Shown: positions 1-64,000 of the stretch, piece after piece
Layout: every line of letters begins with the position of its first letter
How positions within the stretch are numbered: the first letter of the stretch is position 1
NCBI RefSeq assembly: GCF_002915595.1
Contig: NZ_PQGG01000010.1
Coordinates: 7,501 to 71,500, forward strand
Origin: Zhongshania marina
GTDB lineage: Bacteria > Pseudomonadota > Gammaproteobacteria > Pseudomonadales > Spongiibacteraceae
Direction: 5' to 3'
DNA length: 64,000 bases
The notes under the pieces: generated by a model
What the model saw: only the letters and a program-made list of their open reading frames with translations
Told to the model about the DNA's origin: nothing
Databases searched by the model: none
Made by a program: the position numbers and the translations under genes

Positions 1-22
1 TGCCATTGTTACAAAGCGCGAC

Positions 23-838
23 TCATTTAAATCGGCGGTATATTGCCTGTACGGGGCCAGACAAGGCATAGATCATTGCCGCCGCCAGTAAGACTCGCGC
101 CGGGTCAACGGAGACCAAACCAAAAATCAGGACAACTGCGATCATCACCACAAACGGCACCCGACCGCGCAAATCTATGCCTTTAAAGCTGCTGTAGCGC
201 ACATTAAGTATCATCAGCATGCCACACATCGCCATTAACAAGCCGGCAAACACCTCGATTTCAAAGTGAATACCCTGCTCCACCCAGCCCTCTTCTGCAC
301 AAACCCAAACCAAACCCGCCATCACCGCAGCGGCGGCAGGACTCGCCAAACCGGTAAAGTAGTTTTTATCAGCGGTATCTATTTGGGTATTAAAGCGAGC
401 CAAACGCAAGGCCGCACAAGCTACATATATAAAGGAGACCGCCCAGCCAAACTTACCCAAATCTACCAGCGCCCAACTGAACACAACTAAGGCTGGCGCA
501 ACGCCAAAGGACACCATATCGGCCAAACTATCGTATTCAGCGCCAAATTTACTTTGCGCGTTCATCAGCCTAGCAACACGGCCATCTAACCCGTCAAAGA
601 TCATTGCGGCAAATATCGCAATTGCGGCATTTTCAAAATTCCCGTGCATGCCCGAAATAATGGCAAAGAACCCAGAGAACAAGGCCGCTGTCGTAAACAA
701 ATTCGGCAACAGGTAAATTCCGCGCTTACGCACGGTTTTGCCATCGACAGACACTTCTTCTTCGTGATCGTCGATCAGCAATAAAGCCTCTTTATCAAAG
801 CTCAATTTTGATTTCTCGCTGTCCGGCTGTTCTGTCAT
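23..838 (-). CDS. pssA: CDP-diacylglycerol--serine O-phosphatidyltransferase
   Basis: Makes phosphatidylserine from CDP-diacylglycerol and L-serine in the inner membrane, the first step toward phosphatidylethanolamine. The protein is 271 aa and carries the complete CDP-alcohol phosphotransferase signature at residues 82-107: D82, D85-G86, A89-R90, G99, D103 and D107, which bind the metal and CDP. About eight hydrophobic segments follow a charged, soluble N-terminus of about 40 residues. This is the multi-membrane-span PssA type, not the peripheral phospholipase D-like enterobacterial PssA. It lies downstream of ilvY on the same strand, near ilvC; in pseudomonads pssA also sits beside ilv genes. 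Product assignment is firm. Confidence 0.95.
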   Translation of the reverse strand: MTEQPDSEKSKLSFDKEALLLIDDHEEEVSVDGKTVRKRGIYLLPNLFTTAALFSGFFAIISGMHGNFENAAIAIFAAMIFDGLDGRVARLMNAQSKFGAEYDSLADMVSFGVAPALVVFSWALVDLGKFGWAVSFIYVACAALRLARFNTQIDTADKNYFTGLASPAAAAVMAGLVWVCAEEGWVEQGIHFEIEVFAGLLMAMCGMLMILNVRYSSFKGIDLRGRVPFVVMIAVVLIFGLVSVDPARVLLAAAMIYALSGPVQAIYRRFK

Positions 839-888
839 AAAATGTCCGACCTGTAAAAACGTGTATATAAAAGAGGCAACATCATAAA

Positions 889-1800
889 TTAATTAAGCGA
901 GCTGTACGATGACTTAGCACAATCCCAGAACGCTTTGACCAAGGGATTCGACAAACGTTGCTGCAGTACCACCACCCCCACTTCCATGCTTGGCAGAGCA
1001 GGCTCAACAGAAATCACCCGCACCCTCTCCCGCAAAAAGCTCGTAGCCAACACCAGCTCCGGCACCACACCAATTCCCAAACCAAGCGCCACCGTACTGA
1101 CAATCGCCTCGTGCCCACTGACCTGCGCATACACACTGGGCTTAATCTGCTGCTGCCGAAACCAATGCTCTATCAAGGTTCTCGCCACACCGCGCTCCGG
1201 CAAAATAAAAGGCAAATTTGCCAATACGTCTGGCGACAACACCTCACCTACCGCCGCAATCTGCTCATTTACGGCACAGGGAATATTCGGCACCAATAAA
1301 CGCAAGGGCGAACGCGTCAATTCTTGATACAGCAGACGCGATGACAACTGCCGAGGTTTGGCGGTAATACCCAAATCTTCGCCACCCTCGACGATACGCT
1401 CTATGGCATCAGCCTGATCACCTGTGTGCAACTTCAATTCTATAGCAGGATATCGCTGCCGAAACACCTCAAGAATATTACTAAGCACACTATAAGAAGC
1501 CGTTACAGAACAAAACACCCCCAGTTCGCCCTGAAGCGCCTCTCCCTGAATATGCAAACGCTGCAAAACCGACTGCCAGTTCACCACCGCCTGCTCAGCA
1601 TAGCGCAAAAACTCACGCCCCGCGGCGGTGAGCTGTACGCGACGATTATCACGCTCGAACAATGCCACCCCCACCTGCTCCTCTAACCGCATAATAGAAC
1701 GACTAACAGCCGATGCACTTAAATGCATAGCATCACCGCTACGGCCAAAATGCAGGGATTGACTGAGATGAATGAAGATCTGGAGTTCTTTGATGTTCAT
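889..1800 (-). CDS. ilvY: LysR-family activator of ilvC
   Basis: A 303-aa LysR-type regulator. Residues 1-60 form the winged helix-turn-helix (with the typical SASAVSRSIMRLEEQVG helix region) and the rest is a periplasmic-binding-like effector domain. It is divergent from ilvC, the arrangement known for IlvY, which activates ilvC in response to acetolactate/acetohydroxybutyrate. The name rests on context plus family. No convincing ribosome-binding site precedes the ATG: a GTCGG-type inverted repeat begins about 11 bases upstream of the start and may have altered the native leader. The 235-bp space to ilvC would hold operators for both genes. Confidence 0.88.
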   Translation of the reverse strand: MNIKELQIFIHLSQSLHFGRSGDAMHLSASAVSRSIMRLEEQVGVALFERDNRRVQLTAAGREFLRYAEQAVVNWQSVLQRLHIQGEALQGELGVFCSVTASYSVLSNILEVFRQRYPAIELKLHTGDQADAIERIVEGGEDLGITAKPRQLSSRLLYQELTRSPLRLLVPNIPCAVNEQIAAVGEVLSPDVLANLPFILPERGVARTLIEHWFRQQQIKPSVYAQVSGHEAIVSTVALGLGIGVVPELVLATSFLRERVRVISVEPALPSMEVGVVVLQQRLSNPLVKAFWDCAKSSYSSLN

Positions 1801-1810
1801 AAAAGCAAGC

Positions 1811-1895
1811 CTGACGTCGGATGTCTGGTGTCGGACGCAAAAACCTCATTCCGCCGGAGACTTTTACTTCCGACGTCAGACGTCTGACACCCGAC
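1811..1895. repeat. Dispersed GTCGG-type inverted repeat, copy pair 1
   Basis: Two related arms, about 1812-1837 and 1870-1895, are imperfect inverted copies of a GTCGGrTGTCwGryGTC-like unit separated by about 33 bp. A related pair of arms occurs at 45671-45696 and 45810-45835, so this is a dispersed intergenic repeat and not a gene-specific operator. It lies directly upstream of ilvY, in the ilvY-ilvC regulatory space. Confidence 0.7.
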
Positions 1896-1907
1896 TCAAT
1901 GTAAAAA

Positions 1908-1946
1908 ACGCAACACAGCATCAACTATATATCATTTTACGCAACA
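1908..1946. promoter_or_regulatory. Candidate IlvY operator direct repeat
   Basis: The octamer ACGCAACA occurs at 1908-1915 and 1939-1946, 31 bp apart (three helical turns), between the inverted repeat and ilvC. IlvY in E. coli binds tandem operators between the divergent genes, so these are candidate half-sites. The match is by position and repetition only. Confidence 0.35.
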
Positions 1947-2035
1947 AACAAGCAGTGCTAAAGTGGCCGCCATTGTGGGATCGGTGCCAGACCAGCCACG
2001 ACCAAATTTCATTACATCACACTTAGGAGAGCCCC

Positions 2036-3511
2036 ATGGGTCAGAATTATTTCAACAGTTTGCCGCTGCGTCTTCAACTGCAAGAACTCGGTAAATGTCG
2101 CTTTATGGAGCGCAGTGAATTTGCTGACGGCTGCGAATACTTAAAAGGCAAAAAAATTGTCATCATCGGTTGTGGCTCACAGGGTCTGAACCAAGGCCTT
2201 AACCTGCGCGACTCTGGCTTGGACGTGTCTTACACGCTCCGCGCTGAAGCTATCGCCGAAAAGCGTCAGAGCTGGAAAAATGCTACTGAGAACGGTTTTG
2301 CCGTAGGCACCTACGAGGAACTCATTCCGACCGCCGACGTGGTTATGAACCTGACCCCAGACAAGCAACACACCCCCGTTGTTAACGCCGTTATGCCGTT
2401 AATGAAAGAAGGCGCTTGCTTAGATTACGCCCACGGCTTCAACTTGGTTGAAGAAGGCATGCAAATCCGTCAAGACATCACCGTTGTGATGATGTGCCCA
2501 AAATGCCCCGGCACTGAAGTGCGCGAAGAATATAAGCGCGGCTTTGGTGTACCAACACTGATCGCTGTTCACCGTGAAAACGATCCTAAAGGCGAAGGCA
2601 TGGCAATTGCCAAAGCTTTGGCTTCTGGTACTGGCGGCGACCGCGCAGGTGTTCTGGAATCTTCACCAATTGCTGAAGTTAAGTCTGACCTCATGGGCGA
2701 GCAGACCATTCTTTGCGGCATGCTGCAAACTGGCGCCATTCTGTGCTTCGACAAAATGGTTGAGCAAGGCATCGACGCCGGCTACGCCTCTAAGCTGATT
2801 CAATACGGCTGGGAAACAGTCACCGAAGGCCTGAAGCACGGCGGCATCACCAATATGATGGATCGTCTTAGCAACCCTGCCAAAATCAAAGCCTTTGATT
2901 TGGCCGAAGAGCTGAAAGACATCATGCGCCCGCTGTACGAAAAGCACCAAGACGACATCATCAGCGGTCACTTCTCCAAGACCATGATGGAAGACTGGGC
3001 GAACGACGACAAAAACCTGCATGCTTGGCGCGCCGCCACCGCAGAAACAGCCTTTGAAAAGACCCCTGCCGGCGATGTTAAAATCAGCGAGCAAGAGTAC
3101 TACGACCACGGTATTTTGCTGGTTGCTATGTGTAAAGCTGGTGTAGAACTCGCGTTTGAGTGCATGGTTGCTGCCGGTATGGAGCCAGAGTCTGCTTACT
3201 ACGAGTCGCTGCACGAAACGCCACTGATCGCTAACACCATTGCCCGTCGCAAGCTGTATGAAATGAACGTGGTTATTTCAGACACCGCTGAATACGGCTG
3301 CTACCTGTTCGATCACGCTTGTCGTCCACTGCTAGCAGACTTCATGAGCAAGGTGTCTACCGACATCATCGGTAAAGGCCTGAACACCAAAGACCTCGGT
3401 GTAGACAACCAAGAGCTGATCACCGTTAACGCGGCGATTCGCAACCACCCAGTTGAAGTTGTTGGCCGCAGACTGCGCGGTTACATGACTGCAATGAAGA
3501 AAATCGTTTAA
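2036..3511 (+). CDS. ilvC: Ketol-acid reductoisomerase, class II (long form)
   Basis: Converts acetolactate or acetohydroxybutyrate to the dihydroxy acid with NADPH and Mg2+ in valine, leucine and isoleucine synthesis. At 491 aa it equals the E. coli enzyme in length and follows it closely throughout: a Rossmann NADPH-binding loop GCGSQG at residues 45-50, then duplicated C-terminal knotted domains. The much more common class I enzyme is about 330-340 aa. The start is supported by an AGGAGA ribosome-binding site about 6 bases upstream of the ATG. The gene is divergent from ilvY and ends in a strong terminator, so it is probably monocistronic. Confidence 0.97.
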
Positions 3512-3533
3512 AAAACGCATTTTCAGCACAGCG

Positions 3534-3561
3534 AAGGGGCCTCACAAGGGCCCCTTTTTTT
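3534..3561 (+). terminator. Rho-independent terminator of ilvC
   Basis: Perfect 8-bp stem AAGGGGCC/GGCCCCTT with a 7-base loop, running into seven T on the plus strand, 23 bp after the ilvC stop. Confidence 0.92.
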
Positions 3562-3625
3562 ATGCCTAATTTTGTTCAAAAATCGACCAATAGATATTGC
3601 CTAACAAATAGACTGCGAATATGAT

Positions 3626-3693
3626 GCGCGCCCAGTGGCATCCTGCCACTTTCCGACCGGCCGGCGCGCCCCGCACGAGGTGGCAATATGCCA
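3626..3693 (+). promoter_or_regulatory. Structured leader over the DUF155 start, possible RNA switch
   Basis: The leader contains an outer inverted repeat GCGCGCC (3626-3632)/GGCGCGC (3663-3669) enclosing a perfect hairpin AGTGGCA-TCC-TGCCACT (3634-3650) and the palindrome CCGGCCGG (3657-3664). A second GTGGCA at 3680-3685 lies between the GAGG ribosome-binding site and the ATG, so TGCCAC at 3644-3649 could pair with either copy. In addition TGGCA-ATA-TGCCA (3681-3693) is a palindrome centred near the start codon. Mutually exclusive pairings could control translation. Confidence 0.4.
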
Positions 3694-4467
3694 TTTTGCA
3701 ATTCAACAATCAGCGTTATCAACCTAGGTGACGCATTCCAAATACCAGAGCTTGAAAGTGCCGCCCTTGCGCCCTATGAGTTCACCCGCTATCGCGACGC
3801 CTATCATGTACCCACCGTGTCTGGCGAAGCTTGGCTGTTTCAATACGGTATAGTGGTATTTTGGGCCGTGTCTGACGACGACCAACAGCTACTCATAAAA
3901 CGCGTGACACCTTATATTCTGCTGGAATCAACCAAACGCGGCCGCGAGCTATTTCAGTTCACCTTAAACGCCGAGCAGCTCAGCGTTCGCGGCGACCAAA
4001 TATCGCTACCTGGCGACGACCATCTGCTTAGACTGGCGGTATCTCACGCACTGGCACAATCTACCCAGCTGATCGTGTTTGAAACCATGGTCTTGGACAA
4101 TATCAAAGCCACCGCGCATATACCGGCTACCCTAGCAGAAAAGGGCAAAATTCCCCTGCGGCGCAAAGAACTGGCCAAAATTCGCGGCCGCCTGTTTGCG
4201 GCCAAAAGCGATATTATTTTGCATTATGGCTTGCTCGATACCCCAGAGTTTTTCTGGGAGCACCCAAACCTAGAATCAACCTATATGCAGCTTGCTCGCT
4301 ACCTCGACATTAAGCCGCGGGTTGACGTCTTATCCCAAAAGCTGGGCACCATACACGAGCTTTTAGAAATACTGGCCGACGAGCAAAACCACAGTCACAG
4401 TGCTTTTCTCGAATGGATCGTCATCCTGCTGATTGGCTTTGAAGTTGTGATGGCGGCGTTTCACTAA
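3688..4467 (+). CDS. RMD1/YagE (DUF155) family membrane-anchored protein
   Basis: A 259-aa protein recognised as DUF155/RMD1 by its C-terminal half: the FFWEHPNLESTY segment, the LDIKPRVDVLSQKL helix, the LHELL-like stretch, then a single C-terminal transmembrane helix at about residues 240-257. Yeast and human relatives are mitochondrial proteins (RMD1/RMD8, RMND1, the latter needed for mitochondrial translation). The bacterial role is not established and I do not assign one. A GAGG ribosome-binding site precedes the ATG inside a GC-rich structured leader. It is convergent with the desaturase, with 7 bp between stops. Confidence 0.85.
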   Translation: MPFCNSTISVINLGDAFQIPELESAALAPYEFTRYRDAYHVPTVSGEAWLFQYGIVVFWAVSDDDQQLLIKRVTPYILLESTKRGRELFQFTLNAEQLSVRGDQISLPGDDHLLRLAVSHALAQSTQLIVFETMVLDNIKATAHIPATLAEKGKIPLRRKELAKIRGRLFAAKSDIILHYGLLDTPEFFWEHPNLESTYMQLARYLDIKPRVDVLSQKLGTIHELLEILADEQNHSHSAFLEWIVILLIGFEVVMAAFH

Positions 4468-4474
4468 GCTAATA

Positions 4475-5368
4475 CTAGGTCACCGGCGCCCGACTCCAGA
4501 TACCAAGAATTGGCGTACCATGCGCACGCAGTATCGGCTCAATATCCCGATGCAGCGCGTGATAGCGATAGAAGGGAACCCGAGGAAATAGGTGGTGAAC
4601 TGAGTGAATATTTTGGCCTAACCAAAACCATTCCATCGGACGCATCCACGGGGGCATAATGAGGCTACTCGTATTCTGGTAGCGCTCAGTATTGTCATAC
4701 GGATAATGCGGCCGATACGCAAACCAATAAGCCGTAAAGAGACCGCCAAAGAAATACCCCACCAAAACAACAATAGAGATGCCAGGCTGATCAATAAGCA
4801 AGATAGCAAGTAGACGCCACCCCAGCGAGAAACACAGTTCAGCACTGTAAACAACACGCTCTTTTAAATCGGCAGAGTGCCAATTATTTTCCGCGAAGAA
4901 ACTATTCTGAGCATAGAAGAACTTTAGGGTCGTCAGCAACACACTAAAAGGCCCCTTACCCATCTCGCTAATCAAATAATCCGGGTCCTTTCCTTTAATG
5001 TTGGTATAACGGTGATGAGTAAAATGCTCGTGACGATGGGAGGCAAACGGAACACCGATAATGGGCGCAGCCAGATAGCCACAAACATCGTTCACCCACC
5101 GCATCCTCGACCTACTACCATGAATATTTCCGTGGACAGCTTCGTGCAAGGGCGTATACGCCATATAGGTTAGGACACTAACAAGCGGTGTAGCCAACCA
5201 AACGGTTATCACATCATTTGCAAAAAGCACTATACATAGTACGAATAGACTACATACAAGAAATGTAAGCGCTATCGTCGGCCAAGCAACTTTACCCATA
5301 TAACTTATCGCGGCACCTAAAGCCTTCTTATTTAAGTCCTTTAGCTCTTCCTGCATTGTCATTACCAT
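4475..5368 (-). CDS. Membrane fatty-acid desaturase/hydroxylase-like di-iron protein
   Basis: A 297-aa integral membrane protein of the fatty acid desaturase superfamily. Three histidine clusters bind the di-iron site: HEAVHGNIH (residues 75-83), HRHEHFTHH (111-119) and HSVHH (255-259). Hydrophobic segments lie at about 28-50, 58-72 and 180-220. The compact size and the HSVHHLFP region are reminiscent of CrtR/carotene-hydroxylase-like members, so substrate could be an acyl chain or another lipid; I cannot decide. The start is uncertain (several early ATG codons, none with a clear ribosome-binding site). It is divergent from an AraC-type regulator, with paired boxes between them. Confidence 0.8.
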   Translation of the reverse strand: MVMTMQEELKDLNKKALGAAISYMGKVAWPTIALTFLVCSLFVLCIVLFANDVITVWLATPLVSVLTYMAYTPLHEAVHGNIHGSRSRMRWVNDVCGYLAAPIIGVPFASHRHEHFTHHRYTNIKGKDPDYLISEMGKGPFSVLLTTLKFFYAQNSFFAENNWHSADLKERVVYSAELCFSLGWRLLAILLIDQPGISIVVLVGYFFGGLFTAYWFAYRPHYPYDNTERYQNTSSLIMPPWMRPMEWFWLGQNIHSVHHLFPRVPFYRYHALHRDIEPILRAHGTPILGIWSRAPVT

Positions 5369-5432
5369 GTAATAATTGAAAATTGAATTATTTAACAGTA
5401 CTCAATGTACAGCGGCGCCTTTAAAAGTAACA

Positions 5433-5467
5433 TGACACTTATGTCCTTTCGCGCGGTACTTATGGCC
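5433..5467. promoter_or_regulatory. Candidate AraC-family operator (21-bp direct repeat)
   Basis: ACTTATGTCC at 5437-5446 and ACTTATGGCC at 5458-5467 are repeated exactly 21 bp apart (two helical turns), between the divergent desaturase and regulator genes. AraC-family dimers usually bind such phased direct repeats. The first box extends to TGACACTTATGTCC from 5433. Confidence 0.5.
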
Positions 5468-5500
5468 ACAAATTAGCGCCACCCAACTCAGGCTTTTCAC

Positions 5501-6541
5501 ATGGGAAATACCCAGAGCACCCGTCGTCCCGTCGCTATAAGCAAAGTGATGATAAATTTTGCGAAAAATCACGGTGTAGATACGGAAACCTGCTTATTTG
5601 GGACCGACATTTCAGAGCACAGCCTTAACGACGGCGCGGTACTCATAGAGCGTGAACAGGAAATGCGGCTCATTGAAAACATCATGCTCGCACTACCCAA
5701 TATACCCGCACTAGGCTTTAAAATTGGCCTTTGCTACAACATCGCCACTTTCGGGATTTGGGGTTTCTCATTGCGAACCTGTCGAACCCTCAGGGACGCC
5801 CTCAACACCGCACTGCGTTTTCTACCTTTAAGCACCGCTTATTGCGAGATTAACGCCTTTGAGGAAGGCGGCTATTTTGGTTTGCTCATGAACCCGCAGT
5901 CCATACCCAGCCATCTCCGCGAGTTCTTGTTAGAACGAGATATGGCCGCCAGCATCATAATCATCAAAGAACTTAGCCTAAATGAAATTCAGACTATGCA
6001 GACCGAGTTTACTACCTTGGATACAACAAACTCAGTCTACATAGAGTCGGTCTGCGGAGTTAAACCACTTTATCAAAGCAGGCGCAACGCCATCCGCGTT
6101 CCTATTAAATATATTGATAAACCACAGCCTACTTACGATGCCAACCTAGCGAGACTATTAAGCGATCAATGCGCAAGACAATTGCGCCAGCGACAAACTG
6201 GCGGAATTCGCGATAGCGTTAGGAATCAGATTTTAGGCGACTTAGGGCTAATGGCGTCGCTAGACGATGTTGCGTCGGCAATAAACCTATCTAGCCGCAC
6301 ACTCCGGCGCAAATTGGATAATGAAAGCACCAGCTTTCGAGCCCTAGTAGAGGAGGAGCGAAAACAAATGGCATTCCAACTTCTAATCAGTAGCGACATG
6401 AAAATAGATGAATTGGCTGCACATTTAGGCTACACCGACACAAGTAGTTTTACTCGTGCCTTTCGACGCTGGAGTGACTGCTCACCAAGGGATTACCGAC
6501 TGTCTCATAACGCCAGGAAAATACCAAAAAACGAAGACTAG
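5501..6541 (+). CDS. AraC-family transcriptional regulator
   Basis: 346 aa. The N-terminal two-thirds resembles the Arabinose_bd (OruR/VirS-type) effector domain; residues about 240-335 form the AraC double helix-turn-helix, with SSRTLRRKL in the first and the diagnostic LGYTDTSSFTRAFRRW in the second. Divergent from the desaturase and convergent, by 4 bp of overlap, with the alpha/beta hydrolase. Likely targets are the desaturase and possibly the lipid-oxidation genes downstream, because a 21-bp-phased box pair lies just upstream. The effector is unknown. Confidence 0.88.
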   Translation: MGNTQSTRRPVAISKVMINFAKNHGVDTETCLFGTDISEHSLNDGAVLIEREQEMRLIENIMLALPNIPALGFKIGLCYNIATFGIWGFSLRTCRTLRDALNTALRFLPLSTAYCEINAFEEGGYFGLLMNPQSIPSHLREFLLERDMAASIIIIKELSLNEIQTMQTEFTTLDTTNSVYIESVCGVKPLYQSRRNAIRVPIKYIDKPQPTYDANLARLLSDQCARQLRQRQTGGIRDSVRNQILGDLGLMASLDDVASAINLSSRTLRRKLDNESTSFRALVEEERKQMAFQLLISSDMKIDELAAHLGYTDTSSFTRAFRRWSDCSPRDYRLSHNARKIPKNED

Positions 6542-7362
6542 GAGCTGACTGTAACAAAGCTACCCCCATCGACCTTTGCTAGGAAGCTTTTAACTATTTC
6601 CATAACCTTTACTGGGTCTTCATGGTGCGGGACATGACCTACTCTGTCCATAATAACGGCCAGGGAGTGACCTGAAGCAGAGCCCGCAATGAAATTGGGA
6701 AACGCGACTGATCCGTATTCATCATTGTCACCATGAATTGCCAACACCGGACACTGCACCTCCTTTAGATGGCAACCTAGATTCCAACCTCTGAACTCAG
6801 GATCAAGCCAAGTTTCAGTCCACGCAGCCAAGACCCAGCGAGCTTTATTACCATGGTATTTGGTAAGTTTTCCCATATTGATCGGATTACTGAAGTACTG
6901 CTTCGCAGCTTCGATCCCGTTTATTGTTTGTTCTTCGATAAATGGCTGCGCAGACTCGGCAATAAGACTAGAGCAGAGCTTAACTCGGGAGTGAATAGCA
7001 GCAATTGCTATCGCCATACCACCGCCGACACTATGACCAAATGGAACCACCGCTTCCAGGCCTAGAGACGCACAAAGTGATGGGAAAACAATTTCCGCTT
7101 CTTCGTCAATGAATCTGCGCGATGGTCGTTCTACGCGTTCGCTGGACCTACCAAACCCCAGCCGGTCATAGGCGACAACTGTGCGACCAAGGCTAAGGGA
7201 AAGCTGAGCCGGAAACTCTCGCCACAGAGCTACACAGCCTAACGAATCATGCAACAGGACGATTGGAGGTGACGTTGGCGGTTCTACTGGATGCCAAATC
7301 CGGACATAAATACTTCCACCCGGAACATCAACATATTTTTCTTCTGATTTTCCGCGCCGCAT
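6538..7362 (-). CDS. Alpha/beta hydrolase
   Basis: 274 aa, cytoplasmic (no signal peptide). The fold is shown by the strand-turn LLHDSLG near residue 37, the nucleophile elbow FGHSVGGG with Ser111, the acid in HGDND at Asp214 and the base in VGHVPHH at His243. This is a full catalytic triad, so an esterase, lipase or C-C hydrolase; the substrate cannot be told. It ends 4 bp inside the convergent AraC gene. Its neighbours suggest action on an ester or oxidised lipid. Confidence 0.82.
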   Translation of the reverse strand: MRRGKSEEKYVDVPGGSIYVRIWHPVEPPTSPPIVLLHDSLGCVALWREFPAQLSLSLGRTVVAYDRLGFGRSSERVERPSRRFIDEEAEIVFPSLCASLGLEAVVPFGHSVGGGMAIAIAAIHSRVKLCSSLIAESAQPFIEEQTINGIEAAKQYFSNPINMGKLTKYHGNKARWVLAAWTETWLDPEFRGWNLGCHLKEVQCPVLAIHGDNDEYGSVAFPNFIAGSASGHSLAVIMDRVGHVPHHEDPVKVMEIVKSFLAKVDGGSFVTVSS

Positions 7363-7807
7363 AAATTATACCGCCTCTATTAGCATGAAGATGGAACGAC
7401 AAGCATTGGAAAAGTAGCATTCAGCGTTATAAAGGAAAAATATCGCGATCATCCAGAATGCCTCATTGTCGGTTAATGAATAAAGTATCGCCTTCAAGGA
7501 AATACTGGCGCAGAAGTTTATCGCAATTGACGGCAACCTAGAAAGTCGGCGCTCGCTATAATTAAGAACATGAATAAACGAGGGTAAGCACTACAAAATA
7601 GACGATTATTTAACTATATATGTACTATAAACGTAAAATTATTTCATAAAAAGGCCCCCGAAGGGGCAAAGGCATCGTCAATTACTCAGCTATAAACGCC
7701 GAGAAAACCAGAATATTAACTCTAATAAATTTAATTTAAATACAGTACAAGGGAAAGCTAACACACATTAGCAGAAAGCTCCCCCGTATGACTAACACTA
7801 CTCTAAA
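7363..7807. other. Intergenic region, 445 bp, no gene supported
   Basis: AT-rich spacer between the hydrolase promoter and the end of the P450 gene. Apart from the minus-strand terminator at 7646-7667 I see no gene. A 23-codon plus-strand frame at 7490-7561 ending in TAA has coding-like composition (AFKEILAQKF...) but no start, and may be a decayed gene tail or chance. Confidence 0.5.
7646..7667 (-). terminator. Rho-independent terminator of the ferredoxin-P450 operon
   Basis: On the minus strand a GCCCC-TTCG-GGGGC hairpin runs into CC then TTTTT. It lies about 140 bp past the P450 stop. Confidence 0.85.
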
Positions 7808-9187
7808 CTACTTCGATGTAAGTTTAACCATCATCTTCGAATAGCCTTTTACAAAGTTAGACTGCACATACTCGGGCTCGCCAACCACTTCGATTTTATC
7901 GAATCTCGCTAACAATTCTTCCCACAGTATACGTAACTGCAACTCAGCAAGACGATTACCCATACAGCGATGCACGCCAAAGCCAAAGGAAAGGTGGTTA
8001 CGTGCGCCTTTACGATCCACGATAAACTCATCAGGCCGCTCAATCGCGCGCTCGTCTCTGTTGCCAGAGGCATACCACATTACGACCTTGTCACCCTTTT
8101 TGATGGTTTTGCCATTTAGCTCTACATCCTGCTTCGCGATACGACGCATATACGCCAGCGGCGTTTGCCAGCGGATAATTTCTGACACCATGTTCGGAAT
8201 CAAGCTAGGATCGTTCTTCAGCTTAGTAAACTCGTCAGGGAAGCGATTCAAGGCAAGAACACCACCTGACATCGAGTTACGGGTGGTGTCATTACCACCA
8301 ACAATTAAGAGAACTAAATTACCAAGGAACTCCATCGGCTTATTAATCAGATCCTTAGTATCTGGATTATTCTGTAACATACCGATCAGATCAAAACCTA
8401 CTTCGCCACCAGCAGCAATCTTTTCCTCTTTAACGCGCCAAAGTTGAGAAAAATGCTTGGCCATATCCCTCATGCCCTCGAACAGCTCGTCGGTATTGGT
8501 CGAGCCGCCAGTCATCTCGGCACCGCCGCCAGCCAAATCTGACCAATAAACAAGTTTTCGACGCTCCTCGTAAGGGAAGTCCAGCAGTGTTGCTAGCATT
8601 CTGGCAGTCAGCTCGATAGAGACATCCTCTACCCAGTCAAACGGCGTATCTAGCGGCAGCTGATCTAGGACCTCTTGAGTACGACTGCGAATCAGACCCT
8701 CCATTTCTTTGAGATTCTTCGGTGCCACAACACCCTGCACAGCTTGACGCTGCACATCGTGCTTAGGTGGATCCATGGCGATAAACATCTCAAGTGCGAG
8801 CTCTTTCGGCGTAGCGCCGATAATGATAAACGGTTCGGCAGAAAAGAGGTCGTGATGTTTATCTACAAAAACAATGTCGTCATAACGCGTGATCGACCAA
8901 AACGGTCCGAATGGACTTTTTTTCTGATAATGAACTGGGCATTCATCGCGCAATCGCTTGAAATACGACTCCCAACGATTTTGCTTAAACAGAAATGGAT
9001 TACTAACGTCAATCTCGTCGATCGCCAGCGTTGACACTTCAGGAACAGGTGCTTCTACAAACTCCGGGAATTTAGTGTACATACCTAGCTTATTTTTAGC
9101 CTTGTACAGCATATGACCGGCTTTAATTTGTAAGTGCATCGGGACGCTTGCGGCGCCCTTTTCAGCAACCAAATCAACAATTTTCAT
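7808..9187 (-). CDS. Cytochrome P450, CYP153 family terminal hydroxylase
   Basis: Predicted to hydroxylate the terminal carbon of medium-chain alkanes or fatty acids using electrons from a ferredoxin. CYP153 hallmarks are present: the I-helix LLIVGGNDTTRNSMSGG, the ExxR helix in SEIIRWQTPLAYMRR, and the haem loop FGFGVHRCMGNR with Cys408. It is closely similar from recall to the Marinobacter CYP153A33 fatty-acid omega-hydroxylase, including the roughly 50-residue N-terminal extension. I chose the ATG at 9187 (459 aa) because AGGTGG lies 7 bases upstream; an ATG at 9208 has no such site. The ferredoxin gene is 51 bp upstream in the same operon, but no ferredoxin reductase is nearby. Confidence 0.93.
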   Translation of the reverse strand: MKIVDLVAEKGAASVPMHLQIKAGHMLYKAKNKLGMYTKFPEFVEAPVPEVSTLAIDEIDVSNPFLFKQNRWESYFKRLRDECPVHYQKKSPFGPFWSITRYDDIVFVDKHHDLFSAEPFIIIGATPKELALEMFIAMDPPKHDVQRQAVQGVVAPKNLKEMEGLIRSRTQEVLDQLPLDTPFDWVEDVSIELTARMLATLLDFPYEERRKLVYWSDLAGGGAEMTGGSTNTDELFEGMRDMAKHFSQLWRVKEEKIAAGGEVGFDLIGMLQNNPDTKDLINKPMEFLGNLVLLIVGGNDTTRNSMSGGVLALNRFPDEFTKLKNDPSLIPNMVSEIIRWQTPLAYMRRIAKQDVELNGKTIKKGDKVVMWYASGNRDERAIERPDEFIVDRKGARNHLSFGFGVHRCMGNRLAELQLRILWEELLARFDKIEVVGEPEYVQSNFVKGYSKMMVKLTSK

Positions 9188-9237
9188 AGTATTTCCACCT
9201 ATTCGCATTATTCGTTGAGTATTATTTTTGTACTTTT

Positions 9238-9558
9238 TTACATCTGAAATTCAGGCAAGCGCGCAACCATGCCATCCATCCCATCAGTGGTGATAATCTG
9301 GCAAGCAAGCCTGGAGGTTTCACTACGCTCGGGAGTCAGATCTAACATTTGTAATTCATCCTCGGTCGCGCCGCCGGTAATATTGACAGCACTACCTTCA
9401 ATAATTACATGACAGGTACCGCAGGCGCACACACCACCGCAATCAGCGTCAACACCTGGAATTCCATTATCCAAGGCAATTTGCATCAAGGACTTCCCAA
9501 CCTCAAAATCTACTATGTGCTCAGTGCCATTGTGCTCAATAAAAGTAATACTTCCCAT
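9238..9558 (-). CDS. 2Fe-2S ferredoxin (adrenodoxin/putidaredoxin type)
   Basis: 106 aa. Cluster ligands fit C-x5-C-x2-C-x36-C at Cys40, Cys46, Cys49 and Cys86, with an extra Cys44 inside the loop. This spacing is that of the bacterial P450 redox partners (putidaredoxin, CYP153 ferredoxins). An AAGGAG ribosome-binding site lies 7 bases before the ATG. It is first in the operon and directly precedes the P450, so it most likely delivers electrons to it. The reductase must come from elsewhere in the genome. Confidence 0.92.
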   Translation of the reverse strand: MGSITFIEHNGTEHIVDFEVGKSLMQIALDNGIPGVDADCGGVCACGTCHVIIEGSAVNITGGATEDELQMLDLTPERSETSRLACQIITTDGMDGMVARLPEFQM

Positions 9559-9631
9559 AGCGTTCTCCTTCGTGAAACTGCTTGACCCACTTACTGTTTC
9601 ATTAACGGACTTTTATACATAGCAAATTCGT

Positions 9632-9645
9632 CATCACAGTTTCAC
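9632..9645. promoter_or_regulatory. 14-mer shared with the symporter promoter region
   Basis: CATCACAGTTTCAC (minus strand GTGAAACTGTGATG), 74 bp upstream of the ferredoxin ATG. The identical 14-mer is at 20199-20212, 56 bp upstream of the DUF4212 gene, in the same orientation to the downstream gene. A shared regulator site is possible; chance is not excluded. Confidence 0.3.
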
Positions 9646-9708
9646 GATCAAAATATTATTAAAAAAACTCGATATATTTAATATCTTTATTCACAACCTA
9701 ATTATTTA

Positions 9709-12234
9709 TTAAAACTTATACGTTGCATCTACACCAAATGTTCTCGGCGGACCTTCTTGAAAATAATCAAATCCGAAACCAGCCTGAAGATTAATTGCAT
9801 ATCCATCATATTCTTCATATGCAAGATTTTTTGCCCATATAGACACCGAGTAGTCCTCACCAATCCCACGCCATGTCAAACGTGTATTCACTAGCGTATA
9901 GGCGTCCTGCTTAATATTTTTATATCCACCTTTATCATTATAAGCGCTATACCACTGCTTATCCTGATAATTAGCGTTAACATTCCAGCTTATATATCCA
10001 CTGTCTCCACTGTATATTTCATAATCTATAGAAATGTTTCCACTTATTTTAGGCGCTGATATTAGTTCATTTCCGGAAAGATCAATTTCATCATTCGGAT
10101 TATTAAGCGTTTCCGTGTCCGACAATTCCAGCTCGGTATACTCTGTATCAAGATAGCCAATACCCATCATAAACATTAGCTTTTCCGTCGCAGCAAACAT
10201 AATCTCAGCTTCTAAGCCTGCGATAGTGGAGCCACCCGCATTTTCCAAAAAGTTGGATACGCCAACAACGTTGATAAACTGCTGATCTTTATAATCGTAT
10301 AAAAAGGCTGCGGCATTAACACGAGCACGCTGATCATAAAAATCGGATTTAAAACCTACTTCATAAGCATCTATGTACTCAGGTCTCGCATAGGCATCTT
10401 CGAAATCACGCTCACGATAATAAACACCGCCATTAAAATTACCGGAGCGAAATCCCTTGCTATAACTTGCGTACATCATGAAGTCATCATTGAAACGATA
10501 ATCTAAGCCGAGTTTACCGGTAAACTCTTGTTCCTTTGCCGACATTGGCGTCGAGGAATCTGTGGTATATGCACCGTGGGTATACCCAATCTCTCCCGTC
10601 TCAATGAGATCTTCGAGTGTAGTTTCCCCAGTAAGTAAATTCTGAAGAAATAGGTCGATCTCAACAATGCCTGCGTCGCCACCGAGATTAAGTGGTATAA
10701 AGGGCTCATCATGTCGAGTAGTATTACCCGGAACATATGTTCCTCTCGGACTACCATCGTATCCCTCTCTAGAAATATTCAGATAGCTAAGGTCAATTTC
10801 GTCAACCGTATAGCGAATACCAAAATCAATACCAAAATCAGCACTTATATCAAAACGAAACTGCGTATACGCCGCATAACTCGTCTTATCAGTAACCATC
10901 TTTTGATCAAGTTGACCATAATCGAGCAAATACGGATAGTAGCCCGTCGCCCCTGGATATGTGATCGCGACCCGCACATCCGGCGGCGTTGCATAAATCG
11001 CATACTCATTATGCATATCCATTTCTTCTTCAGCATAATAAATACCGCCGATGAAATTAATCATGCCATCGTAATTACTAGAAACTCTAAAGTCCTGACT
11101 AAACGCCTCAGTATCTACAGCCCAACGAATCTCAAGCAATCCTTCTGGCGACCCGTCAGTATTCTGTTTCTGAGCATAGTCGGAAATACTCACTGACGTG
11201 ATACTTGTAAAGGTGTGGTATTCACCAAGATACTCCAGCTTATTAACCAGCATGTCGGAGTTAACAATTAAAGGACCGGTGAAATTATCATCGACCTCAT
11301 GACGTCCCAGATTTTGGGACGACGCTGAGTATCCAGTGTTATCCATATACCCGCTGCTTACATCACCTTGAAGTAAAGCACCACCAACAACACCACCTAC
11401 CGCACCAATAAGACCAGCTCCGCCATTATTAAGATCGCCACGGGGCTCATTCCTAGACGCATTTGCCATTGAATCATTTTGGCCATGGGTTAACTTAAGC
11501 ACATTATTTAAATTTTCAGATATCTGCCAATTCAGTGTTACTCGCAATCCTTGGAAATCAATGGAGGATAAATTTGGACCACCAGAACGGTTTTCGGTAT
11601 AGCCACTATTTCGAGAAAATGAATATGCGGCACGCACTGCTAGAGTTTCATCTATTAACGTACCCTCAACCCCTAAATCACCGACTCGTGAATCATAATT
11701 CCCCGCACCTAGCTTGGCGTTGACGTGCAAGCCGTCGTCAATTATTGGGGTTTTAGTAATGATATTGATTGCACCACCAGTAGTATTTTTACCATACAAT
11801 GTGCCTTGAGGGCCGCGCAAAACCTCTAGTCGCTCAACATCAAAAAAGTTCATACCATGAGTATATACCGGCCCCATATATGACTCATCGGAGTAAACAC
11901 CGATGGGACTTGCCTGATTAGAGCTGTAATCCGACATACTGACACCGCGAATCGCAAAGATCGGCTGGACGTCACCAAAGGGACCACTAACCTGCATATT
12001 GGGTACTTGCGCAGATATATCATTTGCACTCGCGAAACCGAATTTTTCTAACGAATCAGAAGTCATACCGGTAATCGCAACAGGAGTATCCTGGGTACTC
12101 TCCGAGCGCTTCTGCCCCGTAACAATCACTTCCTCGAGCATTGGCGCGGCCAACGAAGTCATTGGTATATAACTTAGACTAGCTAAAGATGCACCTAACG
12201 TGATCTTTTTTAAGTAGCTCTGAGATATGCGCAT
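9709..12234 (-). CDS. TonB-dependent outer-membrane receptor
   Basis: 841 aa. A signal peptide ends near residue 30 (TSLAA). A TonB-box-like EEVIVTGQKR is next, then the plug domain (about 45-160, with DVERLEVLRGPQGTLYGKNTTGG) and a 22-strand-type barrel ending in the aromatic ATYKF terminus. No siderophore-specific feature was seen. Its position between the CYP153 operon and the divergent aldehyde dehydrogenase suggests that it imports a hydrophobic or amphipathic substrate of this pathway. It may be co-regulated with the P450 operon, since both are on the same strand 150 bp apart, but no terminator or promoter between them was resolved. Confidence 0.92.
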   Translation of the reverse strand: MRISQSYLKKITLGASLASLSYIPMTSLAAPMLEEVIVTGQKRSESTQDTPVAITGMTSDSLEKFGFASANDISAQVPNMQVSGPFGDVQPIFAIRGVSMSDYSSNQASPIGVYSDESYMGPVYTHGMNFFDVERLEVLRGPQGTLYGKNTTGGAINIITKTPIIDDGLHVNAKLGAGNYDSRVGDLGVEGTLIDETLAVRAAYSFSRNSGYTENRSGGPNLSSIDFQGLRVTLNWQISENLNNVLKLTHGQNDSMANASRNEPRGDLNNGGAGLIGAVGGVVGGALLQGDVSSGYMDNTGYSASSQNLGRHEVDDNFTGPLIVNSDMLVNKLEYLGEYHTFTSITSVSISDYAQKQNTDGSPEGLLEIRWAVDTEAFSQDFRVSSNYDGMINFIGGIYYAEEEMDMHNEYAIYATPPDVRVAITYPGATGYYPYLLDYGQLDQKMVTDKTSYAAYTQFRFDISADFGIDFGIRYTVDEIDLSYLNISREGYDGSPRGTYVPGNTTRHDEPFIPLNLGGDAGIVEIDLFLQNLLTGETTLEDLIETGEIGYTHGAYTTDSSTPMSAKEQEFTGKLGLDYRFNDDFMMYASYSKGFRSGNFNGGVYYRERDFEDAYARPEYIDAYEVGFKSDFYDQRARVNAAAFLYDYKDQQFINVVGVSNFLENAGGSTIAGLEAEIMFAATEKLMFMMGIGYLDTEYTELELSDTETLNNPNDEIDLSGNELISAPKISGNISIDYEIYSGDSGYISWNVNANYQDKQWYSAYNDKGGYKNIKQDAYTLVNTRLTWRGIGEDYSVSIWAKNLAYEEYDGYAINLQAGFGFDYFQEGPPRTFGVDATYKF

Positions 12235-12311
12235 TTAATTATTATCCCCTCTAACACAATCGATTAAGTGCACATAATCCACCAAAAGCAATCTCACGTC
12301 TTTTCCGATGC

Positions 12312-12374
12312 GGACAACTTTTTGGCAAATTAGGACAGCCGCATTGGCAATGCTCAAATGACAAAAAAACGTCC
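12312..12374. promoter_or_regulatory. Cluster of three AraC-type boxes between TonB receptor and aldehyde dehydrogenase
   Basis: GGACAACTTTTTGGCA (12312-12327) and GGACAGCCGCATTGGCA (12333-12349) are direct copies with GGACA offset by 21 bp. TGACAAAAAAACGTCC (12359-12374) is an inverted third copy. The pattern TGnCA-N-GTCC also fits the first box at 5433. They sit 78-140 bp upstream of the TonB receptor start and 155-215 bp upstream of the aldehyde dehydrogenase. Confidence 0.5.
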
Positions 12375-12420
12375 TAAAAAGCCAATACCAATCAACACTA
12401 AACATCAATAATCAGTTCAA

Positions 12421-12488
12421 ACAAATAAACAAATAAACAAATAAACAAATAAACAAATAAACAAATAAATAAATAAATAAATAAATAA
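12421..12488. repeat. AT-rich tandem repeat: octamer x6 then tetramer x5
   Basis: Six perfect copies of ACAAATAA (12421-12468) are followed by five perfect copies of ATAA (12469-12488). The tract ends 39 bp before the aldehyde dehydrogenase ATG, in its presumed promoter or leader. Such tracts change length by slippage and can alter promoter spacing. Confidence 0.95.
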
Positions 12489-12527
12489 AACATTTATATC
12501 CATACAGACCAACATCAAGGACATTAA

Positions 12528-14048
12528 ATGAACAACGCCCATGAATTACCGCTTTATCATCACATCATTAACGGCGATATAGTAAAGCCAAACTCTGGTC
12601 ACTATATTGACGTGCATTGTCCTGCCACAGGCAATCTAATAGCGAAAACCGCCGATGGCGATGCGACCGATGTAGACCTCGCGGTAAACGCAGCCAGCCG
12701 TGCATTGAAAAGTACAGATTGGCGCAATATTAGCGTAACCGCGCGTTCCAAATTGCTGTATCAAATCGGTAACACGGTATTAGCGAATGCCCAAGAGCTA
12801 GCTATTCTAGAGGTTCAAGCCTCCGGCGGAACGATCAAGCGGGTAATGGGACTAGATATCTTGGCCATCGCCGATTTATTTTTCACTCTTGCCGAGTCCA
12901 TCAAAAACTACCCATTTATCGAAAACCTTTCACCAAAGATTTTGCCAGAACAAGTTCACACCATGGTCGTCAAAGAACCTGTTGGCGTCTGCGGCATTAT
13001 TACCGCGTGGAACTTTCCGCTTCTTTTACTTTCTTGGAAAATAGCCCCAGCCTTAGCTGCAGGTAACACCGTGGTCGTAAAAGCATCAGAATTAACGCCA
13101 ACATCGACATTTCGCTTAATTGAGCTAATTAATCAATTTTTACCGGCTGGTGTATTGAATCTAGTAAGTGGTACGGGGGTAAAAGTGGGTGACGCCCTAG
13201 TCAAACACCCCAAAGTAAATAAAATATCTTTTACAGGTTCCACTCAAACAGGTAGAAATATTCAAGTTGCTGCAGCTGCCACGCTAAAGCGAGTCACGCT
13301 AGAGCTCGGTGGCAAAGGCGCGGCTATCGTAATGCCTGACGCCAATATCGACTTGGTCGCGCATGGCGCACTGTTCGGCATCATGATGAACTCTGGGCAG
13401 GCTTGTGAATCAGCTAGTCGATTAATTGTCCATGTCGATATCCACGATGAACTCATCGCCAAAATGAAGACCTTGGCAGAAAAAATAGTCGTAGGTAATC
13501 CACTCGATCCTGCAACTGGCATGGGCCCTATTGTTTCGGAGCAGCAGTTTAATCGGATTGAGGCCTATCTTAAATCGGCTCAAGAGCAAGGCGCCCACAT
13601 CGTTACCGGAGGAAAACGCAAGATTGTGTCAGGCTTCGAAAATGGCTATTTCCTCGAACCGACTATTATCACCAATTGCCAGAATGATATGAAACACACC
13701 TGCGAAGAAATATTCGGCCCAGTTGTGTCTATTATAAAATTTACCGAGCTAGACGAAGCCATAAACATCGTAAACGATTCAATATACGGACTGTCGGCCG
13801 GCATCTGGACCGAGGACATCATTGGCGCCCAAGCCGTTGCTCGCCAACTCGAAGCTGGCTCAGTTTGGATAAATGACTGGCACATGATGCGTACAGACGC
13901 ACCCTTTGGCGGAATGAAGCAAAGCGGCTATGGTCGGGAGATGAGTCATAACAGCCTAAACTCGTATACAGAATTGAAATCGATTTCGACAGCGTTTGAA
14001 CGCGACCCAAGTAAAAAATCAACTTACCACTTGGTCCATACGTTTTAA
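12528..14048 (+). CDS. NAD(P)-dependent aldehyde dehydrogenase
   Basis: 506 aa, ALDH superfamily. Asn162 lies in the AWNFP motif, Glu259 in LELGG is the general base, and Cys293 in NSGQACES is the nucleophile; the FTGSTQTG turn of the coenzyme fold is at about 235-242. Ribosome-binding site AAGGA precedes the ATG. It is followed by an iron alcohol dehydrogenase 48 bp downstream, so the pair would oxidise alcohol to aldehyde to acid, matching the terminal hydroxylase encoded opposite. Actual chain length preference cannot be read from sequence. Confidence 0.9.
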   Translation: MNNAHELPLYHHIINGDIVKPNSGHYIDVHCPATGNLIAKTADGDATDVDLAVNAASRALKSTDWRNISVTARSKLLYQIGNTVLANAQELAILEVQASGGTIKRVMGLDILAIADLFFTLAESIKNYPFIENLSPKILPEQVHTMVVKEPVGVCGIITAWNFPLLLLSWKIAPALAAGNTVVVKASELTPTSTFRLIELINQFLPAGVLNLVSGTGVKVGDALVKHPKVNKISFTGSTQTGRNIQVAAAATLKRVTLELGGKGAAIVMPDANIDLVAHGALFGIMMNSGQACESASRLIVHVDIHDELIAKMKTLAEKIVVGNPLDPATGMGPIVSEQQFNRIEAYLKSAQEQGAHIVTGGKRKIVSGFENGYFLEPTIITNCQNDMKHTCEEIFGPVVSIIKFTELDEAINIVNDSIYGLSAGIWTEDIIGAQAVARQLEAGSVWINDWHMMRTDAPFGGMKQSGYGREMSHNSLNSYTELKSISTAFERDPSKKSTYHLVHTF

Positions 14049-14096
14049 GGTTCGCGACCCAGCTAATTGAACGCTAATTATTAATAGGATACCAGC

Positions 14097-15287
14097 ATGT
14101 CTAGCTCACATTACTATCAGTACAATATGCGCAGCACGATTCATTGCGCCGCAGGCTCAGTTATTCGCATACCCGCGCTATTTGAAGGCATGGGTGCCAA
14201 AAGAGTGGTGCTATTTAGCGATATTGGTCTCGAACAGGCCGGCATCGTAGACCAAATAAAGGCAGTATTCGCCAGCTGCTCTAGCAATAAAGCCGTGCTA
14301 GTAGGCGTTTATACCGGCATAAGCCAAGACGCAGCCTGCCAATCCGTAAACGCTGCAACTGCTTATGCTAGGTCCGTGGCGGCCGATGCCATTCTGGCAG
14401 TGGGTGGCGGCAGTGTTCTAGATGCCTCAAAAGGTGTCAAATACTCCCTTCAACACGGGGCAACAGATATCGCCGACTTACTTCAGAGTGGGATTAAAAT
14501 TGATGCCTGGCCAAGCTGCCAGCACTCGGGGATCCCTCATATCGGCGTACCTACCACTGCTGGCACAGGAGCAGAGGTTTCACCAGTAGCGGTGTTCTAC
14601 AATGAAGCCTTAGGTATTAAAACCAACCTTGTCGCGCCTTTTCTAGAGCCCGACATGGCGGTACTAGACGGGAATCTGTGCTTAGGACTACCGGACTTCC
14701 TCACCGCTGCAACAGGAATGGATGCTCTAACACACGCACTGGAGGCTGTCGCCTCGCCAACTGCGAATGCCATGACAGATGCTCACGCATTTCATGCCGC
14801 ACAAATGATTGTCGAAAATTTGCCCAAGGTGATCGATAATGGCAAGGACGTTGTCGCGCGCTCAAATATGTTACAAGCGAGCAGCCTAGCAATCGACGCC
14901 TTCGGCGGTAGCCTAAACGCAATCCCCATTCACAACTGCGCCCACGCATTCGGCGGCATGTTCCACATCCCCCACGGCGACGCCAATGCCGCGCTCCTTC
15001 CCGTCGTGATGGAAGCATGCCCTGAATTTTATGCAGGCAAAGGGCAGCGGCTCGCCAAAGCACTCAATCTTTCTCAAAATGGTAGTGACCAAGAACTATT
15101 GGGCAATTGCATTAAATTCTTAATAGACTTCCAACAGCGCATAGGCTGTACAACCAACTTTAAACGCTGGGAGGTCAACCAAGATAAGCAAGATGCTATT
15201 TACCATGCGATTGCATCTGACCCTGCCGCAATGTTTTACAATATACCCCCTGCAGCGATGGCTAAAATTGTTCAAGCGGTATGCTGA
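14097..15287 (+). CDS. Iron-containing alcohol dehydrogenase
   Basis: 396 aa, group III (Fe-dependent) alcohol dehydrogenase. The nucleotide-binding GGGSVLDASK is at residues 103-112 and PTTAGTGAEVS at 152-162. Metal ligands include Asp209 and His213 in GMDALTHALE and the two histidines of the HAFGGMFHIPHG stretch. It probably forms an operon with the preceding aldehyde dehydrogenase and would oxidise the alcohol made by the CYP153 enzyme. Butanol- or lactaldehyde-type activity is possible; the substrate is inferred only from context. Confidence 0.9.
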   Translation: MSSSHYYQYNMRSTIHCAAGSVIRIPALFEGMGAKRVVLFSDIGLEQAGIVDQIKAVFASCSSNKAVLVGVYTGISQDAACQSVNAATAYARSVAADAILAVGGGSVLDASKGVKYSLQHGATDIADLLQSGIKIDAWPSCQHSGIPHIGVPTTAGTGAEVSPVAVFYNEALGIKTNLVAPFLEPDMAVLDGNLCLGLPDFLTAATGMDALTHALEAVASPTANAMTDAHAFHAAQMIVENLPKVIDNGKDVVARSNMLQASSLAIDAFGGSLNAIPIHNCAHAFGGMFHIPHGDANAALLPVVMEACPEFYAGKGQRLAKALNLSQNGSDQELLGNCIKFLIDFQQRIGCTTNFKRWEVNQDKQDAIYHAIASDPAAMFYNIPPAAMAKIVQAVC

Positions 15288-15386
15288 GAGGAGCGAATTA
15301 AAGCAGCGTAATACTGGATGTATTAGCTTACTCAAAGAGCATGGACGCTCGTATAACCCCGTCACTTTTATATACCGGAGAAAATA

Positions 15387-15812
15387 ATGTTAAAAAAACT
15401 ACTTCCGTACTCAACTTTAACCGCAGCATTAATGACTGGCCCATCACTTGTCAACGCCCAAAGCTTAGGTCCGCTTCAGGGTATTACCGACACATTGGGG
15501 AGCCTAAGCGGGGGATTAGTGGTGACGCTAGTTGACCCACTCCAAGCAACCACCGCAGCCATTGGGTTAAATTCGTCACCGCTATTCAATATACTGCCAA
15601 ATAATCCATTACTAATCACTTATGATGTTCTATTAAAAGGGCCGGAAAATACTATCGTTATCAGCGATCTACTACAGGGCAACCTAATCATAAATAACGT
15701 TCTCTCCGGATTACCTGGTGGCGATGTAATACAGGCGACTTACAGTGAAAATTTAAAGCCATTTATTCCAACCCTTCCCCTAATCGATGGGCTGATTAAT
15801 TCACAACTTTAA
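15387..15812 (+). CDS. Small secreted hypothetical protein
   Basis: 141 aa, not recognised. A Sec signal peptide is clear (MLKK, hydrophobic core, cut after LVNA at residue 24). The mature protein has no cysteine, is rich in Leu, Ile, Gly, Pro and Asn, and has repeated short hydrophobic patches of the form D-x-L-x-G. A GGAG ribosome-binding site lies 8 bases upstream. It is 99 bp after the alcohol dehydrogenase and precedes an AraC-type regulator, so it may be part of the lipid-oxidation cluster. A role in binding hydrophobic substrate would be a guess. Confidence 0.72.
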   Translation: MLKKLLPYSTLTAALMTGPSLVNAQSLGPLQGITDTLGSLSGGLVVTLVDPLQATTAAIGLNSSPLFNILPNNPLLITYDVLLKGPENTIVISDLLQGNLIINNVLSGLPGGDVIQATYSENLKPFIPTLPLIDGLINSQL

Positions 15813-15826
15813 AACACCTTTCACCG

Positions 15827-15848
15827 CTCGCCCTTAAATGCGGGCGAG
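15827..15848 (+). terminator. Possible terminator hairpin after the small secreted protein
   Basis: Perfect 7-bp stem CTCGCCC/GGGCGAG with an 8-base loop, 15 bp after the stop. It lacks a proper T tract, so termination is uncertain. Confidence 0.4.
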
Positions 15849-16066
15849 TGTTCCCGCGCTATATTTAGTTCGTCATACAGTAGCCCCCCGAAACCAATAT
15901 AAACAAACAGCACCAAAGCAGCCGTGCAGACAATGGGTAGCTCCCCCGCCTACACCGAAGTGCCACTCATTCCCTGAGTAGGAAACTCTGCATATTCTTG
16001 CTATGCTCCGAGCAGATCAAAAACGTACCCACAACGATAACAATACCTATATACCTGTGAGACTCA

Positions 16067-17080
16067 ATGACTGCACGCGTACGGGCCAGCTGCCTAAATA
16101 ATTTTGTATCCCTAATTGAGGAGCTACAAGGTAATGCTGAGGATTTATGCCTCAAAGCAGGTATAGATTACAGTCAACTAGATCAGGAAGACTATTTTTT
16201 CCCATATCAAAGCTTTATCGACCTACTTGAGTTAAGTGCCACAAGCCTAAATCTACCCAATATTGGCTTACAACTTGCTATGCGACAGGATCACTCTATT
16301 CTTGGTCCAGTTGCTTTTTTAGCACTATCTGCGCACGATGTCAGGTCAGCATTAACAAGTGTAGGAAAATTTCTGTACCATTTCACCCCCGCCATTTCAC
16401 TCACATTGAGAGAGAGTGAGGACCAGCCAAGCTATGCCTGCTTAGAGCTCGTCAACGCCAATAACAGCCGCCAGGCAGTAGAGCACGCTGTCGCTTGCAC
16501 ACTTCACATTATTCACCTGCTTACCGAAGGAAAATTTAAAGCGCGGGCCGTTCATTTCCGCCATTCAAAAATTGGTCCCGAAAAGCATTATCAAAGCGCG
16601 TTCAATTGCCCAACGGTATTTAATCAAAAATATGATTCAATAGAGCTCGACACCGACTTTTTAGATATCGAATTGAGCTCCCACAACCCTCAGCTTCACG
16701 GTTTGGTATCCAGCTACCTCTCGATGGTAGAAATAGATTCCAACTCCACAAGTAAACCGAATTTATCGACCAGCAAGCAAGCTCGTCATTTAATTCAAAA
16801 ACTGCTACCGACCGGCCAACTGTCACGCCCCGTAATTGCAGAAAACATGAAACTTCATGAACGTGCCCTGCACCGAAAATTGCAATCTGAAGGGTATACC
16901 TTTGAAGCACTTGTTGACGAAGTTAGGATTACTGAAGCTAAAAAACTTCTTGCGCACGACGCCATACCCATGTCACAAATAGCGGGTTTATTGGGGTACA
17001 ACGAACAAAGCTCATTTAATAGAGCGTTTAAACGCTGGTTTAATATGACGCCAAAACAATATTTGCAAAGCAAACCTTAG
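16067..17080 (+). CDS. AraC-family transcriptional regulator
   Basis: 337 aa with the same architecture as the regulator at 5501: an Arabinose_bd-type N-terminal domain (about 15-200) and a C-terminal AraC helix-turn-helix pair (about 240-335, LLGYNEQSSFNRAFKRWFNMTPKQY). Position between the dehydrogenase cluster and two thioesterases suggests control of this catabolic region. The boxes at 12312-12374 are candidate targets for it or for its paralogue. No convincing ribosome-binding site marks the start, which is taken as the ATG giving the full effector domain. Confidence 0.86.
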   Translation: MTARVRASCLNNFVSLIEELQGNAEDLCLKAGIDYSQLDQEDYFFPYQSFIDLLELSATSLNLPNIGLQLAMRQDHSILGPVAFLALSAHDVRSALTSVGKFLYHFTPAISLTLRESEDQPSYACLELVNANNSRQAVEHAVACTLHIIHLLTEGKFKARAVHFRHSKIGPEKHYQSAFNCPTVFNQKYDSIELDTDFLDIELSSHNPQLHGLVSSYLSMVEIDSNSTSKPNLSTSKQARHLIQKLLPTGQLSRPVIAENMKLHERALHRKLQSEGYTFEALVDEVRITEAKKLLAHDAIPMSQIAGLLGYNEQSSFNRAFKRWFNMTPKQYLQSKP

Positions 17081-17094
17081 GCTAAATTAAAGTT

Positions 17095-17505
17095 TCACTC
17101 TTTAACCAAAAACTGCGCCCTAGCCATTGCTATAGGCGCAGCTTCATCTTCCTGCCACGCACTTATACTCACGTTAATCATTCGCCTACCGAGATAGACC
17201 AACTTGCAGCGCGAATGTGTAGCCACATACTTGCCTGCACGCACATAGTCCACCGCGAAATCGACCACCTTGGGAAATTTTTCACTGTTGCTATGCCGCA
17301 AGACATACATCATTGCCGACAACTCCATAAAACCAGCAATTGCCCCACCATGTAACGCTGGCAGTGTCGGGTTGCCGATATTGCTCTTTTTGGTCGGTAA
17401 CAAAAAGCAATCGTTCTCCCCTCCCACTTGTATACCAAGCGTTTGCGCATAAGGAACTCGGTTAATAAGTTGATGCAATTCCAAATCATTCATTGTCGCT
17501 ACCAC
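17095..17505 (-). CDS. PaaI-family hotdog thioesterase
   Basis: 136 aa, a single hotdog domain with the family motif LHGGAIAGFMELSAM (about residues 49-63), followed by a central helix and strands typical of acyl-CoA thioesterases. It is second in a two-gene operon: its start overlaps the end of the upstream thioesterase by 20 bp, implying translational coupling. Together they may form a heteromer or have different chain-length preference. It probably hydrolyses an acyl-CoA; the substrate is not known. Confidence 0.82.
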   Translation of the reverse strand: MVATMNDLELHQLINRVPYAQTLGIQVGGENDCFLLPTKKSNIGNPTLPALHGGAIAGFMELSAMMYVLRHSNSEKFPKVVDFAVDYVRAGKYVATHSRCKLVYLGRRMINVSISAWQEDEAAPIAMARAQFLVKE

Positions 17506-18010
17506 GGGACTTCTGCCCTGATTGTTTCAATTTTTGCGCTGCACGAAACTCACGACGCATATCGGTAAACAACGCGAGCTCCATTCGGAAGAAATTACCA
17601 ACAGCGGATGCAATTGGCTTCTCGCGATCACCATGATGGGCAAGAGCTCGCGCAAAAATCACACTCTCAGTGACGCGATAAACCTCCGCGTCGGCATACA
17701 CCGTTTGGCCAGGGGTCGCCGCGCGCATATAATCGATACGTAAATCGATGGTTGGCGTCATCGCCAAATCTACTAATACCGTCGCGGCGGCAAAGCCACA
17801 GCAAGTATCCAATAAGGCGGTGATTGCGCCGCCATGAATAACGCCCGTATCCGGGTCACCAATCAATGTGTCGCTGTAGGACATAGACATACCAACCCGA
17901 TGACGCTCAACATATTCTGGGCGAATGCCTAAGGTCGTAAAATGATCGCCTTCATTGGCCGTTAAAACGGTATCAACGAAACGAAGTAGCTCTTCAAAAT
18001 CCAATGCCAT
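17486..18010 (-). CDS. PaaI-family hotdog thioesterase
   Basis: 174 aa. Hotdog core with HGGAITALLDTCCGFAA, the active-site region of the PaaI/YbgC-like thioesterase fold, and the DLRIDYMRAATPG strand pair. The C-terminus has about 35 extra charged residues beyond the usual domain. It is first in the overlapping pair with the gene at 17095. Released free acids or CoA recycling would fit both the fatty-acid context on one side and the acetate module on the other. Confidence 0.82.
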   Translation of the reverse strand: MALDFEELLRFVDTVLTANEGDHFTTLGIRPEYVERHRVGMSMSYSDTLIGDPDTGVIHGGAITALLDTCCGFAAATVLVDLAMTPTIDLRIDYMRAATPGQTVYADAEVYRVTESVIFARALAHHGDREKPIASAVGNFFRMELALFTDMRREFRAAQKLKQSGQKSRGSDNE

Positions 18011-18103
18011 TATTTATCCCGAAATAGCTATTCGACCGAGTATAAACGGCCGCAGCCCAGCATTTTACCAAGTTAACGTCTAAAAGGGTGAAAACACCAT
18101 AAG

Positions 18104-18139
18104 ACAAAAAAAGCCGCCACCGAAAATCGGTAGCGGCTT
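18104..18139 (-). terminator. Rho-independent terminator of the symporter operon
   Basis: On the minus strand a stem AGCCGCTACCGA/TCGGTGGCGGCT (one mismatch) runs into seven T. It is 21 bp past the symporter stop. Confidence 0.92.
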
Positions 18140-18160
18140 GGCGCCTCGCGCTATGTGAGC

Positions 18161-19867
18161 TTAGTGAACTTGGGCTTCACCCGCTCCCTGTGGGTAGCGA
18201 ATACTCTCTACCATATCCTGTACATCTTGCGGTGGCGGCGGTGTTAAATGGCACACCACAGCGGCCACTGCAAAGTTAACAATCATGCCTAAGGTACCAA
18301 TCCCTTCTGGCGACACCCCAAACCACCAATTCTCAGGCACGCTGGCCGCAGGATTGATAAATTTGAAATACACAATATAGGTAGCAGTAAACAAGAGACC
18401 ACTAACCATGCCCGTTATCGCACCGTATTTATTCATGCGTTTGTAAAAGATACCGAGGATGATGGCAGGGAAAAAGCTCGATGCCGCCAAGCCAAAGGCA
18501 AAGGCCACCACTTGGGCGACAAAGCCCGGCGGATTTATCCCCAGATAGCCAGCGATACACACCGCCACCGCTGCCGCACTACGTGCATAACGAAGCTCCA
18601 TTTTGTCCGATATATTCGGCATCAGATTTCGCTTCAGCAAATCGTGGGAGATCGATGTTGAGATAACCAGTAGCAAACCTGCCGAGGTAGACAAGGCTGC
18701 AGCAACGCCACCCGCGGCAACTAGGGCAATCACCCATGCAGGAAGATCGGCAATCTCGGGGTTGGCCAAGACCATAATATCCCGATCAATATGCATCTCG
18801 TTGCGCTCGTCGCCGGAGTAGAACATACGGCCATCTTCGTTTTTATCTTCCCAGCCGATTAAGCCGGTTTTCTCCCAGTTGGTCACCCACGTCGGCGCTT
18901 CACTGTACTCAGTACCCTGACTATCGGCACCGTTAATGGTGTTGATCATATTCAGCCGTGCAAAACCGGCAACCGCGGGTGCTGTGGTGTAAAGCACCGC
19001 AATAAAGATCAACGCCCAGCCCGCAGACTTACGCGCGTCTTTCACCTTAGGTACGGTAAAGAAGCGCACAATCACGTGAGGCAAACCCGCCGTACCCACC
19101 ATCAATGCTGCAGTGATAAACAGCACATCAATCGTCGACTTCGTCCCACTGGTGTAGGCGGCAAACCCGAGTTCAGCCGACAAGCCATCGAGCTTGTCGA
19201 GCAGATGCACCCCCGAACCATCGGCCAAGGTCGCGCCGAAGCCAAACTGGGGAATAACATGACCCGTAATCATGATCGAGATAAAGATTGCCGGCACCAA
19301 ATAGGCCATCATCAACACGCAGTATTGCGCGACCTGGGTATAGGTGATGCCCTTCATGCCGCCGAGTACGGCGTAAAAGAACACAATTGCCATGCCTAGG
19401 AACACGCCAGTGGTAATGTCTACTTCAAGGAAGCGACTGAATACCACGCCAACCCCACGCATCTGCCCTGCCACATAAGTGAAAGACACAAAGATCGCGC
19501 AGATAACGGCAACGGTGCGCGCAGTTTGCGAGTAATAGCGGTCACCAATAAAATCGGGCACGGTAAACTTACCAAATTTACGCAGATACGGTGCCAAGCA
19601 GAGCGCCAGCAATACATAGCCACCCGTCCACCCCATTAAATAGACCGCGCCATCGTATCCCATAAAAGAAATTAAGCCCGCCATCGAAATAAACGACGCC
19701 GCGCTCATCCAGTCCGCCGCCGTCGCCATTCCGTTCACCACAGGGTGCACACCACCGCCGGCAACATAAAACTCTTTCGTGGAGCCTGCGCGACAATAAA
19801 TCGCGATACCGATGTACAAAACAAAACTCAAACCGACAATTAAAAACGTCCAAATTCGAATATCCAT
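18161..19867 (-). CDS. Sodium:solute symporter, VC_2705 subfamily (ActP-like)
   Basis: 568 aa, SSS family, about 13 transmembrane segments, with the family insert between helices (about residues 300-370, hydrophilic and acidic, containing the EAPTWVTNWEKTG stretch). This subfamily is the partner of DUF4212 small subunits and is thought to carry acetate or other short carboxylates with Na+. The DUF4212 gene lies 9 bp upstream. The link with acs, a porin and a CrbS/CrbR-like system supports an acetate or short-chain-acid uptake role, which is inference. Confidence 0.92.
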   Translation of the reverse strand: MDIRIWTFLIVGLSFVLYIGIAIYCRAGSTKEFYVAGGGVHPVVNGMATAADWMSAASFISMAGLISFMGYDGAVYLMGWTGGYVLLALCLAPYLRKFGKFTVPDFIGDRYYSQTARTVAVICAIFVSFTYVAGQMRGVGVVFSRFLEVDITTGVFLGMAIVFFYAVLGGMKGITYTQVAQYCVLMMAYLVPAIFISIMITGHVIPQFGFGATLADGSGVHLLDKLDGLSAELGFAAYTSGTKSTIDVLFITAALMVGTAGLPHVIVRFFTVPKVKDARKSAGWALIFIAVLYTTAPAVAGFARLNMINTINGADSQGTEYSEAPTWVTNWEKTGLIGWEDKNEDGRMFYSGDERNEMHIDRDIMVLANPEIADLPAWVIALVAAGGVAAALSTSAGLLLVISTSISHDLLKRNLMPNISDKMELRYARSAAAVAVCIAGYLGINPPGFVAQVVAFAFGLAASSFFPAIILGIFYKRMNKYGAITGMVSGLLFTATYIVYFKFINPAASVPENWWFGVSPEGIGTLGMIVNFAVAAVVCHLTPPPPQDVQDMVESIRYPQGAGEAQVH

Positions 19868-19876
19868 AATTCACCC

Positions 19877-20143
19877 CTAGTCTTCTTGAACGTCGTATTT
19901 TTCGTCGAGCCGATTCATTTTGTATACGTACACAAAAATCAGCACCACAAACGTGTAAATTGATCCTTGCTGCGCAAACCAAAAACCCAATTTAAAACCA
20001 AAAAATTGAATTTGATTTAGCACATCAACTAAGATTATTCCGAAGCCAAAAGACACCAAGGCCCAGATAAACAGCAGACTAAGCAAGAGCTTCACGTTTT
20101 CTCGCCAATAGGCTTTTGCTAGTTCTTTCGAATGAAACGCCAT
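19877..20143 (-). CDS. DUF4212 small subunit of the sodium:solute symporter
   Basis: 88 aa with two transmembrane helices (about 20-42 and 53-75). It matches the DUF4212/putative solute:sodium symporter small subunit family: AYWRENVKLL at the N-terminus and VYVYKMNRLDEKYD at the C-terminus. It is co-transcribed directly before the 568-aa symporter. Ribosome-binding site AGGAGA sits before the ATG. A TnGAC-N4-GTCnA palindrome lies 73 bp upstream. Confidence 0.93.
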   Translation of the reverse strand: MAFHSKELAKAYWRENVKLLLSLLFIWALVSFGFGIILVDVLNQIQFFGFKLGFWFAQQGSIYTFVVLIFVYVYKMNRLDEKYDVQED

Positions 20144-20198
20144 TGTTATTCTCCTATTATTTTCGACTTATACTTTTATAAACCAAGCATTACAGTTA

Positions 20199-20229
20199 CA
20201 TCACAGTTTCACCATTCGACCTTAGTCGA
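20199..20229 (-). promoter_or_regulatory. Symporter promoter region: candidate CrbR site and shared 14-mer
   Basis: TCGACCTTAGTCGA (20216-20229) is a perfect TCGAC-N4-GTCGA palindrome matching the acs-region sites in the core GACyTTrGTC. The 14-mer CATCACAGTTTCAC at 20199-20212, also found before the ferredoxin operon, is 3 bp away on the promoter-proximal side. Confidence 0.5.
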
Positions 20230-20245
20230 CTAGCGTAGTCGATGA

Positions 20246-21589
20246 TCAAAATATGTATTTCGCGCTAAATTGCAGACGATCTAAGTCACCTCTATCGTCG
20301 CCATTGACGGGCTTCTCAATTTCTTTAGTGGCATGGATATATTCAATACCGAACGTTAAGGCCGCTACGGGGGCGTAAACTAAATTTACATGCATACTTT
20401 GGTAAGACGCAGCTACGGTATCGGCAAGCGAATTTGGATTGTCAGCCGAACTTGCCGACAGCACTAAACTGCTTCGCCATTTAGGGGCCCATATATGGCG
20501 ATACGCCGCGTAGCCACCCACAGAGTCAATTAATTCAATATCACCATTATCTTCAATGACTCCATCGCGGTAGGTTTGTAAGCCTAGATAGCGCCCTAAA
20601 GCATTCCCTGCGTTTAGCTGTACGCGAATATCATCCTCACCTAACTGCCAAACACCGGCAAAACTCACGCCGTAACCATAGACACTGTCATCACCGGCAA
20701 CCACCTGCGCCTGACTGTTACTAAAGTTTTGTTTATAAGCGACCTCTCGCACCATACCAGCAAAGCTGTAACTAAAATCACCGGATTTCCCGTTATAACG
20801 CAGCACCATGTCCGGTAGGGCATTGTTATCATAGGCACTAGCACCGGCCGCCGATCCATCTTCGCCGTACAAACCGCTTGAGGGGTTTTCTAGCGCAAAC
20901 ATTAGCGACCTCGAAGGGCCTAAGATATGCGTCCAGCGTATTTGCGCTTGTCGCTCAAACAATGTTCCGACCGGTCCCACAAAATCGAGGGTATCTGGCA
21001 AACTGCCAACATTAAAAAAGGTGCTCCACGTTTGGCCGGCCAGCAATGAATTATTCTTGCTGTACTCCCAGTTCAAATAAGCATGCCGAACGCGAGACGC
21101 CGAGGAGTTACTAATACGCTCATCGCCAATTTGATTAACACCAAAGTCCATTTCAATATAAGTACCAACTGCACCCAGCTCTGTTGCAGTCGTCGTTTTA
21201 AACCAAATACGTGAGTGCTTGGCCTGCATATCAAGGTTGCTATCACCCGATTTTCCACCTACTGGAATCACCGACGCGACGAGAAAATCGTCACCGACAC
21301 CGGCCAATGCGCGCTCGCCGTCGCTATATTGGCTGGCGATAACATCTAATTTTATATAGCCGCCAAAGGAGTACTCAGTAGCACCTTTAGTCTGCATAGC
21401 GTTGGTTGACCGCTCTTTTTCTGCAAGAGCCTGCTCTAAACGGGCAACTCGCTGCTCTAAAGTCTCTGCCTGAAGTGCTTCAGCCGTTAAAGAAAGTGGC
21501 AAGGTAGCAATCACCAAGCCGGCAAATAAACTTGATCGTAACGGCAAGACCGCCAAATCAGCCAAAGTCATTTTTTTATTAATTATCAT
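20246..21589 (-). CDS. DcaP-like outer-membrane porin
   Basis: 447 aa. A signal peptide is followed by a short coiled coil (LEQRVARLEQALAEKE, about 44-59), which fits the periplasmic trimerising segment of DcaP-type porins, then GGYIKLDVIASQYSDGE at the start of the barrel and a terminal aromatic residue (KYIF). DcaP in Acinetobacter takes up dicarboxylates. It is divergent from acs across a space holding two CrbR-like palindromes, so it may admit the organic acids used by the symporter and Acs. A hairpin abuts its start codon. Confidence 0.78.
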   Translation of the reverse strand: MIINKKMTLADLAVLPLRSSLFAGLVIATLPLSLTAEALQAETLEQRVARLEQALAEKERSTNAMQTKGATEYSFGGYIKLDVIASQYSDGERALAGVGDDFLVASVIPVGGKSGDSNLDMQAKHSRIWFKTTTATELGAVGTYIEMDFGVNQIGDERISNSSASRVRHAYLNWEYSKNNSLLAGQTWSTFFNVGSLPDTLDFVGPVGTLFERQAQIRWTHILGPSRSLMFALENPSSGLYGEDGSAAGASAYDNNALPDMVLRYNGKSGDFSYSFAGMVREVAYKQNFSNSQAQVVAGDDSVYGYGVSFAGVWQLGEDDIRVQLNAGNALGRYLGLQTYRDGVIEDNGDIELIDSVGGYAAYRHIWAPKWRSSLVLSASSADNPNSLADTVAASYQSMHVNLVYAPVAALTFGIEYIHATKEIEKPVNGDDRGDLDRLQFSAKYIF

Positions 21590-21590
21590 A

Positions 21591-21644
21591 GTGAGCTCTC
21601 TCGAATCGGAAATGACACGAAATTTATATGCTCAAGGAGCTCAC
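21591..21644 (-). promoter_or_regulatory. Inverted repeat adjoining the porin start codon
   Basis: GTGAGCTC (21591-21598) and GAGCTCAC (21637-21644) are perfect inverted copies separated by 38 bp. In the porin mRNA the inner arm lies immediately before the ATG and overlaps the weak GAGAG ribosome-binding site, so pairing could limit translation. Confidence 0.35.
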
Positions 21645-21669
21645 AACGATATTAGCCATTAGTCATATA

Positions 21670-21737
21670 TAGACCAAAGTCTATAAGACAATATGACGGG
21701 AAAAATATAAGACGAGACGTAACTAGACCAAGGTCTA
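21670..21737. promoter_or_regulatory. Two candidate CrbR operators between porin and acs
   Basis: TAGACCAAAGTCTA (21670-21683) and TAGACCAAGGTCTA (21724-21737, a perfect palindrome around AA) are 54 bp apart centre to centre. They are the best-conserved copies of TnGAC-N4-GTCnA, which also occurs before the symporter operon and the hybrid kinase gene. Confidence 0.6.
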
Positions 21738-21801
21738 ATTCTATTTCAATCACATTCTAAGGATAATCCACCGCAATAAATTTAAAATGGAGACCTCGGT
21801 C

Positions 21802-23778
21802 ATGACTACTTCAACGCCTTCAGCGAACTACTATCCCGTTGACATCACCGCAAAGAACAATGCCTATATAGACATTGAAGCTCATACATCTCTATATCAA
21901 CAATCCCTTGATACGCCAGAGTTATTCTGGGCAGAACAAGCAAAACGCCTAGACTGGGTAGTCACTCCAAACTCCATTAAAAATTGCAATTTTGCAAAAC
22001 ATAATCTGTCGATTCGCTGGTTTGAAGATGGCCAGTTAAATGCCAGTGTAAATTGCCTAGACCGCCATTTAAATCAACAGGCAGACCAATTGGCAATGAT
22101 TTGGGAGCCCGACAGCGAAACTGACGTCGAGCGCAAATACACCTATCGAGAACTCCACACACAGGTGTGCAAACTCGCCAACGGCTTAAAAAGCTTAGGA
22201 GTGACTAAAGGCGATGTAGTAACGCTATATATGCCGATGATTCCCGAAGCAACTATCGCGATGCTTGCCTGCGCACGTATCGGCGCTATCCATTCAGTCG
22301 TATTTGGCGGATTCTCTCCGGAAGCTTTAGCTGGCCGCATACAAGATGGCCAATCAAAATTGATCATTACCGCTGACGCCGGAAATCGCGGCGGCCGGCG
22401 AGTAGAACTCAAACAAAATGTCGATGACGCCATAGCACTCTGTCCACCAACACTCGTTGAAAAAGTCTTGGTAGTTAAACACACGGGAGACAATATTAAT
22501 TGGCAAGCACCTCGCGATATCGACTACCACACACTCACCAATGAACAAGACAGCATTTGCGAAGCCGAGGTCATGAACGCTGAAGACCCGCTGTTCATTC
22601 TTTACACCTCCGGCTCAACGGGCAAACCCAAAGGAGCCGTCCACACCACCGGCGGCTACATGGTTTACACATCCTTAAGCCACCACTTAGTTTTTGATTA
22701 CAAACCCGGTGAAATTTATTGGTGTATGGCCGACATCGGATGGATTACCGGTCATAGCTATGCGGTATATGGCCCCTTAAGCAACGGTGCCACCATCGTG
22801 ATGTATGAAGGCATCCCCAATTTTCCAGATGCAGGCAGACTGGCACGCATCATCGACAAACATCAGGTAAATACACTGTACACCGCACCCACCGTCATTC
22901 GCGCCCTTATGGCCCACAGCGAAGAAGCATTAGCTAACACCGACCGCAGCTCACTGCGCTTATTAGGTACTGCCGGCGAGCCTATAAATCCGGAAGCTTG
23001 GACATGGTTTTACGAACAATTTGGCCGCAGTCAATGCCCCATACTCGACACCTGGTGGCAAACAGAAACCGGCGGTTTAATGATTACCCCTCTACCCGGC
23101 GCTCTTGCTCTAAAACCCGGATCCGCAACCTTGCCTTTCTTTGGCGTACATCCAGCACTAGTTGATAACGACGGCAATGTATTATCAGGCGCCGCCGAGG
23201 GCAATTTGGTCATTTGTGACAGCTGGCCGGGACAAATGCGCACCATATTCGGTGATCACCAACGTTTTATCGACACCTATTTTTCCACCTTTGAAGGCTA
23301 TTACTTTAGCAGCGACGGTGCGCGGCGCGACGAAGATGGCTATTACTGGATCACCGGCAGAGTCGATGACGTACTGAATGTCTCTGGGCACCGATTAGGA
23401 ACCGCAGAACTAGAAAGTGCACTCGCTGCGCACCCCTCAGTGGCAGAAGCAGCAGTTGTTGGCTATCCCCACTCCATTAAAGGTGAGGGCATCTACGCCT
23501 ACGTTACCCTCACTGAAAAGCTAGATGAATGTGAGTCACTGCGCAACGAACTAAAGCAATGGCTAAGGAAAGAAATTGGCCCCATTGCGGTAGCCGATGT
23601 CATCCAATGGACAGATGACCTGCCTAAAACCCGCTCGGGGAAAATCATGCGTCGCATACTGCGAAAAATTGCTGCGGACGACACTGAAAATCTCGGCGAT
23701 TTATCCACCCTCGCCGATCCGGCTGTTGTCGCCAAACTTATTCAGGTTCACAACATTACAAAAGCAAGTATTGCCTAA
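21802..23778 (+). CDS. acs: Acetyl-CoA synthetase (AMP-forming)
   Basis: Activates acetate to acetyl-CoA through acetyl-AMP. 658 aa, close to E. coli Acs. Visible motifs are the P-loop [29 protein letters not shown], the [10 protein letters not shown] adenylation motif, [12 protein letters not shown], and [11 protein letters not shown] with the regulatory acetylation lysine near residue 614. I prefer the ATG at 21802, with GGAG about 9 bases upstream; the ATG at 21787 has no site. Two palindromes lie in its promoter region and a strong terminator follows. Adjacent CrbR/CrbS-like genes indicate control by the acetate switch known in Vibrio and Pseudomonas. A propionyl-CoA synthetase is less likely on motif match. 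Confidence 0.95.
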
Positions 23779-23796
23779 TTATTCCTAAGGGTCTTT

Positions 23797-23819
23797 GCCC
23801 TGCATTGCAGGGCTTTTTT
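23797..23819 (+). terminator. Rho-independent terminator of acs
   Basis: Perfect 7-bp stem GCCCTGC/GCAGGGC, loop ATT, then six T on the plus strand, 18 bp after the acs stop. Confidence 0.93.
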
Positions 23820-23863
23820 CTATACACTGTTGCCTATACAAACCAATAAGAAAAAGGCACCCG

Positions 23864-24517
23864 ATGGACTCACTGCGATTTATCATTGCTGACGACCACC
23901 CACTATTTCGCGCAGCACTCAAAGCAACGCTTACCCAGAATTTTGAAGGCTGTATCGTCAGCGAAGCAGCATCTATCGCAGAATTACAAAACTTACTTAG
24001 CACAGATACTAGCAGTGATCTCATTTTACTCGATTTGCACATGCCTGATGCACAGGGCTTTAGTGGCTTAATCCACTTGCAAGCCCACTACCCTGAGATT
24101 CCCGTTATGATTATTTCCGCTAGCGAAACCCCCGAAATAATGTGTCGTGCGATTGACCACGGCGCTGCGGGATTTCTACCCAAAAGCAGCCCAGCCGAAG
24201 CAATTAGCGGCGCTATAAATGTCATTATAAATGGTGCTAGATGGCTTCCCGAGGGCGTTAAATATCAAGTGGGACAGAACAGTAAAGAAAAGAAAATGGC
24301 TGAAGATATTGCCAGCCTTACGCCACAACAATTCCGCGTTGCCAGCTTGCTAGTCCAGGGCCTACTCAATAAGCAAATTGCCTACGAACTCAATGTGACA
24401 GAAGCGACTGTAAAAGCACACGTGACAGAGATTTTTCGCAAACTCGGCGTTCACTCTCGTACACAGGCGGCCTTGGCATTTAGCCAGTTAGATGCCACCC
24501 CTCCACAATTAAGCTAA
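23864..24517 (+). CDS. crbR: LuxR/NarL-type response regulator, CrbR/ErdR-like
   Basis: 217 aa from the ATG at 23864, which has AAGG 7 bases upstream; an upstream TTG would run through the acs terminator and is rejected. Receiver domain about 1-120: acidic pair in ADDHP, phosphoacceptor Asp in LILLDLHMPD, Lys in FLPKSS. Output is a LuxR helix-turn-helix (about 148-210, LTPQQFRVASLL to TVKAHVTEIFRKLGV). It is convergent with a symporter-type hybrid kinase and follows acs, the arrangement of CrbS/CrbR (MxtR/ErdR), which activates acs. The gene name is by context and family. Confidence 0.85.
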   Translation: MDSLRFIIADDHPLFRAALKATLTQNFEGCIVSEAASIAELQNLLSTDTSSDLILLDLHMPDAQGFSGLIHLQAHYPEIPVMIISASETPEIMCRAIDHGAAGFLPKSSPAEAISGAINVIINGARWLPEGVKYQVGQNSKEKKMAEDIASLTPQQFRVASLLVQGLLNKQIAYELNVTEATVKAHVTEIFRKLGVHSRTQAALAFSQLDATPPQLS

Positions 24518-24530
24518 TAAATTATATTTC

Positions 24531-27500
24531 TTAGCGCAGTAAAAGTTGACGCATCACACCCCGTAAAGCAGCGGGCTTAACCGGCTTTGTTAAAAATCGA
24601 TAACCCGCCTTCTCAACCTGAGCACGCACCTCTACGCTGTTATCAGCGCTGATTATCACCGCGGGCAAACTTGTCTGCCAGTGATAGTTCAACGCCTCTA
24701 TTAGCTGTAATCCCGTTTCCCCGTTATCTAAATGAAAATCAGCCAGTACAATATCTGGCGCTTTTTCCAAGCGCCATTGAGCGAGCACTTCACCGAGATT
24801 ACCGCCGCTAAAAACACGGCAGCCCCACTGCCCTAGCAAGGCTTGCATTCCAGCTCGAATACCTACTTCATTATCTATGCATAACACACTCACACCGGTA
24901 AGTTCAGACTCCATATCAATCGTATTTCCTTCAACAATACGATCCTGTTGTTTGCCAATGGGCACCTTAATGGTGAATACACTGCCTCGCCCTTCCACTG
25001 AAGCAAGTGTTACCTCATGCCCCAGCAAACCACTAATACGTTGAACGATAGACAAACCTAGCCCTAACCCTTTATCAGCATCATTTTGCACCGCACCAGA
25101 AACACGCTCAAACTCGTCGAACACCCGCAATTGATCTGTTTTAGAGATACCTGACCCGGTATCCCATACCTGAACCAGAACATGTTTATCACGCCGCCGA
25201 CACGCCAACAAAACACCACCGGTTCGGGTATAACGCAAGGCATTAGAAAGAAAATTCTGAATCACCCGCCGCAACAATTGTTTATCACTATAAACCCACA
25301 GTGTTGATGGCCGATAACGTAATTCCAAGCCATTTCGCTCGGCACTTAGCCCACATTCACGGGCCAGCGGCTCAAGTATTTCCGCTATACAAAAGTCGCG
25401 ACGCTCAAGCCGAATATTTCCCGAATCCAAACGCGCGATTTCTCGCAAGGATGTAATTAAATTTTCTGCGCCAACCAACGCAGCATCTATATGCCCGACA
25501 TCCTCCGCGACATCACTACCTTTCGTACGGTGAGCCAAGGCGGCAGTAAATAGCCGCGCCGCGCTAATCGGCTGCAATAAATCGTGGCTGGCCGCGGCTA
25601 AAAAGCGACTTTTACTCGCATACACCAAGTTTAATTCCCGCTCAATTCTGGCGCGCGCTTGATTCTCATGAGCCAAGGAATCGTTCGCTGCCGCCAAGGC
25701 AGAGGTGCGCTCTGTAACGCGCCGCTCCAACTGTTCCCTAGTCTCATCTAACTCATTAAACATCCGCCGATACTCGCTAATGTCTGTGTAAGTCGTGACA
25801 TAACCGCCACGCGCCATAGGCGTACCACAAACTTCAATTACCGTACCATTTGGTAAAACTCGTTCAATGCGATAGGGCTTACCGCCGCTTAATAAATCCA
25901 AACGCCGAGTAATCGCCCCATCCACATCCGTATCGGCATTCTGTAAATAGCCTCGCTCAGCATTAAACTGATACACCTTGGCAATAGGGCAACCGATATA
26001 AAGCAAACGCTCAGGGAAATTGAACAACTCAACATAACGACTATTCCAAGCCACCAAGTCTAAATTAGCATCCACCACGCTAATGCCCTGAGGAATAGTC
26101 TCTAAGGTTATCTGTAATAAATCTTGGCCAAATTGTAATTGCTTAGAACTATCACCAATCAACAATACAAATTCATCAAGCTGCAAAGGCTTTTTACGTT
26201 GCAATAACTCCAAGGTACGGTGCGCAGACACCGCGCCAACAATTGCCGCCAATGCCGCCTCAACATCTTTCACCACAAAGCGCGGCACGGGGTCATTGGC
26301 AAGTAAACGCTGCCCCACTTTTTGTTCAAAGCGCTGCCAAAGCTGCTGGCTTCGATCCGCACCCAAAAGTGGCGTCAATAAGCGCTGCAACTGCCAGCCT
26401 TCTATTTTGGTGAGTTCAAAATCGGCTTTTTGATAGCCCTTTACCAATCGAATTTGTGTGAAGGCACGCGCTTGTCGCAACTCGATCGCCCGAAACCGAC
26501 AGAACAAAGACACCACGACTAAACTCATGCAGTTAAGCAATAAACTCCAAAAAACACCGTGACTTAAGGGATCAGGAAATGGTAAGCCGAACAATGCCTC
26601 TGGCCTCAACCAAGACAAGCCAAACAAACCGTCAGTAAGTAAGGGATGCCCCAAACCCAACAAAGCGGGCAGCAGTAAGCAGTAAAACCAAATTGCGCCA
26701 CCGGAAAATAAGCCGGCAATAACGCCCCGCGAATGCGCTCTAGGCCAATAAAGGGCAGCTAGAATCGACGGCATTAATTGGGCTGCAGCCGCAAAAGACA
26801 GTAACCCCAAGGACGCTAAACCACCGCGGCCACTTAACTGCTGCTCCAACAACCACGCAGCCAACAACACGGCCGCTATTGCCGCACGCCTTACCTGCTG
26901 TAACCAACGTGCATTGATACTATGAGCGCGATTAAAAAACTGCCAGAGCGGCACCACCCACTCATTACATACCATTACCGACAAGGTCACACAGGCCACA
27001 ATAACCATTCCCGTTGCCGCCGAAAGCCCACCGAGCAGAGCAACTATCGCCAAGCTCTTACTACCAGCAGCTAAGGGCGCAGACACCACCGTCATATCAG
27101 CGTTAAGGGACACCCCCTCTCCGAGTATTGACTGCCCCAAGATAGCTACCGGCGCAATCAATACACCAAACAACGCCAGATAAGCGGGGAATACCCAGCG
27201 CGCAGCACGCATATCACGGCGACTGTGATTCTCCACCACCATGACGTGAAACTGCCGAGGCAGACAAACAATCGCCGCCGCCGCTAAGACTAACTGGGTA
27301 ACAAAATTGACAGGGGCGGGGAAATTAGCCAATTTCCCATACTCAATCTCGACGGCGTTGAGCTCCGCACTAAATAGCACACCTAGCGCAAACAGCCCCA
27401 CTACCACAAACGCCGTCAGTTTTACCAGCGATTCCACCGCAATAGCCGCCATTAAACCTCGGTGACGATGCCGCTTATCCGCCACTCGCGTACCAAATGC

Positions 27501-28013
27501 CACGGTAAACACAACTAATATTAGCGCCGCGATAAAACTGGTACTGCTATGGTCCGCAACCAAATTTGGCTGCCACATATGTTGCACGGTTAACCAAGCT
27601 TGCGTCACTGCTTTTAATTGCAAGGCAATGTAGGGAAGGCTGCCAGCAACAGCAATTAAGGTCACTAAAGCCGCTAGAAACTGATGTTTACCGTAACGAG
27701 AGCCAATAAAGTCGGCAATCGATGTCACTCGGTTTCGCGTGCTCACCACCGATAAGCGCCGAATAAACGGCCAGGCTAATACAAACAGAAGAATCGGCCC
27801 AAGATAAATAGGGACAAACGACCAGCCATCATTCACGGCCTGACCAATAGCCCCAAAAAATGTCCATGAACTACAGTAAACGGCCAGCGACAGACTATAT
27901 ATTAAAGCTCGCACTATTGGCGGACGCTGAATATGCCTATCAGCCCACCAGGCGATTAGAAACAAACATGCGACGTATATAAACGCCAATAACACGAGCC
28001 ACTGACTTTCCAA
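24531..28013 (-). CDS. crbS: Hybrid sensor histidine kinase with Na+/solute symporter domain, CrbS/MxtR-like
   Basis: 1160 aa. Residues about 1-520 are an SSS-family transporter-like module with about 13 membrane segments. A PAS-like segment (about 640-750), a coiled coil, HisKA with the SHDLLQPISAARLF phosphoacceptor His (near 809), HATPase with NFLSNALRY, DTGSGI and GLGLGLSIV, and a C-terminal receiver with Asp near 1092 (VLADFHLD) complete it. This is the CrbS/MxtR/CbrA-type layout. It faces the response regulator tail to tail, 13 bp between stops. A TnGAC-N4-GTCnA site 79 bp upstream suggests autoregulation. Confidence 0.9.
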   Translation of the reverse strand: MESQWLVLLAFIYVACLFLIAWWADRHIQRPPIVRALIYSLSLAVYCSSWTFFGAIGQAVNDGWSFVPIYLGPILLFVLAWPFIRRLSVVSTRNRVTSIADFIGSRYGKHQFLAALVTLIAVAGSLPYIALQLKAVTQAWLTVQHMWQPNLVADHSSTSFIAALILVVFTVAFGTRVADKRHRHRGLMAAIAVESLVKLTAFVVVGLFALGVLFSAELNAVEIEYGKLANFPAPVNFVTQLVLAAAAIVCLPRQFHVMVVENHSRRDMRAARWVFPAYLALFGVLIAPVAILGQSILGEGVSLNADMTVVSAPLAAGSKSLAIVALLGGLSAATGMVIVACVTLSVMVCNEWVVPLWQFFNRAHSINARWLQQVRRAAIAAVLLAAWLLEQQLSGRGGLASLGLLSFAAAAQLMPSILAALYWPRAHSRGVIAGLFSGGAIWFYCLLLPALLGLGHPLLTDGLFGLSWLRPEALFGLPFPDPLSHGVFWSLLLNCMSLVVVSLFCRFRAIELRQARAFTQIRLVKGYQKADFELTKIEGWQLQRLLTPLLGADRSQQLWQRFEQKVGQRLLANDPVPRFVVKDVEAALAAIVGAVSAHRTLELLQRKKPLQLDEFVLLIGDSSKQLQFGQDLLQITLETIPQGISVVDANLDLVAWNSRYVELFNFPERLLYIGCPIAKVYQFNAERGYLQNADTDVDGAITRRLDLLSGGKPYRIERVLPNGTVIEVCGTPMARGGYVTTYTDISEYRRMFNELDETREQLERRVTERTSALAAANDSLAHENQARARIERELNLVYASKSRFLAAASHDLLQPISAARLFTAALAHRTKGSDVAEDVGHIDAALVGAENLITSLREIARLDSGNIRLERRDFCIAEILEPLARECGLSAERNGLELRYRPSTLWVYSDKQLLRRVIQNFLSNALRYTRTGGVLLACRRRDKHVLVQVWDTGSGISKTDQLRVFDEFERVSGAVQNDADKGLGLGLSIVQRISGLLGHEVTLASVEGRGSVFTIKVPIGKQQDRIVEGNTIDMESELTGVSVLCIDNEVGIRAGMQALLGQWGCRVFSGGNLGEVLAQWRLEKAPDIVLADFHLDNGETGLQLIEALNYHWQTSLPAVIISADNSVEVRAQVEKAGYRFLTKPVKPAALRGVMRQLLLR

Positions 28014-28091
28014 CCCTAAACCCCATCACGCCGATTACCGGCAATCTCCCGAGAATACATACAGTCTAGCGCAGCTCCAGCACGACGGTAC

Positions 28092-28105
28092 TCGACAATA
28101 GTCTA
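28092..28105 (-). promoter_or_regulatory. Candidate CrbR site upstream of the hybrid kinase gene
   Basis: TCGACAATAGTCTA fits TnGAC-N4-GTCnA and lies 79 bp upstream of the kinase start. A further half-site AGTCTAG is at 28063-28069. Confidence 0.45.
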
Positions 28106-28269
28106 GATTCTTAAGCAATTACCCCGCGCAAGCCTGTTCTTGGGCAGATTTACAGTATAAAGACTTTCCCTTAGCGCCCCTGATGCGTAACATTCGCACT
28201 CCGGAAATCAGGCTGATTTACGCTGTACGCCCTGAACCTACTCAATACATCGAGCTATACTCATACCTT

Positions 28270-31164
28270 ATGTCTACTATTTTTATCGCCGGCCAACGCT
28301 GGATCAGTAACCCCGAACCAGAACTCGGCCTTGGTATTATTCTTGAAGCCGCAAACCGCCGCGTTGTCATCGCTTTCCCCGCCGCAGAAGAAGAACGTAC
28401 CTATGCGGCAGCCGCAGCGCCTTTGTCCAGAGTCTTATTTCAAGTTGGCGATAATATCGATGTACCCAATCAGGGCCCGCTGATCGTCACCGAGCAGCAA
28501 GAACACAATGGCTGCATTGTGTATTTTGCAAAGGACGAAAATGGCGAGATACACCCCGTACCTGAACAAATCTTGAGCGCCAGCATCAAGCTCAGCAATG
28601 CCAAAGAGCGTCTACTCGCCGGCCAAGTAGAGCATCACCGCCGCTTTGCACTGCGCGCCGCCACCTTAGAACAGCAAAACACCAGCCAAGCTGCCAGTAC
28701 CCGAGGCCTGCTAGGGCCAAGAGTTCAATTACTTCCCCACCAGATGTACATCGCCGCCGAAGTCGCAAGCAGGCCTTCGCCCCGCGTACTTCTGGCAGAT
28801 GAAGTCGGGCTCGGCAAGACTATTGAAGCTGGCTTAATCATTCATCAGCTATTGCTACTTGAGCGCGCAAAACGTGTACTCATCGTGGTGCCAGACAGCT
28901 TAGTCCACCAGTGGCTAGTAGAAATGCTACGCCGCTTTAACCTCAAGTTTAGTATTTTTAACGAGGCTCGCTGCCGTCAAATCGACGAGTACGAGGACGA
29001 GCCAAGCAGTATTTTCTTTGACGAAGAAGAATCCAAAGAAAAAGAAGAAAACCCCTTTGAAGATGCACAGCTCGTTATCTGCCCACTTAGCTGGATAAGC
29101 AGCCACGAGCGTCGCCAGCAGCAACTCTGCGATGCGGGCTGGGATATGCTAGTCGTCGACGAAGCCCATCACCTACATTGGCACGAAGACGGTAGTTCAT
29201 CTCCCGAATACAAACTGGTCGAGCGCCTAAGCGCAGAAATTGCGTCTGTACTGTTACTAACGGCCACCCCCGAAAATGCCGGCATCGATGGCCATTTTGC
29301 CCGTCTTCGCCTACTAGATCCCGCACGCTATCCAGACCTAGACGCCTTTCTTGAAGAACAAAGCCACTACGAAGAAATCAGCGAACTAATACAGGGTTTA
29401 AGCGACACAGCCGACGCTGCACTGAGCGACGCAGAGTTTTGCAAACGCTTAGAGACGCTCCTAGGCAGCGATCAACTAAAATCTCTGCAAAGAAATCCGA
29501 GCGCGGAACAGTTAGACAAAACGATTCGCGACCTCCTCGATCGCTTCGGCACCGGCCGCATGCTATACCGTAATACCCGCGCCTCCGTCGGCGGCTTTCC
29601 AAAGCGAGTTCTCCATGAACACGCACTAAATGCCCCCGCAGGCTATGAACAGGCCTGCACCACAGCAAGCATTGAAGAATCACTTCACCCAGAGCAACTG
29701 CTCGGCCCCGCTTGGCTCAAAGCTGACCCCCGTGTTGAGTGGGTAGAAAAATTCCTTCTCCAGAATCCAGATGCAAAGGTGCTCTTAATTGCCGCAGATT
29801 CTAATGCGGCACAAGATTTGGAATTGCACCTGAGACTTCGGCGCGGAATCGCCAGCGCGGTATTCCACGAAGACCTGAGCTTAATCGAGCGGGATCGCGC
29901 CGCCGCTTATTTTGCCGACCCCGAAGACGGCGCCCAGCTTTTAATCTGTTCAGAAATCGGCAGCGAAGGCCGCAACTTCCAGTTCGCGCAACATCTCGTT
30001 CTGTTTGACCTGCCGCTTAACCCAGATTTATTAGAGCAGCGTATTGGCCGCCTAGACCGCATTGGACAACTTGGCGATGTAAACCTCCACGTACCGTATT
30101 ATGCAGGGAGCGCCCAGGAGAAACTGCTGCATTGGTATCGCGATGCGGTCAATATATTTGAGCAACCCTGCACCGTCGGCAATGCGCTTATTATCGCGTT
30201 TGGTGAGGAGCTCAAGGCCGCACTCGCGAGCTCCGACACCACAGTTATTGACTCTTTAATTGCACGCGCTGCCGCTAAAGCCGAAGAGTTACAAGAACAC
30301 CTGCGCAAGGGTCGCAACCGCTTGCTAGAACTAAATTCATGCCAGCCACAACGCGCCGCCAAATTAATTGCTTCTCTTGAAGCAGAGCAACGCAGCGACA
30401 CCCTAGCTGACTATATCGAAATGCTAGCAGAGCAATTCGGCTTGGATCATGAAGACCACAGCGACAATGCAATCATCCTTCGCCCCGGCGATCACATGAT
30501 TACCGAGGCGTTCCCGCACCTACCAGAAGATGGCATTACTGGCACCTTTGACCGCGAGCGCGCACTCAGCCGCGAAGACATCGCCTATTTCAGCTGGGAA
30601 TACCCACTAGTGAGCAGCGCAATGGACATGGTTATGTCCAGCGACTTTGGTAGCGCCAGCATATGCACCATCGCCGTCAAAGCACTTAAACCTGGCACGC
30701 TGTTATTAGAGGCTTTTTTCAGCCCCGCCGTACAAGCACCCGCATGGCTGCAATTACAGCGCTATTTACCCGCACAAAGCTTCCGTCTTGTTACAGACCA
30801 GCAGAACCGAAACCTATCTAACGCCGTAGCACACAGCAAATTAAACCAGCTAGCCCAAGGCGTGAAGAAAACCCTGATGCCTGTATTACTGCGAGAAGTA
30901 CGCGGCAGCATTACGGCTATGATTCCGCATATCGAAAACCTTGCAGAAGACGCCGCCAAAGATTGGATCAAGTCCGCTACTAAAGCCTATGAAACTGATC
31001 GCAGCGACGAACGCGAGCGCTTACAGGCTCTAATGAGCCGCAACTCTCATGTGGCGCCGGAAGAATTAGACGTCTTCGATCAAGAAACTGTGCTAGGTTT
31101 GAACGCACTGCAATCATTACAACTCAATATGTCTGCATTGCGGCTAGCTATTGTTAGCCAGTAA
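28270..31164 (+). CDS. rapA: RNA polymerase-associated helicase-like protein RapA
   Basis: A Swi2/Snf2 ATPase that recycles RNA polymerase after transcription. From the ATG at 28270 it is 964 aa, against 968 in E. coli, and the N-terminus (GQRWISNPEPELGLG) aligns with the E. coli start; an upstream in-frame ATG at 28183 would add 29 unmatched residues. Walker A ADEVGLGKTIEAG is near residue 180, DEAHH near 296, and LLTATPE and the RIGRLDRIGQ motif VI follow. The C-terminal RapA domains complete it. No good ribosome-binding site was seen at the chosen start. A short gene follows 18 bp later. Confidence 0.93.
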   Translation: MSTIFIAGQRWISNPEPELGLGIILEAANRRVVIAFPAAEEERTYAAAAAPLSRVLFQVGDNIDVPNQGPLIVTEQQEHNGCIVYFAKDENGEIHPVPEQILSASIKLSNAKERLLAGQVEHHRRFALRAATLEQQNTSQAASTRGLLGPRVQLLPHQMYIAAEVASRPSPRVLLADEVGLGKTIEAGLIIHQLLLLERAKRVLIVVPDSLVHQWLVEMLRRFNLKFSIFNEARCRQIDEYEDEPSSIFFDEEESKEKEENPFEDAQLVICPLSWISSHERRQQQLCDAGWDMLVVDEAHHLHWHEDGSSSPEYKLVERLSAEIASVLLLTATPENAGIDGHFARLRLLDPARYPDLDAFLEEQSHYEEISELIQGLSDTADAALSDAEFCKRLETLLGSDQLKSLQRNPSAEQLDKTIRDLLDRFGTGRMLYRNTRASVGGFPKRVLHEHALNAPAGYEQACTTASIEESLHPEQLLGPAWLKADPRVEWVEKFLLQNPDAKVLLIAADSNAAQDLELHLRLRRGIASAVFHEDLSLIERDRAAAYFADPEDGAQLLICSEIGSEGRNFQFAQHLVLFDLPLNPDLLEQRIGRLDRIGQLGDVNLHVPYYAGSAQEKLLHWYRDAVNIFEQPCTVGNALIIAFGEELKAALASSDTTVIDSLIARAAAKAEELQEHLRKGRNRLLELNSCQPQRAAKLIASLEAEQRSDTLADYIEMLAEQFGLDHEDHSDNAIILRPGDHMITEAFPHLPEDGITGTFDRERALSREDIAYFSWEYPLVSSAMDMVMSSDFGSASICTIAVKALKPGTLLLEAFFSPAVQAPAWLQLQRYLPAQSFRLVTDQQNRNLSNAVAHSKLNQLAQGVKKTLMPVLLREVRGSITAMIPHIENLAEDAAKDWIKSATKAYETDRSDERERLQALMSRNSHVAPEELDVFDQETVLGLNALQSLQLNMSALRLAIVSQ

Positions 31165-31181
31165 ACGGGCCGGAGAACACC

Positions 31182-31466
31182 ATGTATTTATTTTCAGTTA
31201 ACGCGACGGCCAAGAAAACGCAGGGTGAATTCACCGAAGGAGAGCAGGCACCGTTTATTGTTTATATCGATTTTAAAGATATGTTCGGCGCCGAAAAGCT
31301 AGCCCAACTTTTTGTGATGGCAGAAGGTTTTAAAGACGTCACAATTATCAAACGCAAACTGATCGATAATGCGCAAATCCCCAACAACCCTGCCCTTGCT
31401 AAAGACCCACAAATCATTGAAGCCTTGGCAAAGGGCTATTGTGTGCAGGCGTTTAGCGCACACTAA
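31182..31466 (+). CDS. Hypothetical protein downstream of rapA
   Basis: 94 aa, not recognised. It has a GGAG ribosome-binding site 8 bases before its ATG and starts 18 bp after rapA, so it is probably co-transcribed. It looks like a small soluble alpha/beta protein: an N-terminal strand (MYLFSVNAT), a second (PFIVYIDF), a helix (AEKLAQLFVMAEG), a basic strand (DVTIIKRKLI) and a C-terminal helix ending YCVQAFSAH. No signal peptide or membrane segment. Confidence 0.72.
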   Translation: MYLFSVNATAKKTQGEFTEGEQAPFIVYIDFKDMFGAEKLAQLFVMAEGFKDVTIIKRKLIDNAQIPNNPALAKDPQIIEALAKGYCVQAFSAH

Positions 31467-31494
31467 ACAAAAGCGCGAGATGGCGCCATCAATG

Positions 31495-32544
31495 CTAGCG
31501 CCCTGCATCCAGCGCTTTTGTAAGCACTTTTTTAAACCTCGCAAAATCTTCAATCTGGGGCAAATGCCCCAAGCCCGGAAGTTCGAATAACTTAGCATTC
31601 GGTATTGTCTTGGCGGCTTGCTTACCTAGGCGATCATAACGGCCCAGCTCATAGTCAACATCAGCACGCATCCAATTTCGTCCAGGCCCAGTTCTATCGC
31701 GAGTACCGATAATCAAGCTAACAGGAACGGACAAATTCTTGAATTCTGTTACCACGGGCTGGGTAAAAATCATATCGTAGGTTTTGGCATTGACCCAGGC
31801 GATTAAATCCTTGTCTGGACCATGAAGCTGCCCCACCATGAAATCGGTCAGCGCCTCATATCGCTCACTCCACTTACCATCGTAATAATTTTTCTGCTGG
31901 TACGCTTTAATACCTTCTGCAGTTTTAGCGAGTTCAGCTTTATAAAAGAAGTTTGTGTCTTTGTATTCCACATACTGCAAATAATTTTCCAAACCAATTG
32001 GATTGAGCAGAATCAATTGCTGAGTTACTTGCGGATACATCAATGCAAATCGACTAGCCAACATCCCACCCATCGAATGGCCGACAATAATCGCCTTTTC
32101 AATTTTCAGAAATGCCAGCAATGACTGGGTCTGCTGCGCCATAGCCGCAAATGAGTACTGGTAGTTGGCCGGCTTAGAGGACTTTCCAAAGCCAATTTGC
32201 TCTGGCATCACTACGCTATAACCTAAGCCTTGCAAAAACCGCGCGGTGTCAGCCCAATAATCCGCATTAAAGTTTTTGCCGTGTAGCAATACTACAACAG
32301 GTTTATCAGCCTCACCTTTTAAATGGATATACGCCATTTTCAAAGACTGCCGCTGTGACTGAATCGGAAAGAAATTCACGTCAAAATCATAATCTAAGCC
32401 ACTTAGCTCGGCATCATAACCCTGCTTCGGAGTGGGTTTTCCATCTGCAGCAAAAGCAGAAAGCGATATAGCAAAAACCACAAGCAGGGCAATACTCGCC
32501 CTACTTACATTAAGAAAAATACTCTTCGAGAAAAATGAAGCCAT
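31495..32544 (-). CDS. Secreted alpha/beta hydrolase
   Basis: 349 aa. A Sec signal peptide (about 1-32, ending LSAFAA) sends it to the periplasm or beyond. The alpha/beta-hydrolase core has VVLLHGKNFNADYW (oxyanion region), the nucleophile elbow VGHSMGGM, an acid in IIGTRDRTGPG and a His in LPGLGHLPQ. A substrate cannot be named; epoxide-hydrolase- and haloperoxidase-like members share this layout. It follows ilvH on the same strand but after a strong terminator, so it is a separate unit. Confidence 0.83.
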   Translation of the reverse strand: MASFFSKSIFLNVSRASIALLVVFAISLSAFAADGKPTPKQGYDAELSGLDYDFDVNFFPIQSQRQSLKMAYIHLKGEADKPVVVLLHGKNFNADYWADTARFLQGLGYSVVMPEQIGFGKSSKPANYQYSFAAMAQQTQSLLAFLKIEKAIIVGHSMGGMLASRFALMYPQVTQQLILLNPIGLENYLQYVEYKDTNFFYKAELAKTAEGIKAYQQKNYYDGKWSERYEALTDFMVGQLHGPDKDLIAWVNAKTYDMIFTQPVVTEFKNLSVPVSLIIGTRDRTGPGRNWMRADVDYELGRYDRLGKQAAKTIPNAKLFELPGLGHLPQIEDFARFKKVLTKALDAGR

Positions 32545-32709
32545 AACAAATCCTGCACACGCGTTTATCTACAAAATAAATGAATTGAGACAATAGCAGC
32601 CTATCAGATTCACACCTCATACGAGGACAACTGCGACGCAATATATCGTCGCCGCCCCTAAAGCTCCCACATTAAGATCACCTAAGTTTCAAATCAAACT
32701 GCAAAAGGT

Positions 32710-32733
32710 AAAAAAAAGGCGCCCGAAGGCGCC
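32710..32733 (-). terminator. Rho-independent terminator of ilvI-ilvH
   Basis: On the minus strand a GGCGCC-TTCG-GGCGCC hairpin runs into eight T, 22 bp after the ilvH stop. Confidence 0.95.
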
Positions 32734-32755
32734 TCGTTTATTACTGGAGTCTGGC

Positions 32756-33250
32756 TTAGAGACTCAGTACTTTTTCACCGCGAGCAATACCAGATACACC
32801 GCTGCGCACCACTTCCATAATCGCCGCCTCACCCACAGCCTCAAGGAAGGAGTCAAGTTTGTCTGCCGCGCCGGTAACCTGAATGGTATACACGCTGGGG
32901 CCAACATCGACAATTTGACCGCGGAAAATATCGGTGCAGCGCTTGATCTCTGCACGCTGCGCGCCTGTGGCACGCACTTTTACCAACATCAATTCGCGCT
33001 CAATATGCGAACCTTCCGACAGATCAACCAACTTCACCACGTCGATTAATCGATTAAGATGCTTGGTGATTTGTTCGATTTTGTGATCGTCACCAATCGT
33101 CGTCAGTGTTAAGCGCGACAGGGTGGGATCTTCCGTAGGCGCAACATTGAGCGTTTCGATGTTATATCCGCGCTGGGAGAACAGGCCCACAACCCGCGAC
33201 AAAGCACCCGGCTCATTTTCCATTAATACCGATATAATATGTCGCATCAT
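32756..33250 (-). CDS. ilvH: Acetolactate synthase, small regulatory subunit
   Basis: 164 aa from the ATG at 33250 (or 163 from the next ATG at 33247, the E. coli length). N-terminal ACT domain ([29 protein letters not shown]) binds valine for feedback control; the C-terminal domain activates the large subunit. The ATG overlaps the ilvI stop as ATGATG/TGA, indicating translational coupling. A further upstream start inside ilvI is unnecessary. Confidence 0.95.
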
Positions 33251-34995
33251 GTACGCTCCGTCTTGCTCAACCACATATCGCGCATCGATCCATTAGGCGC
33301 TACATGCATTGGGTAAACATGCTCGTGCGGATCGACGTGAATATCCATAAATACCAAATCATTTTTACGGGCAAAGGCCTCTTTCATTGCCTCTTCCAAA
33401 TCACTTAACTGGGTCACCTTAATACCAACATGGCCATAGGCCTCTGTTAGTTTGACAAAGTCTGGCAGTGAATTTTCGTAAACACTTTCTGAATAACGAC
33501 CTTCGTACTGCATGTCTTGCCACTGCTTAACCATGCCGAGGTAACCGTTATACAAGCTGATGATTTTCACCGGAATATTATATTGAGCGCAGGTAGACAA
33601 CTCCTGAATATTCATTTGAATACTGCCCTCACCGGTAATACAGGCGACGTCCGCATCTGGAAATGCCAGCTTGGCGCCCATCGCAGCGGGCAAGCCAAAG
33701 CCCATCGTGCCGAGACCACCGGAGTTTAACCAGCGACGCGGCTCATCAAACTTGTAGTACTGCGCAGCAAACATTTGGTGCTGGCCAACATCCGAGCTCA
33801 CGTAAGCCTTGCCATGGGTAACTTTACACAGGGTTTCAATAACCTGCTGAGGCTTGATGTAGGGCGTCGATAAGTCATAGCGCGGCTTAAGCCACAGGCC
33901 ATGTGCATCGCGCCACTCGTCGATTTGACTCCACCAATGTTTCAGCGATGAAGCATCTGGCAAGCTGCTGTCTGCCTCACGCATTTCACGAATCACAGCT
34001 AACAAATCGGTGAGAACCGAATCTACTGGCCCAACTATTGGCACGTCAGCGGCAATGGTTTTAGAAATGGCTGCGGGGTCGATATCGATATGAACAATTT
34101 TTGCGCCAGGGCAGAATTTGCTGCAGGTATTGGTAACGCGGTCATCAAAACGCGCACCCACCGCCAAAATCACATCGCTGTGATGCATGGCATTATTGGC
34201 TTCGTAAAAACCGTGCATACCCAACATGCCGAGGAATTGACGATCGCTAGCAGGAAACGCCCCCAAGCCCATTAGGGTGTGCGTTACCGGAAAATTGAGC
34301 TCCCGCGCCAAGACCCGCAATTGCTCAGAGGCATTGCCCTGAACGACACCACCACCGGCATAAATAACCGGACGTTTAGCGCCCAGCAGCAAGCTCGCTG
34401 CCTTTTTAATCTGCCCAGAATGGCCACGGGCCGCTGGTGTGTAAGAGCGCAGCTTCACCTTTTTAGGGTAGTTGTACTCGTATTTGTCGTGGGGGTTGGT
34501 CAGATCTTTTGGTAAATCAATCACAACCGGACCGGGGCGACCGCTAGAAGCAATGTAAAATGCCTTTTTAATAATCTCTGGAATGTCTTCAGTACGAGAC
34601 ACTTGGAAACTGTGTTTAACGATGGGACGAGAAATGCCCAACATATCAGTTTCTTGGAACGCATCTTCACCAATCAGATGACTCATTACCTGACCCGATA
34701 ACACCACCATTGGAATCGAATCCATATACGCGGTTGCGATACCAGTAATTGCGTTGGTTGCGCCAGGGCCAGACGTGACCAAGACCACCCCAGGTTTACC
34801 CGTCGCACGTGCGTAGCCGTCTGCAGCATGGGTCGCTGCCTGTTCGTGACGCACTAAAATATGAGGGACTTTACAGCTTTTAAACAAAGCATCGTAAATA
34901 TGCAGTACTGCACCACCGGGGTAGCCAAAGATGAATTCAACACCTTCGTCTTCCATGGCACGCGCGATCATTTCGCCGCCAGATAACAACTCCAC
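33247..34995 (-). CDS. ilvI: Acetolactate synthase, large catalytic subunit
   Basis: 582 aa, thiamine diphosphate enzyme joining two pyruvates, or pyruvate and 2-oxobutyrate, the first common step of branched-chain amino acid synthesis. Seen are the N-terminal Glu motif ([15 protein letters not shown]), [18 protein letters not shown] with the catalytic Glu, and the diphosphate/Mg motif [15 protein letters not shown] near residue 445. The start is GTG at 34995, with GAGGA 8 bases upstream. Followed by overlapping ilvH. Unlike in pseudomonads, ilvC is not adjacent but 30 kb away with its own IlvY. Confidence 0.95.
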
Positions 34996-35218
34996 TGAAA
35001 TATCCTCGATTCAGTTTGAATACGCAAAAATCTTGTTAATAGCATCGCCGAGGCAAACCCTCAGCAAAAGATATGAAACAAGAGCAAAAGATGTCGAAAC
35101 ACATTACCACCGGTTCTCAGCCGACACGGCTGAATTCCGGGCGAAACGCCAAAATGCTGCAGGGCAGCGTTTATATGCATCGCGGGATAACGCGGTGCGG
35201 GCAATCTCGCAACACAGG

Positions 35219-35278
35219 TCATGTGTCTGCAGAGTGAATGGAACTACTCGTAGGTAGCAGTACGACACGATGAGTCAT
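35219..35278 (-). CDS. Candidate ilvI leader peptide
   Basis: A 19-codon minus-strand frame beginning ATG at 35278 and ending TGA. Codons 5-8 are Val-Val-Leu-Leu and codon 14 is Ile, as in transcription-attenuation leaders of ilv operons. The stop lies in the loop of an ACACA/TGTGT hairpin. The ribosome-binding site is weak (AGAG), and no strong terminator was identified downstream, so this is tentative. Confidence 0.4.
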   Translation of the reverse strand: MTHRVVLLPTSSSIHSADT

Positions 35279-35347
35279 ACTCTGTACTTTGGCCGCAGGT
35301 AAGCGGCGCGGAAAACAGCCATTTGCTATCGTAAAGATAGACTGCGT

Positions 35348-35376
35348 ATTTTTTAACCTATGGCCTCCTATGTCAA
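35348..35376 (-). promoter_or_regulatory. Candidate sigma-70 promoter of ilvI
   Basis: Perfect -35 TTGACA (minus strand, 35376-35371) with a 17-bp spacer to a weak -10 AAAAAT (35353-35348), about 70 bp upstream of the leader peptide. Confidence 0.5.
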
Positions 35377-35508
35377 TACCAAACAAAGACTTAATTCAGG
35401 GGAATTGTCCACAGTGGGCTTTTTAACAAGCCAAGTTGCGACCGTTTTTCCACTCTGCGAATAATCTGCCATAATCAAGACAACACATGGTAACGGCCAA
35501 TATTAATT

Positions 35509-35958
35509 ATGAAGAATTCCGCCCTAACAATTGCACTTTGCGCAGGCCTCTTAATATGCAGCGCAGGCGTTAACGCAGACAAAACCGGTTACTACCGCTG
35601 GGCAGACAATGAGGGCAAACAACATTTCACCCAACAGCCGCCGGTTGGTCGTAAATACGATTTTGTCGAAACCCGCAGCGGCGCCACCACCCATAGCGAT
35701 GGCATTGATTTAGCAGACGAGAGCAATAACGAACAAGAAGTAGACGACAACGGCGCAGCGCCAGAAAAGATGGAAATTCTCCCCCCCAAAGACCCTGTCT
35801 TATGCGAAAAGGCCAAGGGAAATATGCAGTCACTGAAGGCCAATGGCGCAAGAATACGCATCACCAATGCCGACGGCAGCACCCGGATGCTAAACCCTGA
35901 GGAAATTAAACAACAAGAAAACCGCGCCCAACAAGTCATTAAGCTGCACTGCGAATAA
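35509..35958 (+). CDS. DUF4124 domain-containing exported protein
   Basis: 149 aa. Signal peptide about 1-23 (ending GVNA), then the DUF4124 motif YYRWADNEGKQHFTQQPP (residues 28-45), common in gammaproteobacterial periplasmic proteins of unknown function. The remainder is acidic and low in complexity with a basic C-terminal helix (EEIKQQENRAQQV) and two late cysteines. It is convergent with the HupE/UreJ-like gene, 8 bp apart, so it is not in that operon. Confidence 0.85.
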   Translation: MKNSALTIALCAGLLICSAGVNADKTGYYRWADNEGKQHFTQQPPVGRKYDFVETRSGATTHSDGIDLADESNNEQEVDDNGAAPEKMEILPPKDPVLCEKAKGNMQSLKANGARIRITNADGSTRMLNPEEIKQQENRAQQVIKLHCE

Positions 35959-35966
35959 GCCTTGCC

Positions 35967-37055
35967 TTAAATGCGCTGCGCCGCCATATACAGTCCGCTG
36001 GCAATCAATAAGATGCTCGCCAGCGGAAACACCCGACGCTGATACAGCGGTAAAAAGCTAAAGCGATATAAGACCGGCAACACAATAATCACCAAGGCTA
36101 ACTGTGCCAGCTCTATACCGACATTAAAGCTAGCCAGCGCCAAGAGTTTTAAGGGGCTGGCCGCCAGCAGGTCCGACAGTACACCGGCAAAGCCAAATCC
36201 GTGAATTAAGCCCACCCCCATCGCCAAACCACGCTGAAGACGAGCATTCACATCCATTAAGGCCATAAACGCGGCTAAGCTAATCGAGATCGCGATGGCA
36301 ATTTCTACCGGTTGCGACGGTAGACTAAACCAGCCTAAACTCGCCGCTATCAGGGTAAAGCTGTGTGCCAAGGTGAACATGGTGACAACCAGAGCAACAT
36401 CGGTAAAAACCCGTCGCAAAGACTCTGCTTGAGTGCCTAGGTTTTTCCGCCGAGTCGCCGGCAACAACAACGCTAATAAAAATAGCATATGGTCGTAACC
36501 GACCAGCAAATGCACGACACCCTGCCATAAAAATACGCCAGCCGTGCTTAATGGCGAAATGTCCTCACCCAAGACCAGCGACTGATTTGACGGCGACAAT
36601 ACACTAAGCTGCTTTTCGCCACTCAAATTACTTAGCAATAGCGCTCGGTGTTGTGGGTCGATATTAAATAACAAAGAGTAATCGAGATTCACCGCTGCAC
36701 GAGATAGGCAGTCAGAGGTCAGCGACCACGACGTATATGGACCGTCACTATGATCACTCATACCCCGCAATACAATATCCAAGCCACAGCGTTCGCCTCC
36801 GTGGCTAAGCACAATATGTTTTGCCAATAGGGCTGAAAAAACGGGCTCAGTCGCGCGCAACTCTCCCCAGCTCACAACGCCGTCCCCATTCACATCTATA
36901 AGGTCAATGCGCAGCATATCCTGCACTGCAAGGTCTAAGCGGATTTGCTCTGAGCTAATATACAAAAAGCTGTCGCTGGCCTTATGGGCAAAACTTAGAT
37001 TAGAAAAGACAGCCCCGATCAAGACCAACACTGGAATCAATATTAAGCGCATCAT
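35967..37055 (-). CDS. HupE/UreJ-like membrane protein with periplasmic EF-hand domain
   Basis: 362 aa. Signal peptide about 1-23; an exported domain (about 24-165) carrying a canonical EF-hand loop at residues 54-65 (D54, N56, D58, V60, S62, E65); then about seven transmembrane helices of the HupE/UreJ_2 family with conserved histidines in HLLVGYDHMLFL, TLAHSFTL and GLIHGFGFAG. Relatives are linked to nickel or cobalt handling, but this long form is widespread without a known role. It is last in a four-gene operon, overlapping the TPR-like gene by one base. Confidence 0.85.
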   Translation of the reverse strand: MMRLILIPVLVLIGAVFSNLSFAHKASDSFLYISSEQIRLDLAVQDMLRIDLIDVNGDGVVSWGELRATEPVFSALLAKHIVLSHGGERCGLDIVLRGMSDHSDGPYTSWSLTSDCLSRAAVNLDYSLLFNIDPQHRALLLSNLSGEKQLSVLSPSNQSLVLGEDISPLSTAGVFLWQGVVHLLVGYDHMLFLLALLLPATRRKNLGTQAESLRRVFTDVALVVTMFTLAHSFTLIAASLGWFSLPSQPVEIAIAISISLAAFMALMDVNARLQRGLAMGVGLIHGFGFAGVLSDLLAASPLKLLALASFNVGIELAQLALVIIVLPVLYRFSFLPLYQRRVFPLASILLIASGLYMAAQRI

Positions 37056-38188
37056 TAGCGCACCTGCACAGCATTAGCCGCGTCTTTCGCATGCGACAAA
37101 ATCACCGCATCTGGCCATTCACGCTGATGCTCCCAATTTTTTTCTGCCATTAACAAGGCGAGCTGTGGCTGCTGCTCTATCTCTAATAAAAATTGCGCGT
37201 AGGCTCGTTTGTGTAAAATCTCGCCACGCCACCGCGCCTCATCGAAGCGCTCTCGCAATATCCTTACAAGCGCCTCATTCCCACCCAAATACTGCTGGGC
37301 AATTGCGCGACTCACCGCAAGCGCATCGACCGCAAGGTAATCTTCAGTTAGAGACATGACTTGCTGATAATCCCCTTGATTCAACAGCAGACTGGCAAGA
37401 CGCGCACGGGTGTATAAATCACCGCGATTAAGCTGCAGCGCCAACTGCCATAGCGCAAGCGCGTCGTCGCGGCCAGCGCGCTCGGCTATGTCGGCAAGAG
37501 TTCCGCTCGCCCAGATCAACGCCTGCCGATCAGCTAACACGCCTACGGCTGCCATTGCCTGCTTTAGCGCCTGATAGGCTGCATCCGCGTCACCGCTTAC
37601 TGCCTGCAATTGCTGCACACAACTGGCCGCATAAAGACTATTTTCATATTGTTTTAGCGACGAGCAGGCCTGCTCAGCCGCCTGATAATTGCCGCTAACA
37701 AAGCTGATAGTAAATCGCATCATGCGTGATTCGAGATTATCTGCTTTCATCGCTGATATCTTATTTAGGTCAGCCAAGGCTTCATCAAATAAGTGCAGAC
37801 TTTGCCGCAGCGACGCCCGATAAAAATAAAATGGCGCACTCTGCTTGTGATTGGGGATTGCAGCAAGCTCACGCTCGGCGTCACCTAAAAAGCGGGGATT
37901 GGCGGTTTCTCTGAATAAAACTAAAGCCTGCTTTGCGGCTTTAAGGTGTTGTTCTGGCGTTATTACGGTTGCGCCGGAAGAAACAATTGCTGATGAACTG
38001 ATACGAAAAATGATCTCATCGTTTGTGCTTGGTTGATAAATGCTTGGCCCATCTACGTTGCCAGCGTCCGCCCACAAGCGCCCTGCCAAGGCGATATAAA
38101 TCATAATCGCAAAAAAAATAGCGCGGCGATAAACGCACCGCCGCGCTACTTCTCGTTTCGGACTACTCAAGTTACAGACTGTCGACAT
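37055..38188 (-). CDS. Exported TPR-like protein
   Basis: Helical-repeat protein with a tetratricopeptide pattern over about residues 75-360 (AERELAAIPNH, ALADLNKISAM, ALWQLALQLN and similar). The ATG at 38188 (377 aa) gives a basic N-terminus plus hydrophobic stretch (RRAIFFAIMIYIALAGRLWA), a signal peptide or anchor; it overlaps the lipoprotein gene by 17 bp. An earlier ATG at 38224 is possible. It probably works as a scaffold in the periplasm with the lipoprotein, DUF4331 and HupE-like products of the same operon. Confidence 0.75.
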   Translation of the reverse strand: MSTVCNLSSPKREVARRCVYRRAIFFAIMIYIALAGRLWADAGNVDGPSIYQPSTNDEIIFRISSSAIVSSGATVITPEQHLKAAKQALVLFRETANPRFLGDAERELAAIPNHKQSAPFYFYRASLRQSLHLFDEALADLNKISAMKADNLESRMMRFTISFVSGNYQAAEQACSSLKQYENSLYAASCVQQLQAVSGDADAAYQALKQAMAAVGVLADRQALIWASGTLADIAERAGRDDALALWQLALQLNRGDLYTRARLASLLLNQGDYQQVMSLTEDYLAVDALAVSRAIAQQYLGGNEALVRILRERFDEARWRGEILHKRAYAQFLLEIEQQPQLALLMAEKNWEHQREWPDAVILSHAKDAANAVQVR

Positions 38189-38402
38189 CAATCGGATCAG
38201 AGCTGTCGGTAATCGTTTTGTCATTCACCGATATCGGTTCGGCATTTGCATCTTGCATAAATACCGAAGTAAGTAGCTGATTAGCACTAATTGCCATATC
38301 ACCGCCACCTGCCGCTTTCCCGTCGTACTTATCGTCGTCATTACACGCCGCTAAACCAAGACCCAAGCCAATAAACAGGCTGCATTTAATGATGGTGTTC
38401 AT
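38172..38402 (-). CDS. Small acidic lipoprotein
   Basis: 76 aa with a clear lipoprotein signal: MNTIIK, hydrophobic core, lipobox LAAC with Cys20. The mature part is short and acidic (CNDDDKYDG at its start, ending SSDPIDVDSL). Family not recognised. It is 10 bp after the DUF4331 gene and overlaps the TPR-like gene, so it belongs to that operon. Asp at +2 after the cysteine region would suggest inner-membrane retention only if directly at +2; here +2 is Asn, so outer-membrane sorting is likely by the E. coli rule. Confidence 0.75.
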   Translation of the reverse strand: MNTIIKCSLFIGLGLGLAACNDDDKYDGKAAGGGDMAISANQLLTSVFMQDANAEPISVNDKTITDSSDPIDVDSL

Positions 38403-38412
38403 AAACGCCTCC

Positions 38413-39999
38413 TTATCTATTCGCGGTTGCTACGCCAGGGATTGGGGTGTTCAGGTATGGAAACACCGTTAAGTAATCTGCCGTTGACGGTAAAGCGCCG
38501 TCATTCACCACTGCGCCAGCATTGGCAACTGCAGGTGAAGCACCACTTAGATCGCAGGTTTGTAACCCATTGGCACCCAATAGCGCACCTTCCGCGACGG
38601 TTAGGGCGATATCAACCACATCGTCCGTCACGCGACGTCCATTTGGGAAACCCGCCAAGTCACAGCCTAAAAAGCCAAGGTCACTGTAACCAGCAGCACC
38701 AGGCACAACCGGCGCAATGGCCACATTCATGCGCAGCATTTCACCCGGCGTAGTCAGGTTTGCCGGAGCGGTAAACTTGAAGTTTGCCGGTGTGTCATTC
38801 GGCCCAGTTGTTACACCGGTTACAAACGCTGCCAATAAATCCGCGCGGCCACCCTCCGGCTTGGGTGCAGGAACATTAAACAGGACTTCAATCAATGTTG
38901 GCAGAGTCGGGTACAACACATAGCTACCGAAATTTGCCACATCATCTTTAGGCTCACTGGCATTAAATTTGTCTTTGTCGGTAATACCAATAACCACCTC
39001 ATTCACCAGCGGGCTGCCCAAGCGGGAAACCTGTGTCCACGCGCCGAGCTCAACCGAGGGACCTTTGCCAGATGCGGTATCGGTAGGGCCAGTGGGCGAG
39101 GGATTTAACACACGACCCTGACGCTTACTCGCCGTCGTCCATGCACCAATTACGGTATCGTCGCCGCTTGTTAAGCAACTTGAAGGTATTTCCAAGGCCA
39201 TCGAAGTTACGTTTTTATCGTCAATGGTATTGCTGCGAGAATCACGGGCGCCCAAGGGATTAAGGTTTACTTGGTCGAATATTTCACCCAAATTCACCAC
39301 AAAGCCTTCGCGGCGCTGGCCCACAAATAAGCGACCCGGTGTAGCGCAACCCGGAACAGCAACCTCATAGATATACTGATTCGCGTAAGACTCATAATCG
39401 GGAATCGTTAGCGCGCCAATATTATCAACGGGTTTGGTGAAGGTCGTATTGCTGCCCCCAGCCTGACTCAGCGCGCTACGCGTTCCGGTGCGACGGTCGC
39501 CGCGCACAACATTCACAGAGTAGGTTTCAACTACGTTTAGCAAACCGGTTTGACCACCAACAACACTGGCTGGCGCAACCGCTGCCAAAGGCACCTGAAC
39601 ATCGCTGCCGGCACCGGTATCAATACCGCCGTCGCGGATTAAGCCGGACGCATTGGCTTGGCCATAGGCATTGTTAAATTGAAACTGAAAGGTGATGTCT
39701 TCTACTGCATCGCCATTATTGTCGACATGAATTTCGTAAAGCGCGGTGGGATCTAAGGTAAAGTAATTTGGCCCGCCGTAGGCGTCTTGCAAGGGCTGGT
39801 AATTTGCAATCAAGGTAACAAAATCACCTCGACCTGCTTCATAGCTGCGGAACATGTAAAAATCTGTGCCATCCACCTTGGGCGAACCGGCTATAAACGG
39901 TGCCTCCCGGTGACTAGATGCAACTGCAAACTGGCTGATGACGCTAGCGCTGAGTAATGACAGCGCGAAGATCTGCCCCCGTGTAGATAATTTCATCAT
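38413..39999 (-). CDS. DUF4331 exported protein
   Basis: Recognised as DUF4331 by the start of the mature protein ASSHREAPFIAGSPKVDGTDFYMFRSYE-like segment (SSHREAP hallmark) and the long beta-rich body with NPLGARDSRSNTIDDKNVTSMALEIP. From the ATG at 39999 (528 aa; 527 from 39996) GAGGT lies just upstream; an earlier in-frame ATG at 40050 lacks one. Signal peptide of about 27 residues. No enzyme motif is known to me. It heads the operon with the lipoprotein, TPR-like and HupE-like genes, a recurrent gene set of unknown function. Confidence 0.87.
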   Translation of the reverse strand: MMKLSTRGQIFALSLLSASVISQFAVASSHREAPFIAGSPKVDGTDFYMFRSYEAGRGDFVTLIANYQPLQDAYGGPNYFTLDPTALYEIHVDNNGDAVEDITFQFQFNNAYGQANASGLIRDGGIDTGAGSDVQVPLAAVAPASVVGGQTGLLNVVETYSVNVVRGDRRTGTRSALSQAGGSNTTFTKPVDNIGALTIPDYESYANQYIYEVAVPGCATPGRLFVGQRREGFVVNLGEIFDQVNLNPLGARDSRSNTIDDKNVTSMALEIPSSCLTSGDDTVIGAWTTASKRQGRVLNPSPTGPTDTASGKGPSVELGAWTQVSRLGSPLVNEVVIGITDKDKFNASEPKDDVANFGSYVLYPTLPTLIEVLFNVPAPKPEGGRADLLAAFVTGVTTGPNDTPANFKFTAPANLTTPGEMLRMNVAIAPVVPGAAGYSDLGFLGCDLAGFPNGRRVTDDVVDIALTVAEGALLGANGLQTCDLSGASPAVANAGAVVNDGALPSTADYLTVFPYLNTPIPGVATANR

Positions 40000-40109
40000 A
40001 GCACCTCGGTTATTATGGATTGTCCGCAGTTTGTACGCGGCCCCACTCAACTCAGATCACTAAAATAAAACTATCTACACAAAAGCCATTGCCGATAACT
40101 TATATGACG

Positions 40110-42698
40110 CTATTGTAAGCGCGCCGTACTAAACACAATATCATCACCGTCGACCGTCGCAGCAATCACTTGCCCAGGACTAAACTCCCCCTTGAGCAAG
40201 CGCTGCGCTAGTGGGTTTTCAAAGCGCTGCTGGATGGCCCGCTTTAGCGGCCTTGCACCGTATACCGGATCAAAACCAACATCCGCCAGCCGATCTAGTG
40301 CCTCATCACTTACCTCTAAGCGCAACTCTCGCTCCGCTAAACGCTGATTGAGTATACCCAACTGAATACCGGCAATAGCCTGCACCTGATGACGGTCTAA
40401 AGGCTCAAACACCACCAACTCATCAACGCGGTTAATAAATTCCGGGCGGAAATGTCCAGAAACCACATTCAAAACCGCCTCTCTGATTTTGTCGTAGCCA
40501 CTGCTCGCCAAGGTCATCTCCTGAATCACATCGGAACCTAGATTCGAGGTCATCACAATAACCGTATTTCTAAAATCAACGGTACGACCCTGGCCATCCG
40601 TTAAACGGCCATCGTCTAAAACCTGCAATAAAATATTAAACACATCGGGATGTGCTTTTTCTACTTCATCCAAGAGCAGCAAGGAGTATGGGCGTCTGCG
40701 CACCGCTTCTGTTAAGTAGCCGCCCTCTTCGTAACCGACATAGCCGGGAGGCGCACCAATCAGGCGAGCAACAGAATGTTTCTCCATGAACTCCGACATA
40801 TCAATGCGCACCATCGCGTCTTCACTATCGTAAAGAAACATCGACAACGCCTTACACAACTCAGTTTTCCCAACACCGGTTGGCCCCAAGAACAAAAATG
40901 ATCCATTGGGACGGTTAGGATCGCTCAAACCGGCACGAGAGCGCCGAACCGCATTTGAAACCGCATCGACCGCTTCCACTTGACCAATTACGCGACGGTG
41001 CAGCTCATCTTCCATACGCAATAATTTATCTCGTTCGCCCTCAAGCATTTTGCTAATGGGAATACCGGTCCAACGCGAAACTACCTCGGCAACTTCTTCT
41101 TCGGTAACTTTATTGCGCAATAACTGCATTTCGCCATGATCGACAGAGTCGGCATCGGCAAGTTTTTTCTCAAGATTCGGAATAATGCCGTACTGCAATT
41201 CTGACATGCGCGTCAGATCACCCGCGCGACGAGCACCGTCCATATCCAGCTTGGCCTTCTCAAGATCTATCTTAATTTGAGCAGAACCCTGCAAGGCCGC
41301 TTTTTCACCCTTCCAAATTTCATCTAAGTCGGCAAACTCTTTACCAACTTTTTCAATATCTAAATTTAATTTTTCTAATTGCTTGCGGGCGGCATCATCG
41401 TCTTCTTTTTTTACCGCTTCGCGCTGAATTTTTAATTGAATCAAACGCCGCTCTAGCCTATCCATTACCTCGGGTTTTGAATCAATTTCCATACGAATAC
41501 GGCTCGCCGCTTCGTCGATTAAGTCAATCGCCTTATCCGGTAACTGCCTATCGGTAATATAGCGCTGCGACAACTTAGTCGCGGCAATGATTGCCGAGTC
41601 TGTGATATCAACGCTGTGATGCACCTCATAGCGCTCTTTTAAACCGCGTAGAATCGCAATAGTATCTTCTTCAGTAGGCTCTTCTACCAACACTTTTTGG
41701 AAACGCCGCTCAAGTGCCGCGTCTTTTTCAATAGACTGACGATATTCATTTAAAGTGGTTGCACCTACGCAATGCAGTTCGCCACGCGCCAAGGCCGGCT
41801 TTAGCATATTGCCCGCATCCATAGCGCCGTCAGCCTTACCTGCGCCTACCATCGTATGCAGTTCGTCGATAAATAATATTACCCGGCCCTCTTCTTTGCC
41901 GAGTTCATTGAGGACTGCTTTTAAACGCTCTTCGAAGTCACCGCGAAACTTAGCCCCCGCCAATAGCGCGGCTAAGTCTAAAGAAAGCACTCGTTTACCC
42001 TTTAGGCCTTCAGGCACTTCACCGTTAACGATTCGTTGCGCCAAACCTTCAACAATCGCTGTTTTACCTACCCCAGGCTCACCGATTAAAACCGGATTAT
42101 TTTTCGTTCTGCGCTGCAATACTTGAATAGTTCGACGGATTTCGTCATCGCGACCAATTACCGGATCGAGTTTGCCCGACGCGGCGCGCTCAGTAAGGTC
42201 TATCGTGTATTTATCTAACGCCTGCCGAGACTCCTCTGCGGAGGCATCATTGACCGACTGACCACCGCGAATTTTATCAATCGCAGCAATTAATGCCGGT
42301 TTCGCAACGCCACTCGCTGTTAGTAGATTCGCGGTCTCACCGCCGACCTCCAACATCGCCAATAAAATCAATTCGCTAGATATATAACTGTCTTGACGCT
42401 GCTGCGAAAGCTTGTCGCAAACATTGAACACTCTAGCCAAGGTTTGAGATACATGAACTTCACCATTTGCTCCCTGCACGGTTGGCAAACGATCTAACTC
42501 AGCGGCAATTTTTTGCTCTAATGCTGGCACATTCGCACCTGACTGAGCCAATAGTGGCCGAGTGCTGCCGCCCTGCTGCTTTAGCAGTGCCGACAATAAA
42601 TGTACCGCTTCAATATATTGATGATCCTTACCAAGCGCGAGCGACTGCGCATCGGCAAGTGCAGTTTGCAATGAATTCGTAAAACGATCAGCACGCAT
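40110..42698 (-). CDS. clpB: ATP-dependent disaggregase ClpB
   Basis: 862 aa (E. coli 857). Works with DnaK to dissolve protein aggregates. N-terminal Clp_N repeats (about 1-145), first AAA+ with Walker [14 protein letters not shown] near 203, the coiled-coil middle domain (about 410-525), second AAA+ with [12 protein letters not shown] near 605, and the C-terminal D2-small domain. Ribosome-binding site GGGGAG 6 bases before the ATG. A near-consensus sigma-32 promoter lies upstream. Gene order bamD, rluD, pgeF, clpB is as in E. coli. Confidence 0.98.
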
Positions 42699-42757
42699 AT
42701 CGGGCTCCCCAACAAAACCATAAATCGACGAAGTAAGACTCCGTCTTCCATGACCTA

Positions 42758-42787
42758 TAAATGGGGGACAGGCAAGACAATTTCAAG
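42758..42787 (-). promoter_or_regulatory. Sigma-32 heat-shock promoter of clpB
   Basis: On the minus strand CTTGAAA (42787-42781), 14-bp spacer, then CCCCATTTA (42766-42758), matching the sigma-32 consensus CTTGAAA/CCCCATnTA. It is 60 bp upstream of the clpB start. A small hairpin AAGAC/GTCTT (42736-42748) is in the leader. Confidence 0.88.
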
Positions 42788-42911
42788 CGGGAAAATTTAG
42801 AGAAATATACTTATTAAAAAATGTGTACATAATCGCCGGCAGCTGCACGACGGCTAAAGTCGTGACGAGAGGGAGTTTTATTGTATTAAATGCGAGCTTT
42901 AAGGCTAATTT

Positions 42912-43688
42912 TTAACGGCGATAAATAAGGCTAACTTGCCGCCCCGTCTGACCGTCGCGACGGAAGGAATAAAATCGCTCGGCATCAGCATAGGTACATA
43001 AGTCACCGCCACCAATCCAAGCCACCCCCAAGTTATGAAGCTGAGCTTTCGCCAAGGCATTTAGATCCGCATAAAAATGCCCCTGTTTATTAATAGATGG
43101 ACTAAATGCAGCGTCAATTTGCTCCTTGGGCACTCCTGCAAAACCATCAACAAATGCCCGATACACCTCTGGCCCAACCTCAAAATGAGCCTGCGATATT
43201 GCTGGCCCACACCATGCCATCAACTCTTGGGGCGGGCAATTAAACGCCTTAACCGTGTTAGCCAACACACCGGCAAGCAAGCCGCGCCAGCCGGCATGAG
43301 CGGCGGCAACAGCACTGCCATCTATTTTGCAAAACAATACGGGCAGGCAATCGGCGGTTAACACCACGCTGGCGAGACCTTGTATATGGCTGATACTGGC
43401 ATCAGCGACGGCGACTTCGCCCCGCTCAGCAGACACAAGATGAACCTCTGTTCCGTGAACCTGCTGCAGCCACGCTATAGCGTTTAAGCCATCACATGCA
43501 GATAGCAGCGCGTCGCGATTCTTACTAACGCTAGCAGGGAGGTCGTCAACATGATCACCGAGGTTAAAGTGAGAATACGGCTCGACACTTGCGCCGGCAA
43601 AGCCCGCTAGACCATTTCGTGTCGTCGCTAGAGCCACGACGTTCGCAGGTGCTGGCCAATCTGGAAAAATGATCTTATCAGCGGCCAT
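42912..43688 (-). CDS. pgeF: Peptidoglycan editing factor / purine nucleoside phosphorylase-like (YfiH, multicopper laccase-domain family)
   Basis: 258 aa. Family motifs are VVLTADCLPVLF with the metal Cys, AAAHAGWRGLLAGV, and WCGPAISQAHFEVG; the metal ligands are the His of HAGWRG with the Cys and a further His. YfiH/PgeF prevents misincorporation of serine into peptidoglycan precursors; human LACC1 relatives act on purine nucleosides. It follows rluD by 50 bp, as in E. coli, so probably an operon with it. Confidence 0.93.
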   Translation of the reverse strand: MAADKIIFPDWPAPANVVALATTRNGLAGFAGASVEPYSHFNLGDHVDDLPASVSKNRDALLSACDGLNAIAWLQQVHGTEVHLVSAERGEVAVADASISHIQGLASVVLTADCLPVLFCKIDGSAVAAAHAGWRGLLAGVLANTVKAFNCPPQELMAWCGPAISQAHFEVGPEVYRAFVDGFAGVPKEQIDAAFSPSINKQGHFYADLNALAKAQLHNLGVAWIGGGDLCTYADAERFYSFRRDGQTGRQVSLIYRR

Positions 43689-43738
43689 TACTCACCTTCC
43701 TTGCAGAAGAGTTTTGGCTTAGCACGCTGACAGCTCAT

Positions 43739-44695
43739 TTAGCGCACGTCTTCCGTTGCTAGCACCGCCAGTAGGGCTTTCATATCATCCGGCAGCGGTA
43801 CTTCCCAAGACATGGTATCGCCAGAAATTGGGTGTTCCAGCTCCAATTTGCGGGCATGCAAGGCTTGGCGGCCAAAGCCCCGCAGAGTGGTAATTAGCAG
43901 ATCCGTTGCCCCTTTTGGCAGCCTCGGACGCCCAGCGTAAAGCGGATCGCCCAGTAAGGGATACTTTATATGGGCCATGTGCACCCGAATTTGGTGGGTT
44001 CGGCCGGTCTCTAAGAAACAGCGGATATGGGTGTGATTAAGGAAGCGGCGCGTCACCCGATAGTGGGTAACCGCCTCTTTACCACCGACCTGCGACACCG
44101 CCATCTTAGTGCGCTGACGCGGGTGACGCCCCATTGGCTCATCAACGGTGCCACCGCCGGTCATGGTGCCAAACACAACGGCATCATACTCGCGGTGTAC
44201 TTCCCGCGCCTGCAGCTGGGCAACTAGACTGGTATGCGCTTCTATGGTTTTTGCGGCAATCATTAAGCCCGTTGTGTCCCGATCAAGGCGGTGAACAATA
44301 CCTGCACGGGGGACTTTATCGATTTCTGGAAAATGGTTTAACAAGGCGTTCAGCAATGTGCCGTCGGGATTACCCGCGCCTGGGTGCACAACAAGGCCCG
44401 CCGGCTTATTAATGACGATGACATCATCGTCTTCATACACGATGTCCAAATCGATGGGCTCCGCCACCGAGCGAACTTCAACCTGTAACTCGGCCTTTAA
44501 CAACAGGGTTTCGCCATCTAAAACCTTGTCCCGTGTGCGCCTCACCTTACCGTCAACGGTCAACTCGCCACTTTTGATCCAGGTTTGCAGCCGAGAGCGG
44601 GAATATTCGGGGAACAACTGCGCCGCTACTTGGTCGAAACGCTCGCCATTGTGGGCGTCTGGGACAATTTCCTGTCGTTCTATAATTTCGGTCAT
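43739..44695 (-). CDS. rluD: 23S rRNA pseudouridine synthase D
   Basis: 318 aa. S4-like RNA-binding domain (about 17-75), then the RluA-family catalytic domain with HRLDRDTTG (catalytic Asp138) and GRTHQIRVHMAHIKYPLLGD. It modifies helix 69 of 23S rRNA (positions 1911, 1915, 1917 in E. coli). Divergent from bamD, with 98 bp between the starts, and followed by pgeF. Confidence 0.96.
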   Translation of the reverse strand: MTEIIERQEIVPDAHNGERFDQVAAQLFPEYSRSRLQTWIKSGELTVDGKVRRTRDKVLDGETLLLKAELQVEVRSVAEPIDLDIVYEDDDVIVINKPAGLVVHPGAGNPDGTLLNALLNHFPEIDKVPRAGIVHRLDRDTTGLMIAAKTIEAHTSLVAQLQAREVHREYDAVVFGTMTGGGTVDEPMGRHPRQRTKMAVSQVGGKEAVTHYRVTRRFLNHTHIRCFLETGRTHQIRVHMAHIKYPLLGDPLYAGRPRLPKGATDLLITTLRGFGRQALHARKLELEHPISGDTMSWEVPLPDDMKALLAVLATEDVR

Positions 44696-44793
44696 AATGT
44701 GATTCTTTATACCATCTTCGCGCTGTGTTTAAATAGCAGACCCTCGCCATGGCAAGGTGTCGTCGGGGATATTCCGCCATTTGGAAAAATTAC

Positions 44794-45660
44794 ATGAAAG
44801 CTGTCGTTAAAGTCTTTGTACTACTGTTTATTACCGTTCTGGTCGTTGGCTGTGCCAGCAAACCAGAGCGCTCGGAACTCTCCGAACGGGAAATCTACGA
44901 AACGGCGCAAGGCTACCTGAAAAGCAAGAACTTTGCATTGGCTGTGGATAATTTACAGCTACTGGAAAGCCGCTACCCCTTTGGGCCTTACGCTGAACAA
45001 GCCCAGCTAGAAATCATATACGCCCACTACCGTCGTGGCGACAATGAGGCTGCTGTTGCGGCTGCGGATCGCTTTATTCGTCTGCATCCCCAGCACCAAA
45101 AAGTTGATTACGCCTATTATATGCGTGGCTTGGCAAACTATACCGATGGTGAAGGCTTCTTAGAGCGCTTCGTTCCCACGGATATGACCCAGCGCGACCC
45201 TGGCTCAACCATTCAATCATTTGACGATTTTAGGCAGCTGCTGCAGCGCTTTCCAAACAGCGAATACGCACCCGACGCCAAAGCGCGAATGATTCAATTG
45301 CGCAACCGCCTAGCTCGCTACGAAATCAATGTGGCCAACTACTACTTTAAGCGCAAAGCCTATTTGGCCGCCGCTAACCGTGGTCGCTACGTTATCGAAA
45401 ACCTGCCGCAAACCCCTGCCACGCCAGACGCCCTTGCGGTCATGGTGCAAGCCTACCTGCTGTTAGGCATGAACGACCTAGCAGAACAATCTTTGAGCGT
45501 ACTGCGCAAAAACTACCCCGACCATCCATCGCTGGATAAAAACGGCAACTTTGTTAGCCAGGTTGGGATTGAGCAAGAAGGCTCCTTTGTGAACAAGGCG
45601 ACCTTGGGTTTGTTTGATCGCTACGAACCGCCGAAGTTTGATAATCGGGAAGATGATTAG
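44794..45660 (+). CDS. bamD: Outer membrane assembly lipoprotein BamD
   Basis: 288 aa from the ATG at 44794. Lipoprotein signal [20 protein letters not shown] with lipobox Cys20; an in-frame upstream ATG would add 15 residues before this signal and is rejected. Five TPR repeats follow, with family segments [15 protein letters not shown] and [17 protein letters not shown]. Part of the BAM complex that inserts outer membrane proteins. Divergent from rluD as in E. coli and ended by a strong terminator. Confidence 0.95.
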
Positions 45661-45670
45661 GGGCTAGCTA

Positions 45671-45696
45671 GACGTCGGGCGACTGGCGTCTGATGC
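45671..45696. repeat. Dispersed GTCGG-type repeat, copy 2a
   Basis: GACGTCGGGCGACTGGCGTCTGATGC-like arm lying 11 bp after the bamD stop. It is an imperfect inverted copy of the arm at 45810-45835 and related to the arms at 1812-1895. Confidence 0.65.
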
Positions 45697-45707
45697 GAGC
45701 AAACACG

Positions 45708-45744
45708 AAGCCCGAAACGTACAATCATCGTTTCGGGCTTTTTT
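45708..45744 (+). terminator. Rho-independent terminator of bamD
   Basis: Perfect 12-bp stem AAGCCCGAAACG/CGTTTCGGGCTT with a 9-base loop, then a T tract on the plus strand. It lies between the two arms of the dispersed repeat. Confidence 0.95.
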
Positions 45745-45809
45745 GTGAGCTAAGAAACCCTCAACACCCAAACTAGAACAGCAGCTTGTCCGGCCACCAC
45801 TTTGCCATG

Positions 45810-45844
45810 CCGTCAGACATCCGACGCCCGACGCTCAGCCGTCG
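45810..45844. repeat. Dispersed GTCGG-type repeat, copy 2b, inside the glpD 3' end
   Basis: CCGTCAGACATCCGACGCCCGACG arm region. On the minus strand it encodes the last residues of GlpD (AERRASDV) and its TGA stop, so the repeat appears to supply the C-terminus of the protein. Confidence 0.65.
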
Positions 45845-47438
45845 CCTCAACATACTCCTGCAACTTCGCCTCAGCTTCATCGCCAAATAAAATCTCACAG
45901 GCTTCTTTCAAACCCGGTGCGTTGATAATTTCGTCGCGGCGTACAACAAGCGAGATCTTCGATCGACGGCGCAGAAAATCCTCTAGCTTGGTAATCATTT
46001 CTCGGCGTGCGGCGTGTTCTATTTCGCAGCGCAGGTACTCCGCGTTTTCTATTAGCAATTCAGCGCAAGAGGGGTCTTCTCTTATCATTTCCAGCATTTC
46101 TATGGCGCTGCGGCCATAGCGCCGCCACAGGCGTTGGGTCAGCGGTTCTGATGAAGACGCGTCGGTCATGTCATCCAGCCCCATCAACTTAGCCTGGTGC
46201 ATAAACTCTTCCTTAACGCTATTACCCGGCTCGCCATACCAGCGCTTGTCAGGAAATGGCACGGCAATGCCAAGTTTAGCGATTATCTCAGAGACCTCGT
46301 CGCCTACATTTAAACAATCGGTAAGCTTGCCACCAAAAATACTCAGGTGCTGGTCTTTGTTATTGATATCTATCGCGTGCTTGCGTGACAGTTTCACCCA
46401 ATCCGCAACGCCATCGCGCCCTTTTAATGCCAATGGTCTCACCCCGCAGCGCTCCGCAATCACATCCGCCGCCGTCAATGGTCGCTCCAACTTTAGCAAG
46501 GCATTGACGTTATCTAATACAAACTGCCGGTCCGCGGCGGTGAGCTCAACCTCTGGACTGGACTCCTGCGTATCGGTGGTGCCAATACAGGTTTTTGGCC
46601 CCATAGGAATAACAAAAAACAAACGCCCATCGCTGGCAAAGAAGGTCAATATTCTCTGAGTATCACAGATACGATCAACGATTAAATGCACCCCCTTTGA
46701 GAACAAATGCCGATGTTCGGTCTGCTGGCCTGTCAACTTATTATGCTGATCAACATAGGGGCCACAGGCATTGATTAAGACACGGCTGCGCACCGTAAAC
46801 GTGTCGCCACTAATCGTATCTTTTAAAGTGGAATGCCAAAGTCCACCTTTACGCTGAGCACCAAGGGATTCAACATAATTCGCGGCAATACAGCCGTAGT
46901 TCAAGCTGGTGCGGATAAAGTTAAAAACAAAACGTGCATCATTGTCATACAAATAGCAGTCAGAATATTCAAAGCCGCCCGCCGCTCGCGAAGTGTTGAT
47001 CACCTCTTCGCGTTTACTGAGTCCCGCTGGACTCAAGTACTTTGGCGCGCGGGTAACAAAGCGACCGATAATCCAATACAGGATAGTGCCGAGATACACC
47101 ACGAATGCAGGAAGTCGAAAGCCCTTTTGGATGGTGGTTAAAAACCGAATTTCCTTCACAGTGGACGGATAGCTGCGCATTAAGTGATTGCGACTACGGC
47201 ACAGTTTATCAACCAGTAAATATTCGTGATTTTCTAAATACTTGATGCCGCCCCACGCTAAATTAGAGGAATTTGAGCTGGTAAGGCCGGCGAAGTCGCC
47301 CTTGTCTACCAGGGCAACCTTCACCCCTTTGGCCGCCAAGGAGGCAGCAGATACCGCGCCGTTTATACCGCCACCAAGAATAAGCACGTCAAAGTAGCCA
47401 TCACGCAGTTTACTTACATTGCTTGCCCGTAATTCCAT
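45813..47438 (-). CDS. glpD: FAD-dependent aerobic glycerol-3-phosphate dehydrogenase
   Basis: 541 aa. N-terminal FAD-binding Rossmann fold with ILGGGINGAVSAASLAAKG (about 20-38), DKGDFAGLTSSNSSNLAWGGIKYL, a central substrate domain and the C-terminal DAO_C helical domain. Oxidises glycerol 3-phosphate to dihydroxyacetone phosphate at the inner membrane, feeding quinones. The C-terminal eight residues and stop are encoded within a dispersed repeat. No other glp gene is in view. Confidence 0.92.
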   Translation of the reverse strand: MELRASNVSKLRDGYFDVLILGGGINGAVSAASLAAKGVKVALVDKGDFAGLTSSNSSNLAWGGIKYLENHEYLLVDKLCRSRNHLMRSYPSTVKEIRFLTTIQKGFRLPAFVVYLGTILYWIIGRFVTRAPKYLSPAGLSKREEVINTSRAAGGFEYSDCYLYDNDARFVFNFIRTSLNYGCIAANYVESLGAQRKGGLWHSTLKDTISGDTFTVRSRVLINACGPYVDQHNKLTGQQTEHRHLFSKGVHLIVDRICDTQRILTFFASDGRLFFVIPMGPKTCIGTTDTQESSPEVELTAADRQFVLDNVNALLKLERPLTAADVIAERCGVRPLALKGRDGVADWVKLSRKHAIDINNKDQHLSIFGGKLTDCLNVGDEVSEIIAKLGIAVPFPDKRWYGEPGNSVKEEFMHQAKLMGLDDMTDASSSEPLTQRLWRRYGRSAIEMLEMIREDPSCAELLIENAEYLRCEIEHAARREMITKLEDFLRRRSKISLVVRRDEIINAPGLKEACEILFGDEAEAKLQEYVEATAERRASDV

Positions 47439-47527
47439 TGTGGCCCCGAGTGTTTGTGGACGTCAGTAATAAAAAGTGAGATATGCAAACCAGAAAGCGC
47501 GGCTGCACAGCTTATCGGAAATTAAGC

Positions 47528-47549
47528 AAAAAGCCCGCCGAGCGGGCTT
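47528..47549 (-). terminator. Rho-independent terminator of nadE
   Basis: On the minus strand GCCCGC-TCG-GCGGGC runs into five T, 53 bp past the nadE stop. Confidence 0.9.
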
Positions 47550-47601
47550 ATTCAAAAGAATTGTATGAAGTCGCCGCAGTTCTGCGCGACAAGAAGCTAA
47601 C

Positions 47602-49230
47602 CTAGTCGCCGATTACCCACTTTTGCGTAATCGGATAGCGGCGATCTCGCCCAAAACCACGCTCGGTAATACGCGTTCCTATAGGCGCTTGGCGACGCTT
47701 GTATTCATTGAGATCTACCAAACGCAAAATTCGATAAACCATGTCGCGGTCAAATCCGGCTGCAATAATAGTCTCTGCGCTCTCGTCGCCTTCAATATAC
47801 CTTTCCAACACCTGATCCAAAATATCGTAGGGCGGCAAGCTGTCTTGATCTTTTTGATCCGGCGCCAACTCTGCCGACGGCGGCCGATCAATGACCCGCT
47901 GCGGTATGACCGGCGTTACTGTATTGCGATATCTAGCTAGCTCAAACACCCGCATTTTAGACACGTCTTTTAGTACGTCGAAACCACCGGCCATATCACC
48001 ATATAAAGTAGAGTAACCGACGGCAACTTCACTTTTATTACCGGTAGTCAGCACCAAATAGCCTTTCTTGTTTGAGATGGCCATCAATAGCACGCCACGG
48101 CAGCGAGCCTGCAAATTCTCTTCGGTTTTGTCCACAGACATACCCGCGAATTCGTCGCTAAGCGCCGCCATAAAACTGTCGTACATCGCTTCAATCGACA
48201 TAACTTTGTAACTCACGCCCTGCACCTTGGCCTGAGCTTGGGCATCTTCCATGCTCATAGACGCGGTATAGCGGAAGGGCATCATTACCGCTTCAACGCG
48301 ATCTGCGCCTAAAGCGTCAACGGCAATAGCCAAGGTCAAAGCAGAATCAATACCGCCAGACAAACCCAAAACCACACCGTTAAAGCCATTTTTATTTACG
48401 TAGTCCCGCACGCCGAGCACCAGCGTTTCATAAATATCTTCTAGCACGGGACGCAGATCAGTGACCTCACCATCGTCAAACCGCAGGCGGCGACCATCCC
48501 AGCGAGCCGTGACGCAATTTATATATTCAACATAGGCGGGGCTGCGCGCAATTAACTCACCCTCAGCAGATACCACCATAGACGCGCCATCAAATACTAA
48601 CTCGTCCTGTCCACCAACTAAGTTGCAATACACCACTGGCATACCGCCCTGCCATGCGCGCTGCGCCAATAACGCTTCGCGTTCTATTTGCTTACCGGCA
48701 TGAAATGGCGAGGCACTAAGATTCAGCATTAGCTGTGCGCCTTCGGCTTTGGCACCGGCCGTGGGGGCATCTTCCCACACGTCCTCACAAATGCTGATTG
48801 CCGTCGGCACGCCGAAGATATCCATCACCAAGGTATCTCGGCCTTCTTTGAAATAACGCTTTTCATCAAAAACGCGGTAATTCGGCAAGCACTGCTTGTG
48901 ATATTCGTTCACCAATTTGCCGCCAAAAAACACCCCAGCAGCGTTAAATAAATCCCCATCAATCGCCCGTGGATAACCAACAATCACATAGCATTTAGGC
49001 GCATGGGTGGCAATGCGCTGCAGAGCGCGCTCAACCCGATGGGCAAGACTCGCGCGCAATAATAAGTCTTCTGGTGGATAACCAGTCACCACCAACTCGG
49101 GAAACAAAATCAGCTGGGGGTCATGACGCGACACAGCTGTTTCAATAGCGGCGACGATCTTATTGGTATTGCCCTCGATATCTCCGACGACGGGATTTAT
49201 CTGAGCCATAACGATACGCAGGGAAGTCAT
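47602..49230 (-). CDS. nadE: Glutamine-dependent NAD+ synthetase
   Basis: 542 aa from the ATG at 49230; an upstream ATG at 49329 would add 33 residues unlike the family. The N-terminal nitrilase-type glutaminase has its Glu in LFPELVVTGYPPEDL, Lys in the EYHKQCLPNY region and Cys in SICEDVWED. The C-terminal synthetase domain has the pyrophosphate loop LSGGIDSALTLA and TTGNKSEVAVGYSTLYGD. It amidates deamido-NAD using glutamine. Divergent from pilS. Confidence 0.94.
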   Translation of the reverse strand: MTSLRIVMAQINPVVGDIEGNTNKIVAAIETAVSRHDPQLILFPELVVTGYPPEDLLLRASLAHRVERALQRIATHAPKCYVIVGYPRAIDGDLFNAAGVFFGGKLVNEYHKQCLPNYRVFDEKRYFKEGRDTLVMDIFGVPTAISICEDVWEDAPTAGAKAEGAQLMLNLSASPFHAGKQIEREALLAQRAWQGGMPVVYCNLVGGQDELVFDGASMVVSAEGELIARSPAYVEYINCVTARWDGRRLRFDDGEVTDLRPVLEDIYETLVLGVRDYVNKNGFNGVVLGLSGGIDSALTLAIAVDALGADRVEAVMMPFRYTASMSMEDAQAQAKVQGVSYKVMSIEAMYDSFMAALSDEFAGMSVDKTEENLQARCRGVLLMAISNKKGYLVLTTGNKSEVAVGYSTLYGDMAGGFDVLKDVSKMRVFELARYRNTVTPVIPQRVIDRPPSAELAPDQKDQDSLPPYDILDQVLERYIEGDESAETIIAAGFDRDMVYRILRLVDLNEYKRRQAPIGTRITERGFGRDRRYPITQKWVIGD

Positions 49231-49379
49231 TAATGCAATTCCATCAATATAAAACGAGGCCACACTCGGTCGTCCCGAGCCCAGCACATGAATACAGCGC
49301 ATTATTCTAGCAAATAAGCGGGAGTGCATCCCCCACTATGGACGTATAAACTACGCTTTAACCAAGTTCAGGGCTCATT

Positions 49380-50969
49380 ATGTCGTTTGCGCAGGATTTT
49401 CCCCAACAACGCGCCATCATGCGCGTTTACAGTGCGTATCGCTTTGCATTAGCGGGAGTAATACTTATCGCCCTGATTTTTGGGCCGGCTAATTCAACCT
49501 TAGGCATTACCGCACCAAAATGGTTTGCCATCGCCGTGCTCGGTTATGTGTGCTTTGCACTACTAAGTCTGATTGTTCACACCCTACTTAGCAGCCGCTA
49601 CACACAAACGCAGTTGTTCTTTGAGTTTTTTATCGACATCGGCGTCATTATGCTGATGAGCTATTGCTCCGGCAGCGCCGACTCCGGCCTGCCGCTGTTA
49701 CTCATTGTCACCATCAGCGCTGCCAGCATAACCATGCCCGGCCAGCTCAGCATGGCTATTGCGGCACTGGCGACGATATCTGCCATTAGCGAAGTCGCCG
49801 CCCATACCCTAACTGAACGGGTATCGGCCCAACGGTTTATTGTTGCCGGCATGACCGGCACCGCGTATTTCTCCGCCGCCATTGCCATCCGCTACTTAAG
49901 TGGCCGTATTGTAAAAGCTCAGCAATTGGCAGAGCGCCGTCGCACCGATATAGAACAGTTATCCCGCATCAATCAGCGTATTGTCCAGCGTATGCAAACC
50001 GGCATTGTGGTCATGAGCCAGACTGGACAGATAAAACTTATCAATGCCGCCGCCACGGAGTTACTCGATATCCCCACCCCCGCGCCCAATACTCAGCAAT
50101 ACGCGCCGCCGGTCTTAATCGATATGGCCCGCACAACCGAGAATAGCGCCAAGGTAATTAAAATTGGGCCTCGACATCTCGACGTTCACGTCAATATGAG
50201 TATTCTCGAGCAAAACGACGATAGCGATCGATTACTTTATATAGAAAACATCAGCAAAATTAATCAGCGTGCTCAAAACCTCAAGCTAGCATCACTAGGT
50301 CGTTTTACCGCCAGTATCGCCCATGAAATTCGCAACCCTCTTAGCGCGATTAGCCACGCCGCACAGTTACTCGCAGAAAGCCCCGATTTAAATGATGTAG
50401 ACAAACGCTTTACTACTATCATTCAAAATCACGCGCTGCGTATGAACGACATAATAAAAAACATACTGGAATTGTCTCGTGGCCGAAGCGCCGAGCCCGC
50501 CCGCTTTAGTTTGAGCGCATGGCTAAGGCAATTTTTAGACGACTGGCAGCCGACTGGCCACACCCCTTTGGACATCAACATAGACGGTGAGCTACAAGAC
50601 GATTTCATCAATGTCGACCGCAGCCAGCTAACGCAAATTATTTCTAATATTGCAGACAACGGCGCGCGCCACGGCGCGGAAAAACACAGTAGGGCGACAC
50701 TGACTTTTCGCTGCCGTAAAAATCCAAGTTCAGCTGCAGTGAGCCTCGACATTATTGATAACGGTGAGGGCATAAAGGAGGAGGATGAAGATAAAATATT
50801 TGAGCCTTTCTTTACTACCCAAGAACAGGGAAATGGTCTCGGCCTATATTTATGCAGAGAACTTTGCCTAGCCAATCAAATACATATTTACTACCGTCGC
50901 ACTGAACGCGGCGAAAGCTGCTTCCGTTTGCAGTTCTCACACCCAGACCGCGGCACCTTAGCAGAATAA
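49380..50969 (+). CDS. pilS: Type IV pilus two-component sensor kinase PilS
   Basis: 529 aa. Six hydrophobic segments in the first about 185 residues, a linker with a PAS-like fold (about 195-290), HisKA with SIAHEIRNPLSAISHAAQ (phosphoacceptor His), and HATPase with ISNIADNGARHG and GLGLYLCREL. PilS monitors pilin in the inner membrane and signals to PilR, which activates pilA through sigma-54; pilA itself is not in this window. pilR follows 6 bp later. Confidence 0.93.
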   Translation: MSFAQDFPQQRAIMRVYSAYRFALAGVILIALIFGPANSTLGITAPKWFAIAVLGYVCFALLSLIVHTLLSSRYTQTQLFFEFFIDIGVIMLMSYCSGSADSGLPLLLIVTISAASITMPGQLSMAIAALATISAISEVAAHTLTERVSAQRFIVAGMTGTAYFSAAIAIRYLSGRIVKAQQLAERRRTDIEQLSRINQRIVQRMQTGIVVMSQTGQIKLINAAATELLDIPTPAPNTQQYAPPVLIDMARTTENSAKVIKIGPRHLDVHVNMSILEQNDDSDRLLYIENISKINQRAQNLKLASLGRFTASIAHEIRNPLSAISHAAQLLAESPDLNDVDKRFTTIIQNHALRMNDIIKNILELSRGRSAEPARFSLSAWLRQFLDDWQPTGHTPLDINIDGELQDDFINVDRSQLTQIISNIADNGARHGAEKHSRATLTFRCRKNPSSAAVSLDIIDNGEGIKEEDEDKIFEPFFTTQEQGNGLGLYLCRELCLANQIHIYYRRTERGESCFRLQFSHPDRGTLAE

Positions 50970-50975
50970 GAGCCC

Positions 50976-52361
50976 ATGCTTAAAGAGCCAAAACAAATGC
51001 AACAGACCGTTCTAATTATTGATGACGAACCTGATATTCGCGAACTCCTAGACATTACCATTAGCCGCATGGGTTTAAACACCATCGCCGTCGGCAATGT
51101 GCGGGACGCCTTGCAAGCACTGCAATCCAATCCGGCTATCAATCTGTGTTTAACCGATATAAAGCTACCCGATGGCTCCGGTTTGGAAATTGTTCGTCAT
51201 ATCCAAAGCTCATCCCACTGCACCGCTGTAGCGGTATTAACCGCTTATGGCAGTACTGAGATTGCCGTAGAAGCCCTTAAAGCCGGCGCCTTCGACTTTA
51301 TCAACAAACCAGTTTCCGTCGAGCAGCTTCGCAACCTTGTAAAAAGTGCCTTAAAACTGGGCCGCCGCGATACGCAGTTTGACGGCAGCAGCCACACGCG
51401 CCTGCTTGGCGAAACCGCCAGTATCGTTACCCTGCGCGAACAAATCATCAAACTGTCCCGCAGCCAAGCCCCCGTTTATATAAGTGGCGAATCAGGCAGC
51501 GGCAAAGAAGTGGTAGCAAGATTAATACACGCCAACGGCCCTCGCAGCGACGCTCCCTTTGTACCCGTTAACTGCGGCGCCATTCCCAGCGAGTTGGTAG
51601 AAAGCGAATTTTTCGGCCACGCCAAAGGCAGCTTCACTGGCGCCTACGATCACAAGGAAGGTTTATTTGAAGCCGCAAATGGCGGCACCTTATTTTTGGA
51701 TGAAGTCGCCGATCTGCCATTAAATATGCAGGTAAAACTATTGCGCGCCATCCAAGAAAAGGCCGTTCGCAGAATTGGTTCTAATCAAGAAATTCCCGTA
51801 GACGTTCGCATACTTAGCGCCACCCACCGCGATTTAGCCAAAGCCGTTGCCGCAGAACACTTCCGCAGCGACCTGTTTTATCGAATAAATGTAATAGAAG
51901 TACAAGTGCCAAGTCTTCGTGACCGCGCATCAGACATACCCCTGCTCGCCAAATTCATGCTCGACAAAATTGGCCGCGAATGGGATATGACGCCGCCTGC
52001 ATTAAGCGACAAAGCACTAGAGTCACTCTGCGGCTATTACTTCCCTGGCAATGTGCGCGAGCTAGAAAACATCATTGAACGCGCAGCAACTCTATGCGAA
52101 AAAAACATTATTACACCGCAGGATTTATCACTGCCTTCCGCAAAAGACAATACTCATACAGGTAAAAACGAAACCTCAGAAATCTCACATATCGAAGCCG
52201 CTATCGGAGATATGGAAACCTATCTTGCAAGCATTGAAATACAAATCATTAAAGATGCATTAGAAGCAAATCGCTGGAATAAAACGGAATCAGCAAAAAT
52301 GTTAGGCGTTACATTTAGGCAGTTCCGATATAAATTAAAAAAATACGAACTAGACAATTAA
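50976..52361 (+). CDS. pilR: Type IV pilus sigma-54 response regulator PilR
   Basis: 461 aa, NtrC class. Receiver (about 8-125, DDEPD pair, Asp in LTDIKLPDGSG), AAA+ domain with Walker A GESGSGKEVV, the sigma-54 contact loop GSFTGAYD and Walker B GGTLFLDEV, then a Fis-type helix-turn-helix at the C-terminus (ESAKMLGVTFRQFRYKL). ATG codons at 50976 and 50997 are both plausible starts; the second follows AAAGAG. In an operon with pilS. Confidence 0.94.
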   Translation: MLKEPKQMQQTVLIIDDEPDIRELLDITISRMGLNTIAVGNVRDALQALQSNPAINLCLTDIKLPDGSGLEIVRHIQSSSHCTAVAVLTAYGSTEIAVEALKAGAFDFINKPVSVEQLRNLVKSALKLGRRDTQFDGSSHTRLLGETASIVTLREQIIKLSRSQAPVYISGESGSGKEVVARLIHANGPRSDAPFVPVNCGAIPSELVESEFFGHAKGSFTGAYDHKEGLFEAANGGTLFLDEVADLPLNMQVKLLRAIQEKAVRRIGSNQEIPVDVRILSATHRDLAKAVAAEHFRSDLFYRINVIEVQVPSLRDRASDIPLLAKFMLDKIGREWDMTPPALSDKALESLCGYYFPGNVRELENIIERAATLCEKNIITPQDLSLPSAKDNTHTGKNETSEISHIEAAIGDMETYLASIEIQIIKDALEANRWNKTESAKMLGVTFRQFRYKLKKYELDN

Positions 52362-52388
52362 AAACGGCGGCATATAGCCGCCGATTTA
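52360..52388. terminator. Bidirectional terminator between pilR and pilE
   Basis: Perfect 7-bp stem CGGCGGC/GCCGCCG with loop ATATA. On the minus strand it is followed by a TTTTTAATT tract and serves the minor pilin operon; on the plus strand it is followed by a weaker ATTTATT and may end pilSR. Confidence 0.85.
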
Positions 52389-52401
52389 TTGATCAATATA
52401 A

Positions 52402-52863
52402 TTAACGACGCCAGCAGTCTGCCAAGGTTTTTGAGGAGCCATCAGGCAATGAGGTTATCGCCAAATTACCCGTTTCGTCATAGGTAAAATTACCACAGGC
52501 GTCACCTGCCATCACTCCCGCTCGAGTAGCCTGTAGGGTAAAAGCATTTGCCGATGCGGCGGTAGACGCAATCGTATAATAGGCAGTGCCGTTTTCAGGC
52601 ACCTTAGTTGGAAACACCGCCGGCAAGGTAGAACCACCCGCAGTAGTGGTATAACGTCCATTAGCTGAATAGTAACGCTCCAAAGCCTGTGCAGCCGTAA
52701 ACAGTGCATTACTCGCCTCGTTCCGTCGCGACTTCGCCACCGACTCCTGATAAGAGGGGTAAGCGATAGAGGCCAAAATACCGACTATCGCGACAGTAAT
52801 CATCAACTCCATTAAACTAAAACCGCGTACATTTTTAGAATAACTCACTGCAACTGTCTCCAT
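52402..52863 (-). CDS. pilE: Type IV minor pilin PilE
   Basis: 153 aa. Class III signal: basic leader to Gly14, then F-S-L-M-E (Glu at +5) and the hydrophobic helix to about residue 36, processed by PilD. The C-terminal disulphide-bonded loop of this family is present (DACGNF to LADCWRR). It is last in the minor pilin operon, its start overlapping the pilY1 stop by 19 bp. Minor pilins prime pilus assembly with PilY1. Confidence 0.92.
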   Translation of the reverse strand: METVAVSYSKNVRGFSLMELMITVAIVGILASIAYPSYQESVAKSRRNEASNALFTAAQALERYYSANGRYTTTAGGSTLPAVFPTKVPENGTAYYTIASTAASANAFTLQATRAGVMAGDACGNFTYDETGNLAITSLPDGSSKTLADCWRR

Positions 52864-55800
52864 GATTGACGGCCAAATCCACCACCGGCACTTTCCGTGA
52901 CAATGCCAATAGTACCACTGGTTCCCGACGTGTACTTATATTCCACCTTACCCGCACCAACGATACCAGGCGTCTTAATCATCTCGGGACTACCGATTCC
53001 ACTTGCAGGAAAATAATCCTCACCAAGCACCCCCTCGTCCAATTCATTAATTTTACCGTCCCCATTTATATCTAATACGGGGGCACCAATGCGCCCCCCA
53101 GTAACAGAATCTAGCTCCATCAACCAACTGTTCCCCCCAAAACCACACACACTTTCCGAAGGAATGATGGTCGCAAAAATAATCCTGCCATTACGCAAAA
53201 TCGGTTGCGACACTACACGCTCACCTCCAGCAATTTTTGATGGCGGATAAAGTGGCAGATGCCAACCATAGGTAGGCGGTGTTCCCGCGCTATTATTGCT
53301 AACAATACGAATCTGGTTCGTGGATGCCGAACCATTTTTCGTGGTAATTTCACCTTCAAAATCTATACTTTGCGAAAGCAATTTGTCCCGACCGCTAAAG
53401 CTAGCGCCATTGTCTCGAATACCGTAAAAATCTTGTATTTGAGGAGTAACCGGCAGTACCGCATCACTATTCTCAAAATATTTTCCCGTGCCGAAGTACA
53501 CCATATACCCACCCTTTGGATGAGTTCCCACAGTTGGGCGTGAAGTTATCGGCTGAGGAACACCATCGGGATCCAAAACCGTATAAAGTGGTGTCGGCAC
53601 ACCCGCGGTTTCATAAGCGACTTTCCACGCATCTTTACTTTCACCACGCAAATCGAACTTCCATAAATTGCCTTTTAAATCTCCCGCATATACAAAATCA
53701 GTAATACGATCGTTATCTACATCGACGGGAACAGCAGTCGCCAAGCCATTATCAGTACCACTCACCCCCGTATTAATAGCTTTTATTAAGGCACCGGTTT
53801 CAAGATCAACCACAAAAAGTTTAACGGTGTCTCCAGAGTTATAGCCATTACCAAATATAGTCACCCACTTACTGCCAGCAGCAACACGAGCGATTGACGG
53901 CTGGCTCATAGCCACACCCAACTTATCTGCTGCTCCGTTAGCCGTTGAAAACTCCCACATAAAGCTTGACGCGCCTAACGTTGAAGGATCAGTAACATCA
54001 ATCGCAAAAACTGATCTACCACCAGCAGCGGTTGAACTAACCAACACCGACTTCCAACTATTATTCAAATATGCGTCAAGCACCCGCGGTGAACCATCAA
54101 CCACATACGAGTGCTCATATTCAATTTCGGTTAAATCTGCAATCTTGGGATAAGCCGCCACTGGAATATATGCGAATTTTTCAACGCCCGTTTCCGCACT
54201 AAATCCATGGAGCATACCATCATTCGCACCAACGTAAATCATCGGCATTCGCGATGCCTTAGCGGTCAAAAAACTAACGTAGCTCGAGCCCTCTAGCCCC
54301 GGTAGCTTGCTATAACCATAATTTTCATTCGAACCAACAAAAAAAGGATCCGAATTGATAATATCGCCTAAAATAGTGGTTCTTTCGCGAAATTTACTTC
54401 CTTCATATGTGTTATCACCCCGCATCCATGACAAACGAGCCTTTCCTTCACTAACTGCTTCCCCGGCGCGAAGATCACTCTGCTGACTAGCCGACAAGTC
54501 ACCCCACTTAGCCAGTGTAAAATCAACCGCTGTATTCACGAGTGTTTGTTGATCCCCAACACCGGTAATAATATTTCGTGAATCAGCAGCGGGAATCCCA
54601 CCTTTGTTTGTATCCCAAACCGCATCATTGAGGCTGCCATCACCATTTAATGAATAAGCGACAATTCGACCAGACCACTCCAAACTATTAAAACTCGCCT
54701 GATAAATTAATGTTCCAGAATCTAAGCGCGTAGAGTTTGCAGCAACAGATGACGCAGATGATTTACTTTCATTCGCGATGGTTTGGAGAATATCTCCTAA
54801 TTTATTAGCAAACACGTCCGGCTCAGAAGCACTAAAGAAACCACCTCTTGAGTTTACTGCTGCATGCAATAAATCATCGATTTTATGCACTTCACTGGAA
54901 GTTGGTTTGGGCCACGAAATAGCATCACCTGAGGAAATAGCGTTAAAGGCCGCATCCGGGTCGACGGCACCAAATACACCCAACCCAACGCCGAATGTCG
55001 TCATATGCTGCCAAAATGCAGGTGATTTTTTAGAGATCGCAACGACGTTTGCCAAATCTGTACGAAGATCATTTTTCCAATAATACATAGCAACATCAGC
55101 CAATGTACCAGATTCACCATCAGTAAAAGGAGAGACCTTTTTATAGGTATAACTTGCCCCTGTAGGGCCTGTATGTGAGGGTCCATCAGTACCATCATTG
55201 TTATTATTCGTAGCGCCACTAGTAGCGCCACCAGACCAGTATCCATCGGTCATCAAAACAGTATAGTTTCTTCTACATTGTAAATGATCTGAATTATCAT
55301 CCGTTCCGGGAGCAGCCCCCCAAGGCCCCTTATTATCCTTACGTGAAAAGTATTTACCCGCGTAATCAATTGCCAAACGCAAGGGCGTGCCCGCTTGGGG
55401 AATTTCACGCTCATATAAAGACTTGTAAAATTCTGTTCTTGCCGCGCCATCAAATGCGCGCACACCACTCACGATGACCTCAGTTTTTTCTCCATCAATT
55501 GTCGTTTCGCCTTGGTTAATACTGCCGAAACCAACTCGTATTCCCGCCCCCTGCTCGGCAAATGCGTAACCGCTACCACCGCGGGCTGTTAAAATACGAG
55601 ACCGATAATAGGTATACCAATTCGCGAAGTTTTGTATTTCTTGATCGTATGTACATGAAACACTGCCATCATCGGATTCATTACAATCATCACGATTTTC
55701 ACGGCCATCGCCTGTGTACGCCTTACCTGAACGAATCTCGACCTCTTTAAAATTATTCCAACTCCAGTCACTCCCTGTTCCTTTATACCAAAAATACTTA

Positions 55801-56654
55801 GCAGGCCAAAAAGTTTTATTTCCTGTTGTCGAGCTACAACTTCCATCACTAGTACAGCTATACCACCGAACACTATTATAATTTTCATTATTTACTTTAA
55901 GATTGCGACAGTATTTAGCGTCATAACTATTTGTCGTTCTATCTGGGTTGTGCAATGCACAGGTAGGATCGGAATTAGGATATAAGCTTCCATCAGCCTT
56001 GATCCAAGGGTAATAAGTAGTACCAGGATTATAATAAACAGAATTTATTTGCGGTGATCGGGAACGGGCATTAAAACCAGAGTTATTATCCACAGTGGGA
56101 ACATAGTTAGAATAATCATCGCCCTTATAAACTCCATCAGCTCGCGGAAATATATACCGAGCACTGTTATATATAATACTGTCAGGCATCAACTCAAATT
56201 GCATAGAACCGGAGTCATCGAGAATATACATAACATTGGGTTCAGCAGCCTGCGTGAGAAACAATGGCTTTTGCGCGATATCATCATTTACAGGCTCTTC
56301 TGATTCACAATCTTTTAACTCACCATTAACGGTGAATTTAGCTTTGCACTTCTCAAAATCAAGAAGACTATTATAAACAGTAAGTTTATTATCATAATAT
56401 CCGTACTTCCGGCTTGAACACGATTTATTCTTATTTACATCGACTTCCACTATACCGGTAATTTTAGCTAAATCTTGAAATGTATACGTTTCATTTCTAT
56501 TATTTTTACCAATTGATTTATTCATACTCCGCTCGACAATACAGCTTTCTGCCGCCTCCAGAAACGAGGAATACCCACTACTCAGCATAAAAATCATTGC
56601 TATCATCATAGGAGCCAGATACGCGCGAGCAGTACCAATCTGAATTTTATTCAT
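52845..56654 (-). CDS. pilY1: Type IV pilus tip adhesin/assembly protein PilY1
   Basis: 1269 aa. Signal peptide about 1-35. The N-terminal half holds a von Willebrand factor A-like domain with MIDAS-type DDSGSM near residue 148; the C-terminal half is the PilY1 beta-propeller with GANDGMLHGFSA, GRSVFAIDVTDP and a calcium loop of the DxDxDxxxD kind in DVDNDRITD. A second EF-hand-like loop, DINGDGKINELD, is near the C-terminus. PilY1 sits at the pilus tip and controls extension, adhesion and surface sensing. Overlaps pilE. Confidence 0.94.
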   Translation of the reverse strand: MNKIQIGTARAYLAPMMIAMIFMLSSGYSSFLEAAESCIVERSMNKSIGKNNRNETYTFQDLAKITGIVEVDVNKNKSCSSRKYGYYDNKLTVYNSLLDFEKCKAKFTVNGELKDCESEEPVNDDIAQKPLFLTQAAEPNVMYILDDSGSMQFELMPDSIIYNSARYIFPRADGVYKGDDYSNYVPTVDNNSGFNARSRSPQINSVYYNPGTTYYPWIKADGSLYPNSDPTCALHNPDRTTNSYDAKYCRNLKVNNENYNSVRWYSCTSDGSCSSTTGNKTFWPAKYFWYKGTGSDWSWNNFKEVEIRSGKAYTGDGRENRDDCNESDDGSVSCTYDQEIQNFANWYTYYRSRILTARGGSGYAFAEQGAGIRVGFGSINQGETTIDGEKTEVIVSGVRAFDGAARTEFYKSLYEREIPQAGTPLRLAIDYAGKYFSRKDNKGPWGAAPGTDDNSDHLQCRRNYTVLMTDGYWSGGATSGATNNNNDGTDGPSHTGPTGASYTYKKVSPFTDGESGTLADVAMYYWKNDLRTDLANVVAISKKSPAFWQHMTTFGVGLGVFGAVDPDAAFNAISSGDAISWPKPTSSEVHKIDDLLHAAVNSRGGFFSASEPDVFANKLGDILQTIANESKSSASSVAANSTRLDSGTLIYQASFNSLEWSGRIVAYSLNGDGSLNDAVWDTNKGGIPAADSRNIITGVGDQQTLVNTAVDFTLAKWGDLSASQQSDLRAGEAVSEGKARLSWMRGDNTYEGSKFRERTTILGDIINSDPFFVGSNENYGYSKLPGLEGSSYVSFLTAKASRMPMIYVGANDGMLHGFSAETGVEKFAYIPVAAYPKIADLTEIEYEHSYVVDGSPRVLDAYLNNSWKSVLVSSTAAGGRSVFAIDVTDPSTLGASSFMWEFSTANGAADKLGVAMSQPSIARVAAGSKWVTIFGNGYNSGDTVKLFVVDLETGALIKAINTGVSGTDNGLATAVPVDVDNDRITDFVYAGDLKGNLWKFDLRGESKDAWKVAYETAGVPTPLYTVLDPDGVPQPITSRPTVGTHPKGGYMVYFGTGKYFENSDAVLPVTPQIQDFYGIRDNGASFSGRDKLLSQSIDFEGEITTKNGSASTNQIRIVSNNSAGTPPTYGWHLPLYPPSKIAGGERVVSQPILRNGRIIFATIIPSESVCGFGGNSWLMELDSVTGGRIGAPVLDINGDGKINELDEGVLGEDYFPASGIGSPEMIKTPGIVGAGKVEYKYTSGTSGTIGIVTESAGGGFGRQSWRQLQ

Positions 56655-56669
56655 ACATTTCTCCGGCGC

Positions 56670-57215
56670 CTAATTTCCGCCACGTTTGTACATAATACTG
56701 AGCACAACCATACTTCGATCACTAGAACCATAACCTCGGGCTGTCACCCGATAGAAAGCCATGGTGCTCATTTTATCTGAGTCCAAAGCAGCACTAGAAT
56801 CAGCAAAAGTATTTAACTCTTCGATAATATAATCAGGTTGTTGGCTGACTCCTACAACCGTGTCTGCTGCTACTGCTTTCCAACCTTTTAAATCGCGATC
56901 TTTCCAATCCGGTGCTTTACAAGCGACACGGCTATCCGTCGGATCGGCACACCACAAATACAATCCACCACTACCATTAAAAGGGCCGACCGACGTTTGA
57001 CTCAATTCATCTTCGGCCTGCCGCAAAGCAGCTTCCGCAGCTTGGAATGCTTGCTCTACGTTTCTCGCATTACCGGCCATACGCTCCTGCATGGTAGCGG
57101 ATTGCATAGATGCGGCGCCAATAATGGTTAAGATAAGCATGAACACCAAGCTAACAATCAAGGCAGCGCCACGCTGGCCAACCATAATGCTAGATGATTT
57201 AAACACTTTCCTCAT
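56670..57215 (-). CDS. pilX: Type IV minor pilin PilX
   Basis: 181 aa. N-terminal PilX signature: basic leader, G-A-A-L-I-V cleavage region and a long hydrophobic helix (SLVFMLILTIIGAASM), then QERMAGNARNVEQAFQAAEAAL. It lacks the usual Phe at +1 and Glu at +5, as PilX proteins do. Starts 4 bp inside the pilW end (ATGA overlap) and precedes pilY1 by 15 bp. Confidence 0.9.
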   Translation of the reverse strand: MRKVFKSSSIMVGQRGAALIVSLVFMLILTIIGAASMQSATMQERMAGNARNVEQAFQAAEAALRQAEDELSQTSVGPFNGSGGLYLWCADPTDSRVACKAPDWKDRDLKGWKAVAADTVVGVSQQPDYIIEELNTFADSSAALDSDKMSTMAFYRVTARGYGSSDRSMVVLSIMYKRGGN

Positions 57216-58291
57216 GGCACTTTATTCCTGATTACAAATACATTGGTAAAGATTTGCCGCAGACGGCCATCATCATTGGCAATCACATCACCACTGACAT
57301 CTACGACACTTTGCGCATTAGTACTGCCGGTAGTACCAACAACATTGTCTTCAGAGCCAACCATTTGCAAAACAATCTTCACACTAAGGACATCAGACCA
57401 ATCGCTTACTGCTGCACCATCGCGATATTCATCTACATCTCGCTCCACTGCTGAAGCGTCTGTGTCAACACCATAAATAAATTGCATATCTTCAACGCCT
57501 TCAACCAACTCAGTTGCGGCACTCATCACCCCGCCTGAGCCTGCGATTGTCTGCTGAACATATAGCGCATTTATTGGTTTTCCCCCAGGGGTTGTCCGGC
57601 CAGTATCTCTAACAAAATAATTTATTGTTTCAAATGCAAAAATATCAGCATCGACGCCATATAGTTTACCTAGACTAGCCGATGAATTTTTTTTGCCTGC
57701 GGCATGCTTTAATTCAGTAGCCCCCTTACCTTCTGCCAAGGGGGTATTGCTTACGCGAAAAATATCTACACTCTGGCAGTCACTCACCAAAACATAATCT
57801 CCCTCAACAAAGCCCAGACTATTATCATTTATGGTAATCCCCGTTGCCGATGCAGTCGTTGTCGAATCCATGCGAATAAATTCTTTCGATGCTTTTTTAA
57901 TCTGTATTGAATCTGTTCCAACCACCGCCCCAAGCGCATTCCCACTGGCCAAATCATCTTGTCCAACAAATGCCGTGCTGGCGTCAAAATCAACAGCACT
58001 CGCAGGCAGCGCGTTAGTTGTAATTGATGGTCCAACAGAGTCGACTCCGCCATCAAAAGACATACACCCCATATTTCCTGACATACGTACATCTTGCCCG
58101 ATAACTCTCATTGCAAAACGCGCATTTTCTTGAACCTGCGCCAAGGATTGCTGCAATTTAGAGCTACTATTGCTAGCAACAAATATTTGAATTACCGCCG
58201 TACTAAGCACCAGCCCGAGACCGATAGAGATCATCAGCTCAACGAGACCGAAACCGCGATTTCGAAATTTGCTGTTCGATATTTTCAACAT
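57212..58291 (-). CDS. pilW: Type IV minor pilin PilW
   Basis: 359 aa. Prepilin signal RNRG-FGLVELMISIGLGLVL with Glu at +5, followed by the PilW family segment LAQVQENARFAMRVIGQDVR and a large globular domain. Two cysteines occur at CMSF and DCQS. Overlaps pilX by 4 bp and pilV by 1 bp, a strictly coupled operon. Confidence 0.92.
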   Translation of the reverse strand: MLKISNSKFRNRGFGLVELMISIGLGLVLSTAVIQIFVASNSSSKLQQSLAQVQENARFAMRVIGQDVRMSGNMGCMSFDGGVDSVGPSITTNALPASAVDFDASTAFVGQDDLASGNALGAVVGTDSIQIKKASKEFIRMDSTTTASATGITINDNSLGFVEGDYVLVSDCQSVDIFRVSNTPLAEGKGATELKHAAGKKNSSASLGKLYGVDADIFAFETINYFVRDTGRTTPGGKPINALYVQQTIAGSGGVMSAATELVEGVEDMQFIYGVDTDASAVERDVDEYRDGAAVSDWSDVLSVKIVLQMVGSEDNVVGTTGSTNAQSVVDVSGDVIANDDGRLRQIFTNVFVIRNKVP

Positions 58292-58752
58292 TACAACTCC
58301 GTGACAAAAACGAAGGTTTCTAAATCACCGGCACCGTCTTCGCGCGTTCCAGACAATCTGGCCTCATTCCATCTAACAGTAATAGTAAATACTGTGTCAT
58401 CACGGGATATCGAGCCGTCTCCACTTGGTAAGCGAAGACTTAATTCAGTCAACCATTCGCGTTGATCGACGATGTTAATTGCATTGCCCTTTGGGACAGT
58501 CGCGTCCATCGTGAGGTCATAACTACCATCTATTGCCAGCGATCTATTAGCCCGCAATCTATCCGCCATATCACTTGCTAAAAAAACCGCTGCTGAACGT
58601 GTATTTGCAGCCTGATTAAATTTCACAGAATTCAGCTGCAATGCAGCCGCGCCCAGTACACCGGTAGCTGTAATCAATACCGCGACAAGCACTTCTACCA
58701 AAGTAACGCCTAATTGATGACTACGAAGCTCAGCCACCCTAACTTTCTTCAT
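58291..58752 (-). CDS. pilV: Type IV minor pilin PilV
   Basis: 153 aa. Prepilin signal QLG-VTLVEVLVAVLITATGVLG with Glu at +5, then the PilV segment AAALQLNSVKFNQAANTRSAA and DMADRLRANR. It has Val and not Phe at +1 by the usual count. Overlaps the FimU-like gene by 4 bp upstream and pilW by 1 bp downstream. Confidence 0.91.
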   Translation of the reverse strand: MKKVRVAELRSHQLGVTLVEVLVAVLITATGVLGAAALQLNSVKFNQAANTRSAAVFLASDMADRLRANRSLAIDGSYDLTMDATVPKGNAINIVDQREWLTELSLRLPSGDGSISRDDTVFTITVRWNEARLSGTREDGAGDLETFVFVTEL

Positions 58753-59270
58753 GAGCAGTCCCTCTCTACTATCCTCATCTGCCCACTGGCACTAATTTGT
58801 ACATCGCGATCTCTAGCACAGTATTCAGGTGAAGTGCGGTAGCTAATAGACACCGGCAGGGTGCCAACTAAAAATCCATTGGCATCGAATGAAAACGTGC
58901 TAACCCCACTCCCACTTCTACTCACTGTTAACGCAGCACCACTTTTTAAAGCCTTGACCGTTGACAAAACCTCGCCATCATCAAGGTTGCCATCGGCGTC
59001 AAGATCCACCCAACTACGCCAACCATTTTTCCAGTTACCGCCAGTTGCGCTGACAATAACGACCGCTGATCTCGCAACTGCCTCTGATTTAGCGGTAACA
59101 AAACTTTGGCTCAAGGACTGTATGTCTGCACGGGCTCGCGAGCTCTCGATAAAGGACGAAAAATTAGGTACAGCAATACCAAAGAGCACCCCAATTACGG
59201 CCATAGTCGTTAACAATTCAATCAAGCTAAAACCTTGTATTGCGATTCTGCGTCCCACAAATTGCCCCAT
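58749..59270 (-). CDS. fimU: FimU/FimT-like minor pilin (GspH family)
   Basis: 173 aa. Prepilin signal IQG-FSLIELLTTMAVIGVLFGIAVP with Glu at +5; the globular part is GspH/FimT type (ARADIQSLSQSFVTAKSEAVAR, then GNWKNGWRSWVDLDADG). By position at the head of the pilV-W-X-Y1-E operon it corresponds to FimU of Pseudomonas; FimT is an equally good family name. A divergent second member lies at 59466. Confidence 0.85.
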   Translation of the reverse strand: MGQFVGRRIAIQGFSLIELLTTMAVIGVLFGIAVPNFSSFIESSRARADIQSLSQSFVTAKSEAVARSAVVIVSATGGNWKNGWRSWVDLDADGNLDDGEVLSTVKALKSGAALTVSRSGSGVSTFSFDANGFLVGTLPVSISYRTSPEYCARDRDVQISASGQMRIVERDCS

Positions 59271-59385
59271 CTCTAACAGCGCTCAAACTTTTGATGCCCG
59301 CAGCATAACCATTTATGCCACTCTGAACCCTAACGCAAAGCTCAGGCAAGATCAGCACTACTCAGATATACGGTAGCGATATAGC

Positions 59386-59394
59386 GACCAACGG
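59386..59394 (-). promoter_or_regulatory. Weak AlgR-like box upstream of the minor pilin operon
   Basis: Minus-strand CCGTTGGTC differs by one base from the AlgR half-site CCGTTCGTC that drives fimU-pilVWXY1Y2E in P. aeruginosa. It is 116 bp upstream of the FimU-like start. A nine-base near match can be chance. Confidence 0.25.
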
Positions 59395-59465
59395 TAAGCC
59401 CTAGCTATTAGACACGCTCCAACTTCCCTTTTATGATAACCGTGAGTCATAGAAAGGAGTCTGTG

Positions 59466-59969
59466 ATGAAAACTCAGGGAATGACGCTCATTGAGCTATT
59501 GTCGACACTGGCGGTTACTGCTGTTCTTGGTCTTGTTGCCGTACCATCGCTATATGAAACTCTACAAAGTCATCGGCTGCGCTCATCTGCACTGACATTA
59601 TTTCAAACACTAAGCAGCGCCCGAGCAAGCGCAGTGATGCGCAGTAGTCACGTCAGCGTGTGGAATACCGATGGCAATTGGCAAAATGGTGTTGAGGTGT
59701 TTTTAGATAATAATGAAAATGGTGAACTAAATAGTGGCGAACAAGTTCTTTACCGCGCAACACCGCAAAATTATAGCCAGATTAGCGGTAACCGCTGGGT
59801 TGCCAATTATATAAAATTTCATCCTGACGGCAGTGCTCACACCGCCAGTGGAGCATTCCAAGTTGGCACTATTACTGTGTGTACAGAGCAGCTAGATAGA
59901 GGGTATCAGATTATTTTAAGTATTGGCGGACGTCTGCGTATGGTTAAAGTAGATATTGACGAGTGCTAA
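59466..59969 (+). CDS. FimT-like pseudopilin, divergent from the minor pilin operon
   Basis: 167 aa from the ATG at 59466, chosen for its AAAGGAG ribosome-binding site. Very short leader MKTQG, then M-T-L-I-E with Glu at +5 and a hydrophobic helix; the globular part (SARASAVMRSSHVSVWNTDGNWQNG) is GspH/FimT-like and a paralogue of the FimU-like protein, sharing the GNWxNG turn. Met and not Phe follows the cleavage site. FimT proteins can bind DNA during natural transformation, but that role is not shown here. Convergent with ispH, 5 bp apart. Confidence 0.85.
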   Translation: MKTQGMTLIELLSTLAVTAVLGLVAVPSLYETLQSHRLRSSALTLFQTLSSARASAVMRSSHVSVWNTDGNWQNGVEVFLDNNENGELNSGEQVLYRATPQNYSQISGNRWVANYIKFHPDGSAHTASGAFQVGTITVCTEQLDRGYQIILSIGGRLRMVKVDIDEC

Positions 59970-59974
59970 TGCAC

Positions 59975-60943
59975 TCAAGATACCTCAACTAAACGCAGCT
60001 CCTTAGGCAGAGAGAAGGTGATGTTTTCCGGGCGCCCATCCAGCTCTACGGGCGCCGATGCGCCAAGCTCACAAAGCCGCTCTATGACGGCGCTAACCAA
60101 TACTTCAGGCGCAGAGGCGCCCGCGGTGATACCAATTTTTGGATTCCCACTTAACCACGCAGAATCAATATCTTCTTCACTATCAATCAAATAGGCGCGG
60201 CAGCCGATACGTTCAGCCAATTCACGCAGTCGATTAGAGTTCGAACTATTGGGTGAGCCAACAACTAACACAATATCTACCTGCTCAGCTAAGGTTTTTA
60301 CGGCATCTTGACGATTTTGCGTTGCATAGCAAATATCGTCTTTGCGGGGCCCTTCGATATTGGGGAATTTGCTGCGCAGCGCTTTAATCACCGCCGCCGT
60401 GTCATCCATAGACAATGTGGTTTGCGTTACATAAGACAAATGATCGGGATCATTCACCTCTAAGGCTAGCGCTTGCTCAACGTCTTCAACAAGGTATATA
60501 TCACCACCTTGCGAAGCGTCGTATTGCCCCATGGTTCCTTCAACCTCGGGGTGACCTTTGTGACCTATCAGGACGCATTCGCGACCAGCCCCACTAAAGT
60601 TCACAACCTCCATATGGACTTTGGTCACTAACGGGCAAGTAGCGTCGAAAACTTTAAGGCCGCGGCGTTCTGCCTCGCTGCGTACTGCTTGCGATACGCC
60701 GTGGGCGCTAAAAATCACGATTTTATCGTCTGGTACTTCGTCTAGTTCATCAACAAATACCGCACCGCGTTGGCGTAAATTTTCTACTACAAATTTATTG
60801 TGGACGACTTCATGGCGCACGTAAATCGGCGCGCCAAATACATCTAAAGCGCGATTTACAATTTCGATGGCGCGGTCAACACCGGCACAAAACCCGCGGG
60901 GGTTGGCCATTTTGATTTGCATTCTGTCGCTAGCGCCACTCAT
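59975..60943 (-). CDS. ispH: 4-hydroxy-3-methylbut-2-enyl diphosphate reductase
   Basis: 322 aa, last enzyme of the methylerythritol phosphate isoprenoid pathway. The three 4Fe-4S cysteines are in [21 protein letters not shown] and [11 protein letters not shown]; the catalytic Glu is in [13 protein letters not shown] codons at 60943 and 60922 are both possible starts. It follows fkpB on the minus strand in the ileS-lspA-fkpB-ispH order of pseudomonads and enterics. Confidence 0.97.
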
Positions 60944-60981
60944 TACTTCACCCCGTGCAAGCTACTCACTTGCAGACTTCA

Positions 60982-61437
60982 TTATGACTTGGTCTCAGCC
61001 TGTGCGCTGACACTTAAAATTTCAACGCGAAAAGCTAAATTTCTTCCCGCCAGCGGATGATTAAAATCCACCATCACGTGATCTTCACCAATCTCGCTCA
61101 CCACCCCAGGCAACTCAGCGCGGGCAGCATCGGCAAAGGAAATAACCAAGCCCTCCTCAAGTACCATGTCAGCGCCAAATTGACTGCGCGGAAAACGCTG
61201 AATATTGGCTGGATTGCGCTGCCCAAAACTATCTTCAGGTGCCAAGGTAAAAGTTTCTTTGGCTCCGGTGGTCAGGCCCAATAATTTGGCCTCGACTCCC
61301 GGCAATAAACTACCGTCACCAAATACAAAGGTCGCGGGCTTACCGCCAAAAGTAGAATCTACCTCGTCACCGTCGACAATGCTCAGGGAAAAATGCAGGC
61401 TAATTTTGCTGCCTTCTGTAATGCTCGTATTCGTCAT
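60982..61437 (-). CDS. fkpB: FKBP-type peptidyl-prolyl isomerase, SlpA/FkpB type
   Basis: 151 aa from the ATG at 61437 (a GTG at 61446 could add three residues). FKBP core: LHFSLSIVDGDEVDSTFGGKPATF, the LPGVEAKLLGL segment, the insert-in-flap chaperone domain (PEDSFGQRNPANIQRFPRSQF) and VDFNHPLAGRNLAFRVEIL. This is the SlyD/SlpA class. Lies between lspA and ispH in a conserved operon. Confidence 0.93.
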   Translation of the reverse strand: MTNTSITEGSKISLHFSLSIVDGDEVDSTFGGKPATFVFGDGSLLPGVEAKLLGLTTGAKETFTLAPEDSFGQRNPANIQRFPRSQFGADMVLEEGLVISFADAARAELPGVVSEIGEDHVMVDFNHPLAGRNLAFRVEILSVSAQAETKS

Positions 61438-61461
61438 GATCAACACAATTCCATACAGCGC

Positions 61462-61983
61462 TTACGCTGATTTTTTCGGCTCGGGATTTAACACCATATC
61501 GAGCAATAAAAGGCAGGCGCCGACACTGATACCCGCGTCCGCAATATTGAAGGTGGGAAAGTAACTCGCCCCCCAGTGCACAGAAATAAAATCGACAACA
61601 TGGCCAAAATACATGCGGTCCCACAAATTACCCAGCGCGCCACCAAGTACCAAAGCCAATGCAAAGGACAGTAACCATTGCTCGCGTTTTAAACGCATCA
61701 GCCACACGCATATATAGCCGCTCACGACTAGGGCAATCGCGGTAAAAAACCAGCGCTGCCAACCGCCGGCATCACTTAAAAAGCTAAATGCGGCGCCGCG
61801 ATTATAGTGCAGCGTAATATCCAGCACCGGCAATATTTCTACTGGATTGGCATAGTCCAATTGCGTATTCGCAAAGTATTTAGTGACTTGATCAAGCATA
61901 ATAACGGCAACGGCAACCAGCAACCAAAAAACGCGGCTGCGACGCTCCGCTGCCATCTCGCTGTCTACCCCGGGCTCATGCAT
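61462..61983 (-). CDS. lspA: Lipoprotein signal peptidase II
   Basis: An inner-membrane aspartyl protease that removes lipoprotein signal peptides. Four transmembrane helices, with the catalytic Asp residues in [16 protein letters not shown] and [11 protein letters not shown], and NRGAAFSFL in the first periplasmic loop. The ATG at 61983 gives 173 aa and overlaps the ileS stop by 8 bp; the ATG at 61956 gives 164 aa, the E. coli length. The start between these is not settled. Followed by fkpB. Confidence 0.95.
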
Positions 61984-64000
61984 ATAAACGCACTTCCCCA
62001 TCGCCATCGACGTTATCGATACAACGGAAACATAATTCAGGGTGCGCTAAAGACTGCCCCACATCTTCGCGGTGATGCCAGCAGCGCGTGCACTTGGTGC
62101 CGTCACTTGCCGCCAAACGAACTTGTAAGCCTTCAACATCAGTTGTGATCGCCTCATTAGCGGTCGACAAAGGCGCCAACCGCGCCGCTGAGGTAATCAA
62201 TACAAAACGCAGCTCATCGCCTAAGGCATTCAACGTCGTCATCAATGACTCGTCGCAGAATAAAGTGACTTCTGCCGCTAAGCTACCGCCCACAAAGCCG
62301 TCTTTTTTCGCACCTTCTAAGACTTTGTTCACCGCTGACTTAACGTCCTGCACGGTGTCCCAAAATGCATCGCCCATATCACCGTCTGCAGGCATCTTGC
62401 TTAGGCCGGAATACCATTCGGCAGCAAACACGGTGCCGCTATGTTCGCCGGGCAAATGCTCCCACAACTCGTCTGCGGTGAAGCTCAAAATTGGTGCGAT
62501 CCAGCGGGTAAGTGCCTCGGCAATATGGTAGAGCGCCGTTTGCGCCGAGCGCCGTGGCAGGCTGTTAGCCTTGGTGGTGTACTGACGATCTTTAATAATA
62601 TCCAAATAAAAACCGCCTAATTCCAACACGCAGAAGTTATGCAGCTTTTGGTAAACCATATGGAATTGGTAGGCGTCGTATGCGGCAACAATTTCGTCTT
62701 GAAGCACCGCTGCGCGGTGCACAATCCAGCGATCCAGCGCCAACATTTCCGACTGTTCAACCGCATGCTCTGTCGGTTCAAAACCAGCCATATTTGCCAA
62801 CAAGAAACGCGCTGTATTACGAATACGGCGATAGGAGTCTGCCGTGCGCTTAAAGATTTCGTCGGAAACCGTCATCTCATTGCGGTAATCCGTTGCCGCG
62901 ACCCACAGCCGCAAAATATCCGCACCGAGGGTGTTCATGATTTTTTGCGGCGCAACAACATTGCCCACCGACTTCGACATTTTGCGGCCCTGCGCATCCA
63001 CTGTAAAACCGTGGGTTAGTACACCTTTATAAGGTGCTACGCCGCGGGTTGCGATGGACGTCAGTATAGATGACTGGAACCAACCGCGATGCTGATCCGA
63101 ACCTTCTAAATATAAATCTGCAGGGAATTGTAAATTCTCTAGCTGCGACAATACCGCGTAATGGGTTACGCCGGAATCAAACCACACATCTAAGGTATCC
63201 GTCACTTTGCTGTAATGCGCCGCTTCGTCACCCAATAGTTCGGCCGCATCCAAATCAAACCACGCTTGAATACCACCGGCTTCAACACGCGTCGCCACTT
63301 GCTCAATCAGTTCAGCGGTGCGGGGATGCAATTCTGCAGTATCGTTGTGGGCAAACAAGGCAATCGGCGCGCCCCAAGTACGCTGACGCGAGATACACCA
63401 ATCTGGCCGCTCCTGCATCATCGACTCAATACGCGCGCGGCCCCAGCCGGGCGTCCAATTCACGGTATCGACTGCAGCCATCGCCATATCGAGCAGGCCA
63501 TTTTGCTTCATGCTGACAAACCACTGCGGCGTAGCACGGAAAATGATCGGAGTTTTATGGCGCCAGCAATGTGGGTAACTGTGCTCAAAATGCTTGCAGT
63601 GAAGCAAGCGACCACGCTCAGTCAGGGTCGCGATCACATTATCATTCGCTTTAAATACGTGCTGCCCTTCAAATAACTCGGTACCTTCTAAAAAGGTGCC
63701 GTTTGCAGCAACTGGGTTATACACCTCTAAGCCGTACTGTTTGCCCACGACAAAGTCATCTTGACCATGTGCGGGTGCTGTGTGAACCGCGCCGGTACCG
63801 GCATCGGTCGTTACGTGGTCGCCCAAAATAACGGGAACCTGACGCCCGTAAAACGGATGTTGTAATTGAAGGTTCTCTAGCGCCGCACCTTTGCAACGCC
63901 CTACTATCTCAAACTTTTCTACACCGTAACGGGCTAGTGTAGATTCGTGTAGCGCCTCAGCTAATAACAACACCATTGTGTCGCCATTTTCGCGGCTAAA
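61976..64000 (-). CDS. ileS: Isoleucyl-tRNA synthetase, C-terminal part (cut by window end)
   Basis: The frame runs open to the last base of the window, so the N-terminal portion including HIGH lies outside; the internal ATG at 63976 is not the start. What is seen: the editing domain ([10 protein letters not shown]), [12 protein letters not shown], the KMSKS loop ([10 protein letters not shown]), the anticodon-binding domain and the C-terminal zinc knuckle ([12 protein letters not shown] and LCFRCI). Charges tRNA-Ile. First gene seen of the ileS-lspA-fkpB-ispH operon. Confidence 0.97.

Follow-up and report, generated by a model that had tools for sequence, protein, structure and literature searches.

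A conserved DUF4331-lipoprotein-TPR-HupE operon of Zhongshania marina that may serve metal capture and transport in the cell envelope under stress

The closest described relatives of the system reported here are the HupE/UreJ-2 anglerases. The available part of PMC12537917 reports that the Ang-1 domain of such a protein uses an N-terminal His to bind Cu with a Kd of 74 nM and Ni with one of 220 nM, and its authors propose uptake; the rhizobial HupE, a nickel importer, is cited in the same text, where DUF4198 is described as a Ni-binding family. The closest described regulatory system is RpoE-ChrR. In the accessible text on this system, the consensus TGATCC-N16-CGTA comes from Shewanella, where start sites were mapped (PMC4336711), and promoters of this type are supported by ChIP-seq in P. 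syringae (PMC5507510).

The current work concerns four minus-strand genes in a stretch of 64,000 nucleotides of Zhongshania marina DNA, called the window. The gaps between the genes (10, -17 and -1 bp) given in the initial annotation are confirmed by the coordinates and translations. The overlap of the lipoprotein and TPR-like genes is 17 bp with the start at 38188 or 53 bp with the start at 38224. The features are as follows.

38413..39999, minus strand: DUF4331 protein gene (528 aa, exported; hydrophobic start at residues 10-28 by hydropathy)
38172..38402, minus strand: lipoprotein gene (76 aa, lipobox LAAC in the translation)
37055..38188, minus strand: gene of a TPR-like exported protein, with the start of the initial annotation; the longest ORF runs from 38224
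35967..37055, minus strand: HupE_UreJ_2 'anglerase-type' permease gene (362 aa, PF13795 E 5.5e-39)
36066..36533, minus strand: membrane HupE_UreJ_2 domain, residues 175-330 (Pfam range)
36984..36986, minus strand: His24 codon, predicted first residue after signal-peptide cleavage, at the anglerase metal-ligand position
36861..36896, minus strand: EF-hand loop, HupE residues 54-65, DVNGDGVVSWGE (translation and alignment)
39697..39723, minus strand: DUF4331 loop resembling a Ca2+ loop, D-x-N-x-D-xxx-D, residues 93-101 (DNNGDAVED; alignment A5)
40034..40059, minus strand: predicted ECF promoter of RpoE-ChrR type, TGATCT (40059-40054), 16 nt, CGTA (40037-40034)

At least 560 relatives of DUF4331 were confirmed in one genome scan, and the closest 80 loci, several of which come from close relatives (Massilia, Duganella, Marinobacter), were taken as the sample. 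Among these 80, a TPR-like homologue is found downstream of DUF4331 in 56 loci, and TPR and HupE are both found there in 54. A lipobox ORF directly follows DUF4331 in 70 of the 78 testable loci, against about 2.45 in shuffles and 19/816 after other long ORFs. The recurrence of the set, together with this excess of lipobox ORFs, indicates that the grouping is more than chance. The same four-gene order is also present in other genera, and the operon occurs in Zhongshania aquimaris (locus L067); the families named in the initial annotation do co-occur elsewhere. The conserved gene order, with a predicted promoter ahead of the first gene, agrees with its proposal of one envelope unit, and a conserved DUF4331-lipoprotein-TPR-HupE operon is well supported by these sequence comparisons. 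Scanning for sigma-70 promoters gave 2 predictions, both on the opposite strand, against 5.6 expected, and scanning for terminators gave 10 against 7.2; neither scan was informative.

The association is not universal. In a class survey, HupE lies 0.6-2.3 kb downstream of DUF4331 in 17 of 25 DUF4331 genomes, as judged by eye; contig ends leave G178 and certain copies in G085 and G038 without a call. DUF4331 stands without a nearby HupE in five surveyed genomes (G184, G190, G159, G209, G258), and 24 of the closest 80 loci, some of them cut by contig ends, show no HupE downstream; because of such cases, DUF4331 may act alone. A TPR-HupE pair lacking DUF4331 (genome G107, locus L209) suggests a reusable helper pair.

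The C-terminal part of the HupE protein matches PF13795 with 133.8 bits (cut-off 24.5); the classical HupE_UreJ model, PF04955, reaches 17.4 bits, below its cut-off of 23. In alignment A4, made up of the window protein plus 47 of the 56 downstream HupE proteins (9 were omitted for length or start), H182, D188, H189, H231, H285, N311 and E315 are each found in 48/48 rows; the initial annotation had pointed to membrane histidines suited to metal binding. The AF2 model of the protein has a pLDDT of 91.2. Comparison of its N-terminal domain with solved structures placed the Cu-bound Ang-1 domain 9gce in the top row (Z 11.5, rmsd 3.6, 124 aligned, 12% identity; Foldseek E 7.5e-3), with model residues 24..167 aligned to 1..159 of 9gce. 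A23 and H24 are present in 48/48 rows of A4, for which the HupE starts were picked with an eye to the Ala-His pair. PDB sequence searches with the periplasmic domain did not have 9gce among their matches, and the second Cu ligand of RbAng-1a (Asn41) has no assignable position in the window HupE. According to the model, HupE has the structure of an 'anglerase', with a predicted Ang-like domain that resembles 9gce by fold alone. His24 had been overlooked in the initial annotation.

The intact EF-hand that the initial annotation placed at HupE residues 54-65 is present, and 47 of the 48 operon homologues in alignment A4, the window protein among them, retain its ligands D54, [DNS]56, D58 and E65. 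With the Pfam EF-hand models this loop reaches 16.8 bits, short of the 25.9 required. A strict EF-hand regular expression matched 34/56 HupE proteins in DUF4331 loci, against 1/24 HupE_UreJ_2 proteins away from DUF4331 (20 from one region set and 4 from another). The EF-hand appears typical of the DUF4331-linked HupE subfamily, and is probably a Ca2+ site separate from His24.

The DUF4331 protein covers its whole family profile (PF14224, E 2.4e-128, 429 bits against a cut-off of 27; positions 1-421 of 421). Residues D93, [DNS]95, [DN]97 and [DEN]101 of its loop, which we take to resemble FG-GAP/EF loops, are kept in 49/56 rows of alignment A5. The conserved metal-capable residues are mostly Asp and Glu, with two His, a set that Ca2+ would fit better than Cu. 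The DUF4331 model is of moderate confidence (pLDDT 76) and, against solved structures, gave a best Foldseek E of 0.087 and a best VIA-align Z of 5.6, mostly with antibody domains; these appear to be no usable match, which does not prove a new fold. No paper was found in a literature search on DUF4331, PF14224 and PF13795, in which the control term DUF692 was found. The lipoprotein has no Pfam or NCBIfam match; its tail is acidic with 'AEPISV...SDPIDV', and 54 of 71 lipoproteins from the closest 80 loci have EP among their final 60 residues (22.4 when shuffled). TPR matches of the TPR-like protein are below threshold in Pfam (TPR_19, 19.1 against 25 bits), and H144, C187 and C202 are found in 57/57 rows of its alignment.

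The predicted promoter is located 34 nt ahead of the DUF4331 ATG (39999), in the intergenic stretch that follows the clpB stop codon at 40110, and the same site precedes DUF4331 in Z. aquimaris. In Spongiibacter marinus DSM 17750, which also has the operon (locus L068), TGATCG-N16-CGTA was read by eye upstream. Relatives carry a predicted ECF promoter TG[AC]ATCC-N16-CGTA in this place. Among 76 DUF4331 upstream sequences from the closest 80 loci, ATCC-N16-CGTA was present in 43, an untrained count, against 6 for the commonest dyad in one shuffled set; 51/76 exceeded 10 bits under a refined matrix that was trained on the sequences scored. The exact TGATC[CT] form was limited to 2/76, the window and Z. 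aquimaris, and the window site scores poorly under the matrix from other species (1.1 bits, p about 0.1). An ECF gene lies within 3 kb of DUF4331 in 31 of the closest 80 loci, and example ECF genes checked with Pfam have RskA_C or ChrR-cupin partners.

In the Z. marina genome itself, a pattern composed after the window site had been seen gave 14 matches against 8 for its reversed form. Given this mild enrichment, the case for an RpoE-ChrR promoter depends on the positions of the other matches. The genome's own rpoE-chrR (contig C12), encoding the sigma factor and a Cupin_7 ChrR, has TGATC[CT]-N16-CGTA 26 nt upstream. The pattern also precedes an amine oxidoreductase-DUF1365-Cfa (CMAS) operon, a ybgA (DUF523/DUF1722)-photolyase unit, SRPBCC/SDR genes and an MFS_2 gene. 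Targets of the same kind are described in the accessible text for Shewanella (PMC4336711) and P. syringae (PMC5507510), and the genes sharing this promoter appear to be the known RpoE-ChrR singlet-oxygen regulon. A survey in other genomes reduced 75 distinct matches to 57 proteins, after the removal of 11 EXT-flagged matches, three of them in front of DUF4331 genes, and of 7 that had no ORF. The same promoter type was found there before a DUF2282 protein (a family presumably of bufferin precursors), a small protein-MNIO pair, a catalase and two SelR proteins; the Pfam tally covered the best 25 of 45 families. Oxidative or light stress seems to turn the operon on, a predicted regulation that is well supported, and the role of light suggested in the initial annotation gains a basis in a predicted promoter of RpoE-ChrR type.

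With confidence a little above even, we propose a stress-induced operon for metal capture and transport in the cell envelope. Singlet oxygen or organic peroxide would release RpoE from ChrR, and RNA polymerase with RpoE would then transcribe DUF4331-lipoprotein-TPR-HupE. The first three products would be exported, and the HupE protein would be anchored in the inner membrane, its Ang-1-like domain facing the periplasm. There the free N-terminal His24 may capture a transition metal, with Cu or Ni the likeliest, and hand it to the transmembrane His/Asp/Glu site (H182, D188, H189, H231, H285, E315). A Ca2+-bound EF-hand may stiffen or gate the Ang-1-like domain, while DUF4331, the acidic lipoprotein and the TPR protein may collect or pass the metal and keep the complex together. 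The outcome could be the moving of metal freed or mislocated in oxidative damage, or the acquiring of metal for defence. Metal- and redox-related genes at other loci agree with this proposal: TonB receptors or DUF4198 near DUF4331, and the DUF2282, MNIO, catalase and SelR genes behind the same promoter. The initial annotation had suggested a system that senses or moves a metal or other small solute; a metal is the likeliest solute, and we infer which metal it is, in which direction it moves and what DUF4331 does. Its statement that none of the members has an established function needs an addition for HupE_UreJ_2, which has a studied relative in the Ang-1 anglerase.

The opposite direction, in which surplus Cu (or another metal) would be bound in the periplasm by the operon's products and expelled or stored under oxidative stress, is rather unlikely in our judgement. 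It gains from another HupE_UreJ_2 that, by eye, has a CzcA-like RND pump on one side and a CDF-like protein on the other (locus L065), and from a Cation_efflux protein near one HupE_UreJ_2 unlinked to DUF4331, among the best 25 of 98 families in a neighbour Pfam scan of 94 of 101 listed proteins. Against it speaks that 10 of the closest 80 loci have a TonB receptor, a hallmark of uptake, no more than 5 kb from DUF4331. The shared promoter before the DUF2282 protein and the small protein-MNIO pair points again to export, since MNIO-modified bufferins chelate Cu in the available text of PMC12452194; however, nickel import by rhizobial HupE and the uptake proposed by the anglerase authors (PMC12537917, as accessible) do not. 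Equally doubtful is a Ca2+-dependent assembly or repair of the envelope, in which DUF4331 would be the working structural or protective product, matured, placed or supplied by the lipoprotein, TPR and HupE proteins, with the metal site auxiliary. The position of DUF4331 as first gene, its HupE-free neighbourhoods in some genomes, the conserved Ca2+-like loops in both DUF4331 and HupE and the TPR-HupE pair of G107 are consistent with this, but it leaves the invariant N-terminal His and the transmembrane His/Asp/Glu set unexplained. DUF4198, which adjoins DUF4331 in L129, L144, L104 and G274, lies between DUF4331 and HupE in L144 and also argues against it.

Ordinary nickel uptake for a nickel enzyme, the classical HupE role, is highly improbable. 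Urease alpha is encoded in the Z. marina genome, and Ang-1 binds Ni as well (PMC12537917, available part); however, the urease gene is on a different contig (C25), PF04955 stays below threshold, the predicted promoter is of oxidative-stress type, and the genome contains no NiFe hydrogenase match, which rules out a link to that enzyme. A link to urease is still conceivable.

The proposal of stress-induced metal capture and transport can be extended to a photo-oxidative relay across the envelope, in which a Ca2+-gated anglerase permease would receive copper or another metal from a TonB receptor (in some species), DUF4331, the EP-motif lipoprotein and a TPR scaffold. We regard this version as speculative and on the whole unlikely. 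If true, the singlet-oxygen response under RpoE-ChrR would have a branch dedicated to metal transport, the first one described as far as we could find. DUF4331 is widespread, and its tie to recently described metal-binding permeases and a known stress regulon makes its function directly testable; metal handling would become a further part of how bacteria respond to light and singlet oxygen.

An anglerase-type system in this context was not found described, nor was a paper on the operon as a unit, and the papers listed for HupE together with ECF terms gave no link. The window HupE is like the Ang-1 anglerase (RbAng-1a, 9gce) in its PF13795 domain, the Ig-like periplasmic fold and the His after the expected signal peptide, and DUF4198 is sometimes near anglerase genes, as in DUF4331 loci (PMC12537917, available part). 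It differs in a periplasmic domain without detectable sequence similarity in the PDB search, in the added EF-hand, and in its gene context: it belongs to a DUF4331-lipoprotein-TPR operon under a predicted ECF promoter, a context not mentioned in the available text of that paper. TGATC[CT]-N16-CGTA, rpoE-chrR and the usual targets of the RpoE-ChrR (ECF11) regulon are all in the window genome, but the DUF4331/HupE operon is absent from the targets in the accessible parts of PMC5507510, PMC4336711 and PMC6852236. An anti-sigma cluster of the RskA type, known from SigK-RskA type ECFs (ECF18/ECF19; PMC7509140, seen in part), is near the operon in 32 of the closest 80 loci, and in one genome a fasciclin gene has the same promoter as the DUF4331 operon; the window genome, however, contains no RskA_C match, which rules out RskA regulation in Z. 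marina. The fold of the HupE N-domain also recurs in two periplasmic Zn-binding proteins, ZrgA of V. cholerae (Foldseek E 3.1e-4, Z 9.8) and PA4063 (Foldseek E 1.8e-3, Z 9.0), which by their entry titles are separate proteins.

The four genes occupy the minus strand in the following arrangement.

39999-38413, minus strand: DUF4331 (PF14224) gene, from open reading frame and Pfam
38402-38172, minus strand: lipoprotein gene, 76 residues, from open reading frame
38188 or 38224 to 37055, minus strand: TPR-like protein gene, from open reading frame, with two possible starts
37055-35967, minus strand: HupE_UreJ_2 (PF13795) protein gene, from open reading frame and Pfam

The intergenic gaps of 10, -17 and -1 bp reported in the initial annotation match these coordinates. 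The upstream neighbor, named clpB by eye, has its stop at 40110, and a convergent gene (35509-35958) forms the downstream border. Elsewhere in the window, the open reading frames at 52402-59969 have, by eye, the appearance of a type IV minor pilin and PilY1-like gene cluster.

The four-gene set is well supported as an operon. Among 274 gammaproteobacterial genomes, DUF4331 was found in 25 and HupE_UreJ_2 in 79. The neighborhood survey proposed in the initial annotation showed that in 17 of the 25 DUF4331 genomes the two share a contig and a strand, with 0.6-2.3 kb between domain matches and DUF4331 first in all 17. A TPR gene lies between them in most surveyed regions, often overlapping the HupE gene by 1-4 bp. 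Gene order is variable (DUF4331-HupE-TPR in locus L051), and no TPR gene was found on reading the regions of L052 and L053. In the best 80 of at least 560 DUF4331 relatives, TPR was present downstream of DUF4331 in 56 loci, HupE in 56 and both in 54; both occurred in 51 of the 71 of these loci having 3.5 kb of room. A TPR-HupE pair with the EF-hand and without DUF4331 was observed in genome G107 (locus L209, 2766-5221), its TPR protein also matching TPR_Slam below cut-off.

Directly after DUF4331, a lipobox-containing reading frame was found in 70 of 78 testable loci, compared with 2.45 in shuffles and 19/816 after other long reading frames. The last 60 residues of these lipoproteins contain an EP dipeptide in 54 of 71 cases (22.4 with shuffled residues) and at least two in 32 of 71 (3.6 shuffled). 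On this recurrence and enrichment, the operon lipoprotein is a real conserved family, even though the window copy drew no hit from Pfam or NCBIfam.

The periplasmic domain of the window HupE (residues 24-167; AlphaFold2 model confident, pLDDT 91.2) matches by fold the Ang-1 domain of a HupE/UreJ-2 from Rhodobacteraceae in its Cu-bound form (9gce, Z 11.5), and also the Zn proteins ZrgA and PA4063; PDB sequence searches gave no link between this domain and 9gce. Franco Cairo et al. named such proteins anglerases; they report Kd values of 74 nM for Cu and 220 nM for Ni at the free N-terminal His, and propose that this residue feeds the permease (PMC12537917). Aligned with 47 operon homologs (48 rows), the window protein shows complete conservation of Ala23-His24 and, in the membrane part, of H182, D188, H189, H231, H285, N311 and E315. 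The anglerase assignment is based on the fold and the position of the His; anglerase-type metal binding by the window HupE is likely.

The EF-hand described in the initial annotation was present, its ligands being kept in 47 of the 48 rows. The strict EF-hand pattern occurs in 34/56 HupE from DUF4331 loci versus 1/24 HupE_UreJ_2 distant from DUF4331, the single exception being preceded by a TPR gene; the EF-hand thus marks this subfamily. A second HupE_UreJ_2 in the window's genome (contig C4, locus L061, 6697-7797) is without the pattern and neighbors a DUF3604 protein and a PpiC-type rotamase.

The best reading, which we hold slightly more probable than even, is that the operon as a whole serves to capture and transport a transition metal under photo-oxidative stress. 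Export of metal by the operon is a less probable alternative, as is production of a Ca2+-dependent envelope protein with HupE as helper. The role of DUF4331 is the least certain part. Its sequence is 91% identical to the Zhongshania aquimaris homolog, the closest among matches listed in the genome scan, which places the window in that neighborhood of the Gammaproteobacteria. SSHREAP is conserved at the expected mature start, and a Ca2+-loop-like DNNGDAxED is kept in 49/56 aligned DUF4331 rows. Neither sequence nor predicted model matched the PDB, and a literature search on DUF4331 found no paper in the library used.

In 10 of the best 80 of at least 560 relatives, a receptor of a single TonB-dependent family is encoded no more than 5 kb from DUF4331 (L093, L095, L096, L107, L130, L133, L134, L135, L140 and L145; one copy Pfam-checked). 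The plug motif of this family resembles GKANQYFLRGFNLDHGTDFA, and BtuB is the nearest solved chain to the L093 copy (E 2.6e-6). DUF4198, according to PMC12537917 a Ni-binding family with an N-terminal His, adjoins DUF4331 in L129, L144 and genome G274 (Pfam) and in L104 (same protein cluster). In L144 (8533-10508), a MAG labelled Phycisphaerales, it stands between DUF4331 and HupE. For HupE_UreJ_2 distant from DUF4331, DUF6488 was the commonest neighbor (7/94 neighbor proteins) and DUF4198 appeared twice, in a tally listing 25 of 98 families.

ECF control of the operon is well supported. Many relatives have, close by, an ECF sigma gene accompanied by an anti-sigma gene of RskA or ChrR-cupin type (examples by Pfam); the ECF gene is within 3 kb of DUF4331 in 31 of the best 80 of at least 560 relatives. 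In an untrained dyad count, 43 of the 76 sequences preceding DUF4331 contained ATCC-N16-CGTA, the commonest dyad of one shuffled set reaching 6. The refined motif, TG[CA]ATCC[GA]-N15-CGTA[T], scored above 10 bits in 51 of 76 with a matrix trained on the same sequences, and in 40 of these 51 it sits 27-66 nt upstream of the start selected. A scan with it across 44 distinct whole genomes gave 75 distinct matches versus 5 for the reversed pattern. The 57 proteins downstream of matches included 16 DUF4331, 5 amine oxidoreductases, 4 DUF3455, 4 TonB receptors, 2 SelR, 2 ECF, and one each of catalase, fasciclin, CMAS, DUF2282 and DUF4198 (25 of the 45 families listed). Genome G292 has two DUF4331 genes (C1:61508, C1:603157), each with an ECF-type promoter. 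Such a promoter also precedes a small exported protein and then an MNIO (PF05114) gene in L154 (genome G280, 1569-2773), and a DUF2282 protein in L240 (genome G291, 1207-1458); the L154 pair and the L240 protein are presumably bufferin-like.

In the window, the site 34 nt upstream of the DUF4331 ATG is a variant, TGATCT-N16-CGTA; among the 76 upstream sequences, Z. aquimaris is the sole other case of it, and Spongiibacter marinus (L068) has TGATCG-N16-CGTA by eye. The window site scores 1.1 bits with a matrix trained on other sites, as expected if it belongs to another ECF type. RskA control was rejected for the window's genome, which gave no RskA_C match but encodes an RpoE-ChrR pair. The pattern TGATCY-N16-CGTA, defined after the window site was known, has 14 matches in this genome (reversed control, 8), six of them 26-92 nt before a gene.

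Pattern sites closely preceding genes in the window's genome
26 nt upstream: rpoE-chrR
31 nt upstream: amine oxidoreductase-DUF1365-CMAS operon
34 nt upstream: DUF4331
37 nt upstream: divergent MFS_2 gene
39 nt upstream: DUF523/DUF1722-photolyase
92 nt upstream: SRPBCC/SDR gene

The remaining eight comprise one match 160 nt ahead of a TonB-plug gene, one 43 nt ahead of a masked gene, two ahead of short reading frames (distances 0 and 101 nt), one whose nearest reading frame is 224 nt away, one with no reading frame and two inside reading frames.

For Shewanella, PMC4336711 describes mapped start sites of rpoE2 and pgpD that lie 3' of TGATCC and CGTA boxes; ybgA-phrB-cfa and a photolyase-SDR pair are among the targets it lists. 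The same motif was obtained by ChIP-seq in P. syringae, where the RpoE-ChrR system responds to singlet oxygen and tBOOH, according to PMC5507510. The window operon, sharing its promoter pattern with this gene set, is a predicted RpoE-ChrR target; the named genes preceded by the pattern in the window's genome correspond to the known RpoE-ChrR regulon.
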